From contig NZ_CP085442.1 in the NCBI RefSeq assembly GCF_023824195.1, positions 1,712,001 to 1,776,000 on the forward strand: 64,000 bases of DNA, given 5' to 3'. The stretch's first letter is position 1, and each line of letters begins with the position of its first letter. Below, piece after piece: positions 1 through 64,000 of the stretch. This DNA is from Priestia megaterium (lineage in GTDB: Bacteria; Bacillota; Bacilli; Bacillales; Bacillaceae_H). A program made the translations under genes and the position numbers. Below the pieces are notes generated by a model, which did not search any database, had not been told where the DNA came from, and was given only the letters and a program-made list of their open reading frames with translations.

Positions 1-504
1 CAAAACTTCCATCAAATCACGAACAGCCCACTTTGTTGCACCATAAACTGCTCCGCCTGGATAAGCTTTAAGACCTGCTACTGATGAAGTAGTAATAATA
101 TGTCCAGATTTTTGCGATGTAAATGTTGGTAACACTGCTGCAATACCATTCAATACACCTTTAATATTAACGTCGACCATACTGTTCCATTCATCCGTTT
201 TTAATTCTGAAAGTGGTGAATTAGGCATTAATCCAGCATTCAAGAAGATTACATCGACACCACCGAAAGTGTCTTTAGCTAGTTGAACAAGATGCTTGCT
301 ATCCTCTGGATCAACAACATCTGTGACGCGATACGCAACTTGACCGCCATTCGATTTGATTTCTTCAGCTAATGTTACTAAACGCTCTTCACGTCTCGCA
401 CCAAGTACAACTTTTGCACCTTTCTCAGCTAACAGCTTAGCTGTAGCTTCACCAATACCTGAACTTGCGCCTGTAATTACAACTACTTTGTTTTCAATTG
501 TCAT
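1..504 (-). CDS. Short-chain dehydrogenase/reductase, C-terminus cut by window edge
   Basis: NAD(P)-dependent oxidoreductase of the classical SDR family. The visible 168 codons start at ATG 504 behind an AAAGGAT ribosome site and run off the left edge. The Rossmann motif TGASSGIG lies at about residues 11-18, followed by an NAG motif (LNAGLMP), the catalytic serine region TTSSVAGL and the YGATK motif (Tyr-x-x-x-Lys). The substrate cannot be told from sequence. It lies 67 bp downstream of the alpha/beta hydrolase gene on the same strand, so the two probably form one operon, divergent from the TetR gene at 2045. Family assignment is secure; the missing C-terminus holds the substrate loop. Confidence 0.9.
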
Positions 505-571
505 TTCGTTTTTTCATCCTTTCAAACATTATTAATGTCGTTTTAGTAAATCTTCCTCTTTGAAGTAACCA

Positions 572-1525
572 CTACTTCAAATTCTCGGTAAAGAATGTCT
601 CCAGCTTATCGAATGGAATAAGGTTCGTTTTATCGTATAAGTCAACGTGTCCTGCATTTGGAACAACGTATAGTTCTTTAGGTTCTGCTGCCATTTCATA
701 CGCATCTTCACTAAAATAACGTGAGTGAGCCTGCTCTCCTATAATGAATAAAATCGGTCTTGGCGAAATCGATTTAATATACGTCATAAGAGGGAAGTTC
801 ATAAATGACATGCTGCTTGTCATAGTAAATTGCGTAATTGAATTTGGATGATATCCGCGAGGTGTAGAATAAAAATCACCAAACTCACGACCGATAGGAT
901 CTGTATTGTCGTCAAATCCAATTGGTGCTCCTCTTGGGGTCAGCACTGGTTGGCCGCCTTCAAACTCCGCATAACGTTGTTCAGCAATTGCATCAAGCAT
1001 CTCGTTACGCTCTTTTTCAGTTAATGTATCGTTGAAACCTTGAGATTGCGCACGAGAGATATCGTACATGCTAACCGTAGCTACAGCCTTGATTCGTCTG
1101 TCAACCTGCGCTGCACTAATTGCAAAACCGCCGCTTCCACACATACCGATAGCACCAATTTGATTTCTATCTACGAATGGACGTGTACCTACATAATCAA
1201 CAGCTGCACTAAAATCTTCTACGAACAACTCCGGTGAAGAAAGGTGTCTAGGCTCTCCGCCACTATATCCGTTATACGATGGATCAAATGTTAGAGCGAC
1301 AAATCCACGCTCTGCCATGTTTTGAGCATAAATACCAGCACCTTGTTCTTTAACGCCACCATAAGGCGAACCGATAATAACGGCTGCATGCTTTTTTGAA
1401 TCATCAAAGTCTTTTGGTAAGTAAAGATCTGCTGCAATGTTAATTCCAAATCTGTTCGTGTATGAAACAGACTTTCTGATTACATTCTCGCTTAGTTCAA
1501 AAATATAGTTCCCTGTCGATGCCAT
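572..1525 (-). CDS. Alpha/beta hydrolase (dienelactone-hydrolase/YcjY-like)
   Basis: Cytosolic alpha/beta-hydrolase of 317 residues with no signal peptide. The nucleophile elbow reads GMCGSGG around residue 127, placing Cys129 where GxSxG hydrolases have serine. This resembles dienelactone-hydrolase and YcjY-like proteins. His293 in NAGHVDLYD is the likely catalytic histidine, and an oxyanion-type GSPYGG lies near residue 52. The start is ATG 1525 behind AAGGAAGAGGG. It probably shares a transcript with the SDR downstream and faces a TetR gene whose product is the obvious candidate repressor. The substrate is unknown; detoxification of a reactive ester or carbonyl is only a guess from the SDR/TetR context. 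Confidence 0.88.
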   Translation of the reverse strand: MASTGNYIFELSENVIRKSVSYTNRFGINIAADLYLPKDFDDSKKHAAVIIGSPYGGVKEQGAGIYAQNMAERGFVALTFDPSYNGYSGGEPRHLSSPELFVEDFSAAVDYVGTRPFVDRNQIGAIGMCGSGGFAISAAQVDRRIKAVATVSMYDISRAQSQGFNDTLTEKERNEMLDAIAEQRYAEFEGGQPVLTPRGAPIGFDDNTDPIGREFGDFYSTPRGYHPNSITQFTMTSSMSFMNFPLMTYIKSISPRPILFIIGEQAHSRYFSEDAYEMAAEPKELYVVPNAGHVDLYDKTNLIPFDKLETFFTENLK

Positions 1526-1641
1526 AGTTTACAACCCTCTTCCTTTATTTTTTTGTTTCATCTAGAATGAACACCTTTGTTCATACCATCTGTCTATGAG
1601 ATTGTTTATTCAGCTACTATCATATTTATCTATACGGGTTA

Positions 1642-1664
1642 TGGTATATAATTTGTGTATACCA
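1642..1664. promoter_or_regulatory. Candidate TetR operator
   Basis: An inverted repeat TGGTATA-N9-TATACCA sits about 120 bp upstream of the hydrolase start, in the 519-bp gap between the hydrolase operon and the divergent TetR gene. Its size and position suit a TetR-family dimer. Assignment to the regulator at 2045 is inference. I see no gene in the rest of the gap. Confidence 0.4.
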
Positions 1665-2044
1665 GGTCTACAATCTGCTTGGAGCTTAGAGCTTAGAAAG
1701 TACGAATAAAGGGTCTCATCCCAAAATAAGTAGTATATTCAGTTGATAAAAGGTGACTAGTAGTGCTCTTTCAGCTGTAGCCCCATATGCGTACTAATGA
1801 ATCCAAAAACCCTTTAAAATAATTTGCTGGTTGAGCCGAAGAAAACATTTTTCGTCTTTTATGCAACTTTTCTAGTCACTAAACAAAAAATACAATTGAT
1901 GCTTTAACAACATCTGTCTATAATTTATAATACAAATATACGCAAAACAAGGGATGAAAATCGTTGATTTCATTGGATTTGTTGCTTAGACAACAAATGA
2001 ATAAAAATTGTCGACTATCTTGAGAAAGAAAGGGGATTCACAAT

Positions 2045-2590
2045 ATGGTGAAAGTAGATAGAAGAATAGCTAGAACCCAAGAAGCGATTAAAAAAGCGTT
2101 CCTTGAGTTAATGTCAGAAAAAAATTTCGATAGTATTACAATTCAAGACATTGCTGATCGAGCAAATATCAATCGGGCAACTGTTTATCTTCATTATTTA
2201 GATAAATTTGATCTGTTAGATAAGGTTATGGAAGAGCATATTACAAACATGAGTGATTTTTGTGAATCAGAAGCTGAAATGGATTGGATTGAATCAACTG
2301 TACACTGCATGGAATATCTTGAAAGCAACTATTTGTTTTTTTCAACGATGTTAGCAAGTGAAGGCGCTCGGTATTTCCGCAGTCGGTTTGTTCAACATAA
2401 TATCGAAGAGTTTAAAAAAGATGTTGATATAACAAAAGGAAAAAACTTAGGTCAAAATGAAGAGATAGTGGTTGAATTTGTTGCTAATGCGTACGTCGGC
2501 GTAGTGGAGTGGTGGCTCAAAAATGAGATGCCATATTCACCAAGAGAAATGGCAGAAAAAGTAGGGGAGCTTTTAGAAAGAAACTTATAA
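2045..2590 (+). CDS. TetR/AcrR family transcriptional regulator
   Basis: Transcription factor of 181 residues. The N-terminal helix-turn-helix is clear: RTQEAIKKAFLELMSEKNF, then ITIQDIADRANINRATVYLHY at about residues 33-53, then FDLLD. The C-terminal ligand domain is the short type found in DhaS-like TetR proteins. The start is ATG 2045 behind AAAGGGG. It is transcribed away from the hydrolase/SDR operon, the usual arrangement for a TetR repressor of a neighbouring detoxification operon; the inverted repeat at 1642-1664 may be its operator. The inducer is unknown. Confidence 0.93.
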   Translation: MVKVDRRIARTQEAIKKAFLELMSEKNFDSITIQDIADRANINRATVYLHYLDKFDLLDKVMEEHITNMSDFCESEAEMDWIESTVHCMEYLESNYLFFSTMLASEGARYFRSRFVQHNIEEFKKDVDITKGKNLGQNEEIVVEFVANAYVGVVEWWLKNEMPYSPREMAEKVGELLERNL

Positions 2591-2728
2591 GCTTAGGTTT
2601 AGTTGAACAAAAGCTTTAAAAGAATAAAATTATCCATCTCCTATTCTTAATTATAGTATCTTTTTTGTTTTAATTTGGTAATAAAGGGTAAATGTTCTAA
2701 GAATCACCTAAAAATAGGAGGAGATCAA

Positions 2729-3202
2729 ATGAGAAAAGCGAAACAAGCTGTTGTAGCTTCTGCTGTAGGTTTAGCTGTGTTAGCGACGCCATTAGCTCTA
2801 CCGAATTTAGGAGGTTCTGCAGGCTCCGCAGAAGCTGCAGAAGTTGGAGGAGACGTAACAGTTGATCCCGTAGCCATAGGACAAGCGATTGCAGATGCGG
2901 CTAAAACAGCCGACAATCGAAGTGGGTTCGTTAAGGGAGCAATGGAAAAAGCATTCTTTGAATCAGGTCAACAATATAATGTAATGGTTATGAATTTGAG
3001 CCAAGGGTATAATTCAGATCAATTACAAGGTGTTCAATATTTTGATACCGTAGATTATGATGGTATTACGTATGGTGTCTGGGTATTTGAAGAAGGAACA
3101 TTTATTAATGAAGGCGATGGAGGTTATGATAACTGGGCTTTCAGAGGATGGTTTGAACGAACAGGAGATGACGAAAAAACAGTCGATTTTCATAGACCTT
3201 AA
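2729..3202 (+). CDS. Secreted protein of unknown function
   Basis: A 157-residue exported protein. I chose ATG 2729 rather than the longer in-frame start because it follows AGGAGGAG at the right spacing and begins directly with a signal peptide (basic MRKAKQ, then an alanine/leucine-rich core and SAEAAE cleavage region near residue 37). The mature part is small and acidic, rich in tyrosine and glycine (YNSDQLQGVQYF, GGYDNWAFRGWF). It resembles small secreted 'stress' proteins of Bacillus, but I do not recognise a named family. It stands alone, closed by the hairpin at 3254-3286. Confidence 0.8.
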   Translation: MRKAKQAVVASAVGLAVLATPLALPNLGGSAGSAEAAEVGGDVTVDPVAIGQAIADAAKTADNRSGFVKGAMEKAFFESGQQYNVMVMNLSQGYNSDQLQGVQYFDTVDYDGITYGVWVFEEGTFINEGDGGYDNWAFRGWFERTGDDEKTVDFHRP

Positions 3203-3253
3203 TTAAAAATAGAGATAAAGATAACAAGAGATTCCCATTAGGGAAGAGCGTAT

Positions 3254-3286
3254 GAAGAGCCTTTACCGTCATGGTAAAGGCTCTTC
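3254..3286 (+). terminator. Hairpin terminator after secreted-protein gene
   Basis: Perfect 14-bp stem GAAGAGCCTTTACC / GGTAAAGGCTCTTC with a 5-nt loop, followed by a weak T-rich stretch. Confidence 0.7.
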
Positions 3287-3430
3287 TCATTTAATAAGTT
3301 TTCGTTTTAATTAAAGAAGAGGTGGAGTTAGTATAGTTTCATGGACACCACTTAATTAAGTCCTTACATTATAAAAAACAAGGCATCATTAAAAAGAAGT
3401 AAAATATAGTTAAGGAGTTTATTTAAAGCG

Positions 3431-3805
3431 TTAAGATTTTTTTAATTCTTCTTCCTGCTGACTTATATAAGCATTGCCCCACTTCTCTAAAGATTTTAGT
3501 ATTGGAATAAAACTTTCTCCAAGATCTGTTAAATAATATAAAACCCTTTTAGGGTTATCGTTTGTTTCTTCCCTTTCAATCAATCCGTTTTTTTCCATAT
3601 CCCTAAGCTGCAGTGTAAGGATGCGCTGGGTAATACCCGGTATTTCACGGCGCATTGCATTATAATACATGGGTGATTTTGATAACAAAGATAAAATAAT
3701 ACCTTTCCATTTACCACCCATAATATGCATCGTTAACTCAATTGGACAAGCATGTTTTACAGTTAACGTACAAGGACCGTATTGATCACTTTTAAAGTCT
3801 GACAT
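3431..3805 (-). CDS. HxlR family transcriptional regulator
   Basis: Winged-helix MarR/HxlR-type regulator of 124 residues. The family pattern is present: CPIELTMHIMGGKWKGIIL near residues 20-38, MYYNAMRREIPGITQRILTLQL as the recognition region, and a wing with NDNPKRVLYYLT. Cys12 and Cys20 lie before the HTH, and many HxlR proteins (YodB, HypR type) sense thiol-reactive or redox compounds through such an N-terminal cysteine. The start is ATG 3805 behind GAGGTGAG. It is divergent from the MBL-fold gene, with an inverted repeat in the shared gap. Confidence 0.93.
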   Translation of the reverse strand: MSDFKSDQYGPCTLTVKHACPIELTMHIMGGKWKGIILSLLSKSPMYYNAMRREIPGITQRILTLQLRDMEKNGLIEREETNDNPKRVLYYLTDLGESFIPILKSLEKWGNAYISQQEEELKKS

Positions 3806-3824
3806 TTTCTCACCTCAATGGCTA

Positions 3825-3850
3825 GTAACAAAATTGTGCCTTCTTGTTAC
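3825..3850. promoter_or_regulatory. Inverted repeat, candidate HxlR operator
   Basis: GTAACAA-N12-TTGTTAC lies between the start of the HxlR gene (3805, minus) and the MBL-fold start (3908, plus). The perfect 7-bp arms 19 bp apart fit a dimeric winged-helix regulator controlling both genes. Confidence 0.5.
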
Positions 3851-3907
3851 GTTTATTTTTTCTTACTAAACTTATATTGTCAAATAAAACAAAAGAAGGT
3901 GCATCAA

Positions 3908-4567
3908 TTGGAATTTGTCCAAATCTCTAGACATATTTACAAACTTACTTACAAAACCATTGTGGGAATTCCAGTCAAAATCAATACATGGTACGTGCTA
4001 GATGGTGAGAATGTTTATATCATTGATACTGGGATGGAAGACTATGCACATATTCAGTTAAGCATAGCAAAATCTTTAGGTATCCCCAAACGTATCTTAC
4101 TGACACATGGCCATTTGGATCACATTAATGGTGCCAAGTATTTAAAAGATAATTTAAATGTTCCTATTTATGCGCACGAAATTGAAACGCCGTTTATCAA
4201 TGGTGAAAAGCCATATCCAAACAAGGCAGAAAAGGAAACAACAGGCGTGGAACATCAAGTTGAAAGTTTAAGTGATAACATCATTAAAACTTTACCTTTA
4301 GATGTATATTTAACACCCGGTCATACACCAGGGCATGTGATATACCACCATAAAGATGACAATGTGCTGCTAACGGGAGACTTATTCTTTTCTAATGCTG
4401 AATCCTTACATCCACCGATTCGAAAATTCACAGTTGATATGGGCGAAAATGTTAATAGTGGGCGAATTATAGATGAAATTAAACCGTCTATTATTTCTTC
4501 ATCACATGGCGAAGATGTCAAATACAACTGTGATTTATATCCTATTTATAAATTTATATATGAATAA
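3908..4567 (+). CDS. Metallo-beta-lactamase fold hydrolase
   Basis: MBL-fold metal-dependent hydrolase, 219 residues if started at TTG 3908, which follows AGAAGGTG at ideal spacing. A longer ATG at 3818 would add about 30 hydrophobic, family-unlike residues and would overlap the operator. Metal ligands are visible: THGHLDH (66-72), PGHTPGH, TGDLFFS and a terminal SSHGED. It belongs to the glyoxalase-II/lactonase-like branch. It is followed after 11 bp by the nitrilase-family gene in an apparent HxlR-controlled operon. The substrate is unknown. Confidence 0.88.
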   Translation: MEFVQISRHIYKLTYKTIVGIPVKINTWYVLDGENVYIIDTGMEDYAHIQLSIAKSLGIPKRILLTHGHLDHINGAKYLKDNLNVPIYAHEIETPFINGEKPYPNKAEKETTGVEHQVESLSDNIIKTLPLDVYLTPGHTPGHVIYHHKDDNVLLTGDLFFSNAESLHPPIRKFTVDMGENVNSGRIIDEIKPSIISSSHGEDVKYNCDLYPIYKFIYE

Positions 4568-4578
4568 GAGGGAGAAAA

Positions 4579-5385
4579 ATGAAAATACAATTATTTCAAA
4601 TGGAGATTATAGAAGGAGAAGTTAAGCAAAACGAAAACCGCATTGAGTCCTTATTTGAAGAAAAGCTGGATATAGATACTGAGATTGTAGTGATACCTGA
4701 AATGTGGAATACAGGTTATGATTTAAAAAATGTAGCAGAAAAAGCAGATATTGATTTAAAGAGAGCTTTTCCTTTTATTCAACGTTTAGCAATCAAACAT
4801 CAAGTGAATATCATTGCAGGTTCAGTTTCAAATAAAAAAAATGAAAATATTTATAATACAGCCTTTGCTGTATCAAAAACGGGTAAGCTGCTCTATCAAA
4901 AAGATAAGATACATCTCGTGCCGATGTTGGATGAACATCATTATTTAACAGGTGGAGATGAAGTCCCAGATGTCTTTGAGCTTAACGATATCAAAGCCAG
5001 TCAAATTATATGCTACGATTTACGTTTTCCAGAAATCACACGCTACCCAACGTCTCAAGGTGCAAAAGTCATATTCTACGTTGCACAATGGACTGCCAAA
5101 AATATAAACCATTGGAGAACACTACTAAGGGCAAGAGCTATAGAAAATTGTGTCTATGTCATTGCATGTAACAGTGTAGGAAATGTAAATAATAAAAATC
5201 ATGTCGGCAACACATACGCGGGGCATTCAATGGTCATTGATCCAAATGGAAACATTGTAGAAGAGGGGGCAGATCAAGAAGAGATTATAACATCTGAAAT
5301 CCATATACAAAAAGTTACAGAACAACAAAAATACATTCCAATATTTGAAAGCCTGAGACCGGATGTTTATAAGTATGCGGAATAG
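4579..5385 (+). CDS. Carbon-nitrogen hydrolase (nitrilase superfamily, MtnU-like)
   Basis: Amidase of the nitrilase superfamily, 268 residues. The Glu-Lys-Cys triad is readable: Glu41 in IPEMWNTGY, Lys110 in DKIHLVP and Cys145 in IICYDLRFPE. The EMWNTGYDL segment is typical of the omega-amidase/MtnU-YkrU branch, which deamidates alpha-keto acid amides such as 2-oxoglutaramate. The methionine-salvage genes that normally accompany mtnU are absent, so the physiological substrate is open. The start is ATG 4579 behind GGGAGA, 11 bp after the MBL-fold gene, so co-transcription is likely. Confidence 0.88.
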   Translation: MKIQLFQMEIIEGEVKQNENRIESLFEEKLDIDTEIVVIPEMWNTGYDLKNVAEKADIDLKRAFPFIQRLAIKHQVNIIAGSVSNKKNENIYNTAFAVSKTGKLLYQKDKIHLVPMLDEHHYLTGGDEVPDVFELNDIKASQIICYDLRFPEITRYPTSQGAKVIFYVAQWTAKNINHWRTLLRARAIENCVYVIACNSVGNVNNKNHVGNTYAGHSMVIDPNGNIVEEGADQEEIITSEIHIQKVTEQQKYIPIFESLRPDVYKYAE

Positions 5386-5558
5386 AAATTTGTATATCAT
5401 ATCCAGCCTAAAAACAGAAAAAATGGGTTGCAAATGCCCAAGGTCGGAAGGCATTCTAATTGTATTTTGTTCCAAAATGTACTAACAGCAAATAAAAAGT
5501 AAATCCATGAAAAAAGAAAGCAATCTCATTCACAGGTATTGAAGTAAGGTTGCTTTCT

Positions 5559-5590
5559 GATCTATTAACGGATTAATCCGTTAATAGATC
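5559..5590. repeat. Perfect 32-bp palindrome
   Basis: GATCTATTAACGGATT is followed immediately by its exact reverse complement with no spacer. A loop-less palindrome this long is more typical of a protein-binding or recombination site, or a cruciform, than of a simple terminator. Confidence 0.7.
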
Positions 5591-5799
5591 ATCATCTCAA
5601 TTTTGAGTGTTATCAGAATATCTTATGAAAGTTTACTAAAAAAGAGGCAATTTCATCTGGAAATACTATATTTTTTAAAATTAACATATGTATAAAAGGT
5701 GCACTTCTTATACATTAGTTTCTCATCCACCTACTGAGAAAACGTTGATCAGTCAACAATGTATAAAAAGCTGCATACTCCGGAAAAAGGGCCCTTGGC

Positions 5800-5824
5800 A
5801 GAACCGTCCTTCATCAAGGGTTCT
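5800..5824 (+). terminator. Hairpin followed by T-run, possible leader/terminator
   Basis: AGAACC-N13-GGTTCT followed by TTTTTTA. An overlapping alternative stem (CCCTTG 5793-5798 with CAAGGG 5815-5820) could compete with it, so an attenuator upstream of the membrane protein gene at 5952 is possible but unproven. Confidence 0.4.
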
Positions 5825-5951
5825 TTTTTATGATATTTTCTGGAAGAGTGATTATATTAACAAATTATGTATGAATTATACATACGTTTTTACAAGGATT
5901 TTAATATATAATTATGGTTAAAAAAGAATTATTTTAGGAAGAGGAAAATGT

Positions 5952-6503
5952 GTGAAACATAGTCGATTGTTGCTTTTATCGTTAGTTAGTAGTTTGTTAG
6001 TTATTGTAGTGTCATTGTTCCAGTGGGATCTGGTTGATATTATAACAGAATTTTTAATGTTACCTATTTGGTTATTTGTATATGCTTTTTTTATCATAAT
6101 GACTATATGGACATTGATTCATCTTTTTAAAAATAGAAAGTGGCAGCCGTTTGTTATTCAGCTCATTACTATCTCATTATGGTTTTTCTTTCCATTCAAT
6201 CAAGTCAACTTAGATCTCAACTTTAAAATCCATCAAGATAAGAGAGAAGAGGTTGCAACTAAAATAGAAAATGGTGTTATTAAACCTAATGTACCTGATA
6301 GTCCATCACTTATTCAATTGCCTGAAGAGTATACTCAATTGTCTAAAGGTGGCGGCGACATCGTAGTAGAAACAAAAGGAAAGGCTAAATCAATTCTTTT
6401 CTTTACATACCGTGGGATGCTAGACAATTATTCGGGATTTGTATATAACCCAAACATAATAAACCTTCAAAAAGCGATTTTAACGGAGATTTTAAACAAA
6501 TAA
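5952..6503 (+). CDS. Small membrane protein, unknown function
   Basis: A 183-residue protein with three predicted membrane segments in its first half (about residues 5-23, 30-58 and 65-85), then a soluble domain of about 95 residues (EEYTQLSKGGGDIVVETKGKA region). The start is GTG 5952, seven bases after GGAAGAGGA. No family is recognised. The gene stands alone and is closed by the hairpin at 6550-6571. Confidence 0.65.
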   Translation: MKHSRLLLLSLVSSLLVIVVSLFQWDLVDIITEFLMLPIWLFVYAFFIIMTIWTLIHLFKNRKWQPFVIQLITISLWFFFPFNQVNLDLNFKIHQDKREEVATKIENGVIKPNVPDSPSLIQLPEEYTQLSKGGGDIVVETKGKAKSILFFTYRGMLDNYSGFVYNPNIINLQKAILTEILNK

Positions 6504-6549
6504 AAAAAGTACATAAAAACTGGTATTATGTATCTTCTTATTAAAAAGA

Positions 6550-6571
6550 ACCTGCTGTTTTGATAGCAGGT
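6550..6571. terminator. Terminator after membrane protein gene
   Basis: ACCTGCT / AGCAGGT stem with 8-nt loop followed by CCTTCTT. It lies between converging genes and may serve both. Confidence 0.6.
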
Positions 6572-6583
6572 CCTTCTTGTTAC

Positions 6584-6685
6584 TTATTTCTTTTTTAACC
6601 TTTTAACAACTTTAAAAGCTAGGAATCCTATTAAACCAATAATTATTAAGAATAATAGCAATCCTGTTGGACTAAATGTACTCAT
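6584..6685 (-). CDS. 33-residue single-pass membrane protein
   Basis: Small ORF started at ATG 6685 behind AAGGATGG at good spacing. It encodes a short polar N-terminus (MSTFSPTG), one hydrophobic helix (LLLFLIIIGLIGFLAF) and a basic tail ending VKRLKKK. The layout is that of many Bacillus micropeptides of the membrane. A longer in-frame start exists at 6766 but has a poorer context. Function unknown. Confidence 0.55.
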   Translation of the reverse strand: MSTFSPTGLLLFLIIIGLIGFLAFKVVKRLKKK

Positions 6686-6837
6686 AATACCATCCTTATG
6701 ATTTCTATAATTTACAATGTTATCATATTTAAATGGTTTGCACATTTCTCCTCCAGGATTTTTCACCCCTATAGCAGAAGCCCAATTTCATTCTTTCTTC
6801 TTTTTTTAGTGACCAGGACTCTTATACTAGTTCAACC

Positions 6838-7362
6838 TTAGTTTTTATTTTTGGTTTGTAAATATTCTTTTTGAAACATACACATTCTTATAGCGTTATG
6901 ATAGCTTCCATCAACAAAAAATTCATCTTTTAACTCGCCTTCAATAGAAAAACCAACCTTCTTATAGATATGAATTGCTTTTTCATTTTCCTTGTCTACA
7001 ATTAAGTAAAGTTTATGCATATTCAATACCGAAAAGGCATAATTCATTGCTAGGTTTGTGGCAACCATGGCGTAACCATGACCTTGATACGTAGGGTCAA
7101 TGATAATTTGAAACTCTGCTCTACGATGAATATAATCAATTTCGACTAATTCCACTAATCCAAGCATATCCCCGTCCTTTTCAAGTATGAAACGACGCTC
7201 ACCTTGATCGTGAATATGTTTATCATATAAGTCCTGTAGCTCTACAAAAGCTTCATAAGGCTCTTCAAACCAATAAGACATAATGTTTGCATCATTATTG
7301 AGTTCATGGACAAATTTTAAATCTTCTCTTTCCAAAGGACGTAACTTAAGTTCCTTATTCAT
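6838..7362 (-). CDS. speG: Spermidine N1-acetyltransferase
   Basis: GNAT-family enzyme that transfers acetyl from acetyl-CoA to spermidine or spermine, lowering polyamine toxicity in the cytosol. The 174-residue sequence follows E. coli SpeG almost residue by residue: [18 protein letters not shown] (30-39), the DLYDKHIHD polyamine-site segment, [10 protein letters not shown], the acetyl-CoA loop QGHGYA (93-98) and [17 protein letters not shown]. The start is ATG 7362 behind GGAGG. SpeG of this type is an allosteric dodecamer; the allosteric-site segments are conserved. Monocistronic. Confidence 0.95.
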
Positions 7363-7537
7363 TTCTCAAACCTCCACATTCTAGCATTACTTTAGCACTT
7401 TCCGTTTTAAATGTAAAAATTGCTGTAGTATTAAAAAATAATAAGACATAGTGCGATTATTTACATCCTTATTAAAAGAACTATAGTACAATTTAAAAAT
7501 CTTGCAAGTGAAATTCATTAACTTTAAGGAGTATCTT

Positions 7538-8860
7538 ATGAAAAAAGCAGTTGGTATTCTTCTTATTTTACTGTGTTGTATAAACCAAAGGGTTGAGGCA
7601 GCTAATCAACCTTCAGCAGCTCCTATAATACATCATGAAATTTATGTTTCTCCTACAGGGGATGACAAAAACCTAGGTACTAAAAGCAAACCTTTTAGAA
7701 CATTAAGAAAAGCAAGTGAAATAGCTCAGCCCGGAACTACCGTTTACATCAGAGGCGGTATCTATTATGAACAATTAATTATTAGCCGTTCAGGTACTAA
7801 ACAAGAGCCTATTATCTTCAGGAACTATAAAAGTGAAAAGCCCCTTATTAGTGGAGAAAAAATAAAAAGCCGTTCTACAGATGGAGGGCTAGTTAGCATA
7901 AAAAATAAGAGCTACATAACAATTCAAGGTTTGAATATAGGTCATTTTTCTACTTCTAAGAAACAAAATACACCATGTGGTATTTTAGTAGAGGGAAGTG
8001 GAAAGAACCTTCGAATTATTAATAATCATATTTTCGATATTAAGACTGCACATAAAAATGGAAACGCTCATGGAATAGCCTTTTATGGATCCAAAGCGCC
8101 GCGTTCATTACAAAACATTGAAATATCGCGAAACCTACTTGAAAACCTGACCTTAGGTTTTAGTGAAGCGCTGACTCTAAATGGGAATGTTAAAGATTTT
8201 ATGGTCAATGCCAATACAATTCGAAACGTTGATAATATTGGGATTGACGTAATTGGCTTTGAAAAAGTAGCTCCTATTGAGAAATATGACCAAGCCCGTG
8301 AAGGACTTATTAGTGAAAACCATATTTACAACGTCAGCAGTTATTCAAACCCTGCTTACAAACATGAATACTCCGCTGGCGGAATCTACGTAGACGGAGG
8401 AAAAGATGTTATTATCGAGCATAACGTTTCAAGTCATAACGATATAGGAATAGAAATTGCAAGTGAACACTATGGTAAACAAACTAGCAATGTTCAAGTT
8501 ATACGGAATATGATTTATAAGAATCGGTTTACAGGAATTTCAATTGGAGGCTATGATAAAAAACGTGGAGGAACGATAAATACTCTTATTGAACATAATA
8601 TTTTATATGGAAATGATACGATGAACATGGATGGTGGTCAATTACTGATGCAATATCATGCAAATCATAACACTATCAACAATAATGTTATGGTTTCAGT
8701 AAAATCTAATTTGCTTCTGGCCAATCTTCATTACTCAAATAAATATAATCAACTTAATCATAATGTGTATCTAAATAAAAGTAGAGATACAGCAAATCGA
8801 TGGATATGGAAGGGGCAAGAAATAGAAAGTCCTACTATCCTATCCCCTAGGCTTTTTTAA
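7538..8860 (+). CDS. Secreted right-handed beta-helix (pectate-lyase-like) protein
   Basis: Exported parallel beta-helix protein of 440 residues, started at ATG 7538 behind AAGGAG. It has a signal peptide (MKKAVGILLILL core, cleavage near VEA-AN). Next comes the characteristic DUF1565/pectate-lyase-superfamily entry IYVSPTGDDKNLGTKSKPF, then TLRKASEIAQPGTTVYIRGG, then repeated coils (NNHIFDI, SRNLLENL, EHNVSSHNDIGIEI). Such proteins bind or cleave polysaccharides, but no catalytic set can be named from sequence. Monocistronic; no carbohydrate operon adjoins it. Confidence 0.83.
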   Translation: MKKAVGILLILLCCINQRVEAANQPSAAPIIHHEIYVSPTGDDKNLGTKSKPFRTLRKASEIAQPGTTVYIRGGIYYEQLIISRSGTKQEPIIFRNYKSEKPLISGEKIKSRSTDGGLVSIKNKSYITIQGLNIGHFSTSKKQNTPCGILVEGSGKNLRIINNHIFDIKTAHKNGNAHGIAFYGSKAPRSLQNIEISRNLLENLTLGFSEALTLNGNVKDFMVNANTIRNVDNIGIDVIGFEKVAPIEKYDQAREGLISENHIYNVSSYSNPAYKHEYSAGGIYVDGGKDVIIEHNVSSHNDIGIEIASEHYGKQTSNVQVIRNMIYKNRFTGISIGGYDKKRGGTINTLIEHNILYGNDTMNMDGGQLLMQYHANHNTINNNVMVSVKSNLLLANLHYSNKYNQLNHNVYLNKSRDTANRWIWKGQEIESPTILSPRLF

Positions 8861-9224
8861 TAAGAATTTCTTTTCAGAAGATATTCTTTATTGAGTTGCT
8901 TGCTGGGATTCTATTTGAGGCTGGAAAATTATTCACTGCACTATCTGCTGGTTATACTTTTTATTTCATTGATTATAAATAATTAACTTGTTTATAATCG
9001 GTCTATTAATGATTTTTTATATTTATCATAGGAAATAAAGAGAAAGAGGCGTTCGTTGTAAATATACCAATGGATTGCAAGAAGATTTACGCTGTTTCTC
9101 TATATGAGTTGCGCTTATTTAGGTGCAAATCAATAGCCTTGACATAAAAACACTCCAATCATTAGAGTTTTTTTATCTAATAATTGGGGTGCAGTTCAAG
9201 CCGTGGGAAAGGTGTTTTATGCTT
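8861..9224. other. 364-bp gap
   Basis: Holds no convincing gene. An open frame near 8895-8985 reads LLAGILFEAGKLFTALSAGY and could be a membrane-protein remnant, without a start signal. A bidirectional terminator-like hairpin lies at 9152-9168. Confidence 0.4.
9152..9168. terminator. Terminator downstream of recA
   Basis: ACTC-CAAT / ATTA-GAGT quasi-palindrome, with T-runs on both sides (TTTTTTT on plus, TTTTT on minus). It lies 57 bp past the recA stop. Confidence 0.5.
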
Positions 9225-10250
9225 TTATTGGTTTTCTTTTTCGCTATCATTATCGTTGTTAGTATTATTACTATATTTGAAATCAATAATTCTTTTTCTA
9301 ATTTCTTCTCTAATTTCAGGGTTTTCTTTTAAGAAAATCTTAGCATTTTCTCGTCCTTGTCCTAAACGTTCTTCATTGTAAGCAAACCAAGATCCAGACT
9401 TTTTAACAATATCTACTTCTGAACCGATATCTAAGATTTCCCCTTCTTTTGAGATACCTTCTCCATACATAATATCTACTTCAGCAATGCGGAAAGGAGG
9501 TGCCATTTTATTTTTGACTACTTTAATTCTTGTTTTATTACCAACTATGTCATTTCCTAGTTTAAGTTGTTCAGCGCGGCGAACCTCAAGACGAACGGAA
9601 GAATAGAATTTTAGTGCTCTTCCACCTGGCGTTGTTTCCGGATTTCCAAACATAACGCCTACTTTCTCCCTGATTTGGTTGATGAAGATAGCGATGGTTT
9701 TAGACTTATTGATTGCTCCAGATAGTTTACGAAGAGCTTGAGACATTAAACGAGCTTGTAGACCTACGTGAGAATCTCCCATTTCTCCTTCAATTTCTTT
9801 TTGTGGAACTAATGCTGCTACTGAGTCAACAACAATAATATCTACAGCACCACTTCTAACTAATGCTTCAGCAATTTCAAGCGCCTGTTCACCAGTATCT
9901 GGTTGAGATAACAGTAACTCATCAATATCTACACCTAGTTTTCTTGCATAAACTGGATCAAGCGCGTGTTCAGCATCAATAAAGGCAGCTCGACCTCCAT
10001 TTTTTTGTACTTCTGCAATTGCGTGTAAGGAAACGGTTGTTTTACCTGAACTTTCGGGTCCGTAAACTTCCATAATTCTTCCTTTGGGATAACCATTAAT
10101 TCCAAGAGCTATATCTAAAGCTAATGAGCCTGAGCTAGATGCCTCAACTTTTGTATGTGTGCCTTCTCCCATTTTAATAATTGATCCTGTACCGAATTGT
10201 TTTTCAATTTGTTTTAGAGCCATATCTAGTGCTGCTTTTTTATCATTCAT
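9225..10250 (-). CDS. recA: RecA recombinase, accessory copy
   Basis: DNA-dependent ATPase that forms filaments on single-stranded DNA, promotes strand exchange and triggers LexA autocleavage. Complete at 341 residues: Walker A GPESSGKT (64-71, Lys70), Walker B IIVVDS (Asp142), loop L1 [12 protein letters not shown], loop L2 [15 protein letters not shown] and an Asn/Asp/Glu-rich tail ([12 protein letters not shown]). The start is ATG 10250 behind GGAGG. The usual Bacillus neighbours cinA and rny are missing, so this looks like the second recA known from B. megaterium. A LexA box lies upstream. Confidence 0.95.
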
Positions 10251-10413
10251 AATTTGAAACCTCCGATTGTTATTACATTTACAATAAACGACAATGTATT
10301 TCGATAAATAATAAGAATTGGCTCAAATGTTTTTGCTTCATGCGAAGACATTTTGTGTTTAACTGTCTTGGTTTGTGCTGTTATCCCTTTATTCCGCTCT
10401 AAACCCTTATTAT

Positions 10414-10427
10414 CGAACATTTGTTCT
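10414..10427 (-). promoter_or_regulatory. LexA/DinR (SOS) box upstream of recA
   Basis: CGAACATTTGTTCT matches the Bacillus SOS box core GAAC-N4-GTTC. On the minus strand it is followed directly by GATAAT, a plausible -10 element. It would give a leader of roughly 150 nt before recA. Confidence 0.8.
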
Positions 10428-10502
10428 TGAGGTGTAATCATACAATAAACGCATCTAGTTGTAAAGGCAAAAGTTTTCTACAAACTAGCTAAAAGAATAT
10501 CT

Positions 10503-10563
10503 TATATTTATAAAAAGTAAGTTTATACTTTTACTTTTATATAAGTTAAATTAAATAAGTAAC
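10503..10563. repeat. AT-rich repeat, copy 1 (second copy 51396-51472)
   Basis: This 61-bp stretch shares long identical runs with 51396-51472, including AAGTAAGTTTATACTTTTAC. Both contain an AAAGTAA/TTACTTT dyad. It lies in the region upstream of recA; the partner lies upstream of the tyrosine recombinase. Confidence 0.65.
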
Positions 10564-10614
10564 AATAAGTGACGTTTTTTATATCAATGAACTATTTTTA
10601 CAATTTACATTTAG

Positions 10615-10641
10615 TGACGACAAACGATGTATTTGTCGTCA
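10615..10641 (-). promoter_or_regulatory. TGACGACAAATACATC element upstream of recA
   Basis: Perfect 10-bp inverted repeat TGACGACAAA-N7-TTTGTCGTCA. Read toward recA it begins TGACGACAAATACATC, identical over 16 nt to the element at 31463-31478. Related copies lie before HU and the recombinase. The 418 bp between the SOS region and arsC contain no gene; a LacI-operator-like 12/14 match also occurs at 10720-10733. Confidence 0.55.
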
Positions 10642-10833
10642 GTAAGAGTATATATAAAATACTTTAGCAATTACTTATCAAATGATAGAAATTAGGGGAA
10701 AGGTAGGTTTTTATATAAGTAGAATCGATTACAATCTGCATCTTTAAATTTGTATGTATATGAATCTACAAATCTGGTTAGACTGATAACGTAATATTCC
10801 TAGTTACTATAAAACAGATTTTGGGAAGAAATA

Positions 10834-10859
10834 AAGCAGTCTACACAAATAGACTGCTT
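10834..10859 (-). terminator. Terminator of the ars operon
   Basis: Perfect 10-bp stem AAGCAGTCTA / TAGACTGCTT with 6-nt loop. On the minus strand it is followed by TTTATTTCTT. Confidence 0.8.
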
Positions 10860-10868
10860 CTTGATTAA

Positions 10869-11291
10869 TTATTTACCAGTTTCAACAAAACGTTGAATAC
10901 GTTCAGCGATTTCATCACGGACACGCTGGAAAAACGCCCATTTTTCTTCTTCTGTTCCTTCAGCTTTTGCTGGATCATCAAATCCCCAGTGTTCACGTTT
11001 AACATGGGGAGGCGTTACTGGGCAGTGATCTGCTGCATGGCCACATAATGTAACTACCAAATCCGCATTATTTAAAATTTCAGGGTCAATGACATCAGAT
11101 GTTTGGTTTGAGATATCAACGCCAGCTTCTTTCATTGCTCTTACGGCGTTAGGATTTAATCCATGAGCTTCTAACCCTGCACTGCGTACATCCCATTCAT
11201 CATTACTTAGATATTTTTTTGCCCATCCTTCAGCCATTTGACTGCGGCAAGAGTTACCTGTACATAAGAAATAAAGTGTTTTTTTAGACAT
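10869..11291 (-). CDS. arsC: Arsenate reductase, thioredoxin-coupled
   Basis: Reduces arsenate to arsenite in the cytosol using thioredoxin, feeding the efflux pump ArsB. The low-molecular-weight-phosphatase P-loop CTGNSCRS is at residues 10-17 and the redox cysteines are Cys10, Cys83 and Cys90 ([10 protein letters not shown]), as in the pI258/B. subtilis class. 140 residues, start ATG 11291 behind AAGGAG. Last gene of arsR-arsB-arsC on the minus strand, 24 bp after arsB, followed by a strong terminator. A decayed second copy lies at 19547. Confidence 0.96.
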
Positions 11292-11315
11292 GTGTAAAAT
11301 CTCCTTTATAATGTG

Positions 11316-12614
11316 TTATGAAATAATTGATAACCAAATATATAAACCAACAAGCGTAATAAACAATGTTGGGATGGCTAAGATAATACCTGTTTTAAAA
11401 TAAGTTCCCCAAGAAATTTTAACTCCTTTTGTCGAGAGAACGTGCAGCCATAAGAGCGTTGCTAGGGAGCCAATAGGTGTAATCTTTGGCCCTAAATCCG
11501 AACCAATGACATTTGCATAAATCAAGGCTTCTTTAATCGTACCTGTTGCAGAAGTTGCATCAATAGCCAAGGCATCAATCATCACGGTGGGCATATTGTT
11601 CATAATCGATGAAAGTATGGCTGCAATGAATCCCATACCAATGGTTGCCGCAAACAATCCATGGTCAGCCGTTGCTTGGATTAGGCTTGCTAATACTTCA
11701 GTTAGCCCTACATTACGTAATCCATAGACAACAACATACATACCAATCGAAAAGAAAACAATCGCCCACGGAGCTCCTGCCAACACTTTTTTAGTGTGAA
11801 CAGCCGGACTCTTTCTTGCTATTCCTAAGAATAAAATCGCAATAATACCTGCGATAATAGAAACAGGAACATCGAAAAACTCACCAATAAAGTAACCAAG
11901 AACTAAAATGAATAAAACGATTCCTGATAAACGGAACATTTTCTTATCTTTAATGGCCTCAACCGGTTTCTGTAAATCATCTAGATTGTATTTCTTAGGG
12001 ATGCTTTTACGAAAGTACAAATACAAAACAGCAATACTTGCCAAAAGTGAAAATAAATCTGGCACAATCATGCGTGATGCAAATTCAGAAAAACGAATAC
12101 CAAAGAAATCAGCTGATACAATGTTGACCAAGTTACTTACCACAAGAGGTAACGATGTTGTATCCGCAATGAATCCACTGGCGATAATAAAAGGAAAGAC
12201 CATTTTATCTTCAAATTTAAGTGCTCGCACCATGGCAAGTACGATAGGTGTTAGAATTAAGGCTGCCCCATCATTAGCGAACAGTGCGGCTACTACAGCT
12301 CCAAGGAGGGATACATATACAAACATGCGAACGCCATTACCTCCTGCAGCTCGTGCCATATGTAAAGCTGCCCACTCAAAAAATCCAATTTCATCTAAAA
12401 TTAAGGAAATAATAATAACTGCAATAAACGTCAACGTTGCATTCCATACAATTTGAGTTACATTTAGCACGTCATGGAAATCAACCACACCTGCTAAAAG
12501 AGCTAAAACTGCGCCTCCACACGCTGACCAACCAATAGACAAGTTCTTTGGCTGCCAAATGACAAAAATCAATGTCACTAAGAAGATGAGGGAGGCTACT
12601 ATAACTGATATCAC
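11316..12614 (-). CDS. arsB: Arsenite efflux pump ArsB
   Basis: Inner-membrane arsenite (and antimonite) exporter of the ArsB/ion-transporter superfamily, 432 residues with about twelve hydrophobic segments. Family segments include [18 protein letters not shown], the [13 protein letters not shown] motif and [13 protein letters not shown] late in the protein. The start is GTG 12614, eight bases after AGGAGG. It follows arsR by 18 bp and precedes arsC by 24 bp, so all three are one transcript. No arsA ATPase is present, so transport is expected to be driven by membrane potential. Confidence 0.93.
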
Positions 12615-12632
12615 TTTACAAACCTCCTACTA

Positions 12633-12980
12633 TTAGCAACAACTAATGCGTAATCCTTGCTTTTCTAGTTCTTTTAATCGTTCATCTTCGCTTGGTAAAG
12701 ATTCAAGTATATTCAGGACAAACTGATAATAGCTGTTTTCTTTATTTAACGAATAGAAGATCCAATGTCCTTTTCGTCTTTCACTTACAAGTTCGATATC
12801 TCTTAATTTACGTAAATGTTGGCTAATAGCCGGTTGACTTGCTTTATAAATTTCAACTAGCTCACAAACACAGCACTCGTTATTTTGGAGCAGTTTCATC
12901 ATAGATAATCTTGTCTTATCGCCAAGCAGTTTCAGTATCTGTGCTGCTTTCTCCATTTCTATTTGCACTTTTACATCCAA
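12633..12980 (-). CDS. arsR: ArsR repressor of the ars operon
   Basis: SmtB/ArsR winged-helix repressor, 115 residues, that releases DNA on binding arsenite. The start is TTG 12980 behind AAGGAGGTGA; the overlapping ATG would run straight into a stop. The metal-binding pattern is NECCVCEL around residues 34-41, with a further Cys-Cys at the C-terminus. The recognition helix is SQPAISQHLRKLR. It is the first gene of the minus-strand operon and is divergent from the gene at 13157, with two ATCAA-N6-TTGAT dyads in the shared gap. Confidence 0.94.
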   Translation of the reverse strand: MDVKVQIEMEKAAQILKLLGDKTRLSMMKLLQNNECCVCELVEIYKASQPAISQHLRKLRDIELVSERRKGHWIFYSLNKENSYYQFVLNILESLPSEDERLKELEKQGLRISCC

Positions 12981-13055
12981 TCTAACTCACCTCCTTGTTT
13001 CCGAATATAATTATATAAGTATTTTATTATACATTCAATAAAAATATACACTGCC

Positions 13056-13079
13056 ATTAATCAAAAAAAATTGATTAAT
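13056..13079. promoter_or_regulatory. ArsR operator 1
   Basis: ATTAATCAA-N6-TTGATTAAT, a dyad with perfect 9-bp arms containing the core ATCAA-N6-TTGAT. It is placed about 75 bp upstream of the arsR start. Confidence 0.75.
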
Positions 13080-13117
13080 GTCTTGATTTATCTAAATTTC
13101 CCAGATATGATGAATAC

Positions 13118-13133
13118 ATCAAAAAAAATTGAT
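13118..13133. promoter_or_regulatory. ArsR operator 2
   Basis: ATCAA-AAAAAA-TTGAT, the same core as operator 1. It lies 24 bp before the GTG start at 13157. Confidence 0.7.
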
Positions 13134-13156
13134 TTATAAAAGTGAGGGTGAAAGCA

Positions 13157-13354
13157 GTGAGAGTCAACAACTCTGGAAACTTATCTGTTACGTACTTTCG
13201 AGCCTATTTTCATTTAGTTATGAACACTCAAGGGATGAACCATAAGGAAGCACAAAGCCTAATCTTTCAGCGTTTTTTTCATCAAGATCCTATGCTAAGA
13301 GGGGAAACTACATATAGTAACTTTAAAAAAGCTGCCGAAAGCTTTGAACTTTAA
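13157..13354 (+). CDS. Small unknown protein in the ars locus
   Basis: A 65-residue cytosolic protein, GTG start 13157 behind GAGGGTGA (an earlier GTG at 13142 lacks a ribosome site). The sequence contains FRAYFHLVMNTQGMNHKEA and RGETTYSNFKKAAESF and gives no recognisable family. It is sandwiched between ArsR operators 2 and 3 and ends at operator 3, so it is probably arsenic-regulated together with the second arsR and arsI. Confidence 0.6.
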   Translation: MRVNNSGNLSVTYFRAYFHLVMNTQGMNHKEAQSLIFQRFFHQDPMLRGETTYSNFKKAAESFEL

Positions 13355-13370
13355 ATCAAAAAAAATTGAT
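13355..13370. promoter_or_regulatory. ArsR operator 3
   Basis: ATCAA-AAAAAA-TTGAT beginning next to the stop codon of the small gene and ending 14 bp before the second arsR start. It suggests a separate regulated promoter for arsR2-arsI. Confidence 0.7.
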
Positions 13371-13384
13371 GAAGGGGAATGACA

Positions 13385-13732
13385 ATGGAAACAGTTAAGG
13401 AAGAAAAGCACCCATTTAAACAGTACGAACAAAAATTTAAAGCTCTTGCTGATCAAAAGAGATTAGAAATTATGTATGAGCTCTGTCAGCGAGGACAGAC
13501 ATGCGTATGTGATCTAACTGAATTCTTTGGGATGTCTCAATCTAAACTTTCCTACCATTTAAAGATTTTATTAGAAGCAAGCCTCATCACAAAAGAAACA
13601 AAAGGGACATGGAGTTATTATGATTTAAATGATAAAGAGGTGAACCATCTCTTATCAGAAGAACTTTGCTGCTTGTTTAGAAAAGATGCAAGTAAAAGCG
13701 CTCATGCTCTTAATTTAATACATTCAAAATAA
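13385..13732 (+). CDS. arsR: Second ArsR-family regulator
   Basis: ArsR/SmtB winged-helix regulator of 115 residues, divergent in sequence from the one at 12980. The start is ATG 13385, eight bases after GAAGGGG; the ATG six bases earlier is too close to the ribosome site. Metal site TCVCDL is followed by the recognition helix MSQSKLSYHLKIL. An extra cysteine pair (EELCCLF) near residue 96 could contribute ligands and is worth noting because related regulators that sense organoarsenicals use additional cysteines. It is followed by arsI after 31 bp. Confidence 0.9.
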   Translation: METVKEEKHPFKQYEQKFKALADQKRLEIMYELCQRGQTCVCDLTEFFGMSQSKLSYHLKILLEASLITKETKGTWSYYDLNDKEVNHLLSEELCCLFRKDASKSAHALNLIHSK

Positions 13733-13763
13733 TATTGTTTATCATACAAAGGAGGAAGTGTAA

Positions 13764-14198
13764 ATGAAATATGTTCACGTAGGAATTAATGTAACGAATC
13801 TAGAGGTGTCCATTGATTTTTATCAAAAGGTATTTGGCGTTCATCCTGTGAAAACGAAAGTAGATTATGCTAAATTCTTATTAGATGTGCCAGGATTAAA
13901 TTTCACTTTAAATGTACGGGACGAAGTAAAAGGTAATCAAGTGAATCATTTCGGCTTCCAAGTAGAAACTCCCCAAGAAATCTATTCCCATAAATCACGA
14001 TTAGAAAAAGAAGGCTTCTTTGCCCGTCAAGAAATGGATACAACTTGCTGCTACGCTGTGCAAGATAAGTTTTGGGTAACAGATCCTGACGGGAACGAGT
14101 GGGAATTCTTTTATACGAAATCTGATAGTGAGGTTCATAAGGGTGAGGATAGCGTTGGGCCAAATGAAAAGCTACCTGTAAATAATGCTTGTTGTTGA
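13764..14198 (+). CDS. arsI: ArsI C-As lyase (VOC family)
   Basis: Fe(II)-dependent dioxygenase of the vicinal-oxygen-chelate fold that cleaves the carbon-arsenic bond of trivalent organoarsenicals, releasing arsenite. The diagnostic ArsI motif TTCCYAVQDKFWVTDPDG is intact, with the As-binding pair Cys95-Cys96 and predicted metal ligands His5, His62 and Glu114. 144 residues, start ATG 13764 behind AGGAGG, ending in a further Cys-Cys. It sits after an arsR and near arsB, so released arsenite can be pumped out. CadI-like proteins are related, but the CC motif supports ArsI. Confidence 0.9.
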   Translation: MKYVHVGINVTNLEVSIDFYQKVFGVHPVKTKVDYAKFLLDVPGLNFTLNVRDEVKGNQVNHFGFQVETPQEIYSHKSRLEKEGFFARQEMDTTCCYAVQDKFWVTDPDGNEWEFFYTKSDSEVHKGEDSVGPNEKLPVNNACC

Positions 14199-14313
14199 TT
14201 CTCCATTTAAAAATACAGATCTTATTAGAGAAGATTACAAATTTGATTCTTGAACAAACTGTCCAAGATGCTCCAACGCGTCAACCTATATGATAGATAA
14301 TTCTTGTAGTAGA

Positions 14314-14341
14314 AAAACTCTCTACGGAAATAGGGAGTTTT
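14314..14341 (+). terminator. Terminator after arsI
   Basis: 11-bp stem AAAACTCTCTA / TAGGGAGTTTT (one wobble) with a 6-nt loop and T-run. Confidence 0.8.
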
Positions 14342-14359
14342 TTTACTTTTGAAGTGAAT

Positions 14360-14406
14360 GTCATCTACAACTTTGGTTAACATAAAACCGATTTTAGATA
14401 ACCAAA
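14360..14406 (-). repeat. TTATGTTAAC element, copy 1
   Basis: Intergenic copy of the dispersed element described in the findings; core GTTAACATAA at 14376-14385 (reads TTATGTTAAC on minus). An inverted TTTGGTTA / TAACCAAA frames it. Confidence 0.5.
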
Positions 14407-14526
14407 AGGAATATAAAATTAATAAGTCATTGTCTATTTGCTAAATAAAGACTCGTATGTTGTAACAACCTATTGTAAATCAATCAACTTTTTTATTAAT
14501 TAAAAGGTGTAAGATTACATGTGATG

Positions 14527-14574
14527 AAAATAAAACCCTCGCCACAAACATAGATGTGACAAGGGTTTTATTTT
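14527..14574. terminator. Bidirectional terminator between arsI and antiporter
   Basis: 13-bp stem AAAATAAAACCCT / AGGGTTTTATTTT with an inner CACA/TGTG stem. Converging genes lie on either side. Confidence 0.8.
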
Positions 14575-14633
14575 TTAGCCGATTAAATTTTTTAAATGAT
14601 ATATTAGATCACACTGTGGCATATAAAACATCA

Positions 14634-16697
14634 TTAGCTTTCATAATCACTTTTAAGAAGTAATTCTTTGGGAATTTCTGTACCACGTGAGCCTCGAATA
14701 TCTGTTTCCTTCATTTCTGTTGGGTAGAACACGATGAAGTTCTCAAGATTCATTGAAGCTAGCTTTTTAGGTAATGTTTCTAATTCCGGGTGCCATGCCA
14801 CAGTACCTTTTCTAGCACTTAATAAAATCACAAGATCAGTTGACTTAATATCATTCAAACCATTTTTGTAAACGGAATTCCAGCAATCAATGGATTGGAA
14901 CTCGACTTCGACATTAGGGTGTACCTGTTCCGAAGCTTTTCTATAAGCTTCTAAGTCATCACGAATGACAAGGCCTTGAATTGTCGCATTGAGTTGGGAT
15001 ACAATACCTTTAATAATTGCAATTGAATCTTCAAATCCTGGCTTGTGTACGATATTATTTGGCAGAACAAGAATCACTCGTTCTATCGTATTCAACGGAT
15101 GCTTAATTGTTGTAATGAGTGAGCGTTGATAGGTATGTTCAAGGAAATTATCAATAACTCTACCGAAGACCTTTTGGCTTCCTTTCACTGAACCATCCCA
15201 TCCCACGATAATTGTTGTGATTCGTTCTTCTGTAGCAGCACGTTCAATACCCCATCCAATATTATGATCTACGCGTGTCAATAACCTAACGGGAACATCT
15301 GCTCCTGATGCATACGTGAGAGCGTGTCCAAGCATTTTTTCAGCTTGTGCTACTTCATGATCTGCTTGCTTTAAATCCTTTTGAATAACTGTTAGGGGAT
15401 AAATCGGTTCTTCTGTCTTTTTCGCCTTCTTAAGAACAAATCCTAAATCAAGTAAAGATTCCATTGTGTCTGAATTCGTAATGGTTATTAATATACGTTC
15501 TGGAAGTGTATCATCCAGTGATTCTTTATCTTGTGCAACAGCTAGTTTTCTTCCATGTTTTTCACACAAGTAAGGGCCAAGAATACACGTAACTAAAATA
15601 ACAATAATTACAGCATTGATGATCTGTTGGTCAAATAATCCAAATTCATATCCAACCAGTGTGATGGCTAGTGTTGCTGCTGCATGAGTAGTGGAAAGAC
15701 CAAATATAACGTTACGTTCAGTCTTGGAATAACCATATACTTTACTGGTAACCCAACTGGCAAGTAGTTTGCTTCCAATTGCTACAATGGTAATTAATGC
15801 GATGGTTAACAATGTTTTGGGACTGGATATAAGAACGCCAAGATCCATCAACATACCTACAGATAACAAGAAAAATGGAATAAATAAGGCATTTGCCGTA
15901 AAACGAATTCGATTCATTAACGGACCATGGTCATAAATGTACCGATTTAAAGCCAGACCAGCCAAGAATGCGCCGATAATTGGTTCTAATCCAACAAATA
16001 AAGAGATTGCTCCTGCAACAAATAAAATGGCTAGAACAAAATTAAATTCTGTTGTTCCTTCATTATTAGAACGTTTAAAGAACCACTTTGTCAGGTAAGG
16101 AGTTAAGAATAGAACAACTACCGCAAAAAGAGCCGTTGCAACAATCAAGTATACAAAAAATCCAACTGTTAAATGACCTTCAGACGCCCCCGTTATGACG
16201 GCAAGAAAAAGTAATGCCAAGCTATCGGTTAATAATGTACCGCCAACTGCTGTGGTGACAGCTTGGTTTTTCGCCACGCCTAGCCGGCTAATGGCAGGAT
16301 ATCCTAAAAGGGTATGGGTAGAGAAAATACTACCGAATAGAATGGCTGAAAGCATGCTGAGATGAAGCCATAACCCTATGAGTACTCCAAGAACTAATGG
16401 AATTAAAAACGAGAGCATTCCAAACAAAATGCTGCGATTTCGGTATTTTTTGAAACCATCAAGATCCAACTCAAGCCCTGCTATGAACATGATAAACAGC
16501 AATCCAACTGTTCCAAGCAATTGAATAGTCGAATCTCGTTCTAATATTTCTAGCCCATTTGGTCCAACGATAATACCTGCAATAATGGGACCAATAATAG
16601 CAGGTATTCTTAATTTCCCCATGAGTATAGGGAACAATAAAAAAATTAATACAGCAAAACCAAATATAAGAACTGGTTCCTTAAGAGGGAAGTGCAT
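14634..16697 (-). CDS. CPA2-type cation:proton antiporter with C-terminal USP-like region
   Basis: Membrane antiporter of the CPA2 (KefB/NapA-like) family, 687 residues. Residues 1 to about 385 carry some twelve membrane segments with FMAGLELDLDGFKKYR-type and GSIFSTHTLLGYPAISRLG signatures and the HAAATLAITLVG segment. Residues 400-687 are soluble and resemble tandem universal-stress-protein domains (ITTIIVGWDG, VILVLPNN), as in several Bacillus Na+/H+ antiporters. There is no TrkA-N domain. The start is ATG 16697. Likely a role in Na+, K+ or pH homeostasis; monocistronic. Confidence 0.87.
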   Translation of the reverse strand: MHFPLKEPVLIFGFAVLIFLLFPILMGKLRIPAIIGPIIAGIIVGPNGLEILERDSTIQLLGTVGLLFIMFIAGLELDLDGFKKYRNRSILFGMLSFLIPLVLGVLIGLWLHLSMLSAILFGSIFSTHTLLGYPAISRLGVAKNQAVTTAVGGTLLTDSLALLFLAVITGASEGHLTVGFFVYLIVATALFAVVVLFLTPYLTKWFFKRSNNEGTTEFNFVLAILFVAGAISLFVGLEPIIGAFLAGLALNRYIYDHGPLMNRIRFTANALFIPFFLLSVGMLMDLGVLISSPKTLLTIALITIVAIGSKLLASWVTSKVYGYSKTERNVIFGLSTTHAAATLAITLVGYEFGLFDQQIINAVIIVILVTCILGPYLCEKHGRKLAVAQDKESLDDTLPERILITITNSDTMESLLDLGFVLKKAKKTEEPIYPLTVIQKDLKQADHEVAQAEKMLGHALTYASGADVPVRLLTRVDHNIGWGIERAATEERITTIIVGWDGSVKGSQKVFGRVIDNFLEHTYQRSLITTIKHPLNTIERVILVLPNNIVHKPGFEDSIAIIKGIVSQLNATIQGLVIRDDLEAYRKASEQVHPNVEVEFQSIDCWNSVYKNGLNDIKSTDLVILLSARKGTVAWHPELETLPKKLASMNLENFIVFYPTEMKETDIRGSRGTEIPKELLLKSDYES

Positions 16698-16952
16698 AGA
16701 TATTTCGACCTCACTTTCTACTTCCTCACTTTATCATGAGCTTTTTCAGAAACACCAATAGTACTATATATAATTTAAAAGTTCTAGTCTTAAAACTTAT
16801 TTTATAAACATTTCTTTTTCTCCTTAACTTCTCCTAGAAGTATAATTTTATTTATAAAATTCAATGTCTTGAGCAAACTATTTGGGACGCTGGGAAGTGT
16901 CTATTTGGAAATCTTCATTCTGTTTTCGAGTTGACGACATGCATTCATTGCA

Positions 16953-16986
16953 AAAAAAGCCACTGATATAGGACAGTTGCTTTTTT
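16953..16986 (-). terminator. Terminator on minus strand
   Basis: AAAAAAGC-C-ACT / AGT-T-GCTTTTTT stem, with a T-run on minus. It lies in the 393-bp gap between the MEDS fragment and the antiporter, which holds no gene. Confidence 0.6.
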
Positions 16987-16999
16987 CTTCTTAAAATGT

Positions 17000-17042
17000 A
17001 AATACTATATATTTTTAGTTAACATAAAACACGATATAGGAA
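17000..17042 (-). repeat. TTATGTTAAC element, copy 2
   Basis: Core GTTAACATAA at 17018-17027; on minus it reads TTATGTTAACTAAAA followed by ATATATAGTATT, matching the element consensus. Confidence 0.6.
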
Positions 17043-17050
17043 CCAAAAAA

Positions 17051-17074
17051 GCCATGAATATGTAGATTCTTGGC
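17051..17074 (-). terminator. Terminator of the MEDS fragment
   Basis: On minus, GCCAAGAAT-N6-ATTCATGGC (one mismatch) followed by TTTTTTGG, starting 17 bp past the stop. Confidence 0.65.
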
Positions 17075-17090
17075 CATACTTTTAATAACT

Positions 17091-17456
17091 TCACCCATTG
17101 TAAAAGGGGGAAATAAAAAAGTTATGATCTGTCATAATGTATTGATGTAATTGCTGCAGAGTAGTATCCAAAGTACAAGATAAAGAATCAGCAGCATATG
17201 CACAAACTGAAACCATACCTTCCTCCTTAACAAAATTATCGGCAGTTGATTCAAATTCTTCTAGTAAAAGAACATCTGGTTTCTCTGAAGCCCATTCTAC
17301 GTGAGCCCATGTTTTTATCATTGTATTTTTCATTTTCAACATAGACAAATCTTCTTGAAAATGAGTAAGAATAGTTTTGGTGTGAAAATCACCATTTGCC
17401 AAGTAATAATCAAAATTATTAACTAAAGGAAGTAATAAAGAAAGATAAGATGTCAA
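17091..17456 (-). pseudogene. N-terminally truncated MEDS-domain protein
   Basis: A 121-codon ORF matching only the C-terminal two thirds of a MEDS (methanogen/methylotroph DcmR sensory) domain: VNNFDYYLANGDFHTKTIL, TWAHVEWA, LLLEEFESTADNFV, VCAYAADSL and a closing QLHQYIMTDHNFF. MEDS proteins of Bacillus normally begin with a HILYLY-type strand and about 50 further residues that are missing here. The apparent TTG start at 17456 has no ribosome site and overlaps the opposite-strand STAS gene by 7 bp. The missing part marks a DNA junction at about 17440-17456, so it is probably non-functional. Confidence 0.7.
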
Positions 17457-17950
17457 TAGATACTGTATTTGAAGTAGGCGGAATTATTGATCCTCTTCTC
17501 GATCATGCAGCTTATTCCTTTAGTTTAAGTTATGTGCATTTCTATCAATTAACTCTTGAACGTGCGCAAAGTACATTTCTTGAATTATCGGTTCCTGTGG
17601 TACCTTTAGCCAAAGAAACCGCTGTGTTACCTCTTATTGGAAATATAGATACGGAAAGAGCCAATTATCTAATGGAAGAAACGTTGAAATCAGCAAACAG
17701 ACTGCAGCTTCAACGTTTAATAGTAGATTTGTCGGGTGTTTATATTATAGATACCATGGTAGCAGATCAAATTTTTAAAGTGATAGACTCTTTAAGATTT
17801 CTCGGTGTAGAAACAATTTTGACAGGAATTCGTCCGGAAGTTGCACAGACCATTGTAAGTATAGGTATTGATTTTAGTAGCTTGACTATAAAATCAAGTT
17901 TACAAAAGGCGATAGAAGATCTACTTATTCGTGTCAAAAACAATAAATAG
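17450..17950 (+). CDS. STAS-domain protein, N-terminally truncated RsbR-like
   Basis: RsbR-type stressosome co-antagonist fragment, 166 residues. Residues about 13-45 (LLDHAAYSFSLSYVHFY) look like the last helix of the non-heme-globin sensor domain and the linker; residues 46-160 are a STAS domain (LSVPVVPLAKETAVLPLIG, DLSGVYIIDTMVADQIF, GIRPEVAQTIV). Full RsbR paralogues are about 275 residues, as in the next gene, so the N-terminal sensor half is gone. The ATG at 17450 has only a weak GAAAGAT site. The STAS domain with its phosphorylatable Ser/Thr positions appears intact. Confidence 0.75.
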   Translation: MSIDTVFEVGGIIDPLLDHAAYSFSLSYVHFYQLTLERAQSTFLELSVPVVPLAKETAVLPLIGNIDTERANYLMEETLKSANRLQLQRLIVDLSGVYIIDTMVADQIFKVIDSLRFLGVETILTGIRPEVAQTIVSIGIDFSSLTIKSSLQKAIEDLLIRVKNNK

Positions 17951-18017
17951 AGAAAGCAAGAGATAAAATGACTAACTAAACGTATTCATGAATAAGAAGA
18001 TGAGGAAGTGACAATTA

Positions 18018-18836
18018 TTGAAAGGGATTATAGGCGTTGCTAGATACTTAAATGATAACGCAGAAATGTTAGCAAATGAAATTGTTCAAAAAATTTCTCA
18101 AAGCCCTAACTTTGAGGCTCTAAAGGAGGAACTTGAACAAGCAATTATCGTCTATACTGAATTTATTAGGTTTTTAGGAAAAAGTCTCCATAGCAGTGAA
18201 AACAACGTACCTGAAGGACTTGTTGAATGGAGTAAGACCAATGGTAAGCGTACAGCATCTCAAGGGGAGAGAGTCTCTATTATTATTACACGCTATCCTC
18301 CTACGCGCCTAGTCTTCATCGATTACCTTACTAAAATAAGTATAGAGCATGGACTTTCTTCAGAAGAATTTGTATTTATTAATAAACGATTTAACTATTT
18401 GCTCGATATAAGTATTAATGAAACGATTGTAGTATTTGAACAAGTGAAAGATAAAATTATTCAAAAGGCGCAACAAGAAGTATTGAAATTATCTGTTCCT
18501 GTGGTCCCCATTCAAGATAAAACCGCTGTTCTCCCACTAATTGGCTCTATTGATTCAGAAAGAGCTGAATATATCTTAGAGAATGTTATCTTGAAAATTA
18601 TTGAAATGAAGGTAGAGTATCTAATTGTTGATTTTTCAGGTATTTTAAATATAGACAGTATAGCTGAACGTTACCTCTTTGATATTTACAGTGTTCTTCG
18701 CTTACAAGGTATTGAGGTAGTGATGACAGGTATACGACCTGAACTTGCCCAAACAGTTGTTAGAAATGGCATTGATTTCTCCTCTATTAAAACTTATGCA
18801 ACCGTTAAACAAGCAATAGCAACTCAAGAAAGCTAG
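18018..18836 (+). CDS. RsbR-like stressosome protein
   Basis: Complete RsbR paralogue of 272 residues, TTG start 18018 seven bases after GAGGAAGTGA. Residues 1 to about 145 form a helical, variable sensor domain. Residues 155-270 are a STAS domain with LSVPVVPIQDKTAVLPLIG, DFSGILNIDSIAERYL and GIRPELAQTVV. In Bacillus such proteins build the stressosome with RsbS and hold the kinase RsbT, which controls sigma-B. No rsbS or rsbT is nearby. It lies 67 bp after the truncated paralogue, so a tandem duplication followed by truncation is likely. Confidence 0.85.
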   Translation: MKGIIGVARYLNDNAEMLANEIVQKISQSPNFEALKEELEQAIIVYTEFIRFLGKSLHSSENNVPEGLVEWSKTNGKRTASQGERVSIIITRYPPTRLVFIDYLTKISIEHGLSSEEFVFINKRFNYLLDISINETIVVFEQVKDKIIQKAQQEVLKLSVPVVPIQDKTAVLPLIGSIDSERAEYILENVILKIIEMKVEYLIVDFSGILNIDSIAERYLFDIYSVLRLQGIEVVMTGIRPELAQTVVRNGIDFSSIKTYATVKQAIATQES

Positions 18837-18865
18837 GGGATTAAAGTTCCTAGCTTTCTTGAGTT
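18821..18865 (+). terminator. Terminator-like hairpin overlapping the RsbR-like stop
   Basis: Perfect 17-bp stem AACTCAAGAAAGCTAGG / CCTAGCTTTCTTGAGTT with 11-nt loop. It starts inside the coding region and has no T-run. Confidence 0.6.
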
Positions 18866-18986
18866 AAGTTGATTTAAGATATATATCATATAAGAGATTA
18901 GTTACCATAATGTAAATTATCAGAGATCATGTGTCAATATGTGTCGAAGGGGTAATGTAAAAGATATAACATCAGGAGGGGAGGAG

Positions 18987-19106
18987 ATGCTCGATAACTA
19001 TGAACGTTTCCTATTGTATAGGGAAATTAAATGTTTAATTGCGGATTATGATAAGTGTAGGCATCTACCTACTAAGAACGAGTTATACAATCAGATAGTA
19101 TTTTAA
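18987..19106 (+). CDS. Possible 39-residue protein
   Basis: Short ORF with a very strong ribosome site (GGAGGGGAGGAG) and ATG 18987. It encodes MLDNYERFLLYREIKCLIAD, then YDKCRHLPTKNELYNQ. The product is charged and helical. The strong start signal is the main support; no family is recognised. Confidence 0.4.
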   Translation: MLDNYERFLLYREIKCLIADYDKCRHLPTKNELYNQIVF

Positions 19107-19157
19107 AAAAAAGTACTTAAATATGGATATGAAAAGAGAATATCTAGATAGTAGAAG

Positions 19158-19322
19158 TTATATATTTGTCGAGAAAAACAATTGATCTTTAAATAATGCT
19201 CTCAAATCATGATCAAATACAAGTCCTTGCATTAGTTTTGATTTCGCTAAGCAAAGAGTTTTAAAATTAATAACTTCATGTAGATCCAATGACTCATGAT
19301 CGGCTAATTTTTGAATATCCAT
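19158..19322 (-). CDS. CotF-like small spore protein, probably C-truncated
   Basis: A 54-residue ORF from ATG 19322 behind AAGGAGGG. It reads DHESLDLHEVINFKTLCLAK and then SKLMQGLVFDHDLRALF, which resembles the start of small CotF-related spore coat proteins of Bacillus. After this segment the sequence turns unrelated (KDQLFFSTNI), so the C-terminal part may have been lost. Such proteins are usually made in the mother cell and incorporated into the coat. Confidence 0.5.
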   Translation of the reverse strand: MDIQKLADHESLDLHEVINFKTLCLAKSKLMQGLVFDHDLRALFKDQLFFSTNI

Positions 19323-19546
19323 TTCTGATTACCCTCCTTTTTACGTAAATACAATGTTATTGTTCCGAATATAGGAGGAAACATTCTATAATGTTTTTTA
19401 TAGGTGAATTATATTAAGCAGTTGTAATATCTATATAATTCGGAAAATTCATTTATTTGTGATAGCTGAGGCTGACCGCTGCGATGGCCTTTTTTCTTGT
19501 TAGCTAACTGTTAGTTGAACAAGAACTCTTTTGATTTAAATTTGGT

Positions 19547-19852
19547 ATGGCAGAAGGTTAGGCTAAAAAGTATCAAGGGGAATAGTGGGAGGTAAAAAGT
19601 GCTGAACTTGAAGCTCATGCTTTAAATCCTAATGCCGTAAAAACAATGAAAGAAGTAGGAATCGATATCTCAAACCAAACATCTGATGTAATAAATCCTG
19701 AAATTCTTAATAATGCTGCTTTAGTTGTGACACTATGCGAACACGCAGTAGAGCTTTGATCTGTAACTCCTCTACATGTGAAACGAGTTCACTGGGGCTT
19801 TCATGACCCGTCAAAAGCAGAAGGAACAGATGAAGAAAAATGGCATTCATAA
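19547..19852 (+). pseudogene. Decayed arsenate reductase gene
   Basis: An uninterrupted reading frame of 102 codons aligns with ArsC from MAEG onward ([57 protein letters not shown]). It carries three in-frame stops at 19559, 19583 and 19757. The P-loop with Cys10 is missing or scrambled, and the Cys90 position is lost near the third stop. It is most similar to the intact arsC at 10869, pointing to duplication followed by decay. Confidence 0.85.
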
Positions 19853-20037
19853 TTCGATGCTTTTATGTAACGCTCCATAGAAGGATTAACCACATAAATA
19901 TCTTTCCTTTTAAGAATGTCAAAAAGACGACTCCCTGTTTTGATCCCTTCCTTCTTTAATAAAGGCGTGGCAGCCCCATGGGTAAGTATTGTTAGACTAA
20001 TCAATATAGTGAAGCTTATAATAAGAAAAGTATAATT

Positions 20038-20052
20038 TGTAAAGCGATTACA
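20038..20052. promoter_or_regulatory. LacI-operator-like site upstream of the hybrid kinase
   Basis: TGTAAAGCGATTACA resembles TGTAATCGATTACA with altered, one-base-longer centre. It lies 125 bp before the kinase start. Weak on its own, but consistent with the series at 23990-25288. Confidence 0.35.
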
Positions 20053-20176
20053 ATAATCATTAGAAATGAATAATCGTTTTCAAATTAATCTTCAAGCACT
20101 GTAAAGAACGTAAAGTAAGGGATTTCATCATATAGAATCCATATTATATTTTTTTAACTAACTAGGGGCGAAACAA

Positions 20177-23164
20177 ATGAAGGATTCCAGATATATTTCA
20201 CAACCAGGCTTTACTGATACTGGGATGATTTTTAAGTTTGTACAAAAAAGTAACGAGTTTATTCATACTTTTGCCGAGGGAGAATTACTGTATAGATTGG
20301 GGTTTAATCGAGAGGATGTCGTCGGAAAGACGCTTCATGATTTTTATTGGGATGATATTGACACTGCCGATTTACTAAACGGTTATTACAAAAAAGCATG
20401 GGAAGGACAGTACATTGAATATGAAGGTGAATTTAGAGGTATCTATTATGTAATTTATTTAAGACCTTTATTTTATAAGGATAAAGTAGCTGAAGTAGTC
20501 GGAACTTGTGTGGACATTACTAACAAAAAGATTATGGAAGAGGACATTCTTCAAAAAGAACAAGAACGAAAATTAATGAATTCCTATGCATTCCAGCGTA
20601 GTTTGATTGATCGGTTAGAAAGTGGAATTGCAGTAACAGATTGTAATAAAAAAATAAGGCTCTTAAATAAGAAATTTTATGAGCTTTTCCAGTTGAAGGG
20701 GGAAATTGATTGCCATATTGGGATGCATGCGCCGGATTTACATTATCTTTTTGATAAGGAAATCAATAAAAATAAGATCAAAAATACAGAAAAACGAACG
20801 AGAACTACGAAAGAAATTAAAATAGATACAGGTATGACACTACGCTACAATTGTTTTCCTTTTAATGGGGAAAATGATTTTGTAGGCTACTTGTGGGAGT
20901 TTGAGGATATTACAGAACGAAAAAAAATGGAAAGAGTCATTATTCAGGAAAAAGAAGAAGCTGAAAAAGTGAACATGGCCAAATCAAGTTTTTTGTCTAA
21001 GATGAGTCATGAACTGCGTACGCCGCTGAATGGAATTCTGGGTTTTGCTCAGCTATTGGAGATGGATGAATCTTTAAATGAAGAACAGCGTGATTTTGTA
21101 CAGGAGATTTTAAATGGAGGAAGCCATTTATTAAGTTTAATTAATGATATTTTAGACGTGTCAAGAATAGAAACAGGAAATTTAAAAATTTCTATAGAGG
21201 AAGTTCATCTTCTAACTGTCATTAAGGAATGTATCAATATTGTACAACCATTGGCTAAGAAGAAGAATATCAGCATTTATAGTCAACTGGATCAATGGGA
21301 AAGTATGATAGTTCTTGCTGATCCTATACGTCTTAAACAAATATTGCTGAACCTACTTGATAATGCTATTAAATACAATCAAGAAAATGGAAAAGTCATC
21401 GTTTTCTGTCGTTTACAAGAGAATAAGCAGTACATTCATATCGTAGATACAGGTGTGGGTTTTTCTATAGAAGAATATACTAAAGTGTTTGTTCCATTTT
21501 ATCGAATTGAAAGTACAAAAGAAGAAGGTACAGGCATTGGATTGTCTTTAGTTAAACAGCTCGTGCATCTAATGGGGGGGGAGATTAATGTAACAAGCAA
21601 TAAAGGAACAGGAAGTGAGTTTTGCTTTAGCCTTCCTCTTCCAAATGATTTAAAGACTGTCATACAATGGGGGGAACAAACTGAATTTCCTTCAACAAAT
21701 AATAGTAAGGAAGATAACTATCGTTTGCTATATATTGAAGATAACGAATCCAACTTGCACTTAGTAAGTAACATCATTAAATCGCAGCCTTCCTATACGC
21801 TCTTATCAGCCCGCACAGGAAAAGAAGGAATAGAAATTGTAGCAAACGAAAAAATAGATTTGGTTCTTCTTGATATTAACCTCCCGGATATTAGCGGATA
21901 TGAAGTATTTGAAATTTTAAAAGCAGGCAAAGAAACGAAAGATATTGCTGTCATCGCTGTAAGTGCAAATGCAATGCCACAGGATATTCAATATACATTG
22001 GATAAAGGATTTGATAACTATTTAACAAAGCCCATTCATGTACAAGAGTTTTTGACAATCCTAAGTGAAACGCTAAACAATACAATTAATCAAAATATTC
22101 CAGATCATAAAATTTTAAGTACAGGACCACATGGAGAGGAAGCTGTCTCAGCAAAAACACTTCGGTTATCTTTGGAAGAGCTAAAAAAGATTAAGAAAAA
22201 GAAATATAAGGCTGCTATTGCCATGCATTATACTGGAAGTGATTGGTCAAGGTCTCAATTGGAAGGAATGCAAACTACTTTTGAGAAAATGGGCATTGAG
22301 GTAGTAGCTGTGACAAATGCAGAATTTAAATGGAAAAAGCAAGTAGCCGACATTGAAAGCATTTTAGCCCAAAATCCGGATATCCTGGTGAGCATTCCAG
22401 TTGATCCAGAATTGACTGCAAGCGTATATCAAAAAGCGGCCCAAGCTGGTGTGAAGCTGGTGTTTATGGACAATACACCGAATGGTTTGCAGTATGGGAA
22501 GGATTATGTAAGTATTGTTTCTGCTGACAATTATGGAAATGGCATTGAATCGGCCAATATCATGGCTGAGAAATTAGGTGGAAAAGGTAAGGTTGGGATT
22601 ATCTATCATGATGCTGATTTTTTTGCAACCAAACAAAGAACGGAAGCATTTGAAAAAACTATAAAGGAAAAGTACCCTGACATTCAAATTGTCGATCGCA
22701 GGGGGATTACTGATTCGAATGATGGAGAAAAAGTGGCATCCGCTATGATTGCTGAACATCGGGATTTAAATGGTATTTTTGTTGTATGGGATGTACCGGC
22801 TGAAGGAGCTTTGAGGGCAACTCGTACTGCAAGAAAAAGCAATTTAGTCATTACGACAATGGATTTGGGTATGAATGTCGCCTTGGAAATTGCACAGGAT
22901 GGACCTATTAAAGGACTAGGTGCCCAGCTACCATACCAGCAAGGAGTCGCCGAAGCGATTCTAGCAGGGTATGCCTTACTTGGAAAGCAAGCACCACCTT
23001 ATGTAGCCGTTCCGTCTCTAAAAGTAATGAAAGAAAATATAATTGATGCTTGGCAGCTCGTTTATCATGAGGATGCTCCAGATATTATTCAAAGTGTTGC
23101 GAAATCAAGAAACGCTAGGGAAAAGGGGGAACAACAAGATGAAAGTATTGATCGCAGACGATGA
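20177..23164 (+). CDS. Hybrid histidine kinase fused to a cytosolic sugar-binding-protein domain
   Basis: A 995-residue sensor without signal peptide or membrane segment. Order: PAS about 20-118, PAS about 141-250, HisKA with phospho-acceptor His278 (MSHELRTPLNG), HATPase with N-box Asn396, G1 DTGVGFS (424) and G2 GTGIGLS (451), then a receiver domain (Asp522, phospho-acceptor Asp566, Lys618). After a linker comes a complete periplasmic-binding-protein type 4 (RbsB-like) domain, about 677-965 (AAIAMHYTGSDWSRSQ, VSIPVDPELT, VSADNYGNG, GVAEAILAGYALLG). Solute-binding domains are normally outside the membrane; here it must be in the cytosol. It overlaps the LytTR regulator by 26 bp, so the two probably form one signalling pair sensing an imported sugar or cyclitol. 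Confidence 0.9.
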   Translation: MKDSRYISQPGFTDTGMIFKFVQKSNEFIHTFAEGELLYRLGFNREDVVGKTLHDFYWDDIDTADLLNGYYKKAWEGQYIEYEGEFRGIYYVIYLRPLFYKDKVAEVVGTCVDITNKKIMEEDILQKEQERKLMNSYAFQRSLIDRLESGIAVTDCNKKIRLLNKKFYELFQLKGEIDCHIGMHAPDLHYLFDKEINKNKIKNTEKRTRTTKEIKIDTGMTLRYNCFPFNGENDFVGYLWEFEDITERKKMERVIIQEKEEAEKVNMAKSSFLSKMSHELRTPLNGILGFAQLLEMDESLNEEQRDFVQEILNGGSHLLSLINDILDVSRIETGNLKISIEEVHLLTVIKECINIVQPLAKKKNISIYSQLDQWESMIVLADPIRLKQILLNLLDNAIKYNQENGKVIVFCRLQENKQYIHIVDTGVGFSIEEYTKVFVPFYRIESTKEEGTGIGLSLVKQLVHLMGGEINVTSNKGTGSEFCFSLPLPNDLKTVIQWGEQTEFPSTNNSKEDNYRLLYIEDNESNLHLVSNIIKSQPSYTLLSARTGKEGIEIVANEKIDLVLLDINLPDISGYEVFEILKAGKETKDIAVIAVSANAMPQDIQYTLDKGFDNYLTKPIHVQEFLTILSETLNNTINQNIPDHKILSTGPHGEEAVSAKTLRLSLEELKKIKKKKYKAAIAMHYTGSDWSRSQLEGMQTTFEKMGIEVVAVTNAEFKWKKQVADIESILAQNPDILVSIPVDPELTASVYQKAAQAGVKLVFMDNTPNGLQYGKDYVSIVSADNYGNGIESANIMAEKLGGKGKVGIIYHDADFFATKQRTEAFEKTIKEKYPDIQIVDRRGITDSNDGEKVASAMIAEHRDLNGIFVVWDVPAEGALRATRTARKSNLVITTMDLGMNVALEIAQDGPIKGLGAQLPYQQGVAEAILAGYALLGKQAPPYVAVPSLKVMKENIIDAWQLVYHEDAPDIIQSVAKSRNAREKGEQQDESIDRRR

Positions 23165-23849
23165 TGCTACCTCAAGAAAATTGTTAAGGTACTTTATTGG
23201 CAGTTTATCCAAATATAAAATTGTCGGAGAGGCCGCCAACGGTGAAGAATTGATACACTATGTTACGAAGGAAAAGCCGGATCTTGCTTTAGTAGATATC
23301 GGAATGCCTTTATTGAATGGAATGGAAGCGGTTAAAGCATGCAAAGAACTTTTCCCGCCTTTACAAGTTATTTTTATTACTGGCCATGATGATTATGCGC
23401 TTGAGGCATTTAACGTAAAGGCAGTGGACTATATTTTAAAGCCAATTGATAGAAATCGTTTATATGGTGCTTTAGAGAGGGTCTTACAAGCGTCTACTTC
23501 ACCAGTTGATAAAGAACATTCATTTAAAAAGGATTTAATGATTAAACAGCAGAAAAATATAATTTTTATTCCTTTAGAAGAAATTATCTTTATTGAAAGA
23601 CTTGATCGGAAATCTGTCATTCATACTAAAAATGGTAAATTCGAGACAAATGAAGCTTTAACTAGCTTAGAAGGTGCCGTTGATTCTAGGTTTATGGTAT
23701 CTCATAGATCTTATATTATAAATGTGGAACTTTTAACAAGAATCGAAGCAACGGGTCAGATGTATAAAGCCTATTTTAAAGATTATAAGGAAAACGCAAG
23801 GATTTCCAAGCATAAAGTAGACAATTTGCAAAGGTACAAATTATTATAA
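23139..23849 (+). CDS. LytTR response regulator
   Basis: Response regulator of 236 residues. The start is ATG 23139, preceded by AAAAGGGGGA and lying inside the end of the kinase gene; an earlier in-frame start is unsupported. The receiver has Asp8/Asp9, phospho-acceptor Asp53 (LVDIGMP) and Lys101 (ILKPID). Residues about 131-232 are a LytTR DNA-binding domain (IIFIPLEEIIFIERLDRK, FMVSHRSYIINV). The 26-bp overlap indicates translational coupling with the kinase. Targets are probably the downstream sugar genes. Confidence 0.92.
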   Translation: MKVLIADDDATSRKLLRYFIGSLSKYKIVGEAANGEELIHYVTKEKPDLALVDIGMPLLNGMEAVKACKELFPPLQVIFITGHDDYALEAFNVKAVDYILKPIDRNRLYGALERVLQASTSPVDKEHSFKKDLMIKQQKNIIFIPLEEIIFIERLDRKSVIHTKNGKFETNEALTSLEGAVDSRFMVSHRSYIINVELLTRIEATGQMYKAYFKDYKENARISKHKVDNLQRYKLL

Positions 23850-23856
23850 AACATCG

Positions 23857-23879
23857 AGCTCAGCAATAAGTGCTGAGTT
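23857..23879 (+). terminator. Terminator of kinase-regulator operon
   Basis: AGCTCAGCA / TGCTGAGTT stem with 5-nt loop and a run of T. Confidence 0.8.
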
Positions 23880-23989
23880 TTTTTAATTTGTTGTTTTTTT
23901 GTTTATATGGATAAAAACGACGCTTAAAAGGAAATTTAAAGAGTTTGAATCTCAGAAAACATTGTCTGAATCCAATTAGACAATATTTT

Positions 23990-24003
23990 TGTATGCGATT
24001 ACA
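23990..24003. promoter_or_regulatory. LacI-type operator before the LacI gene
   Basis: TGTATGCGATTACA matches TGTAATCGATTACA at 12 of 14 positions, 41 bp upstream of the LacI ATG; suggests autoregulation. Confidence 0.5.
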
Positions 24004-24043
24004 ATTCTATTATAGAGAAAGAACAAGAAAAGAGAGTCGTAAA

Positions 24044-25045
24044 ATGGTGCGAATAATAGATGTAGCAAAAAGGGCAAATGTTTCAACTGCTACAGTGTCA
24101 AGAGTACTAAGTAAACCTAACACTGTAACGGAAGAAACGACTGAGAAAGTATTACAAGTAATTAAAGAATTAAACTATCAGCCAAATGCATTAGCTCGCC
24201 AGTTAAGAACATTAGAAACCAACACCATTCTAGTCATTGTACCTGATATAACAAATCCTTTTTTTTCTAAGGTACTAAGAGGAATTGAGTCTGTAGCCGT
24301 AATAAACGGATATCAAGTTCTGCTTGGGGATACGGGCAATGATTTGGAAAGAGAAAATGGGTATTTAAACATACTTCTCCAAAAAAAAGCTGATGGAATG
24401 GTTTTACTAACGGCAAGAATGAAATCGAAGAACATTGAGGAAATGGCTCTCAAATATCCTGTAGTTTTGGCATGTGAATATATAGAAGGTTCAGCCATCC
24501 CCACCGTTTCTATTAATAATATCAGTGGGGCTCAAAAAGCAACAGAATATTTGGTTAAGCTGGGACATAAAAGAATAGGATTTATATCAGGTCCTCTAGG
24601 TGGAGTGATAGGACAGGATCGATTAAAAGGATTTTATCAGACAATGGCCCGATATAACCTTACAATTGAATCCGTTCTAGTGCAGGAGGGTAATTTCTCT
24701 TATGAAAGCGGTTTTAATATAATGAACCAATTTTTAGCTCTTAATCATCCTCCGACAGCCGTGTTTGCAGCCAATGATGAGATGGCATTTGGAGCTATAA
24801 ATGCTATTTCTTTAAAAGGATTAAGTGTTCCTCATGATATTTCCGTAGTAGGATTTGATGATATAAAATTTTCATCTATTTTCAAACCGGCTCTTACAAC
24901 CATCTCGCAGCCAGCTTTTGAGATAGGCACGATGGCAATGAAATTACTTATAAAGTTGATGAATAAGGAAGAAATTGAAAGACATCAATATCTGATGGAA
25001 GATCAACTTATCATACGTGATTCATGCTCAACACATACTTCATAA
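24044..25045 (+). CDS. LacI family repressor of the sugar operon
   Basis: LacI/GalR regulator of 333 residues, start ATG 24044 behind AGAGAG (an in-frame ATG 99 bp upstream would add unrelated residues). Helix-turn-helix IIDVAKRANVSTATVSRVL at residues 4-22, hinge LNYQPNALARQLR, then a periplasmic-binding-protein-like effector domain (DITNPFFSKVLRGIE, FAANDEMAFGA, VVGFDDIKF). It lies directly upstream of the isomerase/dehydrogenase genes. Two perfect and two near-perfect TGTAATCGATTACA dyads flank it, the classic palindrome type with a central CG bound by LacI members. Confidence 0.93.
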   Translation: MVRIIDVAKRANVSTATVSRVLSKPNTVTEETTEKVLQVIKELNYQPNALARQLRTLETNTILVIVPDITNPFFSKVLRGIESVAVINGYQVLLGDTGNDLERENGYLNILLQKKADGMVLLTARMKSKNIEEMALKYPVVLACEYIEGSAIPTVSINNISGAQKATEYLVKLGHKRIGFISGPLGGVIGQDRLKGFYQTMARYNLTIESVLVQEGNFSYESGFNIMNQFLALNHPPTAVFAANDEMAFGAINAISLKGLSVPHDISVVGFDDIKFSSIFKPALTTISQPAFEIGTMAMKLLIKLMNKEEIERHQYLMEDQLIIRDSCSTHTS

Positions 25046-25111
25046 GGGAATAAGAGTTCTTTTGAAAATGTATACGGTAATTTAAATCTTCTTGTTTTTT
25101 TAAAATTAAGA

Positions 25112-25125
25112 TGTAATCGATTACA
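25112..25125. promoter_or_regulatory. LacI operator, perfect palindrome
   Basis: TGTAATCGATTACA, a perfect 14-bp palindrome between the LacI gene and the first catabolic gene. Confidence 0.75.
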
Positions 25126-25192
25126 AATGGTTAGAAAAAGAATTGTTTAATATCCGATTAAAAAGGGACTTTTAGTCTGGATTTCCGATAAG

Positions 25193-25206
25193 TACAATTG
25201 ATTACA
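25193..25206. promoter_or_regulatory. LacI operator, degenerate
   Basis: TACAATTGATTACA, 11 of 14 matches to the palindrome. It is placed 81 and 82 bp from its two perfect neighbours. Confidence 0.5.
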
Positions 25207-25274
25207 AGTACAGGCAGTAAAAACACCCTCTTCTTCTAATAAACAAAAAAATATAGTCTTTGTCTAGAATACTT

Positions 25275-25288
25275 TGTAATCGATTACA
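25275..25288. promoter_or_regulatory. LacI operator, perfect palindrome
   Basis: TGTAATCGATTACA again, 111 bp before the ATG of the isomerase gene. A strong AGGGAGGTGATG site with a five-codon ORF (25328-25350) follows and could be a leader. Confidence 0.75.
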
Positions 25289-25398
25289 TGTATTTCGGTT
25301 CAATTATTTCTTTTCTAAATTATTTTAGGGAGGTGATGAAATCCCAGTATTAATACACCATGTACTAACAAGTAATCTTTAAAGATAGGGGAGAAACC

Positions 25399-26220
25399 AT
25401 GAAACTAGGATATCAAACAAATACGTGGGGCGGGGTAGTAGGGCACCCTGCCGGAGTCACTTCGATAAAAGATCTTTATTACCTTGCAAATGGATCAACA
25501 GAAGAAGCTTTAAAAGATATTGCAGAAGTTGGATATAAAGGGTTTGAAATGTTTGACGGAAATCTAATGGGATTTAAAGATAAAAAAGAAGAATTTAGAG
25601 CGTTGCTGAACCGTTATTCTTTAGACTTTATTGGAGTTTACACTGGAGGGAATTTTATTTTCCCGGATATTTTGGAAGAGGAATTATTAAAAATTGAAGA
25701 GGTTGCAGCTCTTGCTTCTGAACTAGGAGCGCAGCATCTAGTAATTGGCGGAGGAGCTATCCGTGCGAATGGTATTTTAGAAAGCGATTACGCTGATTTA
25801 GGCAATGCTCTTAATCGAGTAGTAGTAATTGCAGATAAATATAATCTTATTCCAAGCTATCACCCGCATTTAGGAACAAACGTAGAGGCCCCAGACCAGC
25901 TGGACAAATTAATGGCACTAACAACGATTAATCTATGTCCGGATACAGCGCATATCGAAGCAGGCGGAGGTAATCCGGTAGAAGTAATTAAAAAATATGC
26001 AGATCGCATTAAATACATTCATTTCAAAGATTATTATAATGGAGAATTTCTTCCTTTAGGAGAAGGACATCAAAAGTTTGACCAGATGATCCAAGTGCTG
26101 GATGGGATTGGGTATGATGAATGGCTTACAGTAGAATTAGACAGCTATAATGATCCGAAAAAAGGAGCAGAAATCAGCTTTAACTTCTTATTAAGTTTTG
26201 AAACGGCAAATAAGTCTTAA
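25399..26220 (+). CDS. Sugar phosphate isomerase/epimerase (xylose-isomerase-like TIM barrel)
   Basis: AP-endonuclease-family-2/xylose-isomerase-like TIM-barrel enzyme, 273 residues, of the group that includes IolE, IolI and sugar 3-epimerases. Likely metal and substrate residues lie in PSYHPHLGTN, LCPDTAHIEAGG, IHFKDYY and the final TVELDSY. Start ATG 25399 behind GGGGAG. It is the first gene after the LacI operators and precedes two Gfo/Idh/MocA dehydrogenases. A 2-keto-inositol dehydratase or keto-sugar isomerase role is likely; the exact substrate is not decidable here. Confidence 0.87.
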   Translation: MKLGYQTNTWGGVVGHPAGVTSIKDLYYLANGSTEEALKDIAEVGYKGFEMFDGNLMGFKDKKEEFRALLNRYSLDFIGVYTGGNFIFPDILEEELLKIEEVAALASELGAQHLVIGGGAIRANGILESDYADLGNALNRVVVIADKYNLIPSYHPHLGTNVEAPDQLDKLMALTTINLCPDTAHIEAGGGNPVEVIKKYADRIKYIHFKDYYNGEFLPLGEGHQKFDQMIQVLDGIGYDEWLTVELDSYNDPKKGAEISFNFLLSFETANKS

Positions 26221-26229
26221 GGTCAAGGA

Positions 26230-26325
26230 GAAAGTAACAGAGATAATATATTAGAAACTTGGAATCTGATTTACCATAACGATATAGCAGATGTTATTTA
26301 AAAGATAGTAGATCCGAATAAATAG
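26230..26325 (+). pseudogene. C-terminal remnant of a sugar-binding protein gene
   Basis: The frame reads ESNRDNILETWNLIYHNDIADVI, stop (26299-26301), KIVDPNK, stop. It aligns with the end of the solute-binding domain of the hybrid kinase (KENIIDAWQLVYHEDAPDII). It is therefore the decayed tail of an RbsB-type binding-protein gene that once followed the isomerase gene. Confidence 0.6.
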
Positions 26326-26351
26326 ACTACTTTTATAGGAGGAGAATAAAA

Positions 26352-27533
26352 ATGAAAAAGTTAAACGTAGGTATGATTGGCGGAGGATTTATGGGGAAGG
26401 CGCATGCACTTGCTTATGCAGGTATGCCAATGTTTTTTTGGCCGGCACCAGCAATTCCTCATCGACACACAGTCGTTGATGTGACCGAAGAGTTAGCAAA
26501 AGATGCAGCGGAACGTTTAGGATTTGAAAACTATTCATCTGATTGGAGAAAGGTAGTAGAAGATCCTGAAATTGATATTATTGATATTGTAACACCAAAT
26601 GACTCTCATGCAGAGATTGCCATCGCAGCTGCCAAAGCAGGTAAACATATCATTTCAGAAAAACCGTTAGCACGAACTGCAGCAGAAGCAAAAACAATGC
26701 TTGACGCAGTAAAAGAAGCAGGTGTTAAACATATGGTGGCATTTAACTATCGCAGAACACCAGCCGTTGCTCTAGCAAAAAAATATATTGAAGAAGGAAG
26801 AATTGGAAAAATTTTAAACTTCCGAGGTACGTACCTGCAAGACTGGTCTGCGGATCCTAACTCACCTTTATCATGGCGCTTCCAAAAAGAACGAGCTGGT
26901 TCAGGTGCATTAGGTGATATCGGAACACATGTGATCGACTATGCAAGATATCTTGTGGGTGACATTTCAGAGGTAATGGCTGTTGCAAAGACATGGATTG
27001 GTGAAAGACCGATTCAAAGTGGCGGTGTAGATAAACTAGGAACAGTAAAAGCAGAAGCTGATGTACCAAAGGGTAAAGTTGATGTAGACGATGAGTTTTC
27101 AACTTTAATTAAATTTGATAACGGCGCAGTAGGAAGTATTGAAGCGACTCGTAATGCCTGGGGTCGCAACAACTTCTTAACATTTGAAATTCACGGAGAG
27201 AAAGGTTCATTATACTTTAACTATGAACGCCGTGATGAGCTTCAAGTATGTTTCTCTGATGATCCAAGTGATAGCCGCGGATTCAGAACGGTTTATACAG
27301 GACCTGCACATCCATATGGAGAAGGTCTATGGCCAATCCCAGCATTAGGGATTGGCTACGGGGAAACAAAAATTATTGAAACATATGATTTCCTCAAATC
27401 AATCGCTGAAGATACAAGCGTATCACCAGATTTTGAAGACGGTTATCAAATCGCTGTTATTTCAGATGCTATCCTTGAATCAGCTGAAAAAGGTGTATGG
27501 GTTAATCTTACAGAAAATTTAGTGAAAGCTTAA
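26352..27533 (+). CDS. Gfo/Idh/MocA family dehydrogenase 1
   Basis: NAD(P)-dependent sugar or cyclitol dehydrogenase, 393 residues. Rossmann motif GGGFMG (10-15), catalytic-region EKP (103-105, Lys104), GDIGTHVIDYARYL with the active-site Asp/His segment. An insertion around residues 215-245 (QSGGVDKLGTV, ADVPKGKVDVDDE) is also found in the paralogue at 27717. Start ATG 26352 behind AGGAGGAG. It belongs to the LacI-controlled operon. Substrates in this family range from inositols to glycosides oxidised at C3. Confidence 0.9.
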   Translation: MKKLNVGMIGGGFMGKAHALAYAGMPMFFWPAPAIPHRHTVVDVTEELAKDAAERLGFENYSSDWRKVVEDPEIDIIDIVTPNDSHAEIAIAAAKAGKHIISEKPLARTAAEAKTMLDAVKEAGVKHMVAFNYRRTPAVALAKKYIEEGRIGKILNFRGTYLQDWSADPNSPLSWRFQKERAGSGALGDIGTHVIDYARYLVGDISEVMAVAKTWIGERPIQSGGVDKLGTVKAEADVPKGKVDVDDEFSTLIKFDNGAVGSIEATRNAWGRNNFLTFEIHGEKGSLYFNYERRDELQVCFSDDPSDSRGFRTVYTGPAHPYGEGLWPIPALGIGYGETKIIETYDFLKSIAEDTSVSPDFEDGYQIAVISDAILESAEKGVWVNLTENLVKA

Positions 27534-27716
27534 ATAATAGTTTAGTAGTGGCTAGTCCTAGTAGACTAGCCTTTATTAGAAATAGAGTTGTTGATTTGTG
27601 ATTCGGATCAATAAAGACAAGTCAACAAACAGCTATAAAGGTTTTAATTCTCTTTTTAGCTACTACGTAAACAACAGAAATTATAGAAAATACAGTTTAT
27701 TAAGGTGGAGAAAGAA

Positions 27717-28895
27717 ATGGAAAAAATAAAAGTTGGAGTTATTGGGACAGGGTTTATTGGACCTACTCATATTGAGGCTATCAGAAGACTTGGTTTTGTA
27801 GAAGTAGTTGGATTAGCAGAACATGGTCAAGAAGTAGCGGAACAAAAAGCGGTTGAACTTGGAATTCCGAAAGCTTATGGGGATTATCGTGACATGTTAA
27901 AAGACAGTGATATTCAAGTTGTTCATAACTGTACACCTAATCACCTTCACTTTCAAATTAATAAAGAGATTATTCAAGCAGGCAAACATGTGTTATCGGA
28001 GAAACCATTAGCTATGTCTAGTGAAGAGTCGGCCGAGCTATTGAAATTAGCTAAAGAGCACCAGGTCGTACATGGCGTAAACTTTAACTACCGACAATTT
28101 CCGATTGTAAAACAATTAGAAACGATGATCAAAAACGGTGAGTTAGGGAAAGTCAACTTAGTGCACGGAAGTTATTTACAAGACTGGTTATTGTTCGAAA
28201 CAGACTTTAATTGGCGTTTAGCTCCCGAAGTCGGAGGGAAATCACGAGCGGTAGCGGATATCGGTTCTCATTGGTGTGATACAGTTCAATATGTAACAGG
28301 TAAAAAAATTGTCGAAGTTTTTGCTGATCTAGCAACTGTTATACCAGTAAGAAAAAAATCTACTTCTCAAGGATCTACTTTTGGGGGACAAAAAGGACAA
28401 GAAGAAGCATATGAAGATGTTCCGATTAACACAGAAGACTATGCATCTGTTCTTGTACGTTTTGAAGACGGGGTAAAAGGCTTATTTACTGTGTCTCAAG
28501 TAAGTGCAGGGCGAAAAAATAGGCTAAGTTTCGAAATCGCTTGCAGTCAAAATTCTGCTTTTTGGAATCAAGAAGAACCAGAAAAGCTCTGGATCGGCTA
28601 TCGAGATCAACCAAATCAAACTCTTCTTGCAGATCCTGCTTTATTTAATCCTGAAGCAAAATCGTCCATTCATCATCCGGGGGGCCATAATGAAGGCTGG
28701 CCAGATGCATTAAAAAATGGATTGTTGAATTTCTATACCTTTATTCGAGAAGGTAAAAATCCTTTAAGTGATAAAGCCACTTTCGCGACATTTAAAGATG
28801 GACATATGTCCATGTGCATTACCGACGCCATTTTAGCAAGTCATGAACAACAAAAATGGATGAAAGTGAAGGTAAAGCAGGAGGTACGTGCATGA
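27717..28895 (+). CDS. Gfo/Idh/MocA family dehydrogenase 2
   Basis: Second oxidoreductase of the same family, 392 residues, start ATG 27717 behind AAGGTGGAG (the GTG at 27705 is inside the ribosome site). GTGFIG at 10-15, EKP at 96-98, and a shared YLQDW motif in the same place as in dehydrogenase 1. Its stop overlaps the next start as ATGA, so it is translationally coupled to the TIM-barrel gene. Dehydrogenase/isomerase pairs of this sort occur in 3-keto-glycoside (YcjS/YcjR) and cyclitol pathways. Confidence 0.9.
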   Translation: MEKIKVGVIGTGFIGPTHIEAIRRLGFVEVVGLAEHGQEVAEQKAVELGIPKAYGDYRDMLKDSDIQVVHNCTPNHLHFQINKEIIQAGKHVLSEKPLAMSSEESAELLKLAKEHQVVHGVNFNYRQFPIVKQLETMIKNGELGKVNLVHGSYLQDWLLFETDFNWRLAPEVGGKSRAVADIGSHWCDTVQYVTGKKIVEVFADLATVIPVRKKSTSQGSTFGGQKGQEEAYEDVPINTEDYASVLVRFEDGVKGLFTVSQVSAGRKNRLSFEIACSQNSAFWNQEEPEKLWIGYRDQPNQTLLADPALFNPEAKSSIHHPGGHNEGWPDALKNGLLNFYTFIREGKNPLSDKATFATFKDGHMSMCITDAILASHEQQKWMKVKVKQEVRA

Positions 28896-29863
28896 AATTA
28901 GGTGTGTTTACAGTTCTTTATCAAAACTTGCCTTTTGAAGAGATGCTGGACAAACTATGTGAAATGGGTGTAGAGGCCGTTGAATTGGGCACAGGCAATT
29001 ATCCAGGAAACAGTCATTGCAATCCGGATGAATTACTAGAGAACCCGGAAAAATTAAAAACATTTCAAGTTGCCCTTACAAGTAGAGGACTTACAATAAG
29101 TAGTCTAAGTTGTCATGGCAATTTACTGCACCCAAATAAGATGGTTGCCAAAAAGGCTCATGATGTGTGGAGAAAAACAGTTTTATTAGCTGAACGTTTA
29201 GAAGTGCCGGTGATTAATGGATTTTCTGGGTGCCCAGGTGACCACCCAGGTGCCAAAAATCCGAACTGGGTAACCTGTTCTTGGCCGCCGGAATATACGG
29301 AAATCCTAGATTGGCAATGGAATGAAGTAGTCATTCCTTACTGGAAAGAGGAAGTGAAATTTGCAGAGTCACACGGTATCCATCAAATTGCGCTTGAAAT
29401 GCACCCGGGTTTTGTTGTGTATAACCCTGAAACTCTCTTGAAATTAAGAGAACATGCTGGGCCAAGTATTGGAGCTAATTTTGATCCAAGCCATTTAATT
29501 TGGCAAGGGATCAATCCAGTAGAAGCCATTAAAAAACTTGGTCGAGAAGAGGCTATCTTTCATTTTCATGCCAAAGATACGTATTTGGATCAGGCAAATA
29601 TTAGTGTTAATGGAGTATTAGATACAAAACATTACAGTGATACTTTGAATCGTTCATGGACATTTAGATCAGTAGGATATGGTCAAAATGAAAAAATATG
29701 GAAAGATATGGTGAGTGCGCTTCGTGCGGTAGGATATGATTATGTGATATCCATTGAACATGAAGATATGCTAGCTTCGTTAGATGAAGGATTAAGTAAG
29801 GCCATCTCTTTATTAAAAGGCGCACAATTTAAAGAACAATTAACTGAAATGTGGTGGGCGTAA
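28892..29863 (+). CDS. Sugar phosphate isomerase/epimerase 2 (YcjR-like)
   Basis: Xylose-isomerase-like TIM barrel of 323 residues, start ATG 28892 behind AGGAGG, coupled to the preceding gene by an ATGA overlap. Likely metal ligands are in ALEMHPGF, ANFDPSHLIW, FHFHAKDT and SIEHED. The NPDELLENPEKL and SCSWPPEY segments set it apart from the gene at 25399. Its length and pairing with a Gfo/Idh/MocA enzyme recall YcjR, a keto-sugar epimerase, but the assignment is by context. Confidence 0.86.
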   Translation: MKLGVFTVLYQNLPFEEMLDKLCEMGVEAVELGTGNYPGNSHCNPDELLENPEKLKTFQVALTSRGLTISSLSCHGNLLHPNKMVAKKAHDVWRKTVLLAERLEVPVINGFSGCPGDHPGAKNPNWVTCSWPPEYTEILDWQWNEVVIPYWKEEVKFAESHGIHQIALEMHPGFVVYNPETLLKLREHAGPSIGANFDPSHLIWQGINPVEAIKKLGREEAIFHFHAKDTYLDQANISVNGVLDTKHYSDTLNRSWTFRSVGYGQNEKIWKDMVSALRAVGYDYVISIEHEDMLASLDEGLSKAISLLKGAQFKEQLTEMWWA

Positions 29864-29882
29864 GAGTATATTTCCTATATAG

Positions 29883-29918
29883 TTAATGATAAATACCCGG
29901 TTGGGTATTTATCATTAA
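29883..29918 (+). terminator. Strong hairpin between isomerase and transporter
   Basis: Perfect 16-bp stem TTAATGATAAATACCC / GGGTATTTATCATTAA with GGTT loop. No T-run; may reduce rather than stop transcription into the transporter. Confidence 0.65.
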
Positions 29919-29992
29919 ACATTGAAGAGAACCATCTAATGAGTAAATGTGACTATCAGCATTGTTAAATATATAATTTTGAGGTGATTAAA

Positions 29993-31270
29993 ATGAATGC
30001 GATTTCAAAAAGAGAGCAAAACACCAAAGGTCTTCCATCAGCTATGATTTGGGGCTATATCGCAACTCTAATTTTTATGGTAGGAGATGGTCTCGAACAT
30101 GGTTGGCTTTCACCGTATCTTATCGAACATGGCTTAACCGTTCAACAATCTTCTACTCTCTTTGCAGCATACGGAGCTATATTAGCAATCGCCTCCTACT
30201 TTTCGGGTGTCCTTACAGAAGCATGGGGACCGAGAAAGGTTATGATAGCAGGCTTGGTTATCTGGTTAGTTGGTCAAATTCTTTTTATTGAGTATGGTCT
30301 AAAACCGCATAATTATGCAGTTATGTTACCGACTTATGCTATTCGAGGATTTGGTTATCCTTTATTTTGCTATTCGTTTTTAGTTTGGGTTACGTATCGC
30401 AGTCCTGACCGTATTTTAGCTACGGCAATAGGGCTATTTTGGGCAGCATGGAGTGGCGGTCTTTATGTTGTTGGAAGTTATTTTCCAGCGTATATGATTC
30501 CGAAAATCGGATATATCGGATTAATGTGGAGTGCGGTCGTGTGGGTGTTAATCGGTGGATTAATTGGAGTTGTTGTTGTAAAAGGCCAAGTACATGAACG
30601 TGAGGGTAACGGCAAGGAAAAATTGAAAAGTTTACTCAGTGGACTAACTATTTGTATTGAAAATCCAAAAATCGCAATAGGAGGAGTTGTTCGTATAATA
30701 AACTCGACCGGCGTAGGTGCTCTTCCAATCTTTTTCCCTCTATACTTGTCCTCTGAATATGGATACAGTACAGAAGAATGGTTACAAGTATGGGGAACTA
30801 TGTGGGTGGCCAATATCTCTTTTAACTTAGTCATTCCCTATATCAGTGACAAATGGTTAGGTTGGCGAAAGACAATTATGTGGATTGGCAGTGTCGGTTG
30901 CGGTGTAATGACTCTGGTTATGCTTTATACTCCTCAAATGTTCGGGCATAATTTCTGGGCATTAACTGTGGTAGGCATATTTTTTGGAATCGTTCTATGT
31001 GGTTATGTACCACTCTCTGCTCTAGTAAGTTCATTAGCACCTGAAAAGAAAGGCTCAGCTATGGCTATTGTAAGTTTTGGGGCTGGAATGTCTTACTTTA
31101 TTGCACCTGCAATTGTGGGAACATTCATTGGTAGCATGGGTGTACACGGAGTCATGTGGATATTTGCTGGTTTGTATTTTGTTAGTGCTATTTTGATGGT
31201 ATTTATGAAATTACCAGGTGAAGAAAAACAAAACAAAAGCAGTTATTCATCTGAGAAACAAGTCGGTTGA
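29993..31270 (+). CDS. MFS transporter, ribitol/arabinitol-permease-like
   Basis: Twelve-segment major-facilitator transporter of 425 residues, start ATG 29993 behind GAGGTGAT. It aligns with the polyol permease group (RbtT/DalT): IWGYIATLIFMVGDGLEHGW, YAIRGFGYPLFCYSFLV, VRIINSTG, the EWLQVWGTMW segment and FGHNFWAL. It is the last gene of the LacI-controlled cluster, so the substrate is probably a polyol or cyclitol imported with protons and then handled by the two dehydrogenases and isomerases. Confidence 0.87.
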   Translation: MNAISKREQNTKGLPSAMIWGYIATLIFMVGDGLEHGWLSPYLIEHGLTVQQSSTLFAAYGAILAIASYFSGVLTEAWGPRKVMIAGLVIWLVGQILFIEYGLKPHNYAVMLPTYAIRGFGYPLFCYSFLVWVTYRSPDRILATAIGLFWAAWSGGLYVVGSYFPAYMIPKIGYIGLMWSAVVWVLIGGLIGVVVVKGQVHEREGNGKEKLKSLLSGLTICIENPKIAIGGVVRIINSTGVGALPIFFPLYLSSEYGYSTEEWLQVWGTMWVANISFNLVIPYISDKWLGWRKTIMWIGSVGCGVMTLVMLYTPQMFGHNFWALTVVGIFFGIVLCGYVPLSALVSSLAPEKKGSAMAIVSFGAGMSYFIAPAIVGTFIGSMGVHGVMWIFAGLYFVSAILMVFMKLPGEEKQNKSSYSSEKQVG

Positions 31271-31462
31271 AAGTAAGGACAATCTTTTCCTATTAAAACA
31301 TTGTTGTATACTTATACTTAGATAAAAAAATAAACCTACTCAGTTAATGACTAATTAATTAAAGGGAAATTGTATAGGTTTTAGATCGGTAATCTATTTT
31401 ATATACAAGAGAAAAGACAAAAACTAACTTCTGAAAATTAATATTTTACACTTTATTCTTTA

Positions 31463-31478
31463 TGACGACAAATACATC
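31463..31478 (+). promoter_or_regulatory. TGACGACAAATACATC element upstream of small gene
   Basis: TGACGACAAATACATC, identical over 16 nt to the element upstream of recA. It is followed by TTTTTTTACG and points at the small gene at 31656. The 385-bp gap holds nothing else recognisable. Confidence 0.5.
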
Positions 31479-31655
31479 CTTTTTTTACGTTATATGTAAT
31501 AATCAAAACTTATTTTAATGAAACATTTTAATCCTTACATTGATTAAATATCCAACCCTTTCGACTGAATAGAAGTAAAACGTTGAGTGCATCCTCATGA
31601 AATAATGTGAACATGAGCATACTAAACCTATCCAACCCAAACTAGGAGGTACATG

Positions 31656-31832
31656 ATGAAAAATCAGTCTAACAATTCTCAGCCTGTAATAGGGGATGAC
31701 AGATTTAACACTGCTGGATATACTTCTGATGAAGCCAATATCAATATCAATAATGTTCATGGAAAACATCTACCTAACTTCAAAGAGAAAGATTCTACCC
31801 CTGAGAATGAGGGTGCTTCTTCTACGAAATAA
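31656..31832 (+). CDS. 58-residue hydrophilic protein
   Basis: ATG 31656 is five bases after AGGAGGT (an ATG three bases earlier is too close). The product is polar and acidic (QPVIGDDRFNTAGYTSDEAN, then HGKHLPNFKEKD), with no membrane segment or cysteine. Size and composition are like small spore or stress proteins; no family is recognised. A good terminator follows at 31880. Confidence 0.55.
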   Translation: MKNQSNNSQPVIGDDRFNTAGYTSDEANININNVHGKHLPNFKEKDSTPENEGASSTK

Positions 31833-31879
31833 TAAAGTCCTTTCAACGAGAACTTAAAAGGTTTCTCGCCAGTCTGAAA

Positions 31880-31905
31880 AGAAGGTTAATATTTATTAAC
31901 CTTCT
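31880..31905 (+). terminator. Terminator after 58-residue gene
   Basis: Perfect 11-bp stem AGAAGGTTAAT / ATTAACCTTCT with ATTT loop and T-rich tail. Confidence 0.8.
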
Positions 31906-32067
31906 TTCTTTATTATTATTAATTATGACAATACCTAAAAGTATACTTTTTAGTAGCAAGATGAACTACTTATTACTTATAGATTTAGCATAAAGAGTGG
32001 GTTTTTCACCATAGTTATAATAAGGATAAATTACATCTATTAAGCAACCTAAAGGTGGTGAGTTTTT

Positions 32068-32217
32068 ATGAAAAACAGGGATAAAAGACGAAAAAAGAAA
32101 CGTGATTTTTTAAAGGATTACTTAAAAAACAAGTTAGGAAATTGGAAGCCTAGACTTGGCAAAGAGCCTACCTCTAACTCTAAGACGACGACTCAAGAAA
32201 ATAGAAACCTTGATTAG
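32068..32217 (+). CDS. 49-residue highly basic protein
   Basis: ATG 32068 behind AAAGGTGGTGAG. The N-terminus is MKNRDKRRKKKRDFLKDYLK and the tail is Ser/Thr/Asn rich. The strong charge suggests nucleic-acid binding or a small spore protein; no family is recognised. Confidence 0.5.
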   Translation: MKNRDKRRKKKRDFLKDYLKNKLGNWKPRLGKEPTSNSKTTTQENRNLD

Positions 32218-32263
32218 ATAATATTTAGGTGGAGGTATTTAAAGATTTTTCACCATAAAAAAT

Positions 32264-32297
32264 AGCCCCCTTTAGAAGTCTAGCTCTAGAGGGGACT
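32264..32297 (-). terminator. Terminator of HU gene
   Basis: AGTCCCCTCTAGA paired with TCTAAAGGGGGCT (wobbles), followed by ATTTTTT on the minus strand. Confidence 0.7.
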
Positions 32298-32313
32298 TGC
32301 TTATAAGGAATAT

Positions 32314-32586
32314 TTATTTAACAGCTTCTTTTAATTCTTTTCCTGGTTTAAAAGCAGGAACCTTTGAAGCCGGAATTGTCATTTCCTCACCTGTTTGAGG
32401 GTTACGACCTGTACGAGCTGCACGTTCACGTACTTCAAATGTTCCAAATCCAATCAACTGAATTTTTTCCTCTTTCGCAAGTGTGTTAGAAATCGTTTCA
32501 AACAACGCTTCCACAGCTTTTTTAGCATCTTGCTTTGATAGTTCTGCTTGTGTTACAACTGCATCTACTAGTTCAGTTTTATTCAT
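32314..32586 (-). CDS. HU-family DNA-binding protein
   Basis: Histone-like protein of 90 residues that bends and compacts DNA as a dimer. Start ATG 32586 (MNKTELV) behind GAGGTG; an upstream in-frame ATG lacks a ribosome site. The signatures [21 protein letters not shown] and the proline-bearing arm are intact. It is not in the usual hbs neighbourhood, so this is probably an additional HU copy. Upstream it has a TGACGACAAATA element and a large inverted repeat. Confidence 0.94.
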
Positions 32587-32869
32587 ATTCAAACACCTCA
32601 TCCTCTTATTTTTAGATAATATGTAGAGATGCTAACATATCATAGCTTCTACAAGCTTGTCACTTAATAAGATTAGATAAAAAGAAGAAGAATTCCTATT
32701 TTTCCGGGAATCTTCATACTAAGATTTGCTCTGTGGCGAAATGAAGTCCATTATAAAAATAATAAACGTTAGATAATTTTAAAATAACTTGTTAAATGAA
32801 TCTTTAATACCTTTTAATTTTAAAATATAGATAATATTTGTTGTTACATTATTCATAAGAGTAAATAAT

Positions 32870-32912
32870 AATATAAGTAATAGTTAAAAATAGTTTAACT
32901 ATTACTTATATT
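32870..32912. repeat. 19-bp perfect inverted repeat upstream of HU
   Basis: Arms AATATAAGTAATAGTTAAA (32870-32888) and its exact complement (32894-32912), separated by 5 nt. It has no T-run and no adjacent upstream gene; could be a regulatory or replication-type structure. Confidence 0.65.
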
Positions 32913-32938
32913 GTCGAAAAACAATATATTTGTCGTCA
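32913..32938 (-). promoter_or_regulatory. TGACGACAAATA element upstream of HU
   Basis: Read toward HU it begins TGACGACAAATATATTGTTT. It directly abuts the 19-bp inverted repeat, 343 bp from the HU start. The 440-bp gap holds no gene. Confidence 0.5.
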
Positions 32939-33042
32939 TATAGAGTAAACGATAAAACTATAATTTTTATAACGTTTATTCATTTACTCCTTTCTCTGGA
33001 AGACGTTTATGCATTTTAAAAAAAGCTCTCCATTTTATATGA

Positions 33043-33393
33043 ATGGGGATGAGTCGGGGAAAAACCAAAGGTGATGGTGATCCTCATACATTGGAAAGTC
33101 TGCAGAAACAGGTTGATGGCAGTTATATCGAGACAATCAGGTTAGGAGCTGGGATTGTCCTTATCATCGATGAGGAAGGGAAATTGAACGGCAGCAAGCC
33201 CAATTTTGACATCATTGATGATGTTGTCATGGGCGATGCTTTCTTTGTTGGTGAAGGAATGGTGTATAGCGAAATGGATTTCATCGATTTGAAAGATTGG
33301 CAGATTAAATTGATTCTATCTGAAAATGGCATCAAGTTTGATGAACCGAAGAATGAACCTGATTTCAGTTTTGATTTTATATCATGGAAATAA
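33043..33393 (+). CDS. DUF3846-like protein, possibly 5'-truncated
   Basis: A 116-residue ORF resembling DUF3846 proteins found on plasmids and phages (LESLQKQVDGSYIETIRLGA, then LIIDEEGKLNGSKPNF, then DDVVMGDAFFVGEG). The apparent N-terminus (MGMSRGKTKGDGDPHT) has no ribosome site and lacks the usual opening strand, so the 5' end may have been lost. Base use is richer in G and C than the neighbours, as expected for acquired DNA. It is first of three tightly packed genes. Confidence 0.65.
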   Translation: MGMSRGKTKGDGDPHTLESLQKQVDGSYIETIRLGAGIVLIIDEEGKLNGSKPNFDIIDDVVMGDAFFVGEGMVYSEMDFIDLKDWQIKLILSENGIKFDEPKNEPDFSFDFISWK

Positions 33394-33623
33394 TCAGCAA
33401 ATGGACCAAATGGGGGCTGAAAGGGATGAAGAGATTGCTAACGGTGGTGAATCATAGGGAAGCGATGTTTATTATCGATACAAGGTTTCCTCGCGACTTA
33501 TTTTTAGAGCCATCGGGAGGATGTTGGATTGGTATCGATAATTCAACAGGAGAAGCCCGGACGGAAGAATTCAATTCGCTACGGGAGTGCGTGGCATGGT
33601 TAAGGGGAGAAGATGAGGAATGA
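33384..33623 (+). CDS. Small plasmid/phage-type protein
   Basis: A 79-residue ORF overlapping the previous gene by 10 bp; an internal ATG at 33426 would give 65 residues (MKRLLTVVNHREAMFIID). It is acidic at the end (WLRGEDEE), with no known family. It is coupled to the next gene by an ATGA overlap, so it is part of a small operon of mobile-element style. Confidence 0.55.
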   Translation: MEIISKWTKWGLKGMKRLLTVVNHREAMFIIDTRFPRDLFLEPSGGCWIGIDNSTGEARTEEFNSLRECVAWLRGEDEE

Positions 33624-33841
33624 AAGAGTTAATCGGATTATTGGGGGATTTGGTACCAGAAGGGAAAACCGTTATCTGTCTGGATAATGAAACAAGGGCT
33701 CGTCTGGACGAGATTTATGAGGAAATGAACGAATTACTTATATCTGCCGATGAAATCAATGCAGAGAGGGGCATGAGTACGGTCGCTATGGGCTTTAGTC
33801 CCTATTATATAGAGAGAATTCAGAACGGATCCTTGGTTTAA
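33620..33841 (+). CDS. Small plasmid/phage-type protein, C-terminus frameshifted
   Basis: A 73-residue ORF starting in the stop of the preceding gene (ATGA). It contains LIGLLGDLVPEGKTVICLDN and TRARLDEIYEEMNELL. The frame closes at 33841, but the following 99 bp in another frame read as a plausible continuation, so the gene has probably suffered a frameshift near its end. Confidence 0.5.
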   Translation: MKELIGLLGDLVPEGKTVICLDNETRARLDEIYEEMNELLISADEINAERGMSTVAMGFSPYYIERIQNGSLV

Positions 33842-33939
33842 TTCATGAGGTTGAGAACAGCTCTAAAAAGTTGAATGAAATGATGAAAATAACCTATCCA
33901 GATTATTGGGATATCGATGATGAGGAATTACCATTCTAG
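33841..33939 (+). pseudogene. Frameshifted tail of the preceding gene
   Basis: Open frame IHEVENSSKKLNEMMKITYP followed by DYWDIDDEELPF and a stop. It has no start codon or ribosome site, yet is protein-like and in the same direction. Confidence 0.45.
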
Positions 33940-33951
33940 GGGGAAATATAG

Positions 33952-34188
33952 ATGATGAAAAAATATAGTGAAAGAATATACTTAAAGTAATGGGGCAGGT
34001 TAGTTGAAGAAGAAATTCTTGCCTTGGCTATGGATAACAGATGTTATAAAACTATGCAGAACCCGAAGGAACAAAAGCGGAAGCGTGTAGATGAGAGGCG
34101 TGAGTCTAGACAAGCTGGCGAGAAGGTTTGCTCTTTAGTCTTCTTGACGGATTGGCTTATAACCGCGCTGGAGCTGGACATCTCATAA
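33952..34188 (+). pseudogene. Decayed small gene
   Basis: ATG 33952 behind AGGGGGA opens MMKKYSERIYLK, then a stop (TAA) at codon 13. The same frame continues as WGRLVEEEILALAMDNRCY and KQKRKRVDERRESRQAGEKV-like sequence to 34188. An intact ancestor of 78 residues is likely. Family unknown. Confidence 0.45.
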
Positions 34189-34204
34189 AATATAAAAGAA
34201 TAAG

Positions 34205-34252
34205 CACAGGGACAGCTCTACTTCTTCAAAGAGGAAAGAATCCGTCCCTGTG
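34205..34252 (-). terminator. Hairpin after SDR gene, REP-like
   Basis: CACAGGGAC / GTCCCTGTG arms with a 30-nt loop, 10 bp past the SDR stop on minus. Sequences of this kind (GGGAC...GTCCC) recur in Bacillus genomes and may be REP-type remnants. Confidence 0.5.
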
Positions 34253-34261
34253 ATTAAAAAC

Positions 34262-35047
34262 TTATTTTCTTTTGAGAAGCCAGTCTTGAAAATCGGTGGC
34301 AACTATTCTTTCACCTGTGATTCCCTCTGCAGCAGCTGATGCTAAAAAAACAATCGGCTCGGCCATAACCCTTGGATCTAATAGCTGGAATTTTGATTCA
34401 ATCTCTTTTCGAACTTCGTCCGGAATCATCCCGGTAGTAGTGGCACCACCCGGTAAAAGCATATTCACCATAATTCCATATTCCTTTAAATCTTCGGCCA
34501 TTATATATGAGAGTGATTCAGTGGCTGCCCTTGATGGTCCATAAGGTACAAAACCCTTTCTTTTCATAGTCTCATGATTCATAGAAATATTAATGATTCG
34601 CCCATGACCTTGTTCCATCATTAAAGGAGCAAACCCTCGAGCTACTAAAAAATATCCTGTGAGATTGGTATCAATTAAATCTCGAAACCCCTCTGGTGTT
34701 ACTTTAAAAAATGGCTGAGGCTCGACTAAAAAACGCGGGTTTACTGTCCTCATCCCAATTCCCGCATTATTGACGAGAACATCGAGCTTCCCCCATTCTC
34801 TTTTCACCCATTCGATCGCATTATTGACGGATTGTTCTGATCGAACATCCAAAGGAATTCCAACAGCAGGATAACCCTCGCGCTTTAATTTCTCTACTGC
34901 TTGATCCAATTTAGTTCCAACTCTAGAAGCTAACGCCACCGTGGCTCCAACTTGAAGCAAAGCCTCCGCCATGGAAAATCCCAGGCCGCTTGAAGCACCT
35001 GTTACGAGGGCATGGATATTTCTTAACTCTTTTGTATTCATTGGCAT
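34262..35047 (-). CDS. SDR-family oxidoreductase with YxxxR instead of YxxxK
   Basis: Short-chain dehydrogenase of 261 residues, start ATG 35047 behind GGAGG. TGASSGLG (16-23), NNAGIG (93-98) and the active-site Ser155 region are present. However, the catalytic pair Tyr169-x-x-x-Lys is replaced by Tyr169-Gly-Pro-Ser-Arg173. Arginine at this place is rare, so activity may be altered, or the protein may have become a non-catalytic relative. It stands alone, so its substrate is unknown. Confidence 0.87.
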   Translation of the reverse strand: MPMNTKELRNIHALVTGASSGLGFSMAEALLQVGATVALASRVGTKLDQAVEKLKREGYPAVGIPLDVRSEQSVNNAIEWVKREWGKLDVLVNNAGIGMRTVNPRFLVEPQPFFKVTPEGFRDLIDTNLTGYFLVARGFAPLMMEQGHGRIINISMNHETMKRKGFVPYGPSRAATESLSYIMAEDLKEYGIMVNMLLPGGATTTGMIPDEVRKEIESKFQLLDPRVMAEPIVFLASAAAEGITGERIVATDFQDWLLKRK

Positions 35048-35496
35048 TTTTCCTCCGAAATGTTATTAAACCACTGACTGATACAGTATTCTAGGTAATC
35101 ATCACTTTATACGAAATTTCTTTAAAAAGCAAAGCTATGATAAAAGAGTAGTGGACTTAAATTGCTAAAGGTTGAAGTGCTTATTGTGCTAAAGAGGCAG
35201 TTTAGCTTAAATACATTTCTTCATAAAGTTAAAAAAGAAAATTTTCCTAATTTCTTATTTATAACAGCTTAATGTTGATTCGGGAATATTGAACTTCGCT
35301 ACCTGCTAATTGAATTCTACTTCATCTGGAGACCTTTAAATTAAAATGTTTCCTTTCTTCTGACAGACTTATTAAATTTCGAAAACAATCAATTCAATCA
35401 TCTTTTCGTATAGAAAAACTTATTAAGAAACATGCATTAGAAAAAATATAAACCATATAAATGAGATATCCCGTTTGAATGTTTGAGGAGGATATT
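35048..35496. other. 449-bp gap
   Basis: AT-rich region between divergent genes; it must hold both promoters. I see no gene, repeat or conserved site. Confidence 0.4.
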
Positions 35497-36594
35497 ATGA
35501 AACCTATGTTACCTAGTGAAAAATATTTCGGTAATTTAGAACTAGTTTATGCATTTTATGGGGCTATGCCTACAGGTGTTACTGTTTCAGAAACCGGTCG
35601 TATTTTCATTTGCTTTCGGAAATGGGGAGACGATGTTAAATTTACAGTGGCGGAAATTGTTCAGGATAAATTGCAGTCTTATCCTAATTTACAAACCAAT
35701 TTGGTTAACTCCGAAAATATCACAATGACTTTCATCAGTGTCCAAAGTGTAGTTGCTGATGGAAGGGGAACGCTTTGGATATTAGATACAGCGGCACCCA
35801 ATTTTTCTGAACCTATTAAAGGGGGAGCCAAATTAGTCGCTGTTGATTTAGAAACCAATACAATAAGAAAAGTATATACCTTTACAGAAGATGTTATTCT
35901 ACCTACAACTTATCTGAATGATGTCCGTTTTGATTTTCGTGTTGGAAAAGCAGGTTATGCCTATATAACAGATTCTTCTTCAAGAGGACCAGGAGCTATT
36001 ATTGTCGTAGATTTATCAAATGGAAACGCGTTTAGACGGTTAAATGGAGCAAAATCAACTTCACCCGATCCCTATTTTTTACCGAAGGTAGAAGGTGAAA
36101 TTTTGATGAATAGAAACATAGATGGCTCAACTTCCCCATTTAGATTGGCTTCTGATGGAATAGCAATTTCTCCCGATGGCAAAGTTTTATTTTTTTGTCC
36201 ACTAACCAGTCGTCATCTTTTCTCGATTTCAACAGAAGTTCTAAGAGACCGAACTATACCAGACAAAGATTTAATTTATCATGTGGAGTATTGGGGAGAA
36301 AAAGGTGCGTCTGATGGAATGATCACCGATGCAAAGGGAACTGTTTATGCTGGAGATTACGAAAACAACAGTATTCGTAAGATATTGCCAAATGGCATAA
36401 TGGAAACTATCGCACATGATCCGAGAATTTTGTGGCCGGATACTTTTTCAATTGGCCCGGATCAATATTTGTATGTCATTGTAAACCAATTACATCAGCA
36501 GCCTAGATTTCATTATGGAAAAGACTTACGAGAGAAACCTTATAGTTTACTTCGTATCAAAATTGATGAATTTCCTGCTCCAACCTTTTCATAA
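35497..36594 (+). CDS. Major royal jelly/yellow-like beta-propeller protein
   Basis: A 365-residue protein of the MRJP/yellow family, which shares the six-bladed propeller of SMP-30 gluconolactonases. Start ATG 35497 behind GAGGAGGAT. Family segments include LVYAFYGAMPTGVTVSETGR, WILDTAAP, YLNDVRFDFR, GYAYITDSSSRGPGAIIVVD and SDGIAISPDGKVLFFCPLTS. No signal peptide is seen, so it is cytosolic. Bacterial members are poorly characterised; lactone hydrolysis or ligand binding is possible. Confidence 0.85.
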   Translation: MKPMLPSEKYFGNLELVYAFYGAMPTGVTVSETGRIFICFRKWGDDVKFTVAEIVQDKLQSYPNLQTNLVNSENITMTFISVQSVVADGRGTLWILDTAAPNFSEPIKGGAKLVAVDLETNTIRKVYTFTEDVILPTTYLNDVRFDFRVGKAGYAYITDSSSRGPGAIIVVDLSNGNAFRRLNGAKSTSPDPYFLPKVEGEILMNRNIDGSTSPFRLASDGIAISPDGKVLFFCPLTSRHLFSISTEVLRDRTIPDKDLIYHVEYWGEKGASDGMITDAKGTVYAGDYENNSIRKILPNGIMETIAHDPRILWPDTFSIGPDQYLYVIVNQLHQQPRFHYGKDLREKPYSLLRIKIDEFPAPTFS

Positions 36595-36852
36595 TAAAAA
36601 TAGTCAATTAATTGTTTTCATTATATAGTGTAAAACAAACACGAGTAAGCAAGAAGTATTAACTTTATTTACTTCTGCCAAATAAAATCAAAATGGTTTA
36701 ATAGAAACAGTTTATTTGGTTAGTGTTAAACTGTTCCAGGAAATTTTTCATAATATCGGTAAATTCAATGCTGTATTGATATTATTTAAATCCAAACTGA
36801 TCTGTTCGTTTGTATCCCAAGCATGGTAATCCTTATAAGCTTATTTAATAAC

Positions 36853-36904
36853 ATGAATACCGTATACATATCTAGTTAACATAATCACCATTTATCGGTA
36901 GTTA
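36853..36904 (-). repeat. TTATGTTAAC element, copy 3
   Basis: On minus it reads CCGATAAATGGTGATTATG, then TTAACTAGATATGTATACGG. It is one of the best matches to the consensus. Core at 36875-36884, 122 bp upstream of the lipoprotein gene. Confidence 0.7.
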
Positions 36905-37006
36905 CTTAATCCTGTGTTTGAGTATGGATAGGTCTGCACAGTTTCTCCACATCTATTTGATATAAATAGTGGACAGCAGTACTTATTACAATGAAAGGGT
37001 GTATAT

Positions 37007-37840
37007 ATGAAAAAGTTCCTATTTGTCGTGGTATCTCTCTTAACTATGATTGCTTTGGTAGCATGTAATAAGGATTCTGAACATAAGCAGATGAAACACG
37101 ACATGGCAAACATGGACCATAACGATTCTTCAAAAGAAAAACAACAAGTTGCAGTACAAACCGATTGGAAGTTTGAACACTATCCTCAGGCTAATACAAC
37201 CAACCACTTAACAATCACAATCAAAGATAATAAAGGGAAGCCTATTTCCGAATTTGAGGTAAATCACGAAAAGAAAATGCATCTGATTGTTGCAAGCAAA
37301 GACTTGTCAAAATATCAACACATCCATCCTACTTATAAGGGAAAAGGTGTGTTCACAGTACCTGTTACGTTTACTCAGGGAGGATCATTTCAGTTAATTG
37401 CTGACTTTGTACCGAAAGGACAATCGGATACAGTTCAAATGCATACGGTTTCTGTTAAAGGAAATACACCACCTCCTGTTAGCCTTACACCTGATAAGAA
37501 ATTAGTAAAAACTGTTAATAGGAATCAAGTGTCTCTTAAAATAGATAGCCAGCTAAAAGCGAGTCAGGAAACTATGCTAAATTTTCATTTTGAAGACGCT
37601 CAAACCAAACAGCCTATTCAGGATTTACAACCATACCTTGGAGCTGTAGGACACGTCGTCATTCTAAATCAAGACGCAACAAAATATCTGCACGTACACC
37701 CGATGGATGAAAGGGTAAAAGGATCTAATGCTATGTTCCATACAACATTCCCTTCACCTGGCGTCTATAAAGTTTGGGGAGAGTTTCAGCGCAGTAACAA
37801 AGTCTTTATAGTTCCATTCGTAGTGGAAGTTAGTAAATAA
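37007..37840 (+). CDS. Lipoprotein with YtkA-like, His/Met-rich domains
   Basis: Membrane-anchored lipoprotein of 277 residues, ATG 37007 behind GAAAGGGTG. Signal sequence ends in the lipobox LVAC (Cys20), followed by a His/Met-rich stretch (HKQMKHDMANMDH). Two similar beta domains follow: about 55-150 (MHLIVASKDLSKYQHIHP) and 165-275 (HVVILNQDATKYLHVHP), each ending with a KVWGEF or FQLIADF strand as in YtkA/FixH-like proteins. The repeated H-x-HP motifs suggest a copper or other metal role at the cell surface. Confidence 0.8.
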   Translation: MKKFLFVVVSLLTMIALVACNKDSEHKQMKHDMANMDHNDSSKEKQQVAVQTDWKFEHYPQANTTNHLTITIKDNKGKPISEFEVNHEKKMHLIVASKDLSKYQHIHPTYKGKGVFTVPVTFTQGGSFQLIADFVPKGQSDTVQMHTVSVKGNTPPPVSLTPDKKLVKTVNRNQVSLKIDSQLKASQETMLNFHFEDAQTKQPIQDLQPYLGAVGHVVILNQDATKYLHVHPMDERVKGSNAMFHTTFPSPGVYKVWGEFQRSNKVFIVPFVVEVSK

Positions 37841-37940
37841 CTAAAAAAGAATCTATCTCTGTGAGTTATTCGTCAATCATTCTTTCTGTATAAACTACTT
37901 CAGATAAATTAGATCATCCAAAATACATTTATATTACAGC

Positions 37941-37972
37941 AAGGAACTACTGTTGAGGGACAGTAGTTCCTT
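37941..37972 (+). terminator. Terminator downstream of lipoprotein gene
   Basis: Perfect 12-bp stem AAGGAACTACTG / CAGTAGTTCCTT with 8-nt loop and long T-run. Confidence 0.85.
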
Positions 37973-37984
37973 CTTTTTTTTGAC

Positions 37985-38031
37985 TCTATAACCTATGAAT
38001 GTTCAGTTAACATAATGCCTCTTTCCGGTAC
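37985..38031 (-). repeat. TTATGTTAAC element, copy 4
   Basis: Core at 38006-38015; on minus ACCGGAAAGAGGCATTATG then TTAACTGAAC, a partial match on the 3' side. Confidence 0.5.
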
Positions 38032-38152
38032 ACAACCCAAAAAGAACTCTTTGTGCCATAAGGAGTTTCAGATAGGATGACTACTTCCTTTATGTAGCTT
38101 TTTATACATCCTTAATTTATCAGGCTTTTTATTAGGAGGATCAACCTTTTTA

Positions 38153-38180
38153 ACGAATAAAAAGCGCACCTTTTATTCGT
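38153..38180. repeat. 10-bp inverted repeat
   Basis: ACGAATAAAA / TTTTATTCGT with 8-nt spacer, in an 844-bp gene-free stretch (37841-38684). Confidence 0.5.
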
Positions 38181-38273
38181 ATGTAGCCATACATTAAGAA
38201 TAGTCTTTGATTACAAAAAAATGGTAATATAAATATGTTTCATACTTCGAATATGTATGGACAAACCCTGATG

Positions 38274-38311
38274 AAAAAGCAACCTTGTCTGCCATACCAA
38301 GGTTGCTTTTT
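38274..38311. terminator. Orphan terminator 1
   Basis: Perfect 14-bp stem AAAAAGCAACCTTG / CAAGGTTGCTTTTT with T-rich tail; no annotated gene precedes it within 430 bp. Confidence 0.7.
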
Positions 38312-38443
38312 ATTTTATTAACGATAATAATTACTTTAACATCTTGTAATAGTTTTAAAAGTCAAGTCCGTAAAAGTATAAGTTTCTAGTCCATAAAAGA
38401 ACAGGAAGAATACATGATATAAAACACCAACATATTTAAATTG

Positions 38444-38490
38444 AACTGTACTCTAATCATTAGAAATAACCTAATGATTAGAGTACAGTT
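38444..38490. terminator. Orphan terminator 2
   Basis: Perfect 20-bp stem from AACTGTACTCTAATCATTAG, 7-nt loop and T-run; only 132 bp after orphan terminator 1, with no gene between. Confidence 0.7.
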
Positions 38491-38684
38491 TTTTAATTTA
38501 TTAAGGAATGTCTTCCTCCTCTTGTTAGTTAATATAAAGTTTCTATTACTGTATAGAGTATTTCTATAATCTATCCCATAAAACAAAACCTATAATAAAG
38601 AAAAATAGCTCAAACAAACTAACCCTAAAGAACAAAAGTTTACTAAATTTTCATTTTAAAATAATTTTAAAAGTGGTGAAGATG

Positions 38685-39389
38685 ATGCAAAAAGTAGTAG
38701 GAATTATAGGTGGGATGGGGCCGTTAGCAACAGTAGATTTGATGAAGAAGGTGATTTTGCATACACCAGCAACAAAGGATCAAGATCATATCCATATCAT
38801 TGCTGACAACTTTTCTCAAATACCTGATCGAACAACAGCAATTTTAGGGAAAGGTGTAGATCCTTGCCCATACATGATCCAGTCAGCGCAACGTTTGGAA
38901 AAAGCAGGCGCAGATTTTCTAGTAATTGCATGTAATACAGCTCATTTCTTCTTTGAGTCAGTAAAAAAATCTGTTCATATTCCTATTTTGCATATGCCTG
39001 TAGAAACAGCTAAATATCTACAAGAAAATCATTTTAAAAAAGTAGGGTTGTTAGCTACGGATGGAACCATTAATACAAAATTGTATCAACATAGCTGCCA
39101 GAACTATGCTATAGAGGTTATGGAGCCAGATATGATCATGCAAAAAGAAGTAATGGAAGGAATATATGCTATTAAAGGTGGAAAATCAGCAATAGGATTT
39201 ATGAGCCTTTCCACAGTAGCTAACAAATTGATAGAAGCAGGCGCGGAAGCTATTATAGCAGGCTGTACGGAAATTCCTCTTGTACTTAAATCCTCTGGTG
39301 AAATGGTTATTATTGATCCAACAGAAATTTTAGCTAAAACCATTATTAAAACAGCTAATGAGACAAGTAAGAGGGTTGAATTAGTGTAA
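38685..39389 (+). CDS. Aspartate/glutamate racemase family protein
   Basis: PLP-independent racemase of 234 residues. I took ATG 38685 because GTGGTGA is spaced from it; the upstream GTGs lie in the ribosome site. The two catalytic cysteines are in VIACNTAHFF and AGCTEIPL, with the N-terminal GIIGGMGPLAT signature of aspartate racemases (YgeA/RacX group). With the downstream LysR, symporter and aspartase genes it would interconvert D- and L-aspartate to feed aspartase. Confidence 0.88.
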   Translation: MQKVVGIIGGMGPLATVDLMKKVILHTPATKDQDHIHIIADNFSQIPDRTTAILGKGVDPCPYMIQSAQRLEKAGADFLVIACNTAHFFFESVKKSVHIPILHMPVETAKYLQENHFKKVGLLATDGTINTKLYQHSCQNYAIEVMEPDMIMQKEVMEGIYAIKGGKSAIGFMSLSTVANKLIEAGAEAIIAGCTEIPLVLKSSGEMVIIDPTEILAKTIIKTANETSKRVELV

Positions 39390-39486
39390 TATTTAAAATT
39401 GCTTCCTCTCTTTCTTTTAAGTATTGTATGGAGAAGTGTTATAGTAGATAAAAATAATGATGAACGAAACTAAGGAGCAGTTAAAG

Positions 39487-40362
39487 ATGAATATTGAAAA
39501 TATTGAGGCTTTCATCTATGTATGTCAACTAGGTAGTTTCAATAAAGCAGCAGAAGCTCTTTATTTAACTCAACCTTCTGTAACAGCACGGATTCAGTCC
39601 CTAGAACGTGAAATTAACATAAAGCTTTTTCATCGAAATGGAAATAAAATTTCTTTAACTGAAAAAGGGGAATATTTTTTCCCACATGCACAAAAAATTC
39701 TTCAGTCTTATCAGGAAGCAAAGTACGGTTTACAACAAGTAAATATCCCTTATGAGTTGGTGATTGGAAGTGCTTTGTCAATCTCTAATAATATTCTTCC
39801 GGATATTTTGCCAGCATTTATTTCAGAATTTAAGGACGTTCGAATAAAGATTTTAACAGGCCATTCTAAAGATATTTTACACAAGGTAATTAATAAAGAG
39901 GTGGACTTTGGCATTGTACGAACAGAAACCCATCCTCAAGTAGAATCAATTCGTCTTTATAATGATCCAATCAGTCTTTTCGTTCCTAAAAATCATATTT
40001 TTTTAAAAGAAGAGAGTGTAACAGTTGAAGATGTAAGTAAGCAGCCACTTATCTTTTTTGATTATGGATCGATAGATTGGCTTGCCATTCATCGCTTATT
40101 CTTGAGTAAGGGGTTAAATCCGAATATATACTTAGAAGTTGATAATATGGAAACAGCAAAAAATCTTGTACTTCAAGGCGTAGGCATCTGCTTTTTACCT
40201 GAGCATTGTGTAAAAAAGGAATTAGAAAATGAAGAGTTATTCCGAGTAGAAATGACTCCTCCTGTGAAAACAAACATTAGCATTGATTTCATTTATTTAA
40301 AAGGGAAACCTACATCTGTTTTCATGGATTTCTTAAAAGAGAAAATGTTTGAACAGCACTAA
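39487..40362 (+). CDS. LysR-type regulator of the aspartate module
   Basis: LysR regulator of 291 residues, ATG 39487 nine bases after AAGGAG. N-terminal winged HTH (IEAFIYVCQLGSFNKAAEAL, LTQPSVTARIQSLE) and a two-lobed substrate-binding domain. It lies between the racemase and the symporter/aspartase genes, all on one strand, and is closed by its own terminator. Control of the flanking genes in response to aspartate is an inference. Confidence 0.92.
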   Translation: MNIENIEAFIYVCQLGSFNKAAEALYLTQPSVTARIQSLEREINIKLFHRNGNKISLTEKGEYFFPHAQKILQSYQEAKYGLQQVNIPYELVIGSALSISNNILPDILPAFISEFKDVRIKILTGHSKDILHKVINKEVDFGIVRTETHPQVESIRLYNDPISLFVPKNHIFLKEESVTVEDVSKQPLIFFDYGSIDWLAIHRLFLSKGLNPNIYLEVDNMETAKNLVLQGVGICFLPEHCVKKELENEELFRVEMTPPVKTNISIDFIYLKGKPTSVFMDFLKEKMFEQH

Positions 40363-40389
40363 ACCCATTAACACTCAATGGGTTTAGTG
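40357..40389 (+). terminator. Terminator of lysR gene
   Basis: CACTAAACCCATT / AATGGGTTTAGTG, 13-bp stem, followed by a T-run. Confidence 0.85.
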
Positions 40390-40713
40390 TTTTTTTATGT
40401 AGAAAATGATTACTTTATCTACCTACAATTAATATCTTCTATAACCTTATAGCTTTCTTCTATAACTTAACTTACTAAAAGGAATTTATAATGATTACAT
40501 TGGATGATTAAATTTAAAGAAAATTATGATTATTAACATTAAAATTATCCAATATTCATCATAATCATTATCATCACTAAAAGAAGGGGTTGACCAATAG
40601 TTATATCTATACTGGAAATTATTGTTGCTAGTTAAACGATAAGTTAAGTGATAAGTTTTATGGTGAAAGTCCTTGCTTCATCAAGAAAAGTAAAAATGAA
40701 AGGGGTTTCATTT

Positions 40714-41985
40714 ATGAGAAAGTTTGGATTAGCTACACAGATATTTATTGGGCTTGCTTTAGGTATTATCGTAGGTGCAGTTTTCTATGGTAATGAAACA
40801 GCGATGTCTATTCTTCAACCAATGGGTGATATCTTTCTTCATTTAATCAAAATGATTGTTATTCCAATTGTTGTAGCCGCCCTTGTGGTATCAATAGCAG
40901 GTGTAGGTGATATAAAAAAATTAGGAAAACTAGGTGGAAAAACGATTCTTTATTTTGAAATCGTTACTACAGTTGCATTAGCGATTGGTCTACTTGCTGC
41001 AAATATATTTCATCCAGGTACTGGAATTGATATGGGGAATCTGGAAAAAGGTAATATCTCGACATATGAAGAAACAGCTAAAGCAAGTGAAAGTGGTAGT
41101 ATTGCTGATAAATTTGTTCATATCATACCAAGTAACATCTTTCAATCGATGGCAGAGGGAGATCTACTTGCTATAGTCTTTTTTTCTGTACTGTTTGGAG
41201 TAGCTGTTGCAGTTATCGGAGAAAAAGGAAAGCCTGTTTTAAGTTTCTTTGATGGTGTATTAGAGGCCATGTTCTGGATGACAAACTTAGTTATGAAGTT
41301 TGCTCCATTTGGTGTATTTGCATTAATTGGTGTCAACGTAGCAAAGTTTGGAATTGGTTCATTAATACCTTTAGGGAAACTGGTATTAGTTATATATGCT
41401 ACAATGTTTTTCTTTGTATTTGTTGTACTAGGGATTATTGCGAAATTTGCTGGTACAAACATATTTACCCTTATGAAAATTTTAAAAGATGAGCTAATTT
41501 TAGCATTTACAACTGCAAGCTCAGAATCGGTATTACCAAGGTTGATGGCTAAAATGGAGAAGTTCGGATGTCCAAAGGCTGTTACTTCCTTCGTTATTCC
41601 TACAGGTTACACCTTTAACCTTGATGGATCGTCTATTTATCAAGCAATTGCTGCAGTCTTTATTGCTCAAATGTACGGCATTCATTTATCTATTGCAGAA
41701 CAGATTACACTTTTACTCGTATTGATGTTGACTTCTAAGGGAATGGCAGGCGTTACAGGTGCTTCGTTTGTAGTGGTGTTGACAACACTCAGCTCAATGG
41801 GTCTTCCATTAGAAGGCATGGCCTTCATTGCAGGGATCGATCGTATTTTAGATATGCTTCGTACATCTGTAAATGTAATAGGAAATGCATTAGCTACTAT
41901 TGTAATGTCTAAATGGGAAGGCGAGTTTGATCAAGAAAAGGCAGCACGTTATACAGCATCTATAAAACAATCTGATGTCGCATAA
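40714..41985 (+). CDS. gltP: Glutamate/aspartate:proton symporter (DAACS family)
   Basis: Dicarboxylate/amino acid:cation symporter of 423 residues. Start ATG 40714 behind AAAGGGG; the longer in-frame start adds non-conserved residues. DAACS signatures: LIKMIVIPIVVAALV, the serine-rich AFTTASSESVLPRL hairpin, TGYTFNLDGSSIYQAIAAVFIAQ and the final DRILDMLRTSVNVIGNALA. It is followed after 35 bp by aspartase, so import and deamination of aspartate are coupled. Confidence 0.92.
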   Translation: MRKFGLATQIFIGLALGIIVGAVFYGNETAMSILQPMGDIFLHLIKMIVIPIVVAALVVSIAGVGDIKKLGKLGGKTILYFEIVTTVALAIGLLAANIFHPGTGIDMGNLEKGNISTYEETAKASESGSIADKFVHIIPSNIFQSMAEGDLLAIVFFSVLFGVAVAVIGEKGKPVLSFFDGVLEAMFWMTNLVMKFAPFGVFALIGVNVAKFGIGSLIPLGKLVLVIYATMFFFVFVVLGIIAKFAGTNIFTLMKILKDELILAFTTASSESVLPRLMAKMEKFGCPKAVTSFVIPTGYTFNLDGSSIYQAIAAVFIAQMYGIHLSIAEQITLLLVLMLTSKGMAGVTGASFVVVLTTLSSMGLPLEGMAFIAGIDRILDMLRTSVNVIGNALATIVMSKWEGEFDQEKAARYTASIKQSDVA

Positions 41986-42020
41986 CTAGTGGTAATGACT
42001 AATAAATAGGAGGAAACATC

Positions 42021-43463
42021 GTGGTGAATACTGAAGTAAAAGAACAAAAAGATGTACGAATTGAAAAAGATTTTTTAGGTGCAAAGCAAGTTCCAAATGA
42101 AGCATATTATGGAATACAAACACTACGTGCGGTTGAGAATTTTCCAATAACAGGTTACAGAGTGCATGAAGAGCTTATTAAAGCTTTAGCCATTGTAAAG
42201 AAAGCTGCGGCTCTTGCTAATATGGACGTGAAACGTTTGTATGAAGGACTCGGTAATGCCATTGTAAAAGCTGCCGATGAAATCATTGAAGGAAAAAGAA
42301 ATGAAGAGTTTATTGTTGATCCTATCCAAGGCGGAGCCGGTACATCAATGAATATGAATATAAATGAAATGATCGCTAATCGTGCTCTGGAGTTACTTGG
42401 ACATGAAAAAGGATCATATGTGCATCTAAGTCCAAATAGTCATGTAAATATGTCGCAATCTACAAATGATGTATTCCCGACTGCGATTCATATAGCAACG
42501 CTCAATTTACTAGAAAAGCTAGTAAAAACCATGGGCGAGATGAAATCTGTATTTCAAAAAAAGGCCCAACAATTCGACCATATTATAAAAATGGGTCGTA
42601 CTCACTTACAAGATGCTGTTCCAATCAGACTCGGTCAAGAGTTTGAAGCATATAGTCGTGTTTTAGAGCGTGATATAAGACGTATCAAGCAATCACGTGA
42701 GCATTTATACGAGATAAATATGGGAGCAACAGCCGTAGGAACTGGGTTAAATGCAGATCCTCGTTATATCGAAAATGTTGTGAGACATCTAGCTTATATT
42801 AGCGAGTTACCATTGCAAGGTGCGGATCATCTTGTAGATGCTACTCAAAATACAGATGCTTATACAGAAGTCTCTGCTGCCTTAAAAGTTTGTATGATTA
42901 ATATGTCTAAAATCGCAAATGATATTCGGTTAATGGCATCAGGTCCTCGTGCGGGATTAGCTGAACTTATATTACCAGCTCGTCAACCTGGTTCATCTAT
43001 TATGCCTGGAAAAGTCAATCCAGTTATGCCTGAAATGATTAATCAAGTGGCTTTTCAAGTAATAGGTAACGATCATACAATATGTCTAGCTTCGGAAGCA
43101 GGGCAGCTTGAGCTAAATGTAATGGAGCCTGTTCTCGTGTTTAGCCTACTTCAGTCAATCAGCATTATGAATAACGCATTTCATGTTTTTACAGAACATT
43201 GCTTAGAAGGCATCGAAGCAAATGAAGAACGTTTAAAAGAGTACGTAGAAAAAAGTGTAGGGATTATTACAGCGGTAAATCCACATATCGGATATGAAGT
43301 AGCAGCACGAATAGCTAGAGAAGCTATATTAAATGGAAGGTCGGTACGAGAACTATGTTTGCAATATGACGTATTGACTGAGGAGGAACTTGAATTAATT
43401 TTAAATCCGTATGAGATGACAAACCCAGGAATCGCTGGTAATTCTCTTTTTAGCAGAAGTTAA
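42021..43463 (+). CDS. aspA: Aspartate ammonia-lyase (aspartase)
   Basis: Converts L-aspartate to fumarate and ammonia. 480 residues with the fumarase/aspartase signature GSSIMPGKVNPVMPE near residue 325, plus GGAGTSMNMNINEMIANRA and MGRTHLQDAVPIRLGQEF. Fumarases have a different pattern in the N-terminal active-site region; NPHIGYEVAARIAREA and its neighbours fit aspartase. Start GTG 42021, seven bases after AGGAGG. Co-transcribed with the symporter; an extremely stable terminator follows. Known as ansB in B. subtilis. Confidence 0.92.
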   Translation: MVNTEVKEQKDVRIEKDFLGAKQVPNEAYYGIQTLRAVENFPITGYRVHEELIKALAIVKKAAALANMDVKRLYEGLGNAIVKAADEIIEGKRNEEFIVDPIQGGAGTSMNMNINEMIANRALELLGHEKGSYVHLSPNSHVNMSQSTNDVFPTAIHIATLNLLEKLVKTMGEMKSVFQKKAQQFDHIIKMGRTHLQDAVPIRLGQEFEAYSRVLERDIRRIKQSREHLYEINMGATAVGTGLNADPRYIENVVRHLAYISELPLQGADHLVDATQNTDAYTEVSAALKVCMINMSKIANDIRLMASGPRAGLAELILPARQPGSSIMPGKVNPVMPEMINQVAFQVIGNDHTICLASEAGQLELNVMEPVLVFSLLQSISIMNNAFHVFTEHCLEGIEANEERLKEYVEKSVGIITAVNPHIGYEVAARIAREAILNGRSVRELCLQYDVLTEEELELILNPYEMTNPGIAGNSLFSRS

Positions 43464-43472
43464 ATAAACATC

Positions 43473-43518
43473 CGCAAAGCAAAGGAAGCCTTTTTCAAAA
43501 GGCTTCCTTTGCTTTGCG
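43473..43518 (+). terminator. Terminator of symporter-aspartase operon
   Basis: Perfect 22-bp stem whose left arm runs 43473-43494 (CGCAAAGCAAAGGAAGCC then TTTT) and pairs with 43497-43518. Confidence 0.85.
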
Positions 43519-43753
43519 TACAAACAAATATAGCTTTTTTTAAGATTAATGAAATTTACTTTTTTCATTTTTACTTAGGCTAAATTAATTTCAATAATTC
43601 ACAGAAAATCTTTGACTTTATTCTTTTAACATTTTAAAACAGAATCAAATCAGATTTCCCTAAAAGTATAACTTTTTAGAAACACGAAAGCTACAATAAA
43701 AGAAATAACTGTAAAAAAGCATTGGTATTCTCTGATTCAGAAATCAAATAAAT

Positions 43754-43835
43754 TGTAGAAAAAGAACTGATTTTTCTACATTATTCCGTTGAATACGGAA
43801 ATCCCTTGCCTCTAAAAGCAAAGGATTCTTTTTTC
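43754..43835 (+). ncRNA. Candidate structured RNA with terminator
   Basis: Three adjacent hairpins in a gene-free 481-bp gap: TGTAGAAAAA / TTTTTCTACA (43754-43780), TTCCGT / ACGGAA (43784-43800), and AATCCCTTGC / GCAAAGGATT (43800-43827, one mismatch) followed by CTTTTTTC. No ORF precedes it and the aspartase operon is already terminated. It may be a small RNA ending in its own terminator. Confidence 0.35.
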
Positions 43836-43944
43836 GGGTTAAGAGCATTTTATTATAAGCTTTAGTATTCATGTAGAGTTGAATTCACTAAAATGATAAG
43901 AAGTATGAAGAACCATAATATTAACTTATAATTTATCTACATAA

Positions 43945-44800
43945 TTAAATTGTATTTAAAAAAGATTGAACGAATGGTATAGCAGCCCCGATAGGAACTC
44001 CATTTTTAGGTGAACGGCTAATATGAATAAATGACTCATTATTTGGAAATGGGGTTTTATCATAAACTTTTTTATGAAGAAATTCAATATCTTTTTCTTT
44101 TAAGTAAGGAGAGATATGTCCACCTAAAATAAATTCTCTGTTAATAACAAGATTAATATTATTGATTGAAAATGCTAAATCATCTAAAAATGAGGTCCAC
44201 CTCTCTTGATAAGAAGCGTTCCCAGATCGTAATTCTTCAAAGAAAAATTCTAATGATTCATCTTCTTCTAGCAGGGCACTAACAGAACAAAATGTTTCCA
44301 TACATCCTTTTTTCCCACAGTAACACGGGTCTCCATGAGGGTCGACCGTCATATGTTCTACCGTACCACTATGCCCTTCTCTTCCCATATAAATTTGATT
44401 ATTTATAATAAGAGCCCCCCCAAGATGGGTACCAATTGACAAATAGATAATGTCTCCAATATCATTTCTAATCCACAGTTCTGTAGTAGCTGCACACTTT
44501 GCATCATGGAAAAACACACAACGATAATCTAGGTGCTGTGAAAATACCTCAATATCTAAACCTGTACAGTTTAATATTTTTCCATATGTAATACTCTTCC
44601 CATCAGTTGATGTTAAAGCTTGTACTGCAAAACCAATACCAAGGACTTGTTCCTTTTCTACATTAAGAGATGAGATAAAATCATCTACAGCATTGCTTAC
44701 TTCTTTGAAATAACGATCTGTATTTAAATATTCAATTGATAGTTCTCTCTTTGCAAATGCAATACCAAGCAAATCAATTGCTAAAATGCAATCATTGAAA
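43945..44800 (-). pseudogene. ROK-family repressor, N-terminally truncated
   Basis: The C-terminal sugar-kinase-like part of a ROK protein is intact: a first strand (ILAIDLLGIAFAKRELSI), the glycine-rich IGTHLGGALIINNQIY, the zinc-site GHSGTVEHMTVDPHGDPCYC with GCMETFCSV, and a final GAAIPFVQ. The N-terminal winged HTH expected of a NagC/XylR-type repressor (full length about 380-400) is missing. The open frame runs on to 44931 only as antisense of the SDR gene, so those residues are not real. The break is at about 44790-44803. Confidence 0.7.
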
Positions 44801-44802
44801 AA

Positions 44803-45561
44803 ATGAGATTGGATGAAAAGAAAATCTTTGTCACAGGTGGAGCAAGGGGTATTGGAAAGAGTGTTGCAATCGCTTTCGCTGAAGCAGGAGCCGATGTAGC
44901 GATTGTGGATCTGGATTTTGAAGCAGCTCAAAAAACCGCAGCTGAGTTAAAAGAACATCATGAGGTTGAAACGATTGCTATTGAAGCCGATGTTACAAAA
45001 CCAGAAGATGTAGATGGCATGATTGAAAAAATACTTAACGTTTTTGGTCGTATAGATGTTGCCTTCTGTAATGCTGGAATCTGTATGAATGTACCTGCAG
45101 AAGAAATGACTTTTGATCAGTGGAAAAAGGTCATTGATATTAATCTAACTGGTGTATTTTTAACAGCTCAAGCAGCTGGAAAAGTAATGTTAAAGCAAGG
45201 TGGCGGTTCTATTATTAATACGGCTTCTATGTCAGGCCATATTGTAAACGTGCCTCAGCCGCAGTGTTCCTATAACGCCTCTAAAGCAGGAGTAATTCAG
45301 TTGACAAAATCTCTGGCAGTAGAATGGGCTACAAGAAATGTACGTGTAAATTGTATTAGTCCAGGCTATATGGGTACGGAACTTACATTAAATTCTCCAA
45401 GTTTGCAGCCCTTAATCGAGCAATGGAATCAAATGGCACCTCTTAAGAGAATGGGAAGACCAGAAGAACTTCAATCTATATGTGTCTATCTTGCTGGAGA
45501 TACTAGCAGCTTTACCACAGGAGCAGACTTTGTAGTAGACGGCGCCTTTACTTGTATTTAA
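44803..45561 (+). CDS. SDR-family polyol/sugar dehydrogenase
   Basis: Classical SDR of 252 residues: TGGARGIG (11-18), Asp36 after the second strand suggesting NAD preference, NAGIC, Ser142, Tyr157 and Lys161 (SYNASKAG), and the C-terminal VNCISPGYMGTEL. It most resembles xylulose/sorbose reductases and polyol dehydrogenases. The ATG at 44803 lacks a clear ribosome site, and upstream DNA is the truncated ROK gene, so promoter and leader may have been lost. Enzyme body complete. Confidence 0.87.
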   Translation: MRLDEKKIFVTGGARGIGKSVAIAFAEAGADVAIVDLDFEAAQKTAAELKEHHEVETIAIEADVTKPEDVDGMIEKILNVFGRIDVAFCNAGICMNVPAEEMTFDQWKKVIDINLTGVFLTAQAAGKVMLKQGGGSIINTASMSGHIVNVPQPQCSYNASKAGVIQLTKSLAVEWATRNVRVNCISPGYMGTELTLNSPSLQPLIEQWNQMAPLKRMGRPEELQSICVYLAGDTSSFTTGADFVVDGAFTCI

Positions 45562-45744
45562 TAGTATAGTGGCTGATGCTCATCCAGGCATCTTAGTTAG
45601 TTTACTTAAAACATTGAATAATATTCATAGATAAATTTACCTTTTGTATATCTAGAAGAATAATAAAACAAGATATGGAGATGTTAAGCATGTGCATAGC
45701 AAGGAAGGTGGCACACTATAATGAATTTTATAAGGAGGATAACA

Positions 45745-46257
45745 ATGGGTATTTTAAGTGGCAATCCTACAGACGAACCAATGCATTATGGTGAGGTGTT
45801 TGGAACATGGTCGTATCTTTCTACCTCAAAAGGGTTAGTGTCTGGCTATCAAACATTTCTAAATCATGTAGGAGACAAGGATCTACATAAGTTGGTACAA
45901 GAAACTATCGAGCAGTGTCAGCAAGAAATGAAAGGCATAGAAACGCTGTTAAAAGAAAATGGAGTAGGTTTACCGCCGACCCCACCTGAACGACCTGAAG
46001 CTTGTTTAGATGATATTCCAGTAGGTGCACGCGTTCAGGATCCAGAAATTGCAGCTGCAATTTCATTGGATATAGCTGCTGGTCTAGTGGGTTGTAGTCA
46101 ACTGATTGGACAATGTATTCGTGAAGATATTGCAGCCATGTTTGCACAAATTCATATGCAAAAGGTAGCTCTTGGAGGAAAGTTTCTACGACTTAATAAA
46201 GAAAAAGGTTGGTTAATTCCGCCACCTCTTCATAAGTCTAAAAAATCTGATTGTTAA
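45745..46257 (+). CDS. DUF3231 protein, single domain
   Basis: Ferritin-like helical DUF3231 protein of 170 residues, ATG 45745 behind AAGGAGG. Segments: HYGEVFGTWSYLSTSKGLVS, QEMKGIETLLKENGVGLPPTPPERPE-type loop, and the final GWLIPPPL. DUF3231 proteins are common in Bacillus; some are annotated as spore-coat-like, but their function is unknown. A two-domain relative follows at 46437. Confidence 0.85.
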   Translation: MGILSGNPTDEPMHYGEVFGTWSYLSTSKGLVSGYQTFLNHVGDKDLHKLVQETIEQCQQEMKGIETLLKENGVGLPPTPPERPEACLDDIPVGARVQDPEIAAAISLDIAAGLVGCSQLIGQCIREDIAAMFAQIHMQKVALGGKFLRLNKEKGWLIPPPLHKSKKSDC

Positions 46258-46280
46258 CGATTAGCATTCTATAGAATACA

Positions 46281-46314
46281 AAAAGGTGTTTCTTAGCAAA
46301 TAGGGACACTTTTT
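46281..46314 (+). terminator. Weak terminator
   Basis: AAAAGGTGT / ACACTTTTT stem with a 16-nt loop and T-run after the DUF3231 gene. Confidence 0.5.
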
Positions 46315-46320
46315 TCATTT

Positions 46321-46366
46321 CCTATAGTCGACATTATGATAACTAAAAATAACTTATGCAAGCAGA
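46321..46366 (+). repeat. TTATGTTAAC element, degenerate copy 5
   Basis: TTATGATAACTAAAA at 46334-46348, one base off the core; no GTATAC part. Confidence 0.35.
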
Positions 46367-46436
46367 CTAAAAAGTATAAGTTGGGGCAAATGGTTATACT
46401 AATCCCATCTTTCACAATCCATTAGGAGGGATGAAA

Positions 46437-47447
46437 ATGAATAACATTAACCATGAAACTAAAATTACTGCATCAGAACTTGCAAGTCTTTGGATGCAAT
46501 ATGAAAATGACAGTTTGTCACGTTGTATTCTTCTCTATTTTATAAATCATGCAAAAGACGAAAACATTCGTGAGGTACTTCAATATGCTCTTGAATTAGC
46601 AGAAAATCATCTTGAAAAAGTTAAACAATTTTTAACGCAAGAAAATTATCCGATTCCTATAGGTTTTACAAATGAAGACGTTACAGTAGAAGCACCTCCT
46701 TTATTTACTGATACATATATGATTGTTTATTTACAAATCATGGCTATTCACGGCATGACTAGATACTCTGGCGCAGTCAGCATCAGCATAAGAGAAGACC
46801 AGAGACAATACTTTATTAAATGTAGTTATGAGACGATGGAATTGTATAATAGAGCAACGAATATTTTGTTACACAAAGGGATTATCAGTAAACCTCCAAC
46901 ACTAAACAATAAACAGAAAATCGATTTTGTAAAGGAACAAAACTTTTTAAGAGGTTGGTTTGGTAAACGTAGACCGATTAATGCAGTCGAAATCAGTGCT
47001 GCCTACCTTAATATGCAGAAAACACTAATGAAAATAGTACTCGAGTTAGGCTTTAGTCAAGTTGCTCGATCTACAGAGGTCCGAGATTATATGGAACGGG
47101 GTAGGAAGCTTTGCGAAAAACACTTTAATATCCTAACATCAATGTTAGAAGAAGATAATTTGCATGCGCCAAGAACATTTGAGTCAGAAGTAACTGATTC
47201 AACAGTGCCTCCTTTTTCAGATAAGCTGATGCTGTACCACGTAGTGACACTACTTTCTGCTGCCATAGCTTATTATGGTGAGGCCTTATCAGTTTGTCAA
47301 AGAAGAGACTTGTCAGTTGATTACGCACGTATGATTACAGAAATGGGGCTATTAGCTGAAGATGGGGCAAATCTTTTAATAGATAATGGATGGATGGAAC
47401 AGCCACCCACTGCCACAGATCGTGAAGACTTGGCAAAAAATAAATGA
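46437..47447 (+). CDS. DUF3231 protein, tandem domains
   Basis: A 336-residue protein with two DUF3231 helical bundles: about residues 5-165 and 175-335, each with a proline loop (NYPIPIGFTNEDV; NLHAPRTFESEV) and a closing PPT motif. Start ATG 46437 six bases after AGGAGGG; the first ATG touches the ribosome site. It is followed 10 bp later by a membrane protein gene. Function unknown; sporulation or stress links are inferred from the family's distribution. Confidence 0.85.
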   Translation: MNNINHETKITASELASLWMQYENDSLSRCILLYFINHAKDENIREVLQYALELAENHLEKVKQFLTQENYPIPIGFTNEDVTVEAPPLFTDTYMIVYLQIMAIHGMTRYSGAVSISIREDQRQYFIKCSYETMELYNRATNILLHKGIISKPPTLNNKQKIDFVKEQNFLRGWFGKRRPINAVEISAAYLNMQKTLMKIVLELGFSQVARSTEVRDYMERGRKLCEKHFNILTSMLEEDNLHAPRTFESEVTDSTVPPFSDKLMLYHVVTLLSAAIAYYGEALSVCQRRDLSVDYARMITEMGLLAEDGANLLIDNGWMEQPPTATDREDLAKNK

Positions 47448-47457
47448 TGTGAATGTT

Positions 47458-47925
47458 ATGAAAAAAAAGGATAAAGTCGTGGAAAGAATTTTGTGGAGTA
47501 TTGCATTACCTGGCTTTGCCCAAATATTAAACGGTAAACTTTTTAAAGGCATTCTTTTTATTGCACTTGAATTTATGATAAATGTAAATTCTCATTTTAA
47601 TGAAATTATTCGTTTAAGTTTTATTGGAAAAATAGAGGATTCAATTACTCAAACAAATTATCAATGGCTTATGTTTTATCCTTGTGTTTACTTTCTTGCA
47701 ATGTGGGACGCAATTAAAGATGCGGGTGGAGGAAAAGAACCTTATTCTTATCTTCCTTTTGTATTCTCTGCATGTTTTGTTACCATAGGAATTATATATT
47801 CATCAAAAATCACGTTGTTTGGGATTATGCTAGGGACTGTATGGTTTCCAATGATTTGTGTGATACCGGGATTAATTATAGGCTTTTTCTTAAAAACAAT
47901 CATAAAAAAAAGGATGTATAACTAA
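47458..47925 (+). CDS. Multi-pass membrane protein of unknown function
   Basis: A 155-residue protein, start ATG 47458 ten bases after the DUF3231 stop and without a clear ribosome site, so translational coupling is likely. About four hydrophobic segments: LPGFAQILNGKLFKGILFIA at the N-terminus, WLMFYPCVYFLAMWDA, FVFSACFVTIGIIY and ICVIPGLIIGFFL. The first segment resembles TM2-like Bacillus membrane proteins, a tentative match. Confidence 0.7.
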   Translation: MKKKDKVVERILWSIALPGFAQILNGKLFKGILFIALEFMINVNSHFNEIIRLSFIGKIEDSITQTNYQWLMFYPCVYFLAMWDAIKDAGGGKEPYSYLPFVFSACFVTIGIIYSSKITLFGIMLGTVWFPMICVIPGLIIGFFLKTIIKKRMYN

Positions 47926-47942
47926 GTCATCTTTGTTTATTG

Positions 47943-47992
47943 AATACCGAGAAAGGTGATTATGTAAAATAGCTTTGTATATAGTATACATC
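47943..47992 (+). repeat. TTATGTTAAC element, copy 6
   Basis: ACCGAGAAAGGTGATTATG then TAAAATAGCTTTGTATATAG and TATAC; core at 47960-47969. Confidence 0.6.
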
Positions 47993-48044
47993 TTCATTTA
48001 TTGAATTAGATGAATTAAACTAACAAATAAATGGGGGTAAAAAT

Positions 48045-48590
48045 ATGAATAAAAAAATCTTAGGTTCTTTCTAAGTGAAAGGAAATCAACTTATTGTTTC
48101 AGATCCGTGTTATCCAGTAGAAGATGCGTTTGACGAAAGTGACATATTATCTTGGGTATTGGAGCCAGCTAAAAGTGGAGAATGGGAATCGACTGTCTTC
48201 TTCACTGAAGATTTTACGATAACTAAATTAATGGCCTGTCACCGCGATATTGAACTGGGTTCAGAATGGATAGAAACAGGTAAAGATATCGGCGTTGATT
48301 CTGCTATGGCGGGTATATTTGATGCATCCGTTTTCGGAAGAGATGAAGCTATTTCATATGAAGTAAAGAATATTTATGAGATAGAAATGGACGAAGAAGG
48401 CATGAAATATTATGTCGCGTGCTCAGACATCATCGCTTCTTCTGATGACGAAGCTGGCATCGTAGCAGGTGGTACAGTTTCAATGTCTGGTATAGGTGAT
48501 GGATACTATCCCGTTTTTGTTCAATACAATGATCAACATGAAATTGTAGCTGTGTTGTTGGAATTTTACGTAGAAGAGGAAGAAGAATAG
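48045..48590 (+). pseudogene. DUF4241 gene with nonsense codon at position 10
   Basis: From ATG 48045 (behind GGGGGT) the frame reads MNKKILGSF, stop (TAA 48072-48074), then VKGNQLIVSDPCYPVEDAFD in the same frame to 48590. DUF4241 proteins begin with just this GSF-x-V-x-x-G-x-L-I-V-SDPCY pattern, so the stop is a point mutation in an otherwise intact gene. Restart at the adjacent GTG 48075 would give a 171-residue product missing only nine residues, so partial function is possible. The body has the acidic C-terminus of the family (EFYVEEEEE). Confidence 0.7.
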
Positions 48591-48595
48591 AATGA

Positions 48596-48635
48596 AGCAG
48601 TAAGAGACTTTCAATAAAGGAAGTCTCTTACTGCT
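48596..48635 (+). terminator. Terminator of DUF4241 gene
   Basis: Perfect 15-bp stem AGCAGTAAGAGACTT / AAGTCTCTTACTGCT with 10-nt loop. Confidence 0.75.
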
Positions 48636-48636
48636 A

Positions 48637-48684
48637 TCTAGAATGGTGATTATGTTAACTAAAATTGTATACGATATACATAAA
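48637..48684 (+). repeat. TTATGTTAAC element, copy 7
   Basis: GGTGATTATGTTAACTAAAA then TTGTATACGATATAC; the fullest plus-strand copy. Core 48650-48659. Confidence 0.7.
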
Positions 48685-48685
48685 C

Positions 48686-48793
48686 TTAGCGTCTCTTTTT
48701 ATCATGATCTTTTTGAGTGTCTTTTATTGTTTTAGCCATAGCGAAAAATATAATTAATACTATAATCAGGCCAAGTACAATTCCTCCAAACAA
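48686..48793 (-). CDS. 35-residue single-pass membrane protein
   Basis: Possible micropeptide: TTG 48793 about nine bases after AAGGGG. It encodes FGGIVLGLIIVLIIFFAM as one helix, then a charged tail (KDTQKDHDKKRR). An in-frame stop lies just upstream. The design matches the 33-residue peptide at 6584. Confidence 0.45.
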   Translation of the reverse strand: MFGGIVLGLIIVLIIFFAMAKTIKDTQKDHDKKRR

Positions 48794-48870
48794 TAGGCCT
48801 ACCCCTTCCTACCTTCCTATTTTTGTTAATTATATCATATAGGTTAATAAGAAGTTCTATGTCGCTTAGG

Positions 48871-48920
48871 CGCCGAGAAAAAACATTATGTTAATTTAGA
48901 ATATATAGACTATACATCTT
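48871..48920 (+). repeat. TTATGTTAAC element, copy 8
   Basis: CGCCGAGAAAAAACATTATG then TTAATTTAGAATATATAGAC and TATAC; core 48886-48895. Ends 16 bp before the next gene. Confidence 0.6.
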
Positions 48921-48935
48921 TAGTAAGGAGATTTA

Positions 48936-49283
48936 ATGAGGAAATACATAATATTAGATATGCCTATAAATGATATTAAAAAAGTTATGATAGTGAAGAT
49001 CAAAGACGAAGTAAATATGTTTCTTTACGATACGTTAGATGATGTGCCTTCAATTGGAGACTATAGTTTTGAAACATTACAAGAAGCTGAAGACTTTTTT
49101 AACAAGGAATTTTCAAAAGAAAAAGATAGTAAAGCTTCTTGGATTTATGTACCAAATCCAATCGAGGAGTGTCAGGAAGATATTATTAAACCAGTAAGAA
49201 TTAAGGCTATAAATACTTGTACGCCTCAATGGGGAACTTATGAGGAATTCGTAAACGGAAAGTGGATAGACATTAAGTTTTAG
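48936..49283 (+). CDS. Hypothetical protein, 115 residues
   Basis: Soluble acidic protein, ATG 48936 behind AAGGAG. It contains FLYDTLDDVPSIGDYSFETL and a tryptophan-bearing C-terminus (TCTPQWGTYEEFVNGKWIDI). No family is recognised. Like the DUF4241 gene it is a lone small gene bounded by copies of the TTATGTTAAC element, so this stretch may be a patch of independently acquired small genes. Confidence 0.65.
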   Translation: MRKYIILDMPINDIKKVMIVKIKDEVNMFLYDTLDDVPSIGDYSFETLQEAEDFFNKEFSKEKDSKASWIYVPNPIEECQEDIIKPVRIKAINTCTPQWGTYEEFVNGKWIDIKF

Positions 49284-49291
49284 CATACTTA

Positions 49292-49340
49292 CTACCGATA
49301 AGCCGTTTTATGTTAAGTAAGTTTAAATCTCCTATATATT
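49292..49340 (+). repeat. TTATGTTAAC element, copy 9
   Basis: ACCGATAAGCCGTTTTATG then TTAAGTAAGTTTAAATC; core 49308-49317. Matches mainly in the 5' half. Confidence 0.5.
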
Positions 49341-49473
49341 ATAATTGGACAATATCTTCTTAAGACAGGACAAAATTGTGTCTTTTGCTTATGGTACAAT
49401 CATTAAAGTCCAAAGGGATAAATTGAAATTTTTTAGAGTGTATCTCGAAATAATAAAAGTATAGGTGATAATA

Positions 49474-49803
49474 ATGGCAACAATTGAGGATTTTTTTAAA
49501 TTAGATATTCGTATTGGTACGATAGTAAAAGCCGAACCATTTCCAGAAGCAAGGAAGCCTGCAATAAAACTAGAGATAGACTTTGGTGAGCTTGGAGTAA
49601 AATGTTCTTCAGCTCAGATTACACGACGTTATAAGCCGGAACAATTAATTGGATCTCAAGTAGTTGCTGTGGTGAATTTTCCTCCTATGCGTATTGCTGG
49701 TTTTAAGTCTGAGGTGCTAGTTATGGGTGGAATTCCGAAAGAAGGAGATGTAGTACTATTAAAGCCTAGTGAGGTTGTTAAAAATGGTACACCCATTGCT
49801 TAA
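49474..49803 (+). CDS. csaA: CsaA, export-related chaperone/tRNA-binding-fold protein
   Basis: Homodimeric OB-fold (EMAP/tRNA-binding domain) protein of 109 residues proposed to act as a secretion chaperone in Bacillus. Start ATG 49474 behind AGGTGAT. Diagnostic segments: [59 protein letters not shown] and [19 protein letters not shown]. Full family length. Monocistronic. Confidence 0.93.
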
Positions 49804-49971
49804 TAATGTTATTATTTAGGCCTTTTAAATAAACAGTGCGGTATACGTGTAGGAATACATTGTAATGGGAAAATACGCCTATAAAGAATTCTGTCTTTTA
49901 TTCAAAAAAGGTTTAAGCTAAAATCAAATAATATATGTTCATGATACTAGACTAAATTTGAGGTGAAATAA

Positions 49972-50028
49972 ATGTTCTTAGCTCCATTATTTGAAAATGA
50001 TGTACCAGTAGCACTTCTCCGTCCTTAA
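49972..50028 (+). CDS. 18-residue leader peptide before EamA exporter
   Basis: ATG 49972 behind GAGGTGA encodes MFLAPLFENDVPVALLRP and a TAA stop, 72 bp before the exporter ATG. The end in Arg-Pro-stop is like the TnaC leader, whose terminal proline promotes ribosome stalling at the stop codon. Its last codons contain CTCCGT, which is complementary to the exporter's ribosome site. Existence as a translated leader is inferred from the start signal and the RNA architecture. Confidence 0.55.
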   Translation: MFLAPLFENDVPVALLRP

Positions 50029-50092
50029 TGGAGTAAAGTGACTACTTCTCTCCGTTGGGGCATACATTGACCTACTTTTTAAATACGGAGGG
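50017..50092 (+). promoter_or_regulatory. Translational attenuator masking exporter ribosome site
   Basis: CTCCGT occurs twice (50017-50022 in the leader ORF, 50050-50055 after it). Each can pair with ACGGAG (50085-50090), which contains the SD of the exporter. The second copy extends to 8 bp (CTCTCCGT with ACGGAGGG). A further hairpin CACTTCTCC / GGAG-TA-AAGTG (50012-50040) covers the leader stop. This is the layout of ermC-style translation attenuation. Confidence 0.55.
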
Positions 50093-50100
50093 TACAAAAA

Positions 50101-50979
50101 ATGAAAAACACCTTATTAGGTTCTATATATTTAGCTTTAGCTGCCAGCATTTGGGGCGGCATGTACGTTGTCGTTAAAGTTGTTGTAGCAGCTATCCCAC
50201 CATTAGAATTGGTTTGGATACGATATGTAATTGCTATTCTTGCACTTGTTATCATCGGTTTGATAAAAAGACAATCTTGGAGAATTAATAAACGCCATAT
50301 CCCTTTGATTGTCGTTATTGGTGTAATTGGTAATGCCATCTCAATTGTCACCCAAGAATACGGCACAATGCTATCTTCAGCGCAAATGGGGGCCATTATT
50401 ACATCATCCACACCAGCTTTTATGGTGATTTTTGCTCGGTTAATTCTTAAAGAGAAATTGAATATGAAAAAAGGAATATCTATTTGTTTGGCTACAATAG
50501 GCGTATTACTAATTGTCGGAAATGGACACATAAATATGTCTAGCCAGCTTGGTGGTATTTCACTACTCATGGCGGCTTTAACATGGGCTTTAATGTCTAT
50601 TCTTATAAAACGTGTGCCAAACAGTTATTCTCCAGTCGTCATTACAACTTATTCAATTTTAGTTGCTATTTTGGTACTCACTCCCTTTGTGTACAAAGGC
50701 TTAGGTGAGATTCATATTTCCAAGTTAACTGATCCGACTATCGGAGGAGGACTATTATATTTAGGTATCGTTTCAACAGCTTTAGCATTTATACTTTGGA
50801 ATCGCGGATTACAGTTATTAAATGCTTCAAGTGGAGGTTTATTTTTCTTTTTTCAACCTCTAGTAGGAACGTTACTTGGCTGGCTCCTCCTAGGAGAAAG
50901 TATCGGTGGAACGTTTTGGATAGGTTCATTCTTAATTCTTAGTGGTGTTTTATTAGTTATCAAAGGAAAAACGAACTAA
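50101..50979 (+). CDS. EamA/DMT-family exporter
   Basis: Ten-segment drug/metabolite transporter of 292 residues with two EamA repeats (about 5-140 and 150-290). Typical pieces are LALAASIWGGMYVVVKV, VIGNAISIVTQEYGTM, ALTWALMSILIKRVP and the end FFFFQPLVGTLLGWLLLGE. Start ATG 50101 nine bases after GGAGGG. The upstream leader and SD-masking hairpins imply induction by a compound affecting translation or by a metabolite read by the leader. Substrate unknown. A 19-bp terminator follows. Confidence 0.88.
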   Translation: MKNTLLGSIYLALAASIWGGMYVVVKVVVAAIPPLELVWIRYVIAILALVIIGLIKRQSWRINKRHIPLIVVIGVIGNAISIVTQEYGTMLSSAQMGAIITSSTPAFMVIFARLILKEKLNMKKGISICLATIGVLLIVGNGHINMSSQLGGISLLMAALTWALMSILIKRVPNSYSPVVITTYSILVAILVLTPFVYKGLGEIHISKLTDPTIGGGLLYLGIVSTALAFILWNRGLQLLNASSGGLFFFFQPLVGTLLGWLLLGESIGGTFWIGSFLILSGVLLVIKGKTN

Positions 50980-50988
50980 TTTATAGTT

Positions 50989-51029
50989 AAAATAAAGAGC
51001 ACCAGTTCAAAACTGGTGCTCTTTATTTT
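50989..51029. terminator. Terminator of EamA gene
   Basis: 19-bp stem: AAAATAAAGAGC-ACCAGTT (50989-51007) with its exact complement 51011-51029, CAA loop. Confidence 0.85.
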
Positions 51030-51349
51030 AATGTAAACCTTTTGTCAATAACTTCAATATATATGTGTAAATATTAAAGTATTAATAATATATTTATAGT
51101 TTCACTATTTACTTTCCCTTACGATAAATTGTTTATTTTACTTCTTATGGAATGCCCACCTATCTTTTAATTTCCTTCTAAGAAATTTTTATATTAACTA
51201 TAACCAAACGGAAAATTTATAAATATTTAATGTTACTATATTTTTAATAATATATATTTACTTCTTTATACAAAAGTAATGTATTTTATATAAAGAAATA
51301 AAAGTTAAAACTACCTTATAAAAATTATGGTTTTAGCTTTTATTCTAAA

Positions 51350-51382
51350 TGACGACAAATAGGGGATTTTTCTACAAACGAT
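51350..51382 (+). promoter_or_regulatory. TGACGACAAATA element upstream of recombinase
   Basis: TGACGACAAATAGGGGATTT then TTCTACAAACGAT; same 5' half as the elements before recA, HU and the 31656 gene, and pointing toward the recombinase. Confidence 0.5.
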
Positions 51383-51395
51383 ATAAATAATAAAC

Positions 51396-51472
51396 TATAT
51401 TTATAGAAAGTAAGTTTATACTTTTACTTTTAAATAAGTTACAATTAATAAGCAATAAATATAATAAGTAAC
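51396..51472. repeat. AT-rich repeat, copy 2
   Basis: Near-identical to 10503-10563 over its first 50 bp, including AAGTAAGTTTATACTTTTAC. Confidence 0.65.
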
Positions 51473-51685
51473 TTTAAATAAATATTTAATTACGGAAACA
51501 TTAAATATTTATTTAAAATAATTAGTAGTTTAGCTATCGTTAGTAACGCTATTATTACGTTTTAAAGGTTTTTTATCATCTATATACATATAAATACAAA
51601 CTTAAACCTTACGTAGAGAAGAAAATATCTTAACGCAAGGAAGATCTATAAATAAGAAGACATGTTTTGCGAAAGGAGAGGTTTT

Positions 51686-52834
51686 ATGCGAGATTTCTCA
51701 TTAGTACATATAGGAACAGAAGTAAGGGAAAGAAAAGGGGATTTCAATAAAATCGTTTCATTGTTGCTAGATAGTAAATATTATGATGCATTAGAAGAAA
51801 GAAATGAGCATCACCAGCGAAAAAGTGAAGATATGTTCAGTGATTTTACGGATGAAGAAATGATGTACTACTATGTCCACCAGCGAAAGCATATTCGAAA
51901 GGACCGAGAACGAAAAGAAAATACAAAAACCGAATACGTACGGATTTTATTGCAGTTTTATCAATATGCTGTAGAAAGTGAATCGTTCTTACGACAGGAT
52001 GTAGACAGTTATATAGAAGAAACTATTTTTAAAAACCTACGTCCTTGGCATATACGGAACTACCAGGATTATTTAAGCACCGCATTGTTAGGAAAGGGCG
52101 GGAAACCTTATTCACCTGCAACTTTAGACGCTAAAATGACGATTTTAAAAAGTTTTATGAAATGGCTACATGAAACGAAGTATATTCAGCATCCATTACA
52201 TGAAGAAATCTTAAGCACGTCACTATCTGAGCAAGAAATTCCAAATCGAGATTTGTATTACCATGAAGTCAAACAGCTTCTAGACTACTACAAAGACCAT
52301 CCTATCAACTATGGATTGTTAACGATGCTGGCCATGACAGGTCTTCGTGTACAAGAAATAGCCAAAGCTTCATGGGGAGATGTATATCTAGACAGTTTAA
52401 GTGGCCATTATCGACTAAGAGGAGTAGGTAAGGGTGGAAAGAAATTTGATAAGTTACTTCATCCATCGCTATATGAACGCATTCTTGCTTTTCGAGAACG
52501 ACGTCATGTTAATACAGCATTAAATTCAAGTGATCAAGGTCCATTATTTCCAACTAAAGATGGAGACTATTATCAATATAAAAACTTAAGTAATTATATT
52601 GTTCGTATCATTGAACGAACAGAATTACCTTTTGTAAAAGAACGGACTGACAGGGTTACACCTCATTATTTTCGTCATTTTTATGCGATTTATAGTAGGC
52701 AGCAGGGAGCCGATATTTTCTTAATTCAAAAGGAACTTGGCCATAGTGACCGTAAAACAACCGAGCGTTATCTGGAGAAGGTTTTGCAAAGAGAACAAGA
52801 AATTGGGCTCATGTGGAAGGAAGAGGAATTCTAA
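51686..52834 (+). CDS. Tyrosine recombinase/integrase
   Basis: Site-specific recombinase of 382 residues, ATG 51686 behind AAAGGAGAGG. An N-terminal SAM-like core-binding domain occupies about 65-165. The catalytic domain has Arg221 (TGLRVQEI), the lysine beta-hairpin (GVGKGGKKFDKL, about 246-257), His327-x-x-Arg330 (HYFRHFYA), His353 (LGHSDRKTTERY) and nucleophile Tyr362. All catalytic residues are present. No phage or ICE module, attachment repeats or excisionase adjoin it, so it may be an orphan of a lost element or act on a site elsewhere. Confidence 0.92.
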   Translation: MRDFSLVHIGTEVRERKGDFNKIVSLLLDSKYYDALEERNEHHQRKSEDMFSDFTDEEMMYYYVHQRKHIRKDRERKENTKTEYVRILLQFYQYAVESESFLRQDVDSYIEETIFKNLRPWHIRNYQDYLSTALLGKGGKPYSPATLDAKMTILKSFMKWLHETKYIQHPLHEEILSTSLSEQEIPNRDLYYHEVKQLLDYYKDHPINYGLLTMLAMTGLRVQEIAKASWGDVYLDSLSGHYRLRGVGKGGKKFDKLLHPSLYERILAFRERRHVNTALNSSDQGPLFPTKDGDYYQYKNLSNYIVRIIERTELPFVKERTDRVTPHYFRHFYAIYSRQQGADIFLIQKELGHSDRKTTERYLEKVLQREQEIGLMWKEEEF

Positions 52835-52849
52835 CATTTTCATCAAAAA

Positions 52850-52882
52850 GAGCAATACCACATCTTTAACATGGTATTGCTC
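52850..52882. terminator. Bidirectional terminator after recombinase
   Basis: GAGCAATACCA / TGGTATTGCTC, 11-bp stem, T-rich on the plus side and serving the converging kinase fragment too. Confidence 0.75.
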
Positions 52883-52908
52883 CTTTTGATTATTAAAAAA
52901 ACTACTCC

Positions 52909-53658
52909 CTAAATGAGGATACTTTCGATCTCTTTCTTAGTTGGAAAGGAATGTTGTCCACCTTCTTTTGTGACAGTTATTGCACCGATATGAGTAGCAA
53001 ATTTCATACATTGATCAATAGATAAACCTTCAGACATTGCATAGATAAGTGCTCCAATAAAAGAATCTCCTGCACCTGTAGCATCTACAGCTTGGACATT
53101 TTCAGCAGGGAAGAAATTACTGTATGATTCAGTTACTACTACAGATCCGTCTTTTCCTAATGTAATGACAACCATCCCACCAGTTAGAGGGAGCATTTCT
53201 TTCCCTATATTAATTGCGTCAGAGGCAGAGTTTATAGATTTTCCTGACATAAAGGAGGCTTCCGTTTCATTCACCACTAAAACATCGACGCATTTTAATA
53301 TATTTTCTTTTACTTTCCGAGCCGGGGCATTATTTAACACTATTTTTAAGTTAGCGCTTTCGTATTTAGTAATAATATACTCTATAACTTCTTCAGGAAT
53401 TTCCTGTTGTAAGACTATAAAAGAAGAGGAATCTAATAAATGAGCTATTTCATCAATATCATTTATTGTAATTAAATCGTTTGCCCCTTTAACAATCGTA
53501 CTATAATAATCGCCGTCGGGCATTACATGAACAAGACCCATACCAGTTGAACCGAGTTTTTTTATATAAGAAGTATTGACTCTTATGCTATTCCAATAAC
53601 AGAGATAAATGAAGCTCTCTTTGAAGTTAGTGAGTATTTCCATACGTCGTGTCATCAA
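52909..53658 (-). pseudogene. PfkB-family (ribokinase-like) kinase, N-terminally truncated
   Basis: The C-terminal three quarters of a PfkB sugar kinase: RVNTSYIKKLGSTGMGLVHV, VNETEASFMSG, the anion-hole/base motif DATGAGDSFIGALIYAM and the closing GAITVTKEGGQHSFPTKKEI. Ribokinases are about 300 residues; the first 80-90, including the N-terminal GG substrate-loop motif, are missing. The first 24 or so codons of the open frame are not kinase-like. Directly upstream is the decayed 5' end of an HxlR gene, so a deletion joined the two at about 53590-53655. Confidence 0.72.
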
Positions 53659-53702
53659 TTTATGAAGGCTCTTGAAAAATCATCTTTACATAATTTAGAC
53701 GT
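53655..53702 (-). pseudogene. 5' remnant of a second HxlR gene
   Basis: Sixteen codons read TSKLCKDDFSRAFIN then stop. They align with the start of the HxlR protein at 55258 (MSRICKDGFNKECIK). The start codon position is ACG. Together with the matching upstream DNA it shows a duplicated HxlR promoter/gene start. Confidence 0.6.
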
Positions 53703-53711
53703 CTTTAAACC

Positions 53712-53798
53712 CTTTTACTACTGCTAGGTACAAAAAATGGTACTAGAGCAATTAAAATTGCCCTCTTCATAAATGAGAGTAATGATTTTATTATAGTC
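53712..53798. repeat. Duplicated HxlR upstream region, copy 1
   Basis: About 90 bp similar to 55270-55358, sharing CTACTG, GTAC-N8-GTAC, GCAATT...ATTGCC and AATGATTTTATT in the same order and spacing. Confidence 0.65.
53728..53743. promoter_or_regulatory. Candidate HxlR operator before nitroreductase gene
   Basis: GTAC-N8-GTAC (GGTACAAAAAATGGTACT context), 160 bp upstream of the nitroreductase ATG. Confidence 0.5.
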
Positions 53799-53903
53799 AA
53801 TGCAAGTAGAATTTACTTTTACAAATAGTTCCAATAAAACTCAATAAGCATGACAAAATTAGTTGTGAATTTAATATTTAGGAAAGAAAGGAAGAATGTC
53901 AAT

Positions 53904-54644
53904 ATGAATAATACAATTGAATTACTTTGTAATCATACCTCTATTCGTTCTTTTATAGATCAACCACTGACAGAGGAACAACGAAATACAATCTTTAAGG
54001 CGGCTAACCAAACTTCATCATTCAGCCTACTACAAGTGGTTTCTATCATTAGAATTACTGATTCAGATCTTCGAAAAAAGATGACGCAACTATCTGGTAA
54101 TCAACCGTATATTGAAGATGCTGCCGAGTTTTGGATTTTTTGTGCTGATTTTAACCGAAATCATCAGATTGCTCCCAAGGTAGACCTTGACTATATAGAA
54201 TACCTTTTAATTGGTTCATTCGATGCTGGGCTCATGGCTCAAAATGCTTTAACGGCAGCTGAATCAATGGGACTCGGTGGTGTATATATTGGTGGAGTAA
54301 GACTTAATATTGCAGAATTAACTGAGGTATTAAATTTACCAAAGCATGTGGTTCCTTTAGTGGGACTATGCATAGGCCATCCTTCTGGAGAGAAACCTGG
54401 ACTAAAACCACGTTTACCTCAATCAATGGTTATGTTTGATAATCAGTATCAACCACTAAATGAAGAAAAATTAGCAATGTATGACCAACAGATGCGTGAG
54501 TATTACCAAGATCGTCCTGTTAAAGCTCCTTTCACAGTAAAGAAAGTAAAGGGATGGAAAGATCATATTGAAGATCATCTTGAAAGAAGTAAACTGCCCT
54601 TTACGCTTGATTATTTAAACAAACAAGGATTTGCTAAAAAATAA
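53904..54644 (+). CDS. NfsA-type NADPH nitroreductase
   Basis: FMN-dependent oxygen-insensitive nitroreductase of 246 residues, start ATG 53904 behind AAAGGAAG. NfsA/NfrA signatures: HTSIRSFIDQPLTEEQRNTI, FSLLQVVSIIRI, AQNALTAAESMGLGGVYIGG, VPLVGLCIGHPSGEKPGLKPRLP-like loop. These enzymes reduce nitroaromatics, quinones and related electrophiles. The HxlR-type operator region upstream suggests electrophile induction. Confidence 0.92.
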   Translation: MNNTIELLCNHTSIRSFIDQPLTEEQRNTIFKAANQTSSFSLLQVVSIIRITDSDLRKKMTQLSGNQPYIEDAAEFWIFCADFNRNHQIAPKVDLDYIEYLLIGSFDAGLMAQNALTAAESMGLGGVYIGGVRLNIAELTEVLNLPKHVVPLVGLCIGHPSGEKPGLKPRLPQSMVMFDNQYQPLNEEKLAMYDQQMREYYQDRPVKAPFTVKKVKGWKDHIEDHLERSKLPFTLDYLNKQGFAKK

Positions 54645-54787
54645 ACTTTTACAACTCACGTAAAATAAACTGGATTCCGGATTGTTACCTACTTTTTAAT
54701 GTTATCTGGATTAGAACCTACTCACATTAAAGTAAAGGACTTTTGTACAAATAGAATTCGTTTTCCATAAAACTATATCTAAAGGGA

Positions 54788-54846
54788 AAGAAAGAGCGTG
54801 AGCCCAATGAACGACAAAGGTTTTACGCTCTTTCTTCTAACGTTTT
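54788..54846. terminator. Terminator between converging nitroreductase and hxlR genes
   Basis: AAGAAAGAGCGT / ACGCTCTTTCTT, 12-bp perfect stem with a long loop. Confidence 0.65.
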
Positions 54847-54886
54847 TATATAAATTAGCATTCCTGCTTACATATATAAGGTCCTT

Positions 54887-55258
54887 CTATTTATTATTTC
54901 CCTCAGGTTTCTCCCCGAATTTTTTGCCGAAATTCTCCATCATATCAAGTATTGGGATAAATTCACACCCTTTAGTTGTTAAGGAATATTCAACACGTGG
55001 AGGCACCTCAGGAAAAACCTCCCGTTTAATTAGTCCATCTGTTTCTAGTTCTCTCAACTGTTTTGTAAGAGAACCTTGTGAAATGTCCCATAAAAAAGCT
55101 TTAATTTCGCTATAACGACGTTCTTTTGTTTTTAAAAACCAAAGGATAATATACTTCCAGCGTCCTGAAAGCATATTTTGAGTATAAGCAATGCCATATA
55201 CTTCTCTTTGTTCCTTTATACACTCTTTGTTAAATCCATCCTTACATATTCTCGACAC
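54887..55258 (-). CDS. HxlR family transcriptional regulator 2
   Basis: Winged-helix regulator of 123 residues, GTG start 55258 a few bases after GCAGGTGA. Cys5 (MSRICKDGF) and Cys13 precede the HTH; MLSGRWKYIILWFL, YSEIKAFLWDISQGSLTKQL and PRVEYSLTTKGCEFIPIL follow. The N-terminal cysteine fits a thiol-based sensor of quinones or aldehydes. It is divergent from a reductase gene and convergent with the nitroreductase gene; operator-like dyads occur before both enzymes. Confidence 0.92.
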   Translation of the reverse strand: MSRICKDGFNKECIKEQREVYGIAYTQNMLSGRWKYIILWFLKTKERRYSEIKAFLWDISQGSLTKQLRELETDGLIKREVFPEVPPRVEYSLTTKGCEFIPILDMMENFGKKFGEKPEGNNK

Positions 55259-55269
55259 CTTTTCACCTG

Positions 55270-55358
55270 CTTTCTACTGTTAAGTACAAAAAAATGTACT
55301 ACGGCAATTTTTATTGCCTACTTTAAAAAAATGAGAAATGATTTTATTCTAGTATATG
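55270..55358. repeat. Duplicated HxlR upstream region, copy 2
   Basis: Partner of 53712-53798, lying directly upstream of the intact hxlR gene. Confidence 0.65.
55283..55300. promoter_or_regulatory. Candidate HxlR operator before its own gene and the reductase
   Basis: AGTACA-N6-TGTACT, a perfect 6-bp dyad with the same GTAC-N8-GTAC spacing as the copy at 53728. Confidence 0.55.
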
Positions 55359-55483
55359 TAACAGAAATACTCAATACGTGTTTAATATCTAATGAATATA
55401 TGTTTACGGTTTGATAAACATATCATTGTGCAACTTTAAACAAAGCAATTCTTTTATATACAAATTCTTGAGGAGGAACAATA

Positions 55484-56230
55484 ATGAGATTTGGAATTAT
55501 AGGTGCAGGATCAATTGGTTCAATTATTTCTAAAAAATTAGTTAAGAATGGGCATGATGTCAAAATTGCAGATGCAAGAGGAATTGAACGTTTAGAAGGA
55601 AAAGAGCTTGCTGGAACACCTGTACGTGTAGAGGATGCAATTAAAAATATTGAAGTTCTTATAATATCTCTCCCTATAGAAGCAATGCCAAGCATTCGGA
55701 ACATTATCGATCAAGTCGAGGAGGAAGTAATCATTGTAGATACTTCAAATTATTATCCTTTTAGAGACGGTAAAATTGAAGAAATCGAGAACGGGATGGT
55801 TGAAAGTGTTTGGGTTTCAAATCAATTAGGCAGACCTGTCATTAAAGCTTTCAACAACTTATTAGCCTATACTTTAGAAAATGAAGGAACATCCGAAGAA
55901 TCTAGTGGACGAATCGCGATGGCGGTTTCTGGCAATGACCCATCACATAAACAAGTAATCATGGACGTAGTACACGAGCTAGGCTTCGATTCAGTAGACA
56001 ATGGTTCTTTAAGTGACTCTTGGAGACAACAGCCAGGAACTCCTGCTTACTGCACAGAGCTAACAAAAGATGAACTCACGAAAGCGTTGAAAAAGGCAGA
56101 TAAAGAAAAAGCACCATTACTACGTGATAAAGTGATGGAAAGTTTTGCAGAGATCCATGCAGAAAAAAAGGAAGTTGAATTTTCACATAAGGATGTTGTG
56201 AATCTAAACAGAGAAATATATAATTCATAA
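55484..56230 (+). CDS. NAD(P)-binding reductase (F420-oxidoreductase-like)
   Basis: Rossmann-fold oxidoreductase of 248 residues, ATG 55484 behind GAGGAGGA. N-terminal GIIGAGSIGS (4-13), LIISLPIEAMPSI, VDTSNYYPFRDG and VIKAFNNLLAYTL match the NADPH-dependent F420-reductase-like/NAD-binding family 2 group. Bacillus lacks F420, so it probably reduces another acceptor. It is divergent from hxlR across the dyad at 55283-55300 and is the likeliest target. Confidence 0.87.
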   Translation: MRFGIIGAGSIGSIISKKLVKNGHDVKIADARGIERLEGKELAGTPVRVEDAIKNIEVLIISLPIEAMPSIRNIIDQVEEEVIIVDTSNYYPFRDGKIEEIENGMVESVWVSNQLGRPVIKAFNNLLAYTLENEGTSEESSGRIAMAVSGNDPSHKQVIMDVVHELGFDSVDNGSLSDSWRQQPGTPAYCTELTKDELTKALKKADKEKAPLLRDKVMESFAEIHAEKKEVEFSHKDVVNLNREIYNS

Positions 56231-56231
56231 A

Positions 56232-56268
56232 AACAAAAGGTGCACTCAGTTAGAGCGCACCTTTTGTT
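56232..56268 (+). terminator. Terminator of reductase gene
   Basis: AACAAAAGGTGC / GCACCTTTTGTT, 12-bp stem, 13-nt loop. Confidence 0.75.
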
Positions 56269-56359
56269 ATATAAGACACATCGTAATCGTCTACTTTCTG
56301 GAAAATGGCTATTTAAATTAATTTTATATCTAGTAAGTATCCGAAGGAGGCAGAAAGAA

Positions 56360-57256
56360 ATGTTTTTTGGTATTTTATTTACGATTCTATGGGCATCTGG
56401 GGCGGTGTCTGTTAAATTTGGTCTTTTATCGGCCCCGCCATTAATAATGGGGACTATTCGCTTTCTTTTAGCCGGTAGTTTATTGTTAGTATATATTTAT
56501 TTGTTTAGGAAAGGTAAATACCGCATGCCCCAAAAACATGAGTGGAAACCACTGATACTATTAGGTTTATTTAATACTTCTTTGTATCTCGGTTGTGGTT
56601 TTTGGGCACTAAAAACCGTATCATCTGGCTTTTTTAATTTAGCAGTCGTTGTTAATCCTTTTCTTGTTGCAATTCTGTCCTCAATTTTCATGAATCGTTT
56701 CATTCAGAAGAAAGAGTGGATGGGGATGCTTGTTTCAGCCATTGGCTTAGTAATTGCTACATATCCTTTATTGCAAGATGGACATTCTACATTGAGTGGA
56801 ATACTCTTGCTCCTAATTGGCATGATATCCATGGCCATTGGCAGTATTTATTTTCAAAAACAAAAGTTGCAACTGCCTAGCTTAGTAATTAATGCCTGGC
56901 AGGTTTTATTTGGTGGAATTATTTTAATTATACCTTCTATGCTTTTAGAATTAGATGAACCCGTCCTATTTGATATGAATCTGGTTCTATATCTAGTGTG
57001 GTCCGTTTTAGGTGTTTCAATCTTTGCCATGATCCTATGGTTTTATTTACTTAAACAAGATGCCGTTAAAGCAAATATCTGGCTATTTCTAACACCTATT
57101 GCAGGTTACCTTTTAGCCTCTATCTTATTAGGTGAAAAGATTACAATATACGATGCTATTGCTTCCCTGTTTGTCTTTACTGGGTTATATTTATCAGGTA
57201 ATTTACGGCTAAATAAATTACCTAAACCTCCATTAGAGAAAAAAGTGGAAGCATAG
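56360..57256 (+). CDS. EamA/DMT-family transporter 2
   Basis: Ten-segment transporter of 298 residues. I chose ATG 56360 because it follows AAGGAGG and starts directly with the first membrane segment (FFGILFTILWASGAVSVKFG); a longer in-frame start at 56240 would read through the previous terminator. The second EamA repeat begins near residue 150, and the tail GEKITIYDAIASLFVFTGLY is typical. Monocistronic; substrate unknown. Confidence 0.88.
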   Translation: MFFGILFTILWASGAVSVKFGLLSAPPLIMGTIRFLLAGSLLLVYIYLFRKGKYRMPQKHEWKPLILLGLFNTSLYLGCGFWALKTVSSGFFNLAVVVNPFLVAILSSIFMNRFIQKKEWMGMLVSAIGLVIATYPLLQDGHSTLSGILLLLIGMISMAIGSIYFQKQKLQLPSLVINAWQVLFGGIILIIPSMLLELDEPVLFDMNLVLYLVWSVLGVSIFAMILWFYLLKQDAVKANIWLFLTPIAGYLLASILLGEKITIYDAIASLFVFTGLYLSGNLRLNKLPKPPLEKKVEA

Positions 57257-57286
57257 CATAGCAAAACTAATAATTTAATTAAGAAC

Positions 57287-57314
57287 GCTTTTAAGAGATA
57301 TACTTCTTAAAAGC
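57287..57314 (+). terminator. Terminator of EamA gene 2
   Basis: GCTTTTAAGA / TCTTAAAAGC stem with 8-nt loop and TTTTTT. Confidence 0.75.
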
Positions 57315-57324
57315 TTTTTTAATT

Positions 57325-57375
57325 TCGATAAAATTCCATTATGTTAATTAGACTTGTTATATCGTATACACAGTG
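57325..57375 (+). repeat. TTATGTTAAC element, copy 10
   Basis: TCGATAAAATTCCATTATG then TTAATTAGACTTGTTATATC and GTATACA; core 57339-57348. Confidence 0.65.
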
Positions 57376-57486
57376 ACTTTGATGTTAGAGCCGACTATAT
57401 CAATCTTTGTTATTCAATTATTTTACCTGTAGCTAAAATAGGTTAGAATAAATGTATGAGGTGTTAAGAGAAAAGAGGGAAAGGGA

Positions 57487-58494
57487 ATGAAACCAACAAT
57501 ATATGATGTAGCAAAGGAAGCTGGAGTGTCCATTTCAACCGTTTCTAAAGTATTAAATAATACGGGGAGTATTGCAGAGAAAACCAGAAAAAAGGTTAGG
57601 GATACCATGCATCAGTTAGACTATCAACCTAGTGTCGTAGCATCCGTTAAAAAGCGTATTCAAACTATTGGGCTTTTAATACCTAATATTGCTAATCCTT
57701 TCATGGCAGAAATAGCAAGGGGTATTGAAAATCATGTTAAGAAATTCGGTTTTAGTTTGATGATTTGTAGTACCGATAATGATTTAAAAAATGAAATCGA
57801 ATATATTTCCATATTAAAGCAAAAGTACATAGATGGTATTATAATTGCTACAGGATTAAAAGAGGATAAAGCTATCAAGGAGCTGCTTAAAGCCGAGATT
57901 CCGGTTGCATTACTTTCCAGAGACGTATCTTCGCTTGCTGTGGATGCAGTATTAGTAGATGATTTTCTAGGAGGATATGAGGCTACAGAATACTTGATAA
58001 GCTTAGGGCATAAAAGAATTGCAATGATTACTGAAGACATTAAGTTTCCGACGATAAGAGCAAGATTTGAGGGATATAAACAAGCCCTTGAGAAAGCAGG
58101 ATTGCAATATGATGAAAGTTTAGTGTCTCTCAATAATACTTCACTTGATGAAGGAAAACAGTCTACACGTAAACTTCTACATTTGCCTGTTCCCCCGACA
58201 GCTATTTTTGCCTCAACCGAATTTCTTGCGATTGGAGCAATACAAGGTGCGCGTGAACTTAAAATAAAAGTTCCGCAAGATCTATCAATTATTGGGTTTG
58301 ACGACACTGTCCTTTCGACAATTTGTGATCCTCCTTTAACTACAATAGCTCAACCTATTCATGAAATGAGTAAGAAGGTTGTTGAACTATTAATAGAGGA
58401 GATTGAAGATTCAAAGGAGACGAAGCAACGAATCGTTTTATCTCCAAAATTAGTGGTTCGTGCATCTACTTCTCATAATAAAACGAATACATGA
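57487..58494 (+). CDS. LacI family transcriptional regulator 2
   Basis: LacI/GalR regulator of 335 residues, ATG 57487 behind AAAGGG. HTH at residues 3-25 (TIYDVAKEAGVSISTVSKVL), hinge YQPSVVASVKKRIQ, effector domain with PNIANPFMAEIARGIENHV, FASTEFLAIGAIQG and IIGFDDTVLS. It lies 0.8 kb upstream of the dehydrogenase-epimerase-symporter operon at 59300 but has its own strong terminator. Operator and effector are unknown; LacI genes at 24044 and 63050 are alternatives for that operon. Confidence 0.92.
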   Translation: MKPTIYDVAKEAGVSISTVSKVLNNTGSIAEKTRKKVRDTMHQLDYQPSVVASVKKRIQTIGLLIPNIANPFMAEIARGIENHVKKFGFSLMICSTDNDLKNEIEYISILKQKYIDGIIIATGLKEDKAIKELLKAEIPVALLSRDVSSLAVDAVLVDDFLGGYEATEYLISLGHKRIAMITEDIKFPTIRARFEGYKQALEKAGLQYDESLVSLNNTSLDEGKQSTRKLLHLPVPPTAIFASTEFLAIGAIQGARELKIKVPQDLSIIGFDDTVLSTICDPPLTTIAQPIHEMSKKVVELLIEEIEDSKETKQRIVLSPKLVVRASTSHNKTNT

Positions 58495-58590
58495 ATGTAA
58501 ATAAAATAATTAAACCTTGCAGTAATTAATACCGTTATTAAAGTTTAAATTTAGACATTTATGTATTGTATAATCAATTTTCAGAAGTAA

Positions 58591-58630
58591 AAAAGGCTAC
58601 ATAGCTTCCTTTGAAGCTATGTAGCCTTTT
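58591..58630 (+). terminator. Terminator of LacI gene 2
   Basis: Perfect 18-bp stem AAAAGGCTACATAGCTTC with its complement (58613-58630), 4-nt loop, T-run. Confidence 0.85.
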
Positions 58631-59169
58631 TTTGCTATCTTTTTTTAAAAGAAGAAAATCAATAATCCTAAATCATAAGAACATTTATAAATATCTTCCA
58701 CAATATCTATAGAGAATTTATCTTGTTTGAGATGGTCTTGTGTTTCATTACCCCAACTAACGATGTATTAATCTATCACTACTTGTCTTTACTCTTCTCT
58801 AAAATCTTCGTTTGACATAGGTAAAATATTGCTGTTTATTCTATATAATGAAATCCATCTTACCAAAAAAATATAGTTATTGATGGGCAATCCATTTAGA
58901 GCTTTCCTATTAACTTTATTAATTTATCGTGGTAACTACTTATTGACTTTAAGGAAACCCCAAAAGGAAAGAACTTTCCTTACTTTCGAGAGTAACTGAA
59001 TTTAGTTTACTGGTACTTATAAAAAAATATAGAATTGTCTTACTATTGTTAAGACGCTTAAGAGGGACATTTAATCTAAAAATCAAGTTATAAGATATAA
59101 GTTTGTGTTATTGTTTAAATTTTTAAAAAATTATTGACAATAAAAAAACTAAAAGATAAACTCATTATC

Positions 59170-59187
59170 AAGGAAAGTGCTTTCCTT
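59170..59187. promoter_or_regulatory. Palindromic operator before sugar operon 2
   Basis: AAGGAAAG-TG-CTTTCCTT, perfect 8-bp arms, 113 bp before the dehydrogenase ATG; form and position suit a LacI-family repressor. Confidence 0.55.
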
Positions 59188-59231
59188 AACTTCTAGCTTA
59201 CAAATCATAAAAGGGTTGGTTAAACCAAAAT

Positions 59232-59246
59232 ATGAAAGCGCTACAA
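59232..59246. promoter_or_regulatory. cre-like catabolite site
   Basis: ATGAAAGCGCTACAA matches the degenerate cre consensus WTGNAANCGNWNNCW with one mismatch, 54 bp before the operon. CcpA repression is plausible. Confidence 0.45.
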
Positions 59247-59299
59247 AAAAGAAATAGCAAGAGGAAGGTAACTTTATTTAATCTTAAGGGGGAAGAAAG

Positions 59300-60319
59300 A
59301 TGAAAGAAGTTAGAATTGGTCTGGTTGGTGCAGGACGTATGGGAAGTTTTCACGGAAGAACAGTTGCTCGTAAAATCTATGGAGCAAAGCTTAACGCGAT
59401 TGCTGATCCAGTTTCAGGAGCTGCTGAAAGACTTGCGAAAGAACTCGGAGTATCAAAGGCATATACAGATCCAAAGGAAATGTTCCAAGATCCACATATT
59501 GACGCAGTAGTTATTGCAGCTCCTGCCCGTTCACATGCAGATCTTGTTGTTGCTGCTGCTAATGCAGGGAAAGCAGTTTTTTGTGAAAAGCCAATGGCAA
59601 TTACTCTAGAAGAAGCAGATAAAGCCATATTGGCAGCTCAGAACGCAAAAGTTCCCTTACAAGTCGGCTTTAATCGTCGTTTTGCTTCAGATTTTAGAGC
59701 TGCTCATAACGATATTGTTGAAGGTAGAATCGGAACTCCACAGTTATTGAGATCGTTAACGCGTGATCCGGGATTAGGGGATCCAACTCCAATTCCAGAA
59801 TGGACTATTTTTTTAGAAACTCTAATCCATGATTTTGATACATTACTCTATTTAAATCCAGGTGCAGAACCAATTGAAGTTTACGCAGTAGCTGATGCAC
59901 TTGTACGTCCAGATTTTAAAGATAAAGGTCTCCTTGACACTGCGGTTGTTAACATCCGTTTTGATAACGGAGCAATTGCAACAGCTGAAGCAAATTTCCA
60001 AGCAGTTTATGGATATGATGTTCGCGGTGAAGTATTTGGTTCAGCCGGAATGGTGACAGCTGGAGGTGTTCAACAAACAAATATGATTCGCTACACTGCA
60101 GAAGGAATAAGTAGCGATACATACCGAAAAGACACTGAATTATTACATGATGCTTACGTCACAGAACTCACTTCTTTTGTAGAATGTGTGCGTAATGAGA
60201 GTACTCCTTATGTAACAGGTAAAGATGCTCGCAGAGCTCTTTCAATTGCACTTGCTTGTATTGAATCTGTTAAGACAAATGCACCAGTGAAAATTAAGGA
60301 AAGTGTACAGTTGATTTAA
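59300..60319 (+). CDS. Inositol 2-dehydrogenase-like Gfo/Idh/MocA enzyme
   Basis: NAD(P)-dependent dehydrogenase of 339 residues, ATG 59300 behind GGGGGAA. GAGRMG at 10-15, EKPMA with Lys97, RDPG near residue 155, and the catalytic segment LETLIHDFD with His177 (IolG-type proteins have Asp-x-x-x-His here). Length and motifs fit myo- or scyllo-inositol 2-dehydrogenases. It heads a compact operon with an epimerase and a sugar symporter, under a palindromic operator and a cre-like site. Confidence 0.88.
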   Translation: MKEVRIGLVGAGRMGSFHGRTVARKIYGAKLNAIADPVSGAAERLAKELGVSKAYTDPKEMFQDPHIDAVVIAAPARSHADLVVAAANAGKAVFCEKPMAITLEEADKAILAAQNAKVPLQVGFNRRFASDFRAAHNDIVEGRIGTPQLLRSLTRDPGLGDPTPIPEWTIFLETLIHDFDTLLYLNPGAEPIEVYAVADALVRPDFKDKGLLDTAVVNIRFDNGAIATAEANFQAVYGYDVRGEVFGSAGMVTAGGVQQTNMIRYTAEGISSDTYRKDTELLHDAYVTELTSFVECVRNESTPYVTGKDARRALSIALACIESVKTNAPVKIKESVQLI

Positions 60320-60465
60320 TTAAACTATCTCAATTACAAAATTACTATTTTATCTGACCTGAAAAGAAAGCGATAACATTAGGGATTTGATTCTTCTTTT
60401 TAGGTTTAGATTTCTGAAAGGCATCACTTCTAAAATAAATTAAATGTGTAAAAAGGAGAATAGAG

Positions 60466-61308
60466 ATGAAATTTTCAATTTGTAGTTGGACTTTTGGAGA
60501 TATTCCTTTAGAAAAGACAATGGAGTTTGTTGCAAAAACCGGGTATGACGCAATAGAAATTAGAGCTGCAGTAGATGATTATAACTGGCGCGATATTAAA
60601 CAATTAGCGAAAAATTTAGATCTAGAAATAAGTGGTTTGACAGGTGATACTGGTTGGCCAAACGAAGAACAAGATTTAGCTAATCGAAGCGAAGATAACC
60701 GAAAAAAAGCAGTCGCATCCTTTGAAAGGCAAATTGAAGCTGTTAAAGAGGTAGGAGCAGAATATTTAGTTGTTTGTCCTTCTGCAGTTGGAAAAACAGC
60801 TCCAATGGGCAACACTGGAGAGGATTGGAAATGGGCTATTGACTCTGTACAAAGATTAACGAAAAAAGCAGAGGAATTAAATATTACTCTTGTAATAGAG
60901 CCTTTAAACAGATATGAGAGTTGTATTGTTAACACAGGAGCCGATGCTACAAAATTTGTTAAAGAAGTTAATCACCCTAAAGTGAAAATGTTGCTAGATT
61001 CCTATCATATGAATATTGAAGAGCGAGATCTTGAATTTCCCTTTTTAGATGCACAGGACAAACTGCATATTCTTCATGTAGCTGACAGTAATCGAAGAGG
61101 CATGGGGCGTGGCCACATAGACTTTAAACCATTTATCTCTGGAATACAGAAGATAAACTTTGATGGATATGTTGTAGTAGAAGCAACAGCTCCTGGTCCA
61201 AATCCTTTTCAAGCGAATAAGGGAGAAAATATGAATATGATTTATACGTTCGCGGAAGAAAGTTTATCGTTTTTACAAAATAATTTCAAGCTCGTGAAAC
61301 AACTCTAA
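60466..61308 (+). CDS. Ketose 3-epimerase/IolI-like TIM-barrel enzyme
   Basis: Xylose-isomerase-like enzyme of 280 residues, ATG 60466 behind AAAAGGAG. The metal-ligand set of tagatose/psicose 3-epimerases is readable: Glu145 (VIEPLNRYE), Asp178 (LLDSYHMN), His204 (HILHVADS) and Glu239 (VVVEATAPG). It could epimerise a keto-sugar or isomerise an inosose as IolI does. It lies between an inositol-dehydrogenase-like gene and a sugar symporter in the same operon. Confidence 0.88.
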   Translation: MKFSICSWTFGDIPLEKTMEFVAKTGYDAIEIRAAVDDYNWRDIKQLAKNLDLEISGLTGDTGWPNEEQDLANRSEDNRKKAVASFERQIEAVKEVGAEYLVVCPSAVGKTAPMGNTGEDWKWAIDSVQRLTKKAEELNITLVIEPLNRYESCIVNTGADATKFVKEVNHPKVKMLLDSYHMNIEERDLEFPFLDAQDKLHILHVADSNRRGMGRGHIDFKPFISGIQKINFDGYVVVEATAPGPNPFQANKGENMNMIYTFAEESLSFLQNNFKLVKQL

Positions 61309-61360
61309 ATAGTATTTCTTTGCTAAAAAAGATTCAACTAAAGGGGCGGATGGGTGGACC

Positions 61361-62704
61361 ATGAATAAACAAAAAATGTATAGGTGGGTAATTTATTGTT
61401 TTGGTGCTTTAGGTGGGCTTTTATTTGGTTATGATACAGGGGTTATTTCAGGTGCTCTTCTTTTTATAAAAAAAGACATGGGGCTAACACCTTTTCTTGA
61501 AGGGTTAGTTGTAAGTGGAGTTTTAATTGGTGCCCTTGTGGGCGCAGCTTTTAGTGGACCTGTAGCCGATAAATATGGAAGAAAGAAAACAATTATTATG
61601 TTAGGTGTACTATTTACAATTGGCGCAATTGGAACAGCTATTTCTCCTAATGTACATACTTTAATTGCGTTTCGTATTGAACTGGGAATAGCAGTTGGAG
61701 GGGCTTCAGGTATTGTCCCTCTCTATTTAGCTGAAATGGCTCCAGCAAATATTCGTGGTAAGGTCTCTTCATTAAACACGATTATGAATGCTCTTGGTAT
61801 TTTTATGGCCTATCTCGTAAATTACATGTTTGCAGCTTCAGAAAATTGGCATTGGATGCTAGGGTTAGCTGTTATTCCTTCTGTTTTACTAATGTTAGGG
61901 ATGTTCTTTATGCCCGAAAGTCCAAGGTGGCTTTGGCAGAATGTAGGTGAAAATGAAGCACGTAGAGTATTATCTCTAACAAGGTATTCACACCAAGTGG
62001 AAGAAGAAATAAGAAGTATTATGCAGGTAAAGGCTGAAAAAAAGGTAAGCTTAAAGCTGCTCTTTGCACCTGGCTTACGCTCTATTTTATTTATTGGAAT
62101 CGGTATTGCCGTATTTCAGCAGATCATCGGAACCAATACAATTATTTACTATACGCCAACCATTCTAAGTACAGCTGGATTTGGATCTACAGCAGCCATT
62201 GCCGGAACAATAGGTATCGGAGTTTTTAATATTTTGTTTACGATTCTCGGAATGCTTCTTATTGATAAAATTGGCCGCAAAAAGCTGTTATTAATCGGAA
62301 ACATCGGTATGACGATTGCGCTTGGTACACTAGGAGTTGGTATGACATGGGTTGAGGTGCCTGTATGGCTATTACTAACTTGCCTTTCTTTGTTTATTGT
62401 TGCATATTCAGCAAGTTGGGGTATGGTCGTATGGGTCATTCTTGGTGAAATCTTCCCTATGAATGTGCGGGGCGTAGCAATGGGAGTAGCAAGCACAGCT
62501 TTATGGCTTTCAAACATCGTCATCTCAATGTCATTCCCAGTACTTGTTGAGGCTGTTGGGGTAGGAGTCCTATTCTTAACATATGCAGTTATTGGTGTTT
62601 TTGCTTTCCTCTTTGTTATAAAATATGTTCCCGAGACAAAAGGTCGAACGCTAGAAGAAATTGAATTAGAGATAGCATTTAAAAATAAACAAGCTGTTAG
62701 CTAA
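61361..62704 (+). CDS. Sugar:proton symporter (MFS sugar porter, IolT-like)
   Basis: Twelve-segment sugar porter of 447 residues, ATG 61361. Sugar-porter signatures are intact: LFGYDTGVISGALLFI, GPVADKYGRKKTI, PESPRWLW, FQQIIGTNTIIYYTPTIL, DKIGRKKLL and PETKGRTLEEIE. It resembles the Bacillus IolT/CsbC/AraE group, which imports inositol, xylose, arabinose or galactose. As the last gene of the operon it most likely supplies the substrate of the dehydrogenase and epimerase. Confidence 0.92.
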   Translation: MNKQKMYRWVIYCFGALGGLLFGYDTGVISGALLFIKKDMGLTPFLEGLVVSGVLIGALVGAAFSGPVADKYGRKKTIIMLGVLFTIGAIGTAISPNVHTLIAFRIELGIAVGGASGIVPLYLAEMAPANIRGKVSSLNTIMNALGIFMAYLVNYMFAASENWHWMLGLAVIPSVLLMLGMFFMPESPRWLWQNVGENEARRVLSLTRYSHQVEEEIRSIMQVKAEKKVSLKLLFAPGLRSILFIGIGIAVFQQIIGTNTIIYYTPTILSTAGFGSTAAIAGTIGIGVFNILFTILGMLLIDKIGRKKLLLIGNIGMTIALGTLGVGMTWVEVPVWLLLTCLSLFIVAYSASWGMVVWVILGEIFPMNVRGVAMGVASTALWLSNIVISMSFPVLVEAVGVGVLFLTYAVIGVFAFLFVIKYVPETKGRTLEEIELEIAFKNKQAVS

Positions 62705-62766
62705 TATAGGTTGATTGCCTATCAGGAATAGATTCAAAAATTAACAAGAAAATTTAAATTCTGAGT

Positions 62767-62807
62767 AAAAATAAGTCACGCCTTTTTATAAGATGTGACT
62801 TATTTTT
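62767..62807 (+). terminator. Terminator of sugar operon 2
   Basis: Perfect 13-bp stem AAAAATAAGTCAC / GTGACTTATTTTT, converging with the LacI gene at 63050. Confidence 0.8.
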
Positions 62808-63049
62808 GTATTTATATAATGTCTCTTAAAAAAAGCAGACAAAAGAATCCATACTGAAGGCCTCTAACAAGAGTTCTTTTGCTGGTGTATGAAACTTTTT
62901 ATACACCCTTGATTTCTCAACCTTTCTGAGACAACCAAGCTCGAAATCTCTGGGGAAAAGTAGTTATTTTAATCACTCTAAATTAAAAATAAATTGCTTT
63001 CAGGTCTTTAAAGAGAAAACTTTTTCCTATGTAAATGTTATGAATTTAT

Positions 63050-64000
63050 TTAAGTAGTTCCATCTTCTAAAAGCTTAACAGGCAGATATGTTTCAAGTTC
63101 TATATTGGTGAATTCGCCCTCAATCTCTTTAGATAAAATGTCAATTGCTACCTTTGCAATAGAATCAATAGGTTGTTGTATGGTCGTTAATTCCGGTAGT
63201 ATAGCTTTTACTGTTTCTGTTCCATCGTAACCAATCACTTTTAATTGAGTAGGTATATCTTTTCCTCTTTTTCTAGATTCTGTTATGACGGCAGCCGCAA
63301 TTAGATCATCACTTGCAAAAATACCGTCTACTTCTGGATGTTCATCAAAAAGCTTAGCGATTACCTCCTCCCGGCTCTTTTGAGGAGAGACTTCATATGT
63401 AATTGGTAATTTTCCGTATTCCTTCATAACATCCTCATACGCTTTTCTTCTTAAGTTTGCTGGTGTTTCCAGATCAAGTGGGCCATTAATATGAATAATA
63501 TTTTCACACTGTTTCTTTATTAATAATTCTGTAGCTTTTTTCCCTCCATCATAATTATCGGATCCTACAACAGGAATCTTTTTAGACAAATAATGATCAA
63601 TTGCTACGATGGGTAAATTTTGTTTATGATAATCTAGGACTCCTCGGTTGTATGTTACAACAATGACCCCATCTACCTGGTTTCGTATAAGCATTTCTAA
63701 GTATCTTTCCTCTTTATCCATACGGTTTAAACTGTTACAAAGCAATAATTTATAACCTAGTGATGTACAAACACTTTCAATATGAAAGGCAAGTTCACCG
63801 AAAAACGGGTTACTTGAATTGGGTATAATTAACCCTATTAAATTTGTTTTTTTATGAAATAAGGAACGCGCTAAATCGTTTGGGAAATAATTAATTTCCT
63901 CCATTGCTTTATAAACTTTATCCTTTGTTTTCTCACTTATGTAACCTCGATTATTTAAGACACGTGAAACTGTTGTTGATGAAACTCCTGCAACCTTTGC
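63050..64000 (-). CDS. LacI family regulator 3, 5' end cut by window edge
   Basis: The coding frame continues through the right edge: before MEEINYFPND it reads AKVAGVSSTTVSRVLNNRGY and ISEKTKDKVYKA, i.e. most of the helix-turn-helix. The effector domain follows (IPNSSNPFFGELAFHIES, FASDDLIAAAVITES, VIGYDGTET), close to RbsR/ScrR-type regulators. About ten N-terminal residues lie outside. It converges on the sugar operon at 59300-62704 and is a candidate for its repressor. Confidence 0.93.
   Translation of the reverse strand, partial: AKVAGVSSTTVSRVLNNRGYISEKTKDKVYKAMEEINYFPNDLARSLFHKKTNLIGLIIPNSSNPFFGELAFHIESVCTSLGYKLLLCNSLNRMDKEERYLEMLIRNQVDGVIVVTYNRGVLDYHKQNLPIVAIDHYLSKKIPVVGSDNYDGGKKATELLIKKQCENIIHINGPLDLETPANLRRKAYEDVMKEYGKLPITYEVSPQKSREEVIAKLFDEHPEVDGIFASDDLIAAAVITESRKRGKDIPTQLKVIGYDGTETVKAILPELTTIQQPIDSIAKVAIDILSKEIEGEFTNIELETYLPVKLLEDGTT

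Follow-up and report, generated by a model that had tools for sequence, protein, structure and literature searches.

A soluble hybrid histidine kinase with a C-terminal sugar-receptor domain beside predicted levoglucosan genes in Priestia megaterium

Introduction

Sensors based on import receptors usually read the cell exterior. Hybrid kinases with periplasmic binding-protein (PBP) sensors are already known, and in the hybrid sensors of Bacteroides the PBP is N-terminal and lies outside the membrane. Within the cytosol, LacI/GalR repressors use the type I PBP fold to read sugar. Levoglucosan, with which the genes considered in this work are associated, is a sugar of wood burning and pyrolysis and a marker of biomass burning.

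For B. smithii, the published account gives a levoglucosan cluster of a LacI regulator, an ABC receptor, an ATPase and permeases together with lgdA, lgdB1, lgdB2, and lgdC, the products of these last four converting levoglucosan to glucose via 3-keto intermediates (PMC7676230). A second account reports MFS transporters in some levoglucosan clusters and names regulators of the LytTR and LacI types, as well as ABC transporters, among the neighbors of lgdA; the word “kinase” occurs in it twice, each time in levoglucosan kinase (PMC10066097).

Here we analyze a hybrid histidine kinase with a sugar-receptor domain behind its REC domain, encoded in a 64,000-nucleotide stretch of Priestia megaterium DNA (hereafter the window). 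The ABC receptors of described levoglucosan systems (gene c of B. smithii S-2701M and the Paenarthrobacter solute binding protein) are alike in gene neighborhood, and the kinase PBP belongs to the same subfamily as the stand-alone receptors of LgdA clusters, the proteins compared being those of relatives rather than those of B. smithii or Paenarthrobacter. Whereas the LgdA-cluster receptors are separate, lipoprotein-like secreted proteins, the kinase PBP is predicted to be cytosolic and forms one polypeptide with a kinase. Among Bacillaceae, PAS hybrid histidine kinases are similar in the kinase-REC part (mostly 50–58% identity among the best 120 of 7992 matches) but carry no binding domain behind REC. 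A Bacteroides hybrid two-component sensor listed as “sensor protein” (PDB 2x7x, which we take to be BT1754) shares the sugar-binding PBP fold (E 1.4e-9), but the PBP of the fused kinase is C-terminal and, as predicted, cytosolic, with no membrane segment, and thus differs from the Bacteroides type. Unlike LacI/GalR proteins, which bind DNA directly, the kinase carries a PBP that resembles transport receptors more closely than it does LacI proteins. Within open-access full texts, a scope outside which most subscription papers fall, we recognized no description of a soluble kinase whose REC is followed by a transport-type receptor.

Results

The kinase and its neighboring genes are summarized in Table 1. 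The domain order PAS-PAS-HisKA-HATPase-REC-PBP given in a preliminary description of this DNA was confirmed within one frame, with the second PAS being weak. By sequence the protein is a hybrid histidine kinase, since HisKA has its His, HATPase_c is present, and the REC C-terminal to them has its Asp. The binding domain is of the Peripla_BP_4 or RbsB type, and both profile search and structure model give a complete two-lobed type I PBP fold; the domain alone is predicted confidently, and the full-length model (pTM 0.46) leaves the arrangement of the domains unfixed. The linker stretch ILSTGPHGEEAVSAKTL resembles the N-terminal part of mature secreted receptors. Binding proteins of ABC importers have a signal peptide or lipobox, are secreted, and have a gene of their own, whereas this domain is fused behind REC, and no signal peptide, membrane helix or hydrophobic segment was found in the 995 residues. 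Because an export signal is absent, the domain must, on this prediction, sit in the cytosol, as had been proposed. Upstream of the kinase, 1.3 kb of the window (18837–20176) is without any frame of at least 90 aa, and the part at about 19600–19890 resembles an arsenate reductase gene and is presumably what is left of a broken copy.

Table 1. Features of the kinase gene and the genes downstream of it (window coordinates).
Feature	Position	Strand	Basis
Hybrid histidine kinase with C-terminal sugar-receptor domain	20177..23164	+	one open frame, 995 aa
First PAS domain (residues 40–115)	20294..20521	+	PAS_9 above cut-off
Second PAS-like region, weak (residues 139–252)	20591..20932	+	PAS_7, PAS_8 below cut-off
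HisKA (residues 268–334), phospho-acceptor H278	20978..21178	+	profile match and residue
HATPase_c (residues 382–489)	21320..21643	+	profile match
REC (residues 518–628), phospho-acceptor D566	21728..22060	+	profile match and residue
REC-to-PBP linker (residues 634–665), with ILSTGPHGEEAVSAKTL stretch	22076..22171	+	sequence comparison
Type I periplasmic-binding-protein domain (residues 666–963)	22172..23065	+	profile and model
LytTR response regulator (REC-LytTR), 236 aa from ATG	23139..23849	+	profile matches
Operator-like site before lacI, 2 mismatches	23990..24003	+	palindrome scan
LacI-family regulator	24044..25045	+	profile matches
Perfect palindrome TGTAATCGATTACA before lgdB1-like gene	25112..25125	+	palindrome scan
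Second perfect palindrome TGTAATCGATTACA before lgdB1-like gene	25275..25288	+	palindrome scan
LgdB1-like TIM-barrel protein (AP_endonuc_2)	25399..26220	+	family and gene order
Levoglucosan dehydrogenase LgdA	26352..27533	+	NF052479, 761 bits vs cut-off 650
LgdC-like Gfo/Idh/MocA oxidoreductase	27705..28895	+	family and gene order
LgdB2-like TIM-barrel protein (AP_endonuc_2)	28856..29863	+	family and gene order
RbtT/DalT/CsbX-family MFS transporter	29984..31270	+	TIGR00897, 511 bits vs cut-off 375

The likely ATG of the LytTR gene at 23139 overlaps the final 26 bases of the kinase gene, which suggests coupled synthesis and bears out the earlier statement that a LytTR regulator adjoins the kinase; the LacI-type regulator said to follow is likewise in place. 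Since the product of 26352–27533 passes the NCBIfam levoglucosan dehydrogenase cut-off, the predicted pathway of the cluster is levoglucosan catabolism. This replaces the polyol/cyclitol pathway first suggested, for which the scores of inositol 2-dehydrogenase (148 bits, cut-off 355) and IolE (108 bits, cut-off 290) both fall below the cut-off, as against the LgdA score of 761 bits. The LgdB1-, LgdB2-, and LgdC-like genes are of the right families and in the right order, with no enzyme-specific model above its cut-off. In the window cluster there is no ABC importer with a receptor, the MFS transporter standing at that place and ending the operon; the levoglucosan clusters of relatives have an ABC importer in the loci viewed.

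Besides the sites in Table 1, TGTAATCGATTACA occurs with two mismatches at 10720, giving 4 matches where 0.36 are expected, a number that none of 100 shuffles reaches. A degenerate form was found in 47 of 120 loci, a count made with no chance control and with overlapping loci counted twice. The palindrome fits a candidate LacI operator. Upstream of the kinase gene lies an imperfect palindrome, TTGTAAAGCGATTACAA (20037–20053), which has one base more than the operator-like sites it resembles and could place the kinase under LacI control. No LytTR target repeats were recognized in the three stretches examined. With regard to the phosphorelay, a profile search of the genome gave no Hpt match beside the kinase and a single weak one (25.1 bits, cut-off 24.6) in a 549-aa frame about 0.8 Mb away, so that a classical four-step relay through Hpt is unsupported.

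The fusion is shared by a family of proteins. With residues 640–995 as the query, 56 proteins (P0005–P0060) among the best 120 of 134 matches have HisKA, HATPase_c, REC, and PBP, and the PBP is the last domain in each of them, so the REC-PBP architecture recurs in the same domain order. When the kinase-REC part was the query, the top 55 among the best 120 of 7992 matches all carry the PBP (64–96% identity), the first PBP-less kinase appears at 58%, and P0053, a divergent fused kinase at 55%, ranks shortly after it. Because the top kinase-REC matches nearly all bear the PBP, the fusion appears to mark one kinase subfamily.

It could be argued that an assembly or frameshift error joined a kinase gene to a receptor gene, given that the clusters of relatives contain receptor genes too and that the fused protein is called a ribose transport substrate-binding protein in some databases. 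Independent genomes share the fusion, namely 9 of 397 sampled genomes and 20 of 32 named genomes, the latter a biased set reached via PBP matches, and this rules out the artefact to the point where we give it practically no weight; the error that the preliminary description had named as fatal to its proposal did not occur. Three of those 20 fusion rows count one TAA, and their loci show open 854-aa frames. The preliminary description had also asked whether homologues always carry the binding domain as a separate secreted protein: the homologues keep the fusion, while close relatives of the domain are also secreted alone. Of the 12 matching plasmid records, none covers more than 80% of the kinase fusion. 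Two hybrid kinases without Peripla_BP_4 (P0256 and P0282) are named “ribose transport system substrate-binding protein” by a source, a name that seems to have spread from fused proteins, and P0067, a metagenomic GAF-domain kinase in whose middle two pieces of the receptor domain stand out of order, looks like a chimeric assembly.

Linkage to the levoglucosan genes was measured in an order-wide sample of 397 genomes with up to four candidates scored per genome, a fusion being called where 452–454 of the 454 REC-PBP query residues were matched in a frame no shorter than 855 aa, and LgdA at E ≤ 1e-120. All nine fusion genomes, which span four family codes with four belonging to one genus, have LgdA on the same contig at a distance of 3.1–12.2 kb. 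LgdA itself is found in 27 of the 397 genomes, and since 18 of these are without the kinase fusion, the fusion would be dispensable for the pathway. Gene neighborhoods were viewed in 16 loci (the window, L120, L001/L119, L002/L118, L003, L006, L010, L013, L016, L020, L021, L022, L114, L115, L116, and L117), with only part of the kinase in view in L013 and L016. A LytTR gene stands beside the kinase, downstream or divergent, in 15 of them, the exception being B. taeanensis (L002/L118), where the fusion has no adjoining LytTR gene. At 14 of these loci the cluster contains a same-subfamily receptor, which is missing in the window genome (G000) and its congener G012. With all candidates scored, neither genome has another subfamily member at E ≤ 1e-80, which argues that the kinase PBP is not kept for transport there; at this threshold the window genome thus has no further close receptor. 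Its 24 Peripla_BP_4 matches include LacI-type proteins, and the match in L065 shows 19% identity. In L012, L013, L014, L016, L017, and L018, three different subfamily receptor genes are in view with one RbsA and one permease gene, and these clusters also include additional genes for TIM-barrel proteins and zinc alcohol dehydrogenases.

These counts bear on whether the levoglucosan genes are the target of the kinase at all. The kinase and LytTR protein might control something else, such as just the transporter or genes far away, leaving LacI to run the operon by itself, which would suit the two perfect palindromes before lgdB1, the lack of a recognized LytTR site in the three stretches, and the 18 LgdA genomes that manage without the fusion. 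Against this, the linkage of the fusion to LgdA is constant in the order-wide sample, and we judge control of other targets to be very unlikely.

The closest stand-alone relatives of the kinase PBP share 66–75% identity with it (best 120 of 4294 matches, P0122 and P0124 set aside). A lipobox-like motif lies within the first 45 residues of 113 of the 119 entries P0123–P0241, one of which (P0124) is a kinase fragment, and in only 1 of 57 kinases. On these comparisons the kinase PBP is a paralogue of the lipoprotein that serves as import receptor in the relatives' own levoglucosan clusters. In a PBP tree of 142 rows (thinned by similarity from 312), the kinase PBPs form two clades among the secreted receptors, A, which includes the window, and B. 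A constraint that kept all 45 kinase rows in one group apart from 44 receptors was rejected (log-likelihood 130 lower, AU p 1e-8), in a test whose group was picked after seeing the first tree and from which 45 ABC rows and eight further rows, including P0053, were excluded.

The kinase parts behave differently from the PBPs. Clade B has 68–81% identity to the window in the kinase core and 61–80% in REC vs. 57–62% in the PBP, while the clade A kinase cores (63–95%) span a range covering that of B. The kinase tree, for which 25 of 64 listed PBP-less kinases were taken and four of the 64 omitted by hand, leaves the kinase parts of A and B unseparated; the PBP-bearing kinases need 2 changes where 1 is forced, with one row misplaced, and form one group in only 8% of bootstrap trees, several rows including P0053 being long-branched. 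Scanned in 20-residue steps against P0001, P0019, and P0022 of clade A, the clade B kinase P0038 shows 70–95% identity at residues 401–560 and 45–80% at 601–840, where its identity to the secreted receptor of L012 is 60–95%, so that the similarity breaks at about residues 560–600. The simplest account is one fusion, after which recombination would have exchanged the ligand-binding region in clade B, with kinase, REC, and linker kept. Two independent origins of the whole fusion are not favored, as the kinase parts are not split by clade and the similarity in P0038 breaks at that point. No stand-alone receptor of the matching type was seen in the viewed stretches of L005, L007, L015, and L114–L116 (G401, G403, and G411), which carry clade B kinases.

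The ligand pocket was characterized at the positions aligned to RbsB R141, N190, D215, and Q235, which we take to be ligand residues. These are R, W, D, and Q in all 57 kinase domains, in all 8 receptors of the L012:10979 type, and in 60 of 60 fusions to the ABC ATPase RbsA (described below); in the other 172 stand-alone receptors they are found in 172, 172, 171, and 171, respectively. The predicted ligand positions are thus conserved, conservation being no proof of binding. At other positions D765 is replaced by E in 6 of 35 clade A kinases, W690 by F or Y in 22 of 22 clade B kinases and likewise in 8 of 8 L012:10979-type receptors, and N766 by S in 20 of 22 and 2 of 8, respectively. Residue 688 is S in the window and 13 of 35 clade A kinases, and N in 156 of the 172 stand-alone receptors.

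The substitutions at 690 and 766 mark a different receptor type in clade B, and several clusters carry up to three receptor genes per importer. Both would suit a domain that reads 3-keto-levoglucosan, 3-keto-glucose, glucose or another anhydrosugar or glucoside, and so reports flux or a wider substrate range, as would its sharing the cytosol with the site where the intermediates are produced, going by the pathway description (PMC7676230). We regard such a ligand as unlikely, although it deserves some weight, since the clade A domains cluster with LgdA-cluster receptors and retain the pocket positions. It is also conceivable that the PBP is a ligand-independent module for dimerization, stability or docking and that PAS senses the real signal, for the N-terminal PAS scores above the cut-off and the N-terminal parts vary among relatives. 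The pocket positions are, however, conserved, the PAS region varies while the PBP is kept in all 56 listed fusions (best 120 of 134 matches), and the binding region was apparently swapped for that of another receptor, not eroded; a purely structural role therefore seems quite improbable to us.

Members of the same subfamily are also found C-terminal on the ABC ATPase RbsA, in 60 proteins (P0061–P0066 and P0068–P0121, some of them fragments) among the best 120 of 134 matches. As in the kinase, the receptor is C-terminal and has no export signal (lipobox-like motif in 0 of 60), which would place it in the cytosol, but the partner is an importer ATPase rather than a kinase. These fusions occupy a separate part of the PBP tree, and the seven with a named source come from metagenome-assembled genomes of several phyla. 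A plasmid search, with 30 of 1844 records listed, gave matches in 2–3 pieces, ATPase and receptor genes being separate where annotated. For P0004, a secreted tandem receptor, and P0114, an RbsA-PBP fusion close to it in the tree, the longest contig is 25760 in both, which hints that they lie on one contig.

Discussion

We lean, with modest confidence, toward the reading in which this soluble hybrid kinase is a cytosolic reader of imported levoglucosan or a close anhydrosugar that drives the LytTR regulator via a captured C-terminal receptor domain. The polypeptide is intact and has no export signal, its pocket is conserved, its binding domain belongs to the subfamily of the pathway's receptors, and its gene is linked to lgdA and to a LytTR gene; from these computed results we infer ligand binding and ligand identity, signal direction, phosphotransfer to LytTR, and the target promoters. 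In the window genome and G012, levoglucosan would enter through the MFS transporter and bind the PBP domain in the cytosol. The two lobes of the domain would then close around the ligand, rearranging the neighboring REC and kinase and shifting the balance between kinase and phosphatase activity. Because the lone weak Hpt match lies so far off, our guess is that the LytTR protein may receive phosphate directly from the kinase, whose own REC would act as a brake or sink. The LytTR regulator would switch the genes for levoglucosan breakdown, and the LacI-type regulator, acting at operators of its own, would gate that operon as well; activator and repressor alike would then take their signal from the cytosol. 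Weighing against a levoglucosan sensor are S688 in the window, where most secreted receptors carry N, the 18 of 27 LgdA genomes without the fusion, and the B. taeanensis kinase without a LytTR neighbor, and the PAS domains may be the main sensors of the kinase.

If the RbsA-PBP fusions are real in living cells, receptors of this subfamily have entered the cytosol attached to two different types of protein. More tentatively, then, such receptors may have become cytosolic more than once as readers of imported sugar, on the kinase for expression and on the ATPase for transport feedback, with the kinase respecified through receptor-gene recombination in clade B; we hold this as a possibility somewhat short of even.

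The exchange between A and B would document a natural case of a kinase that replaced its sensor and kept its output, and control of a hybrid kinase by a domain placed behind REC becomes directly testable. The domain is possibly also a part for a cytosolic levoglucosan biosensor. For the organism, an orphan kinase gains a predicted ligand, and with the receptor in the cytosol the cell would respond, beside a LacI-type regulator, to sugar actually taken up.
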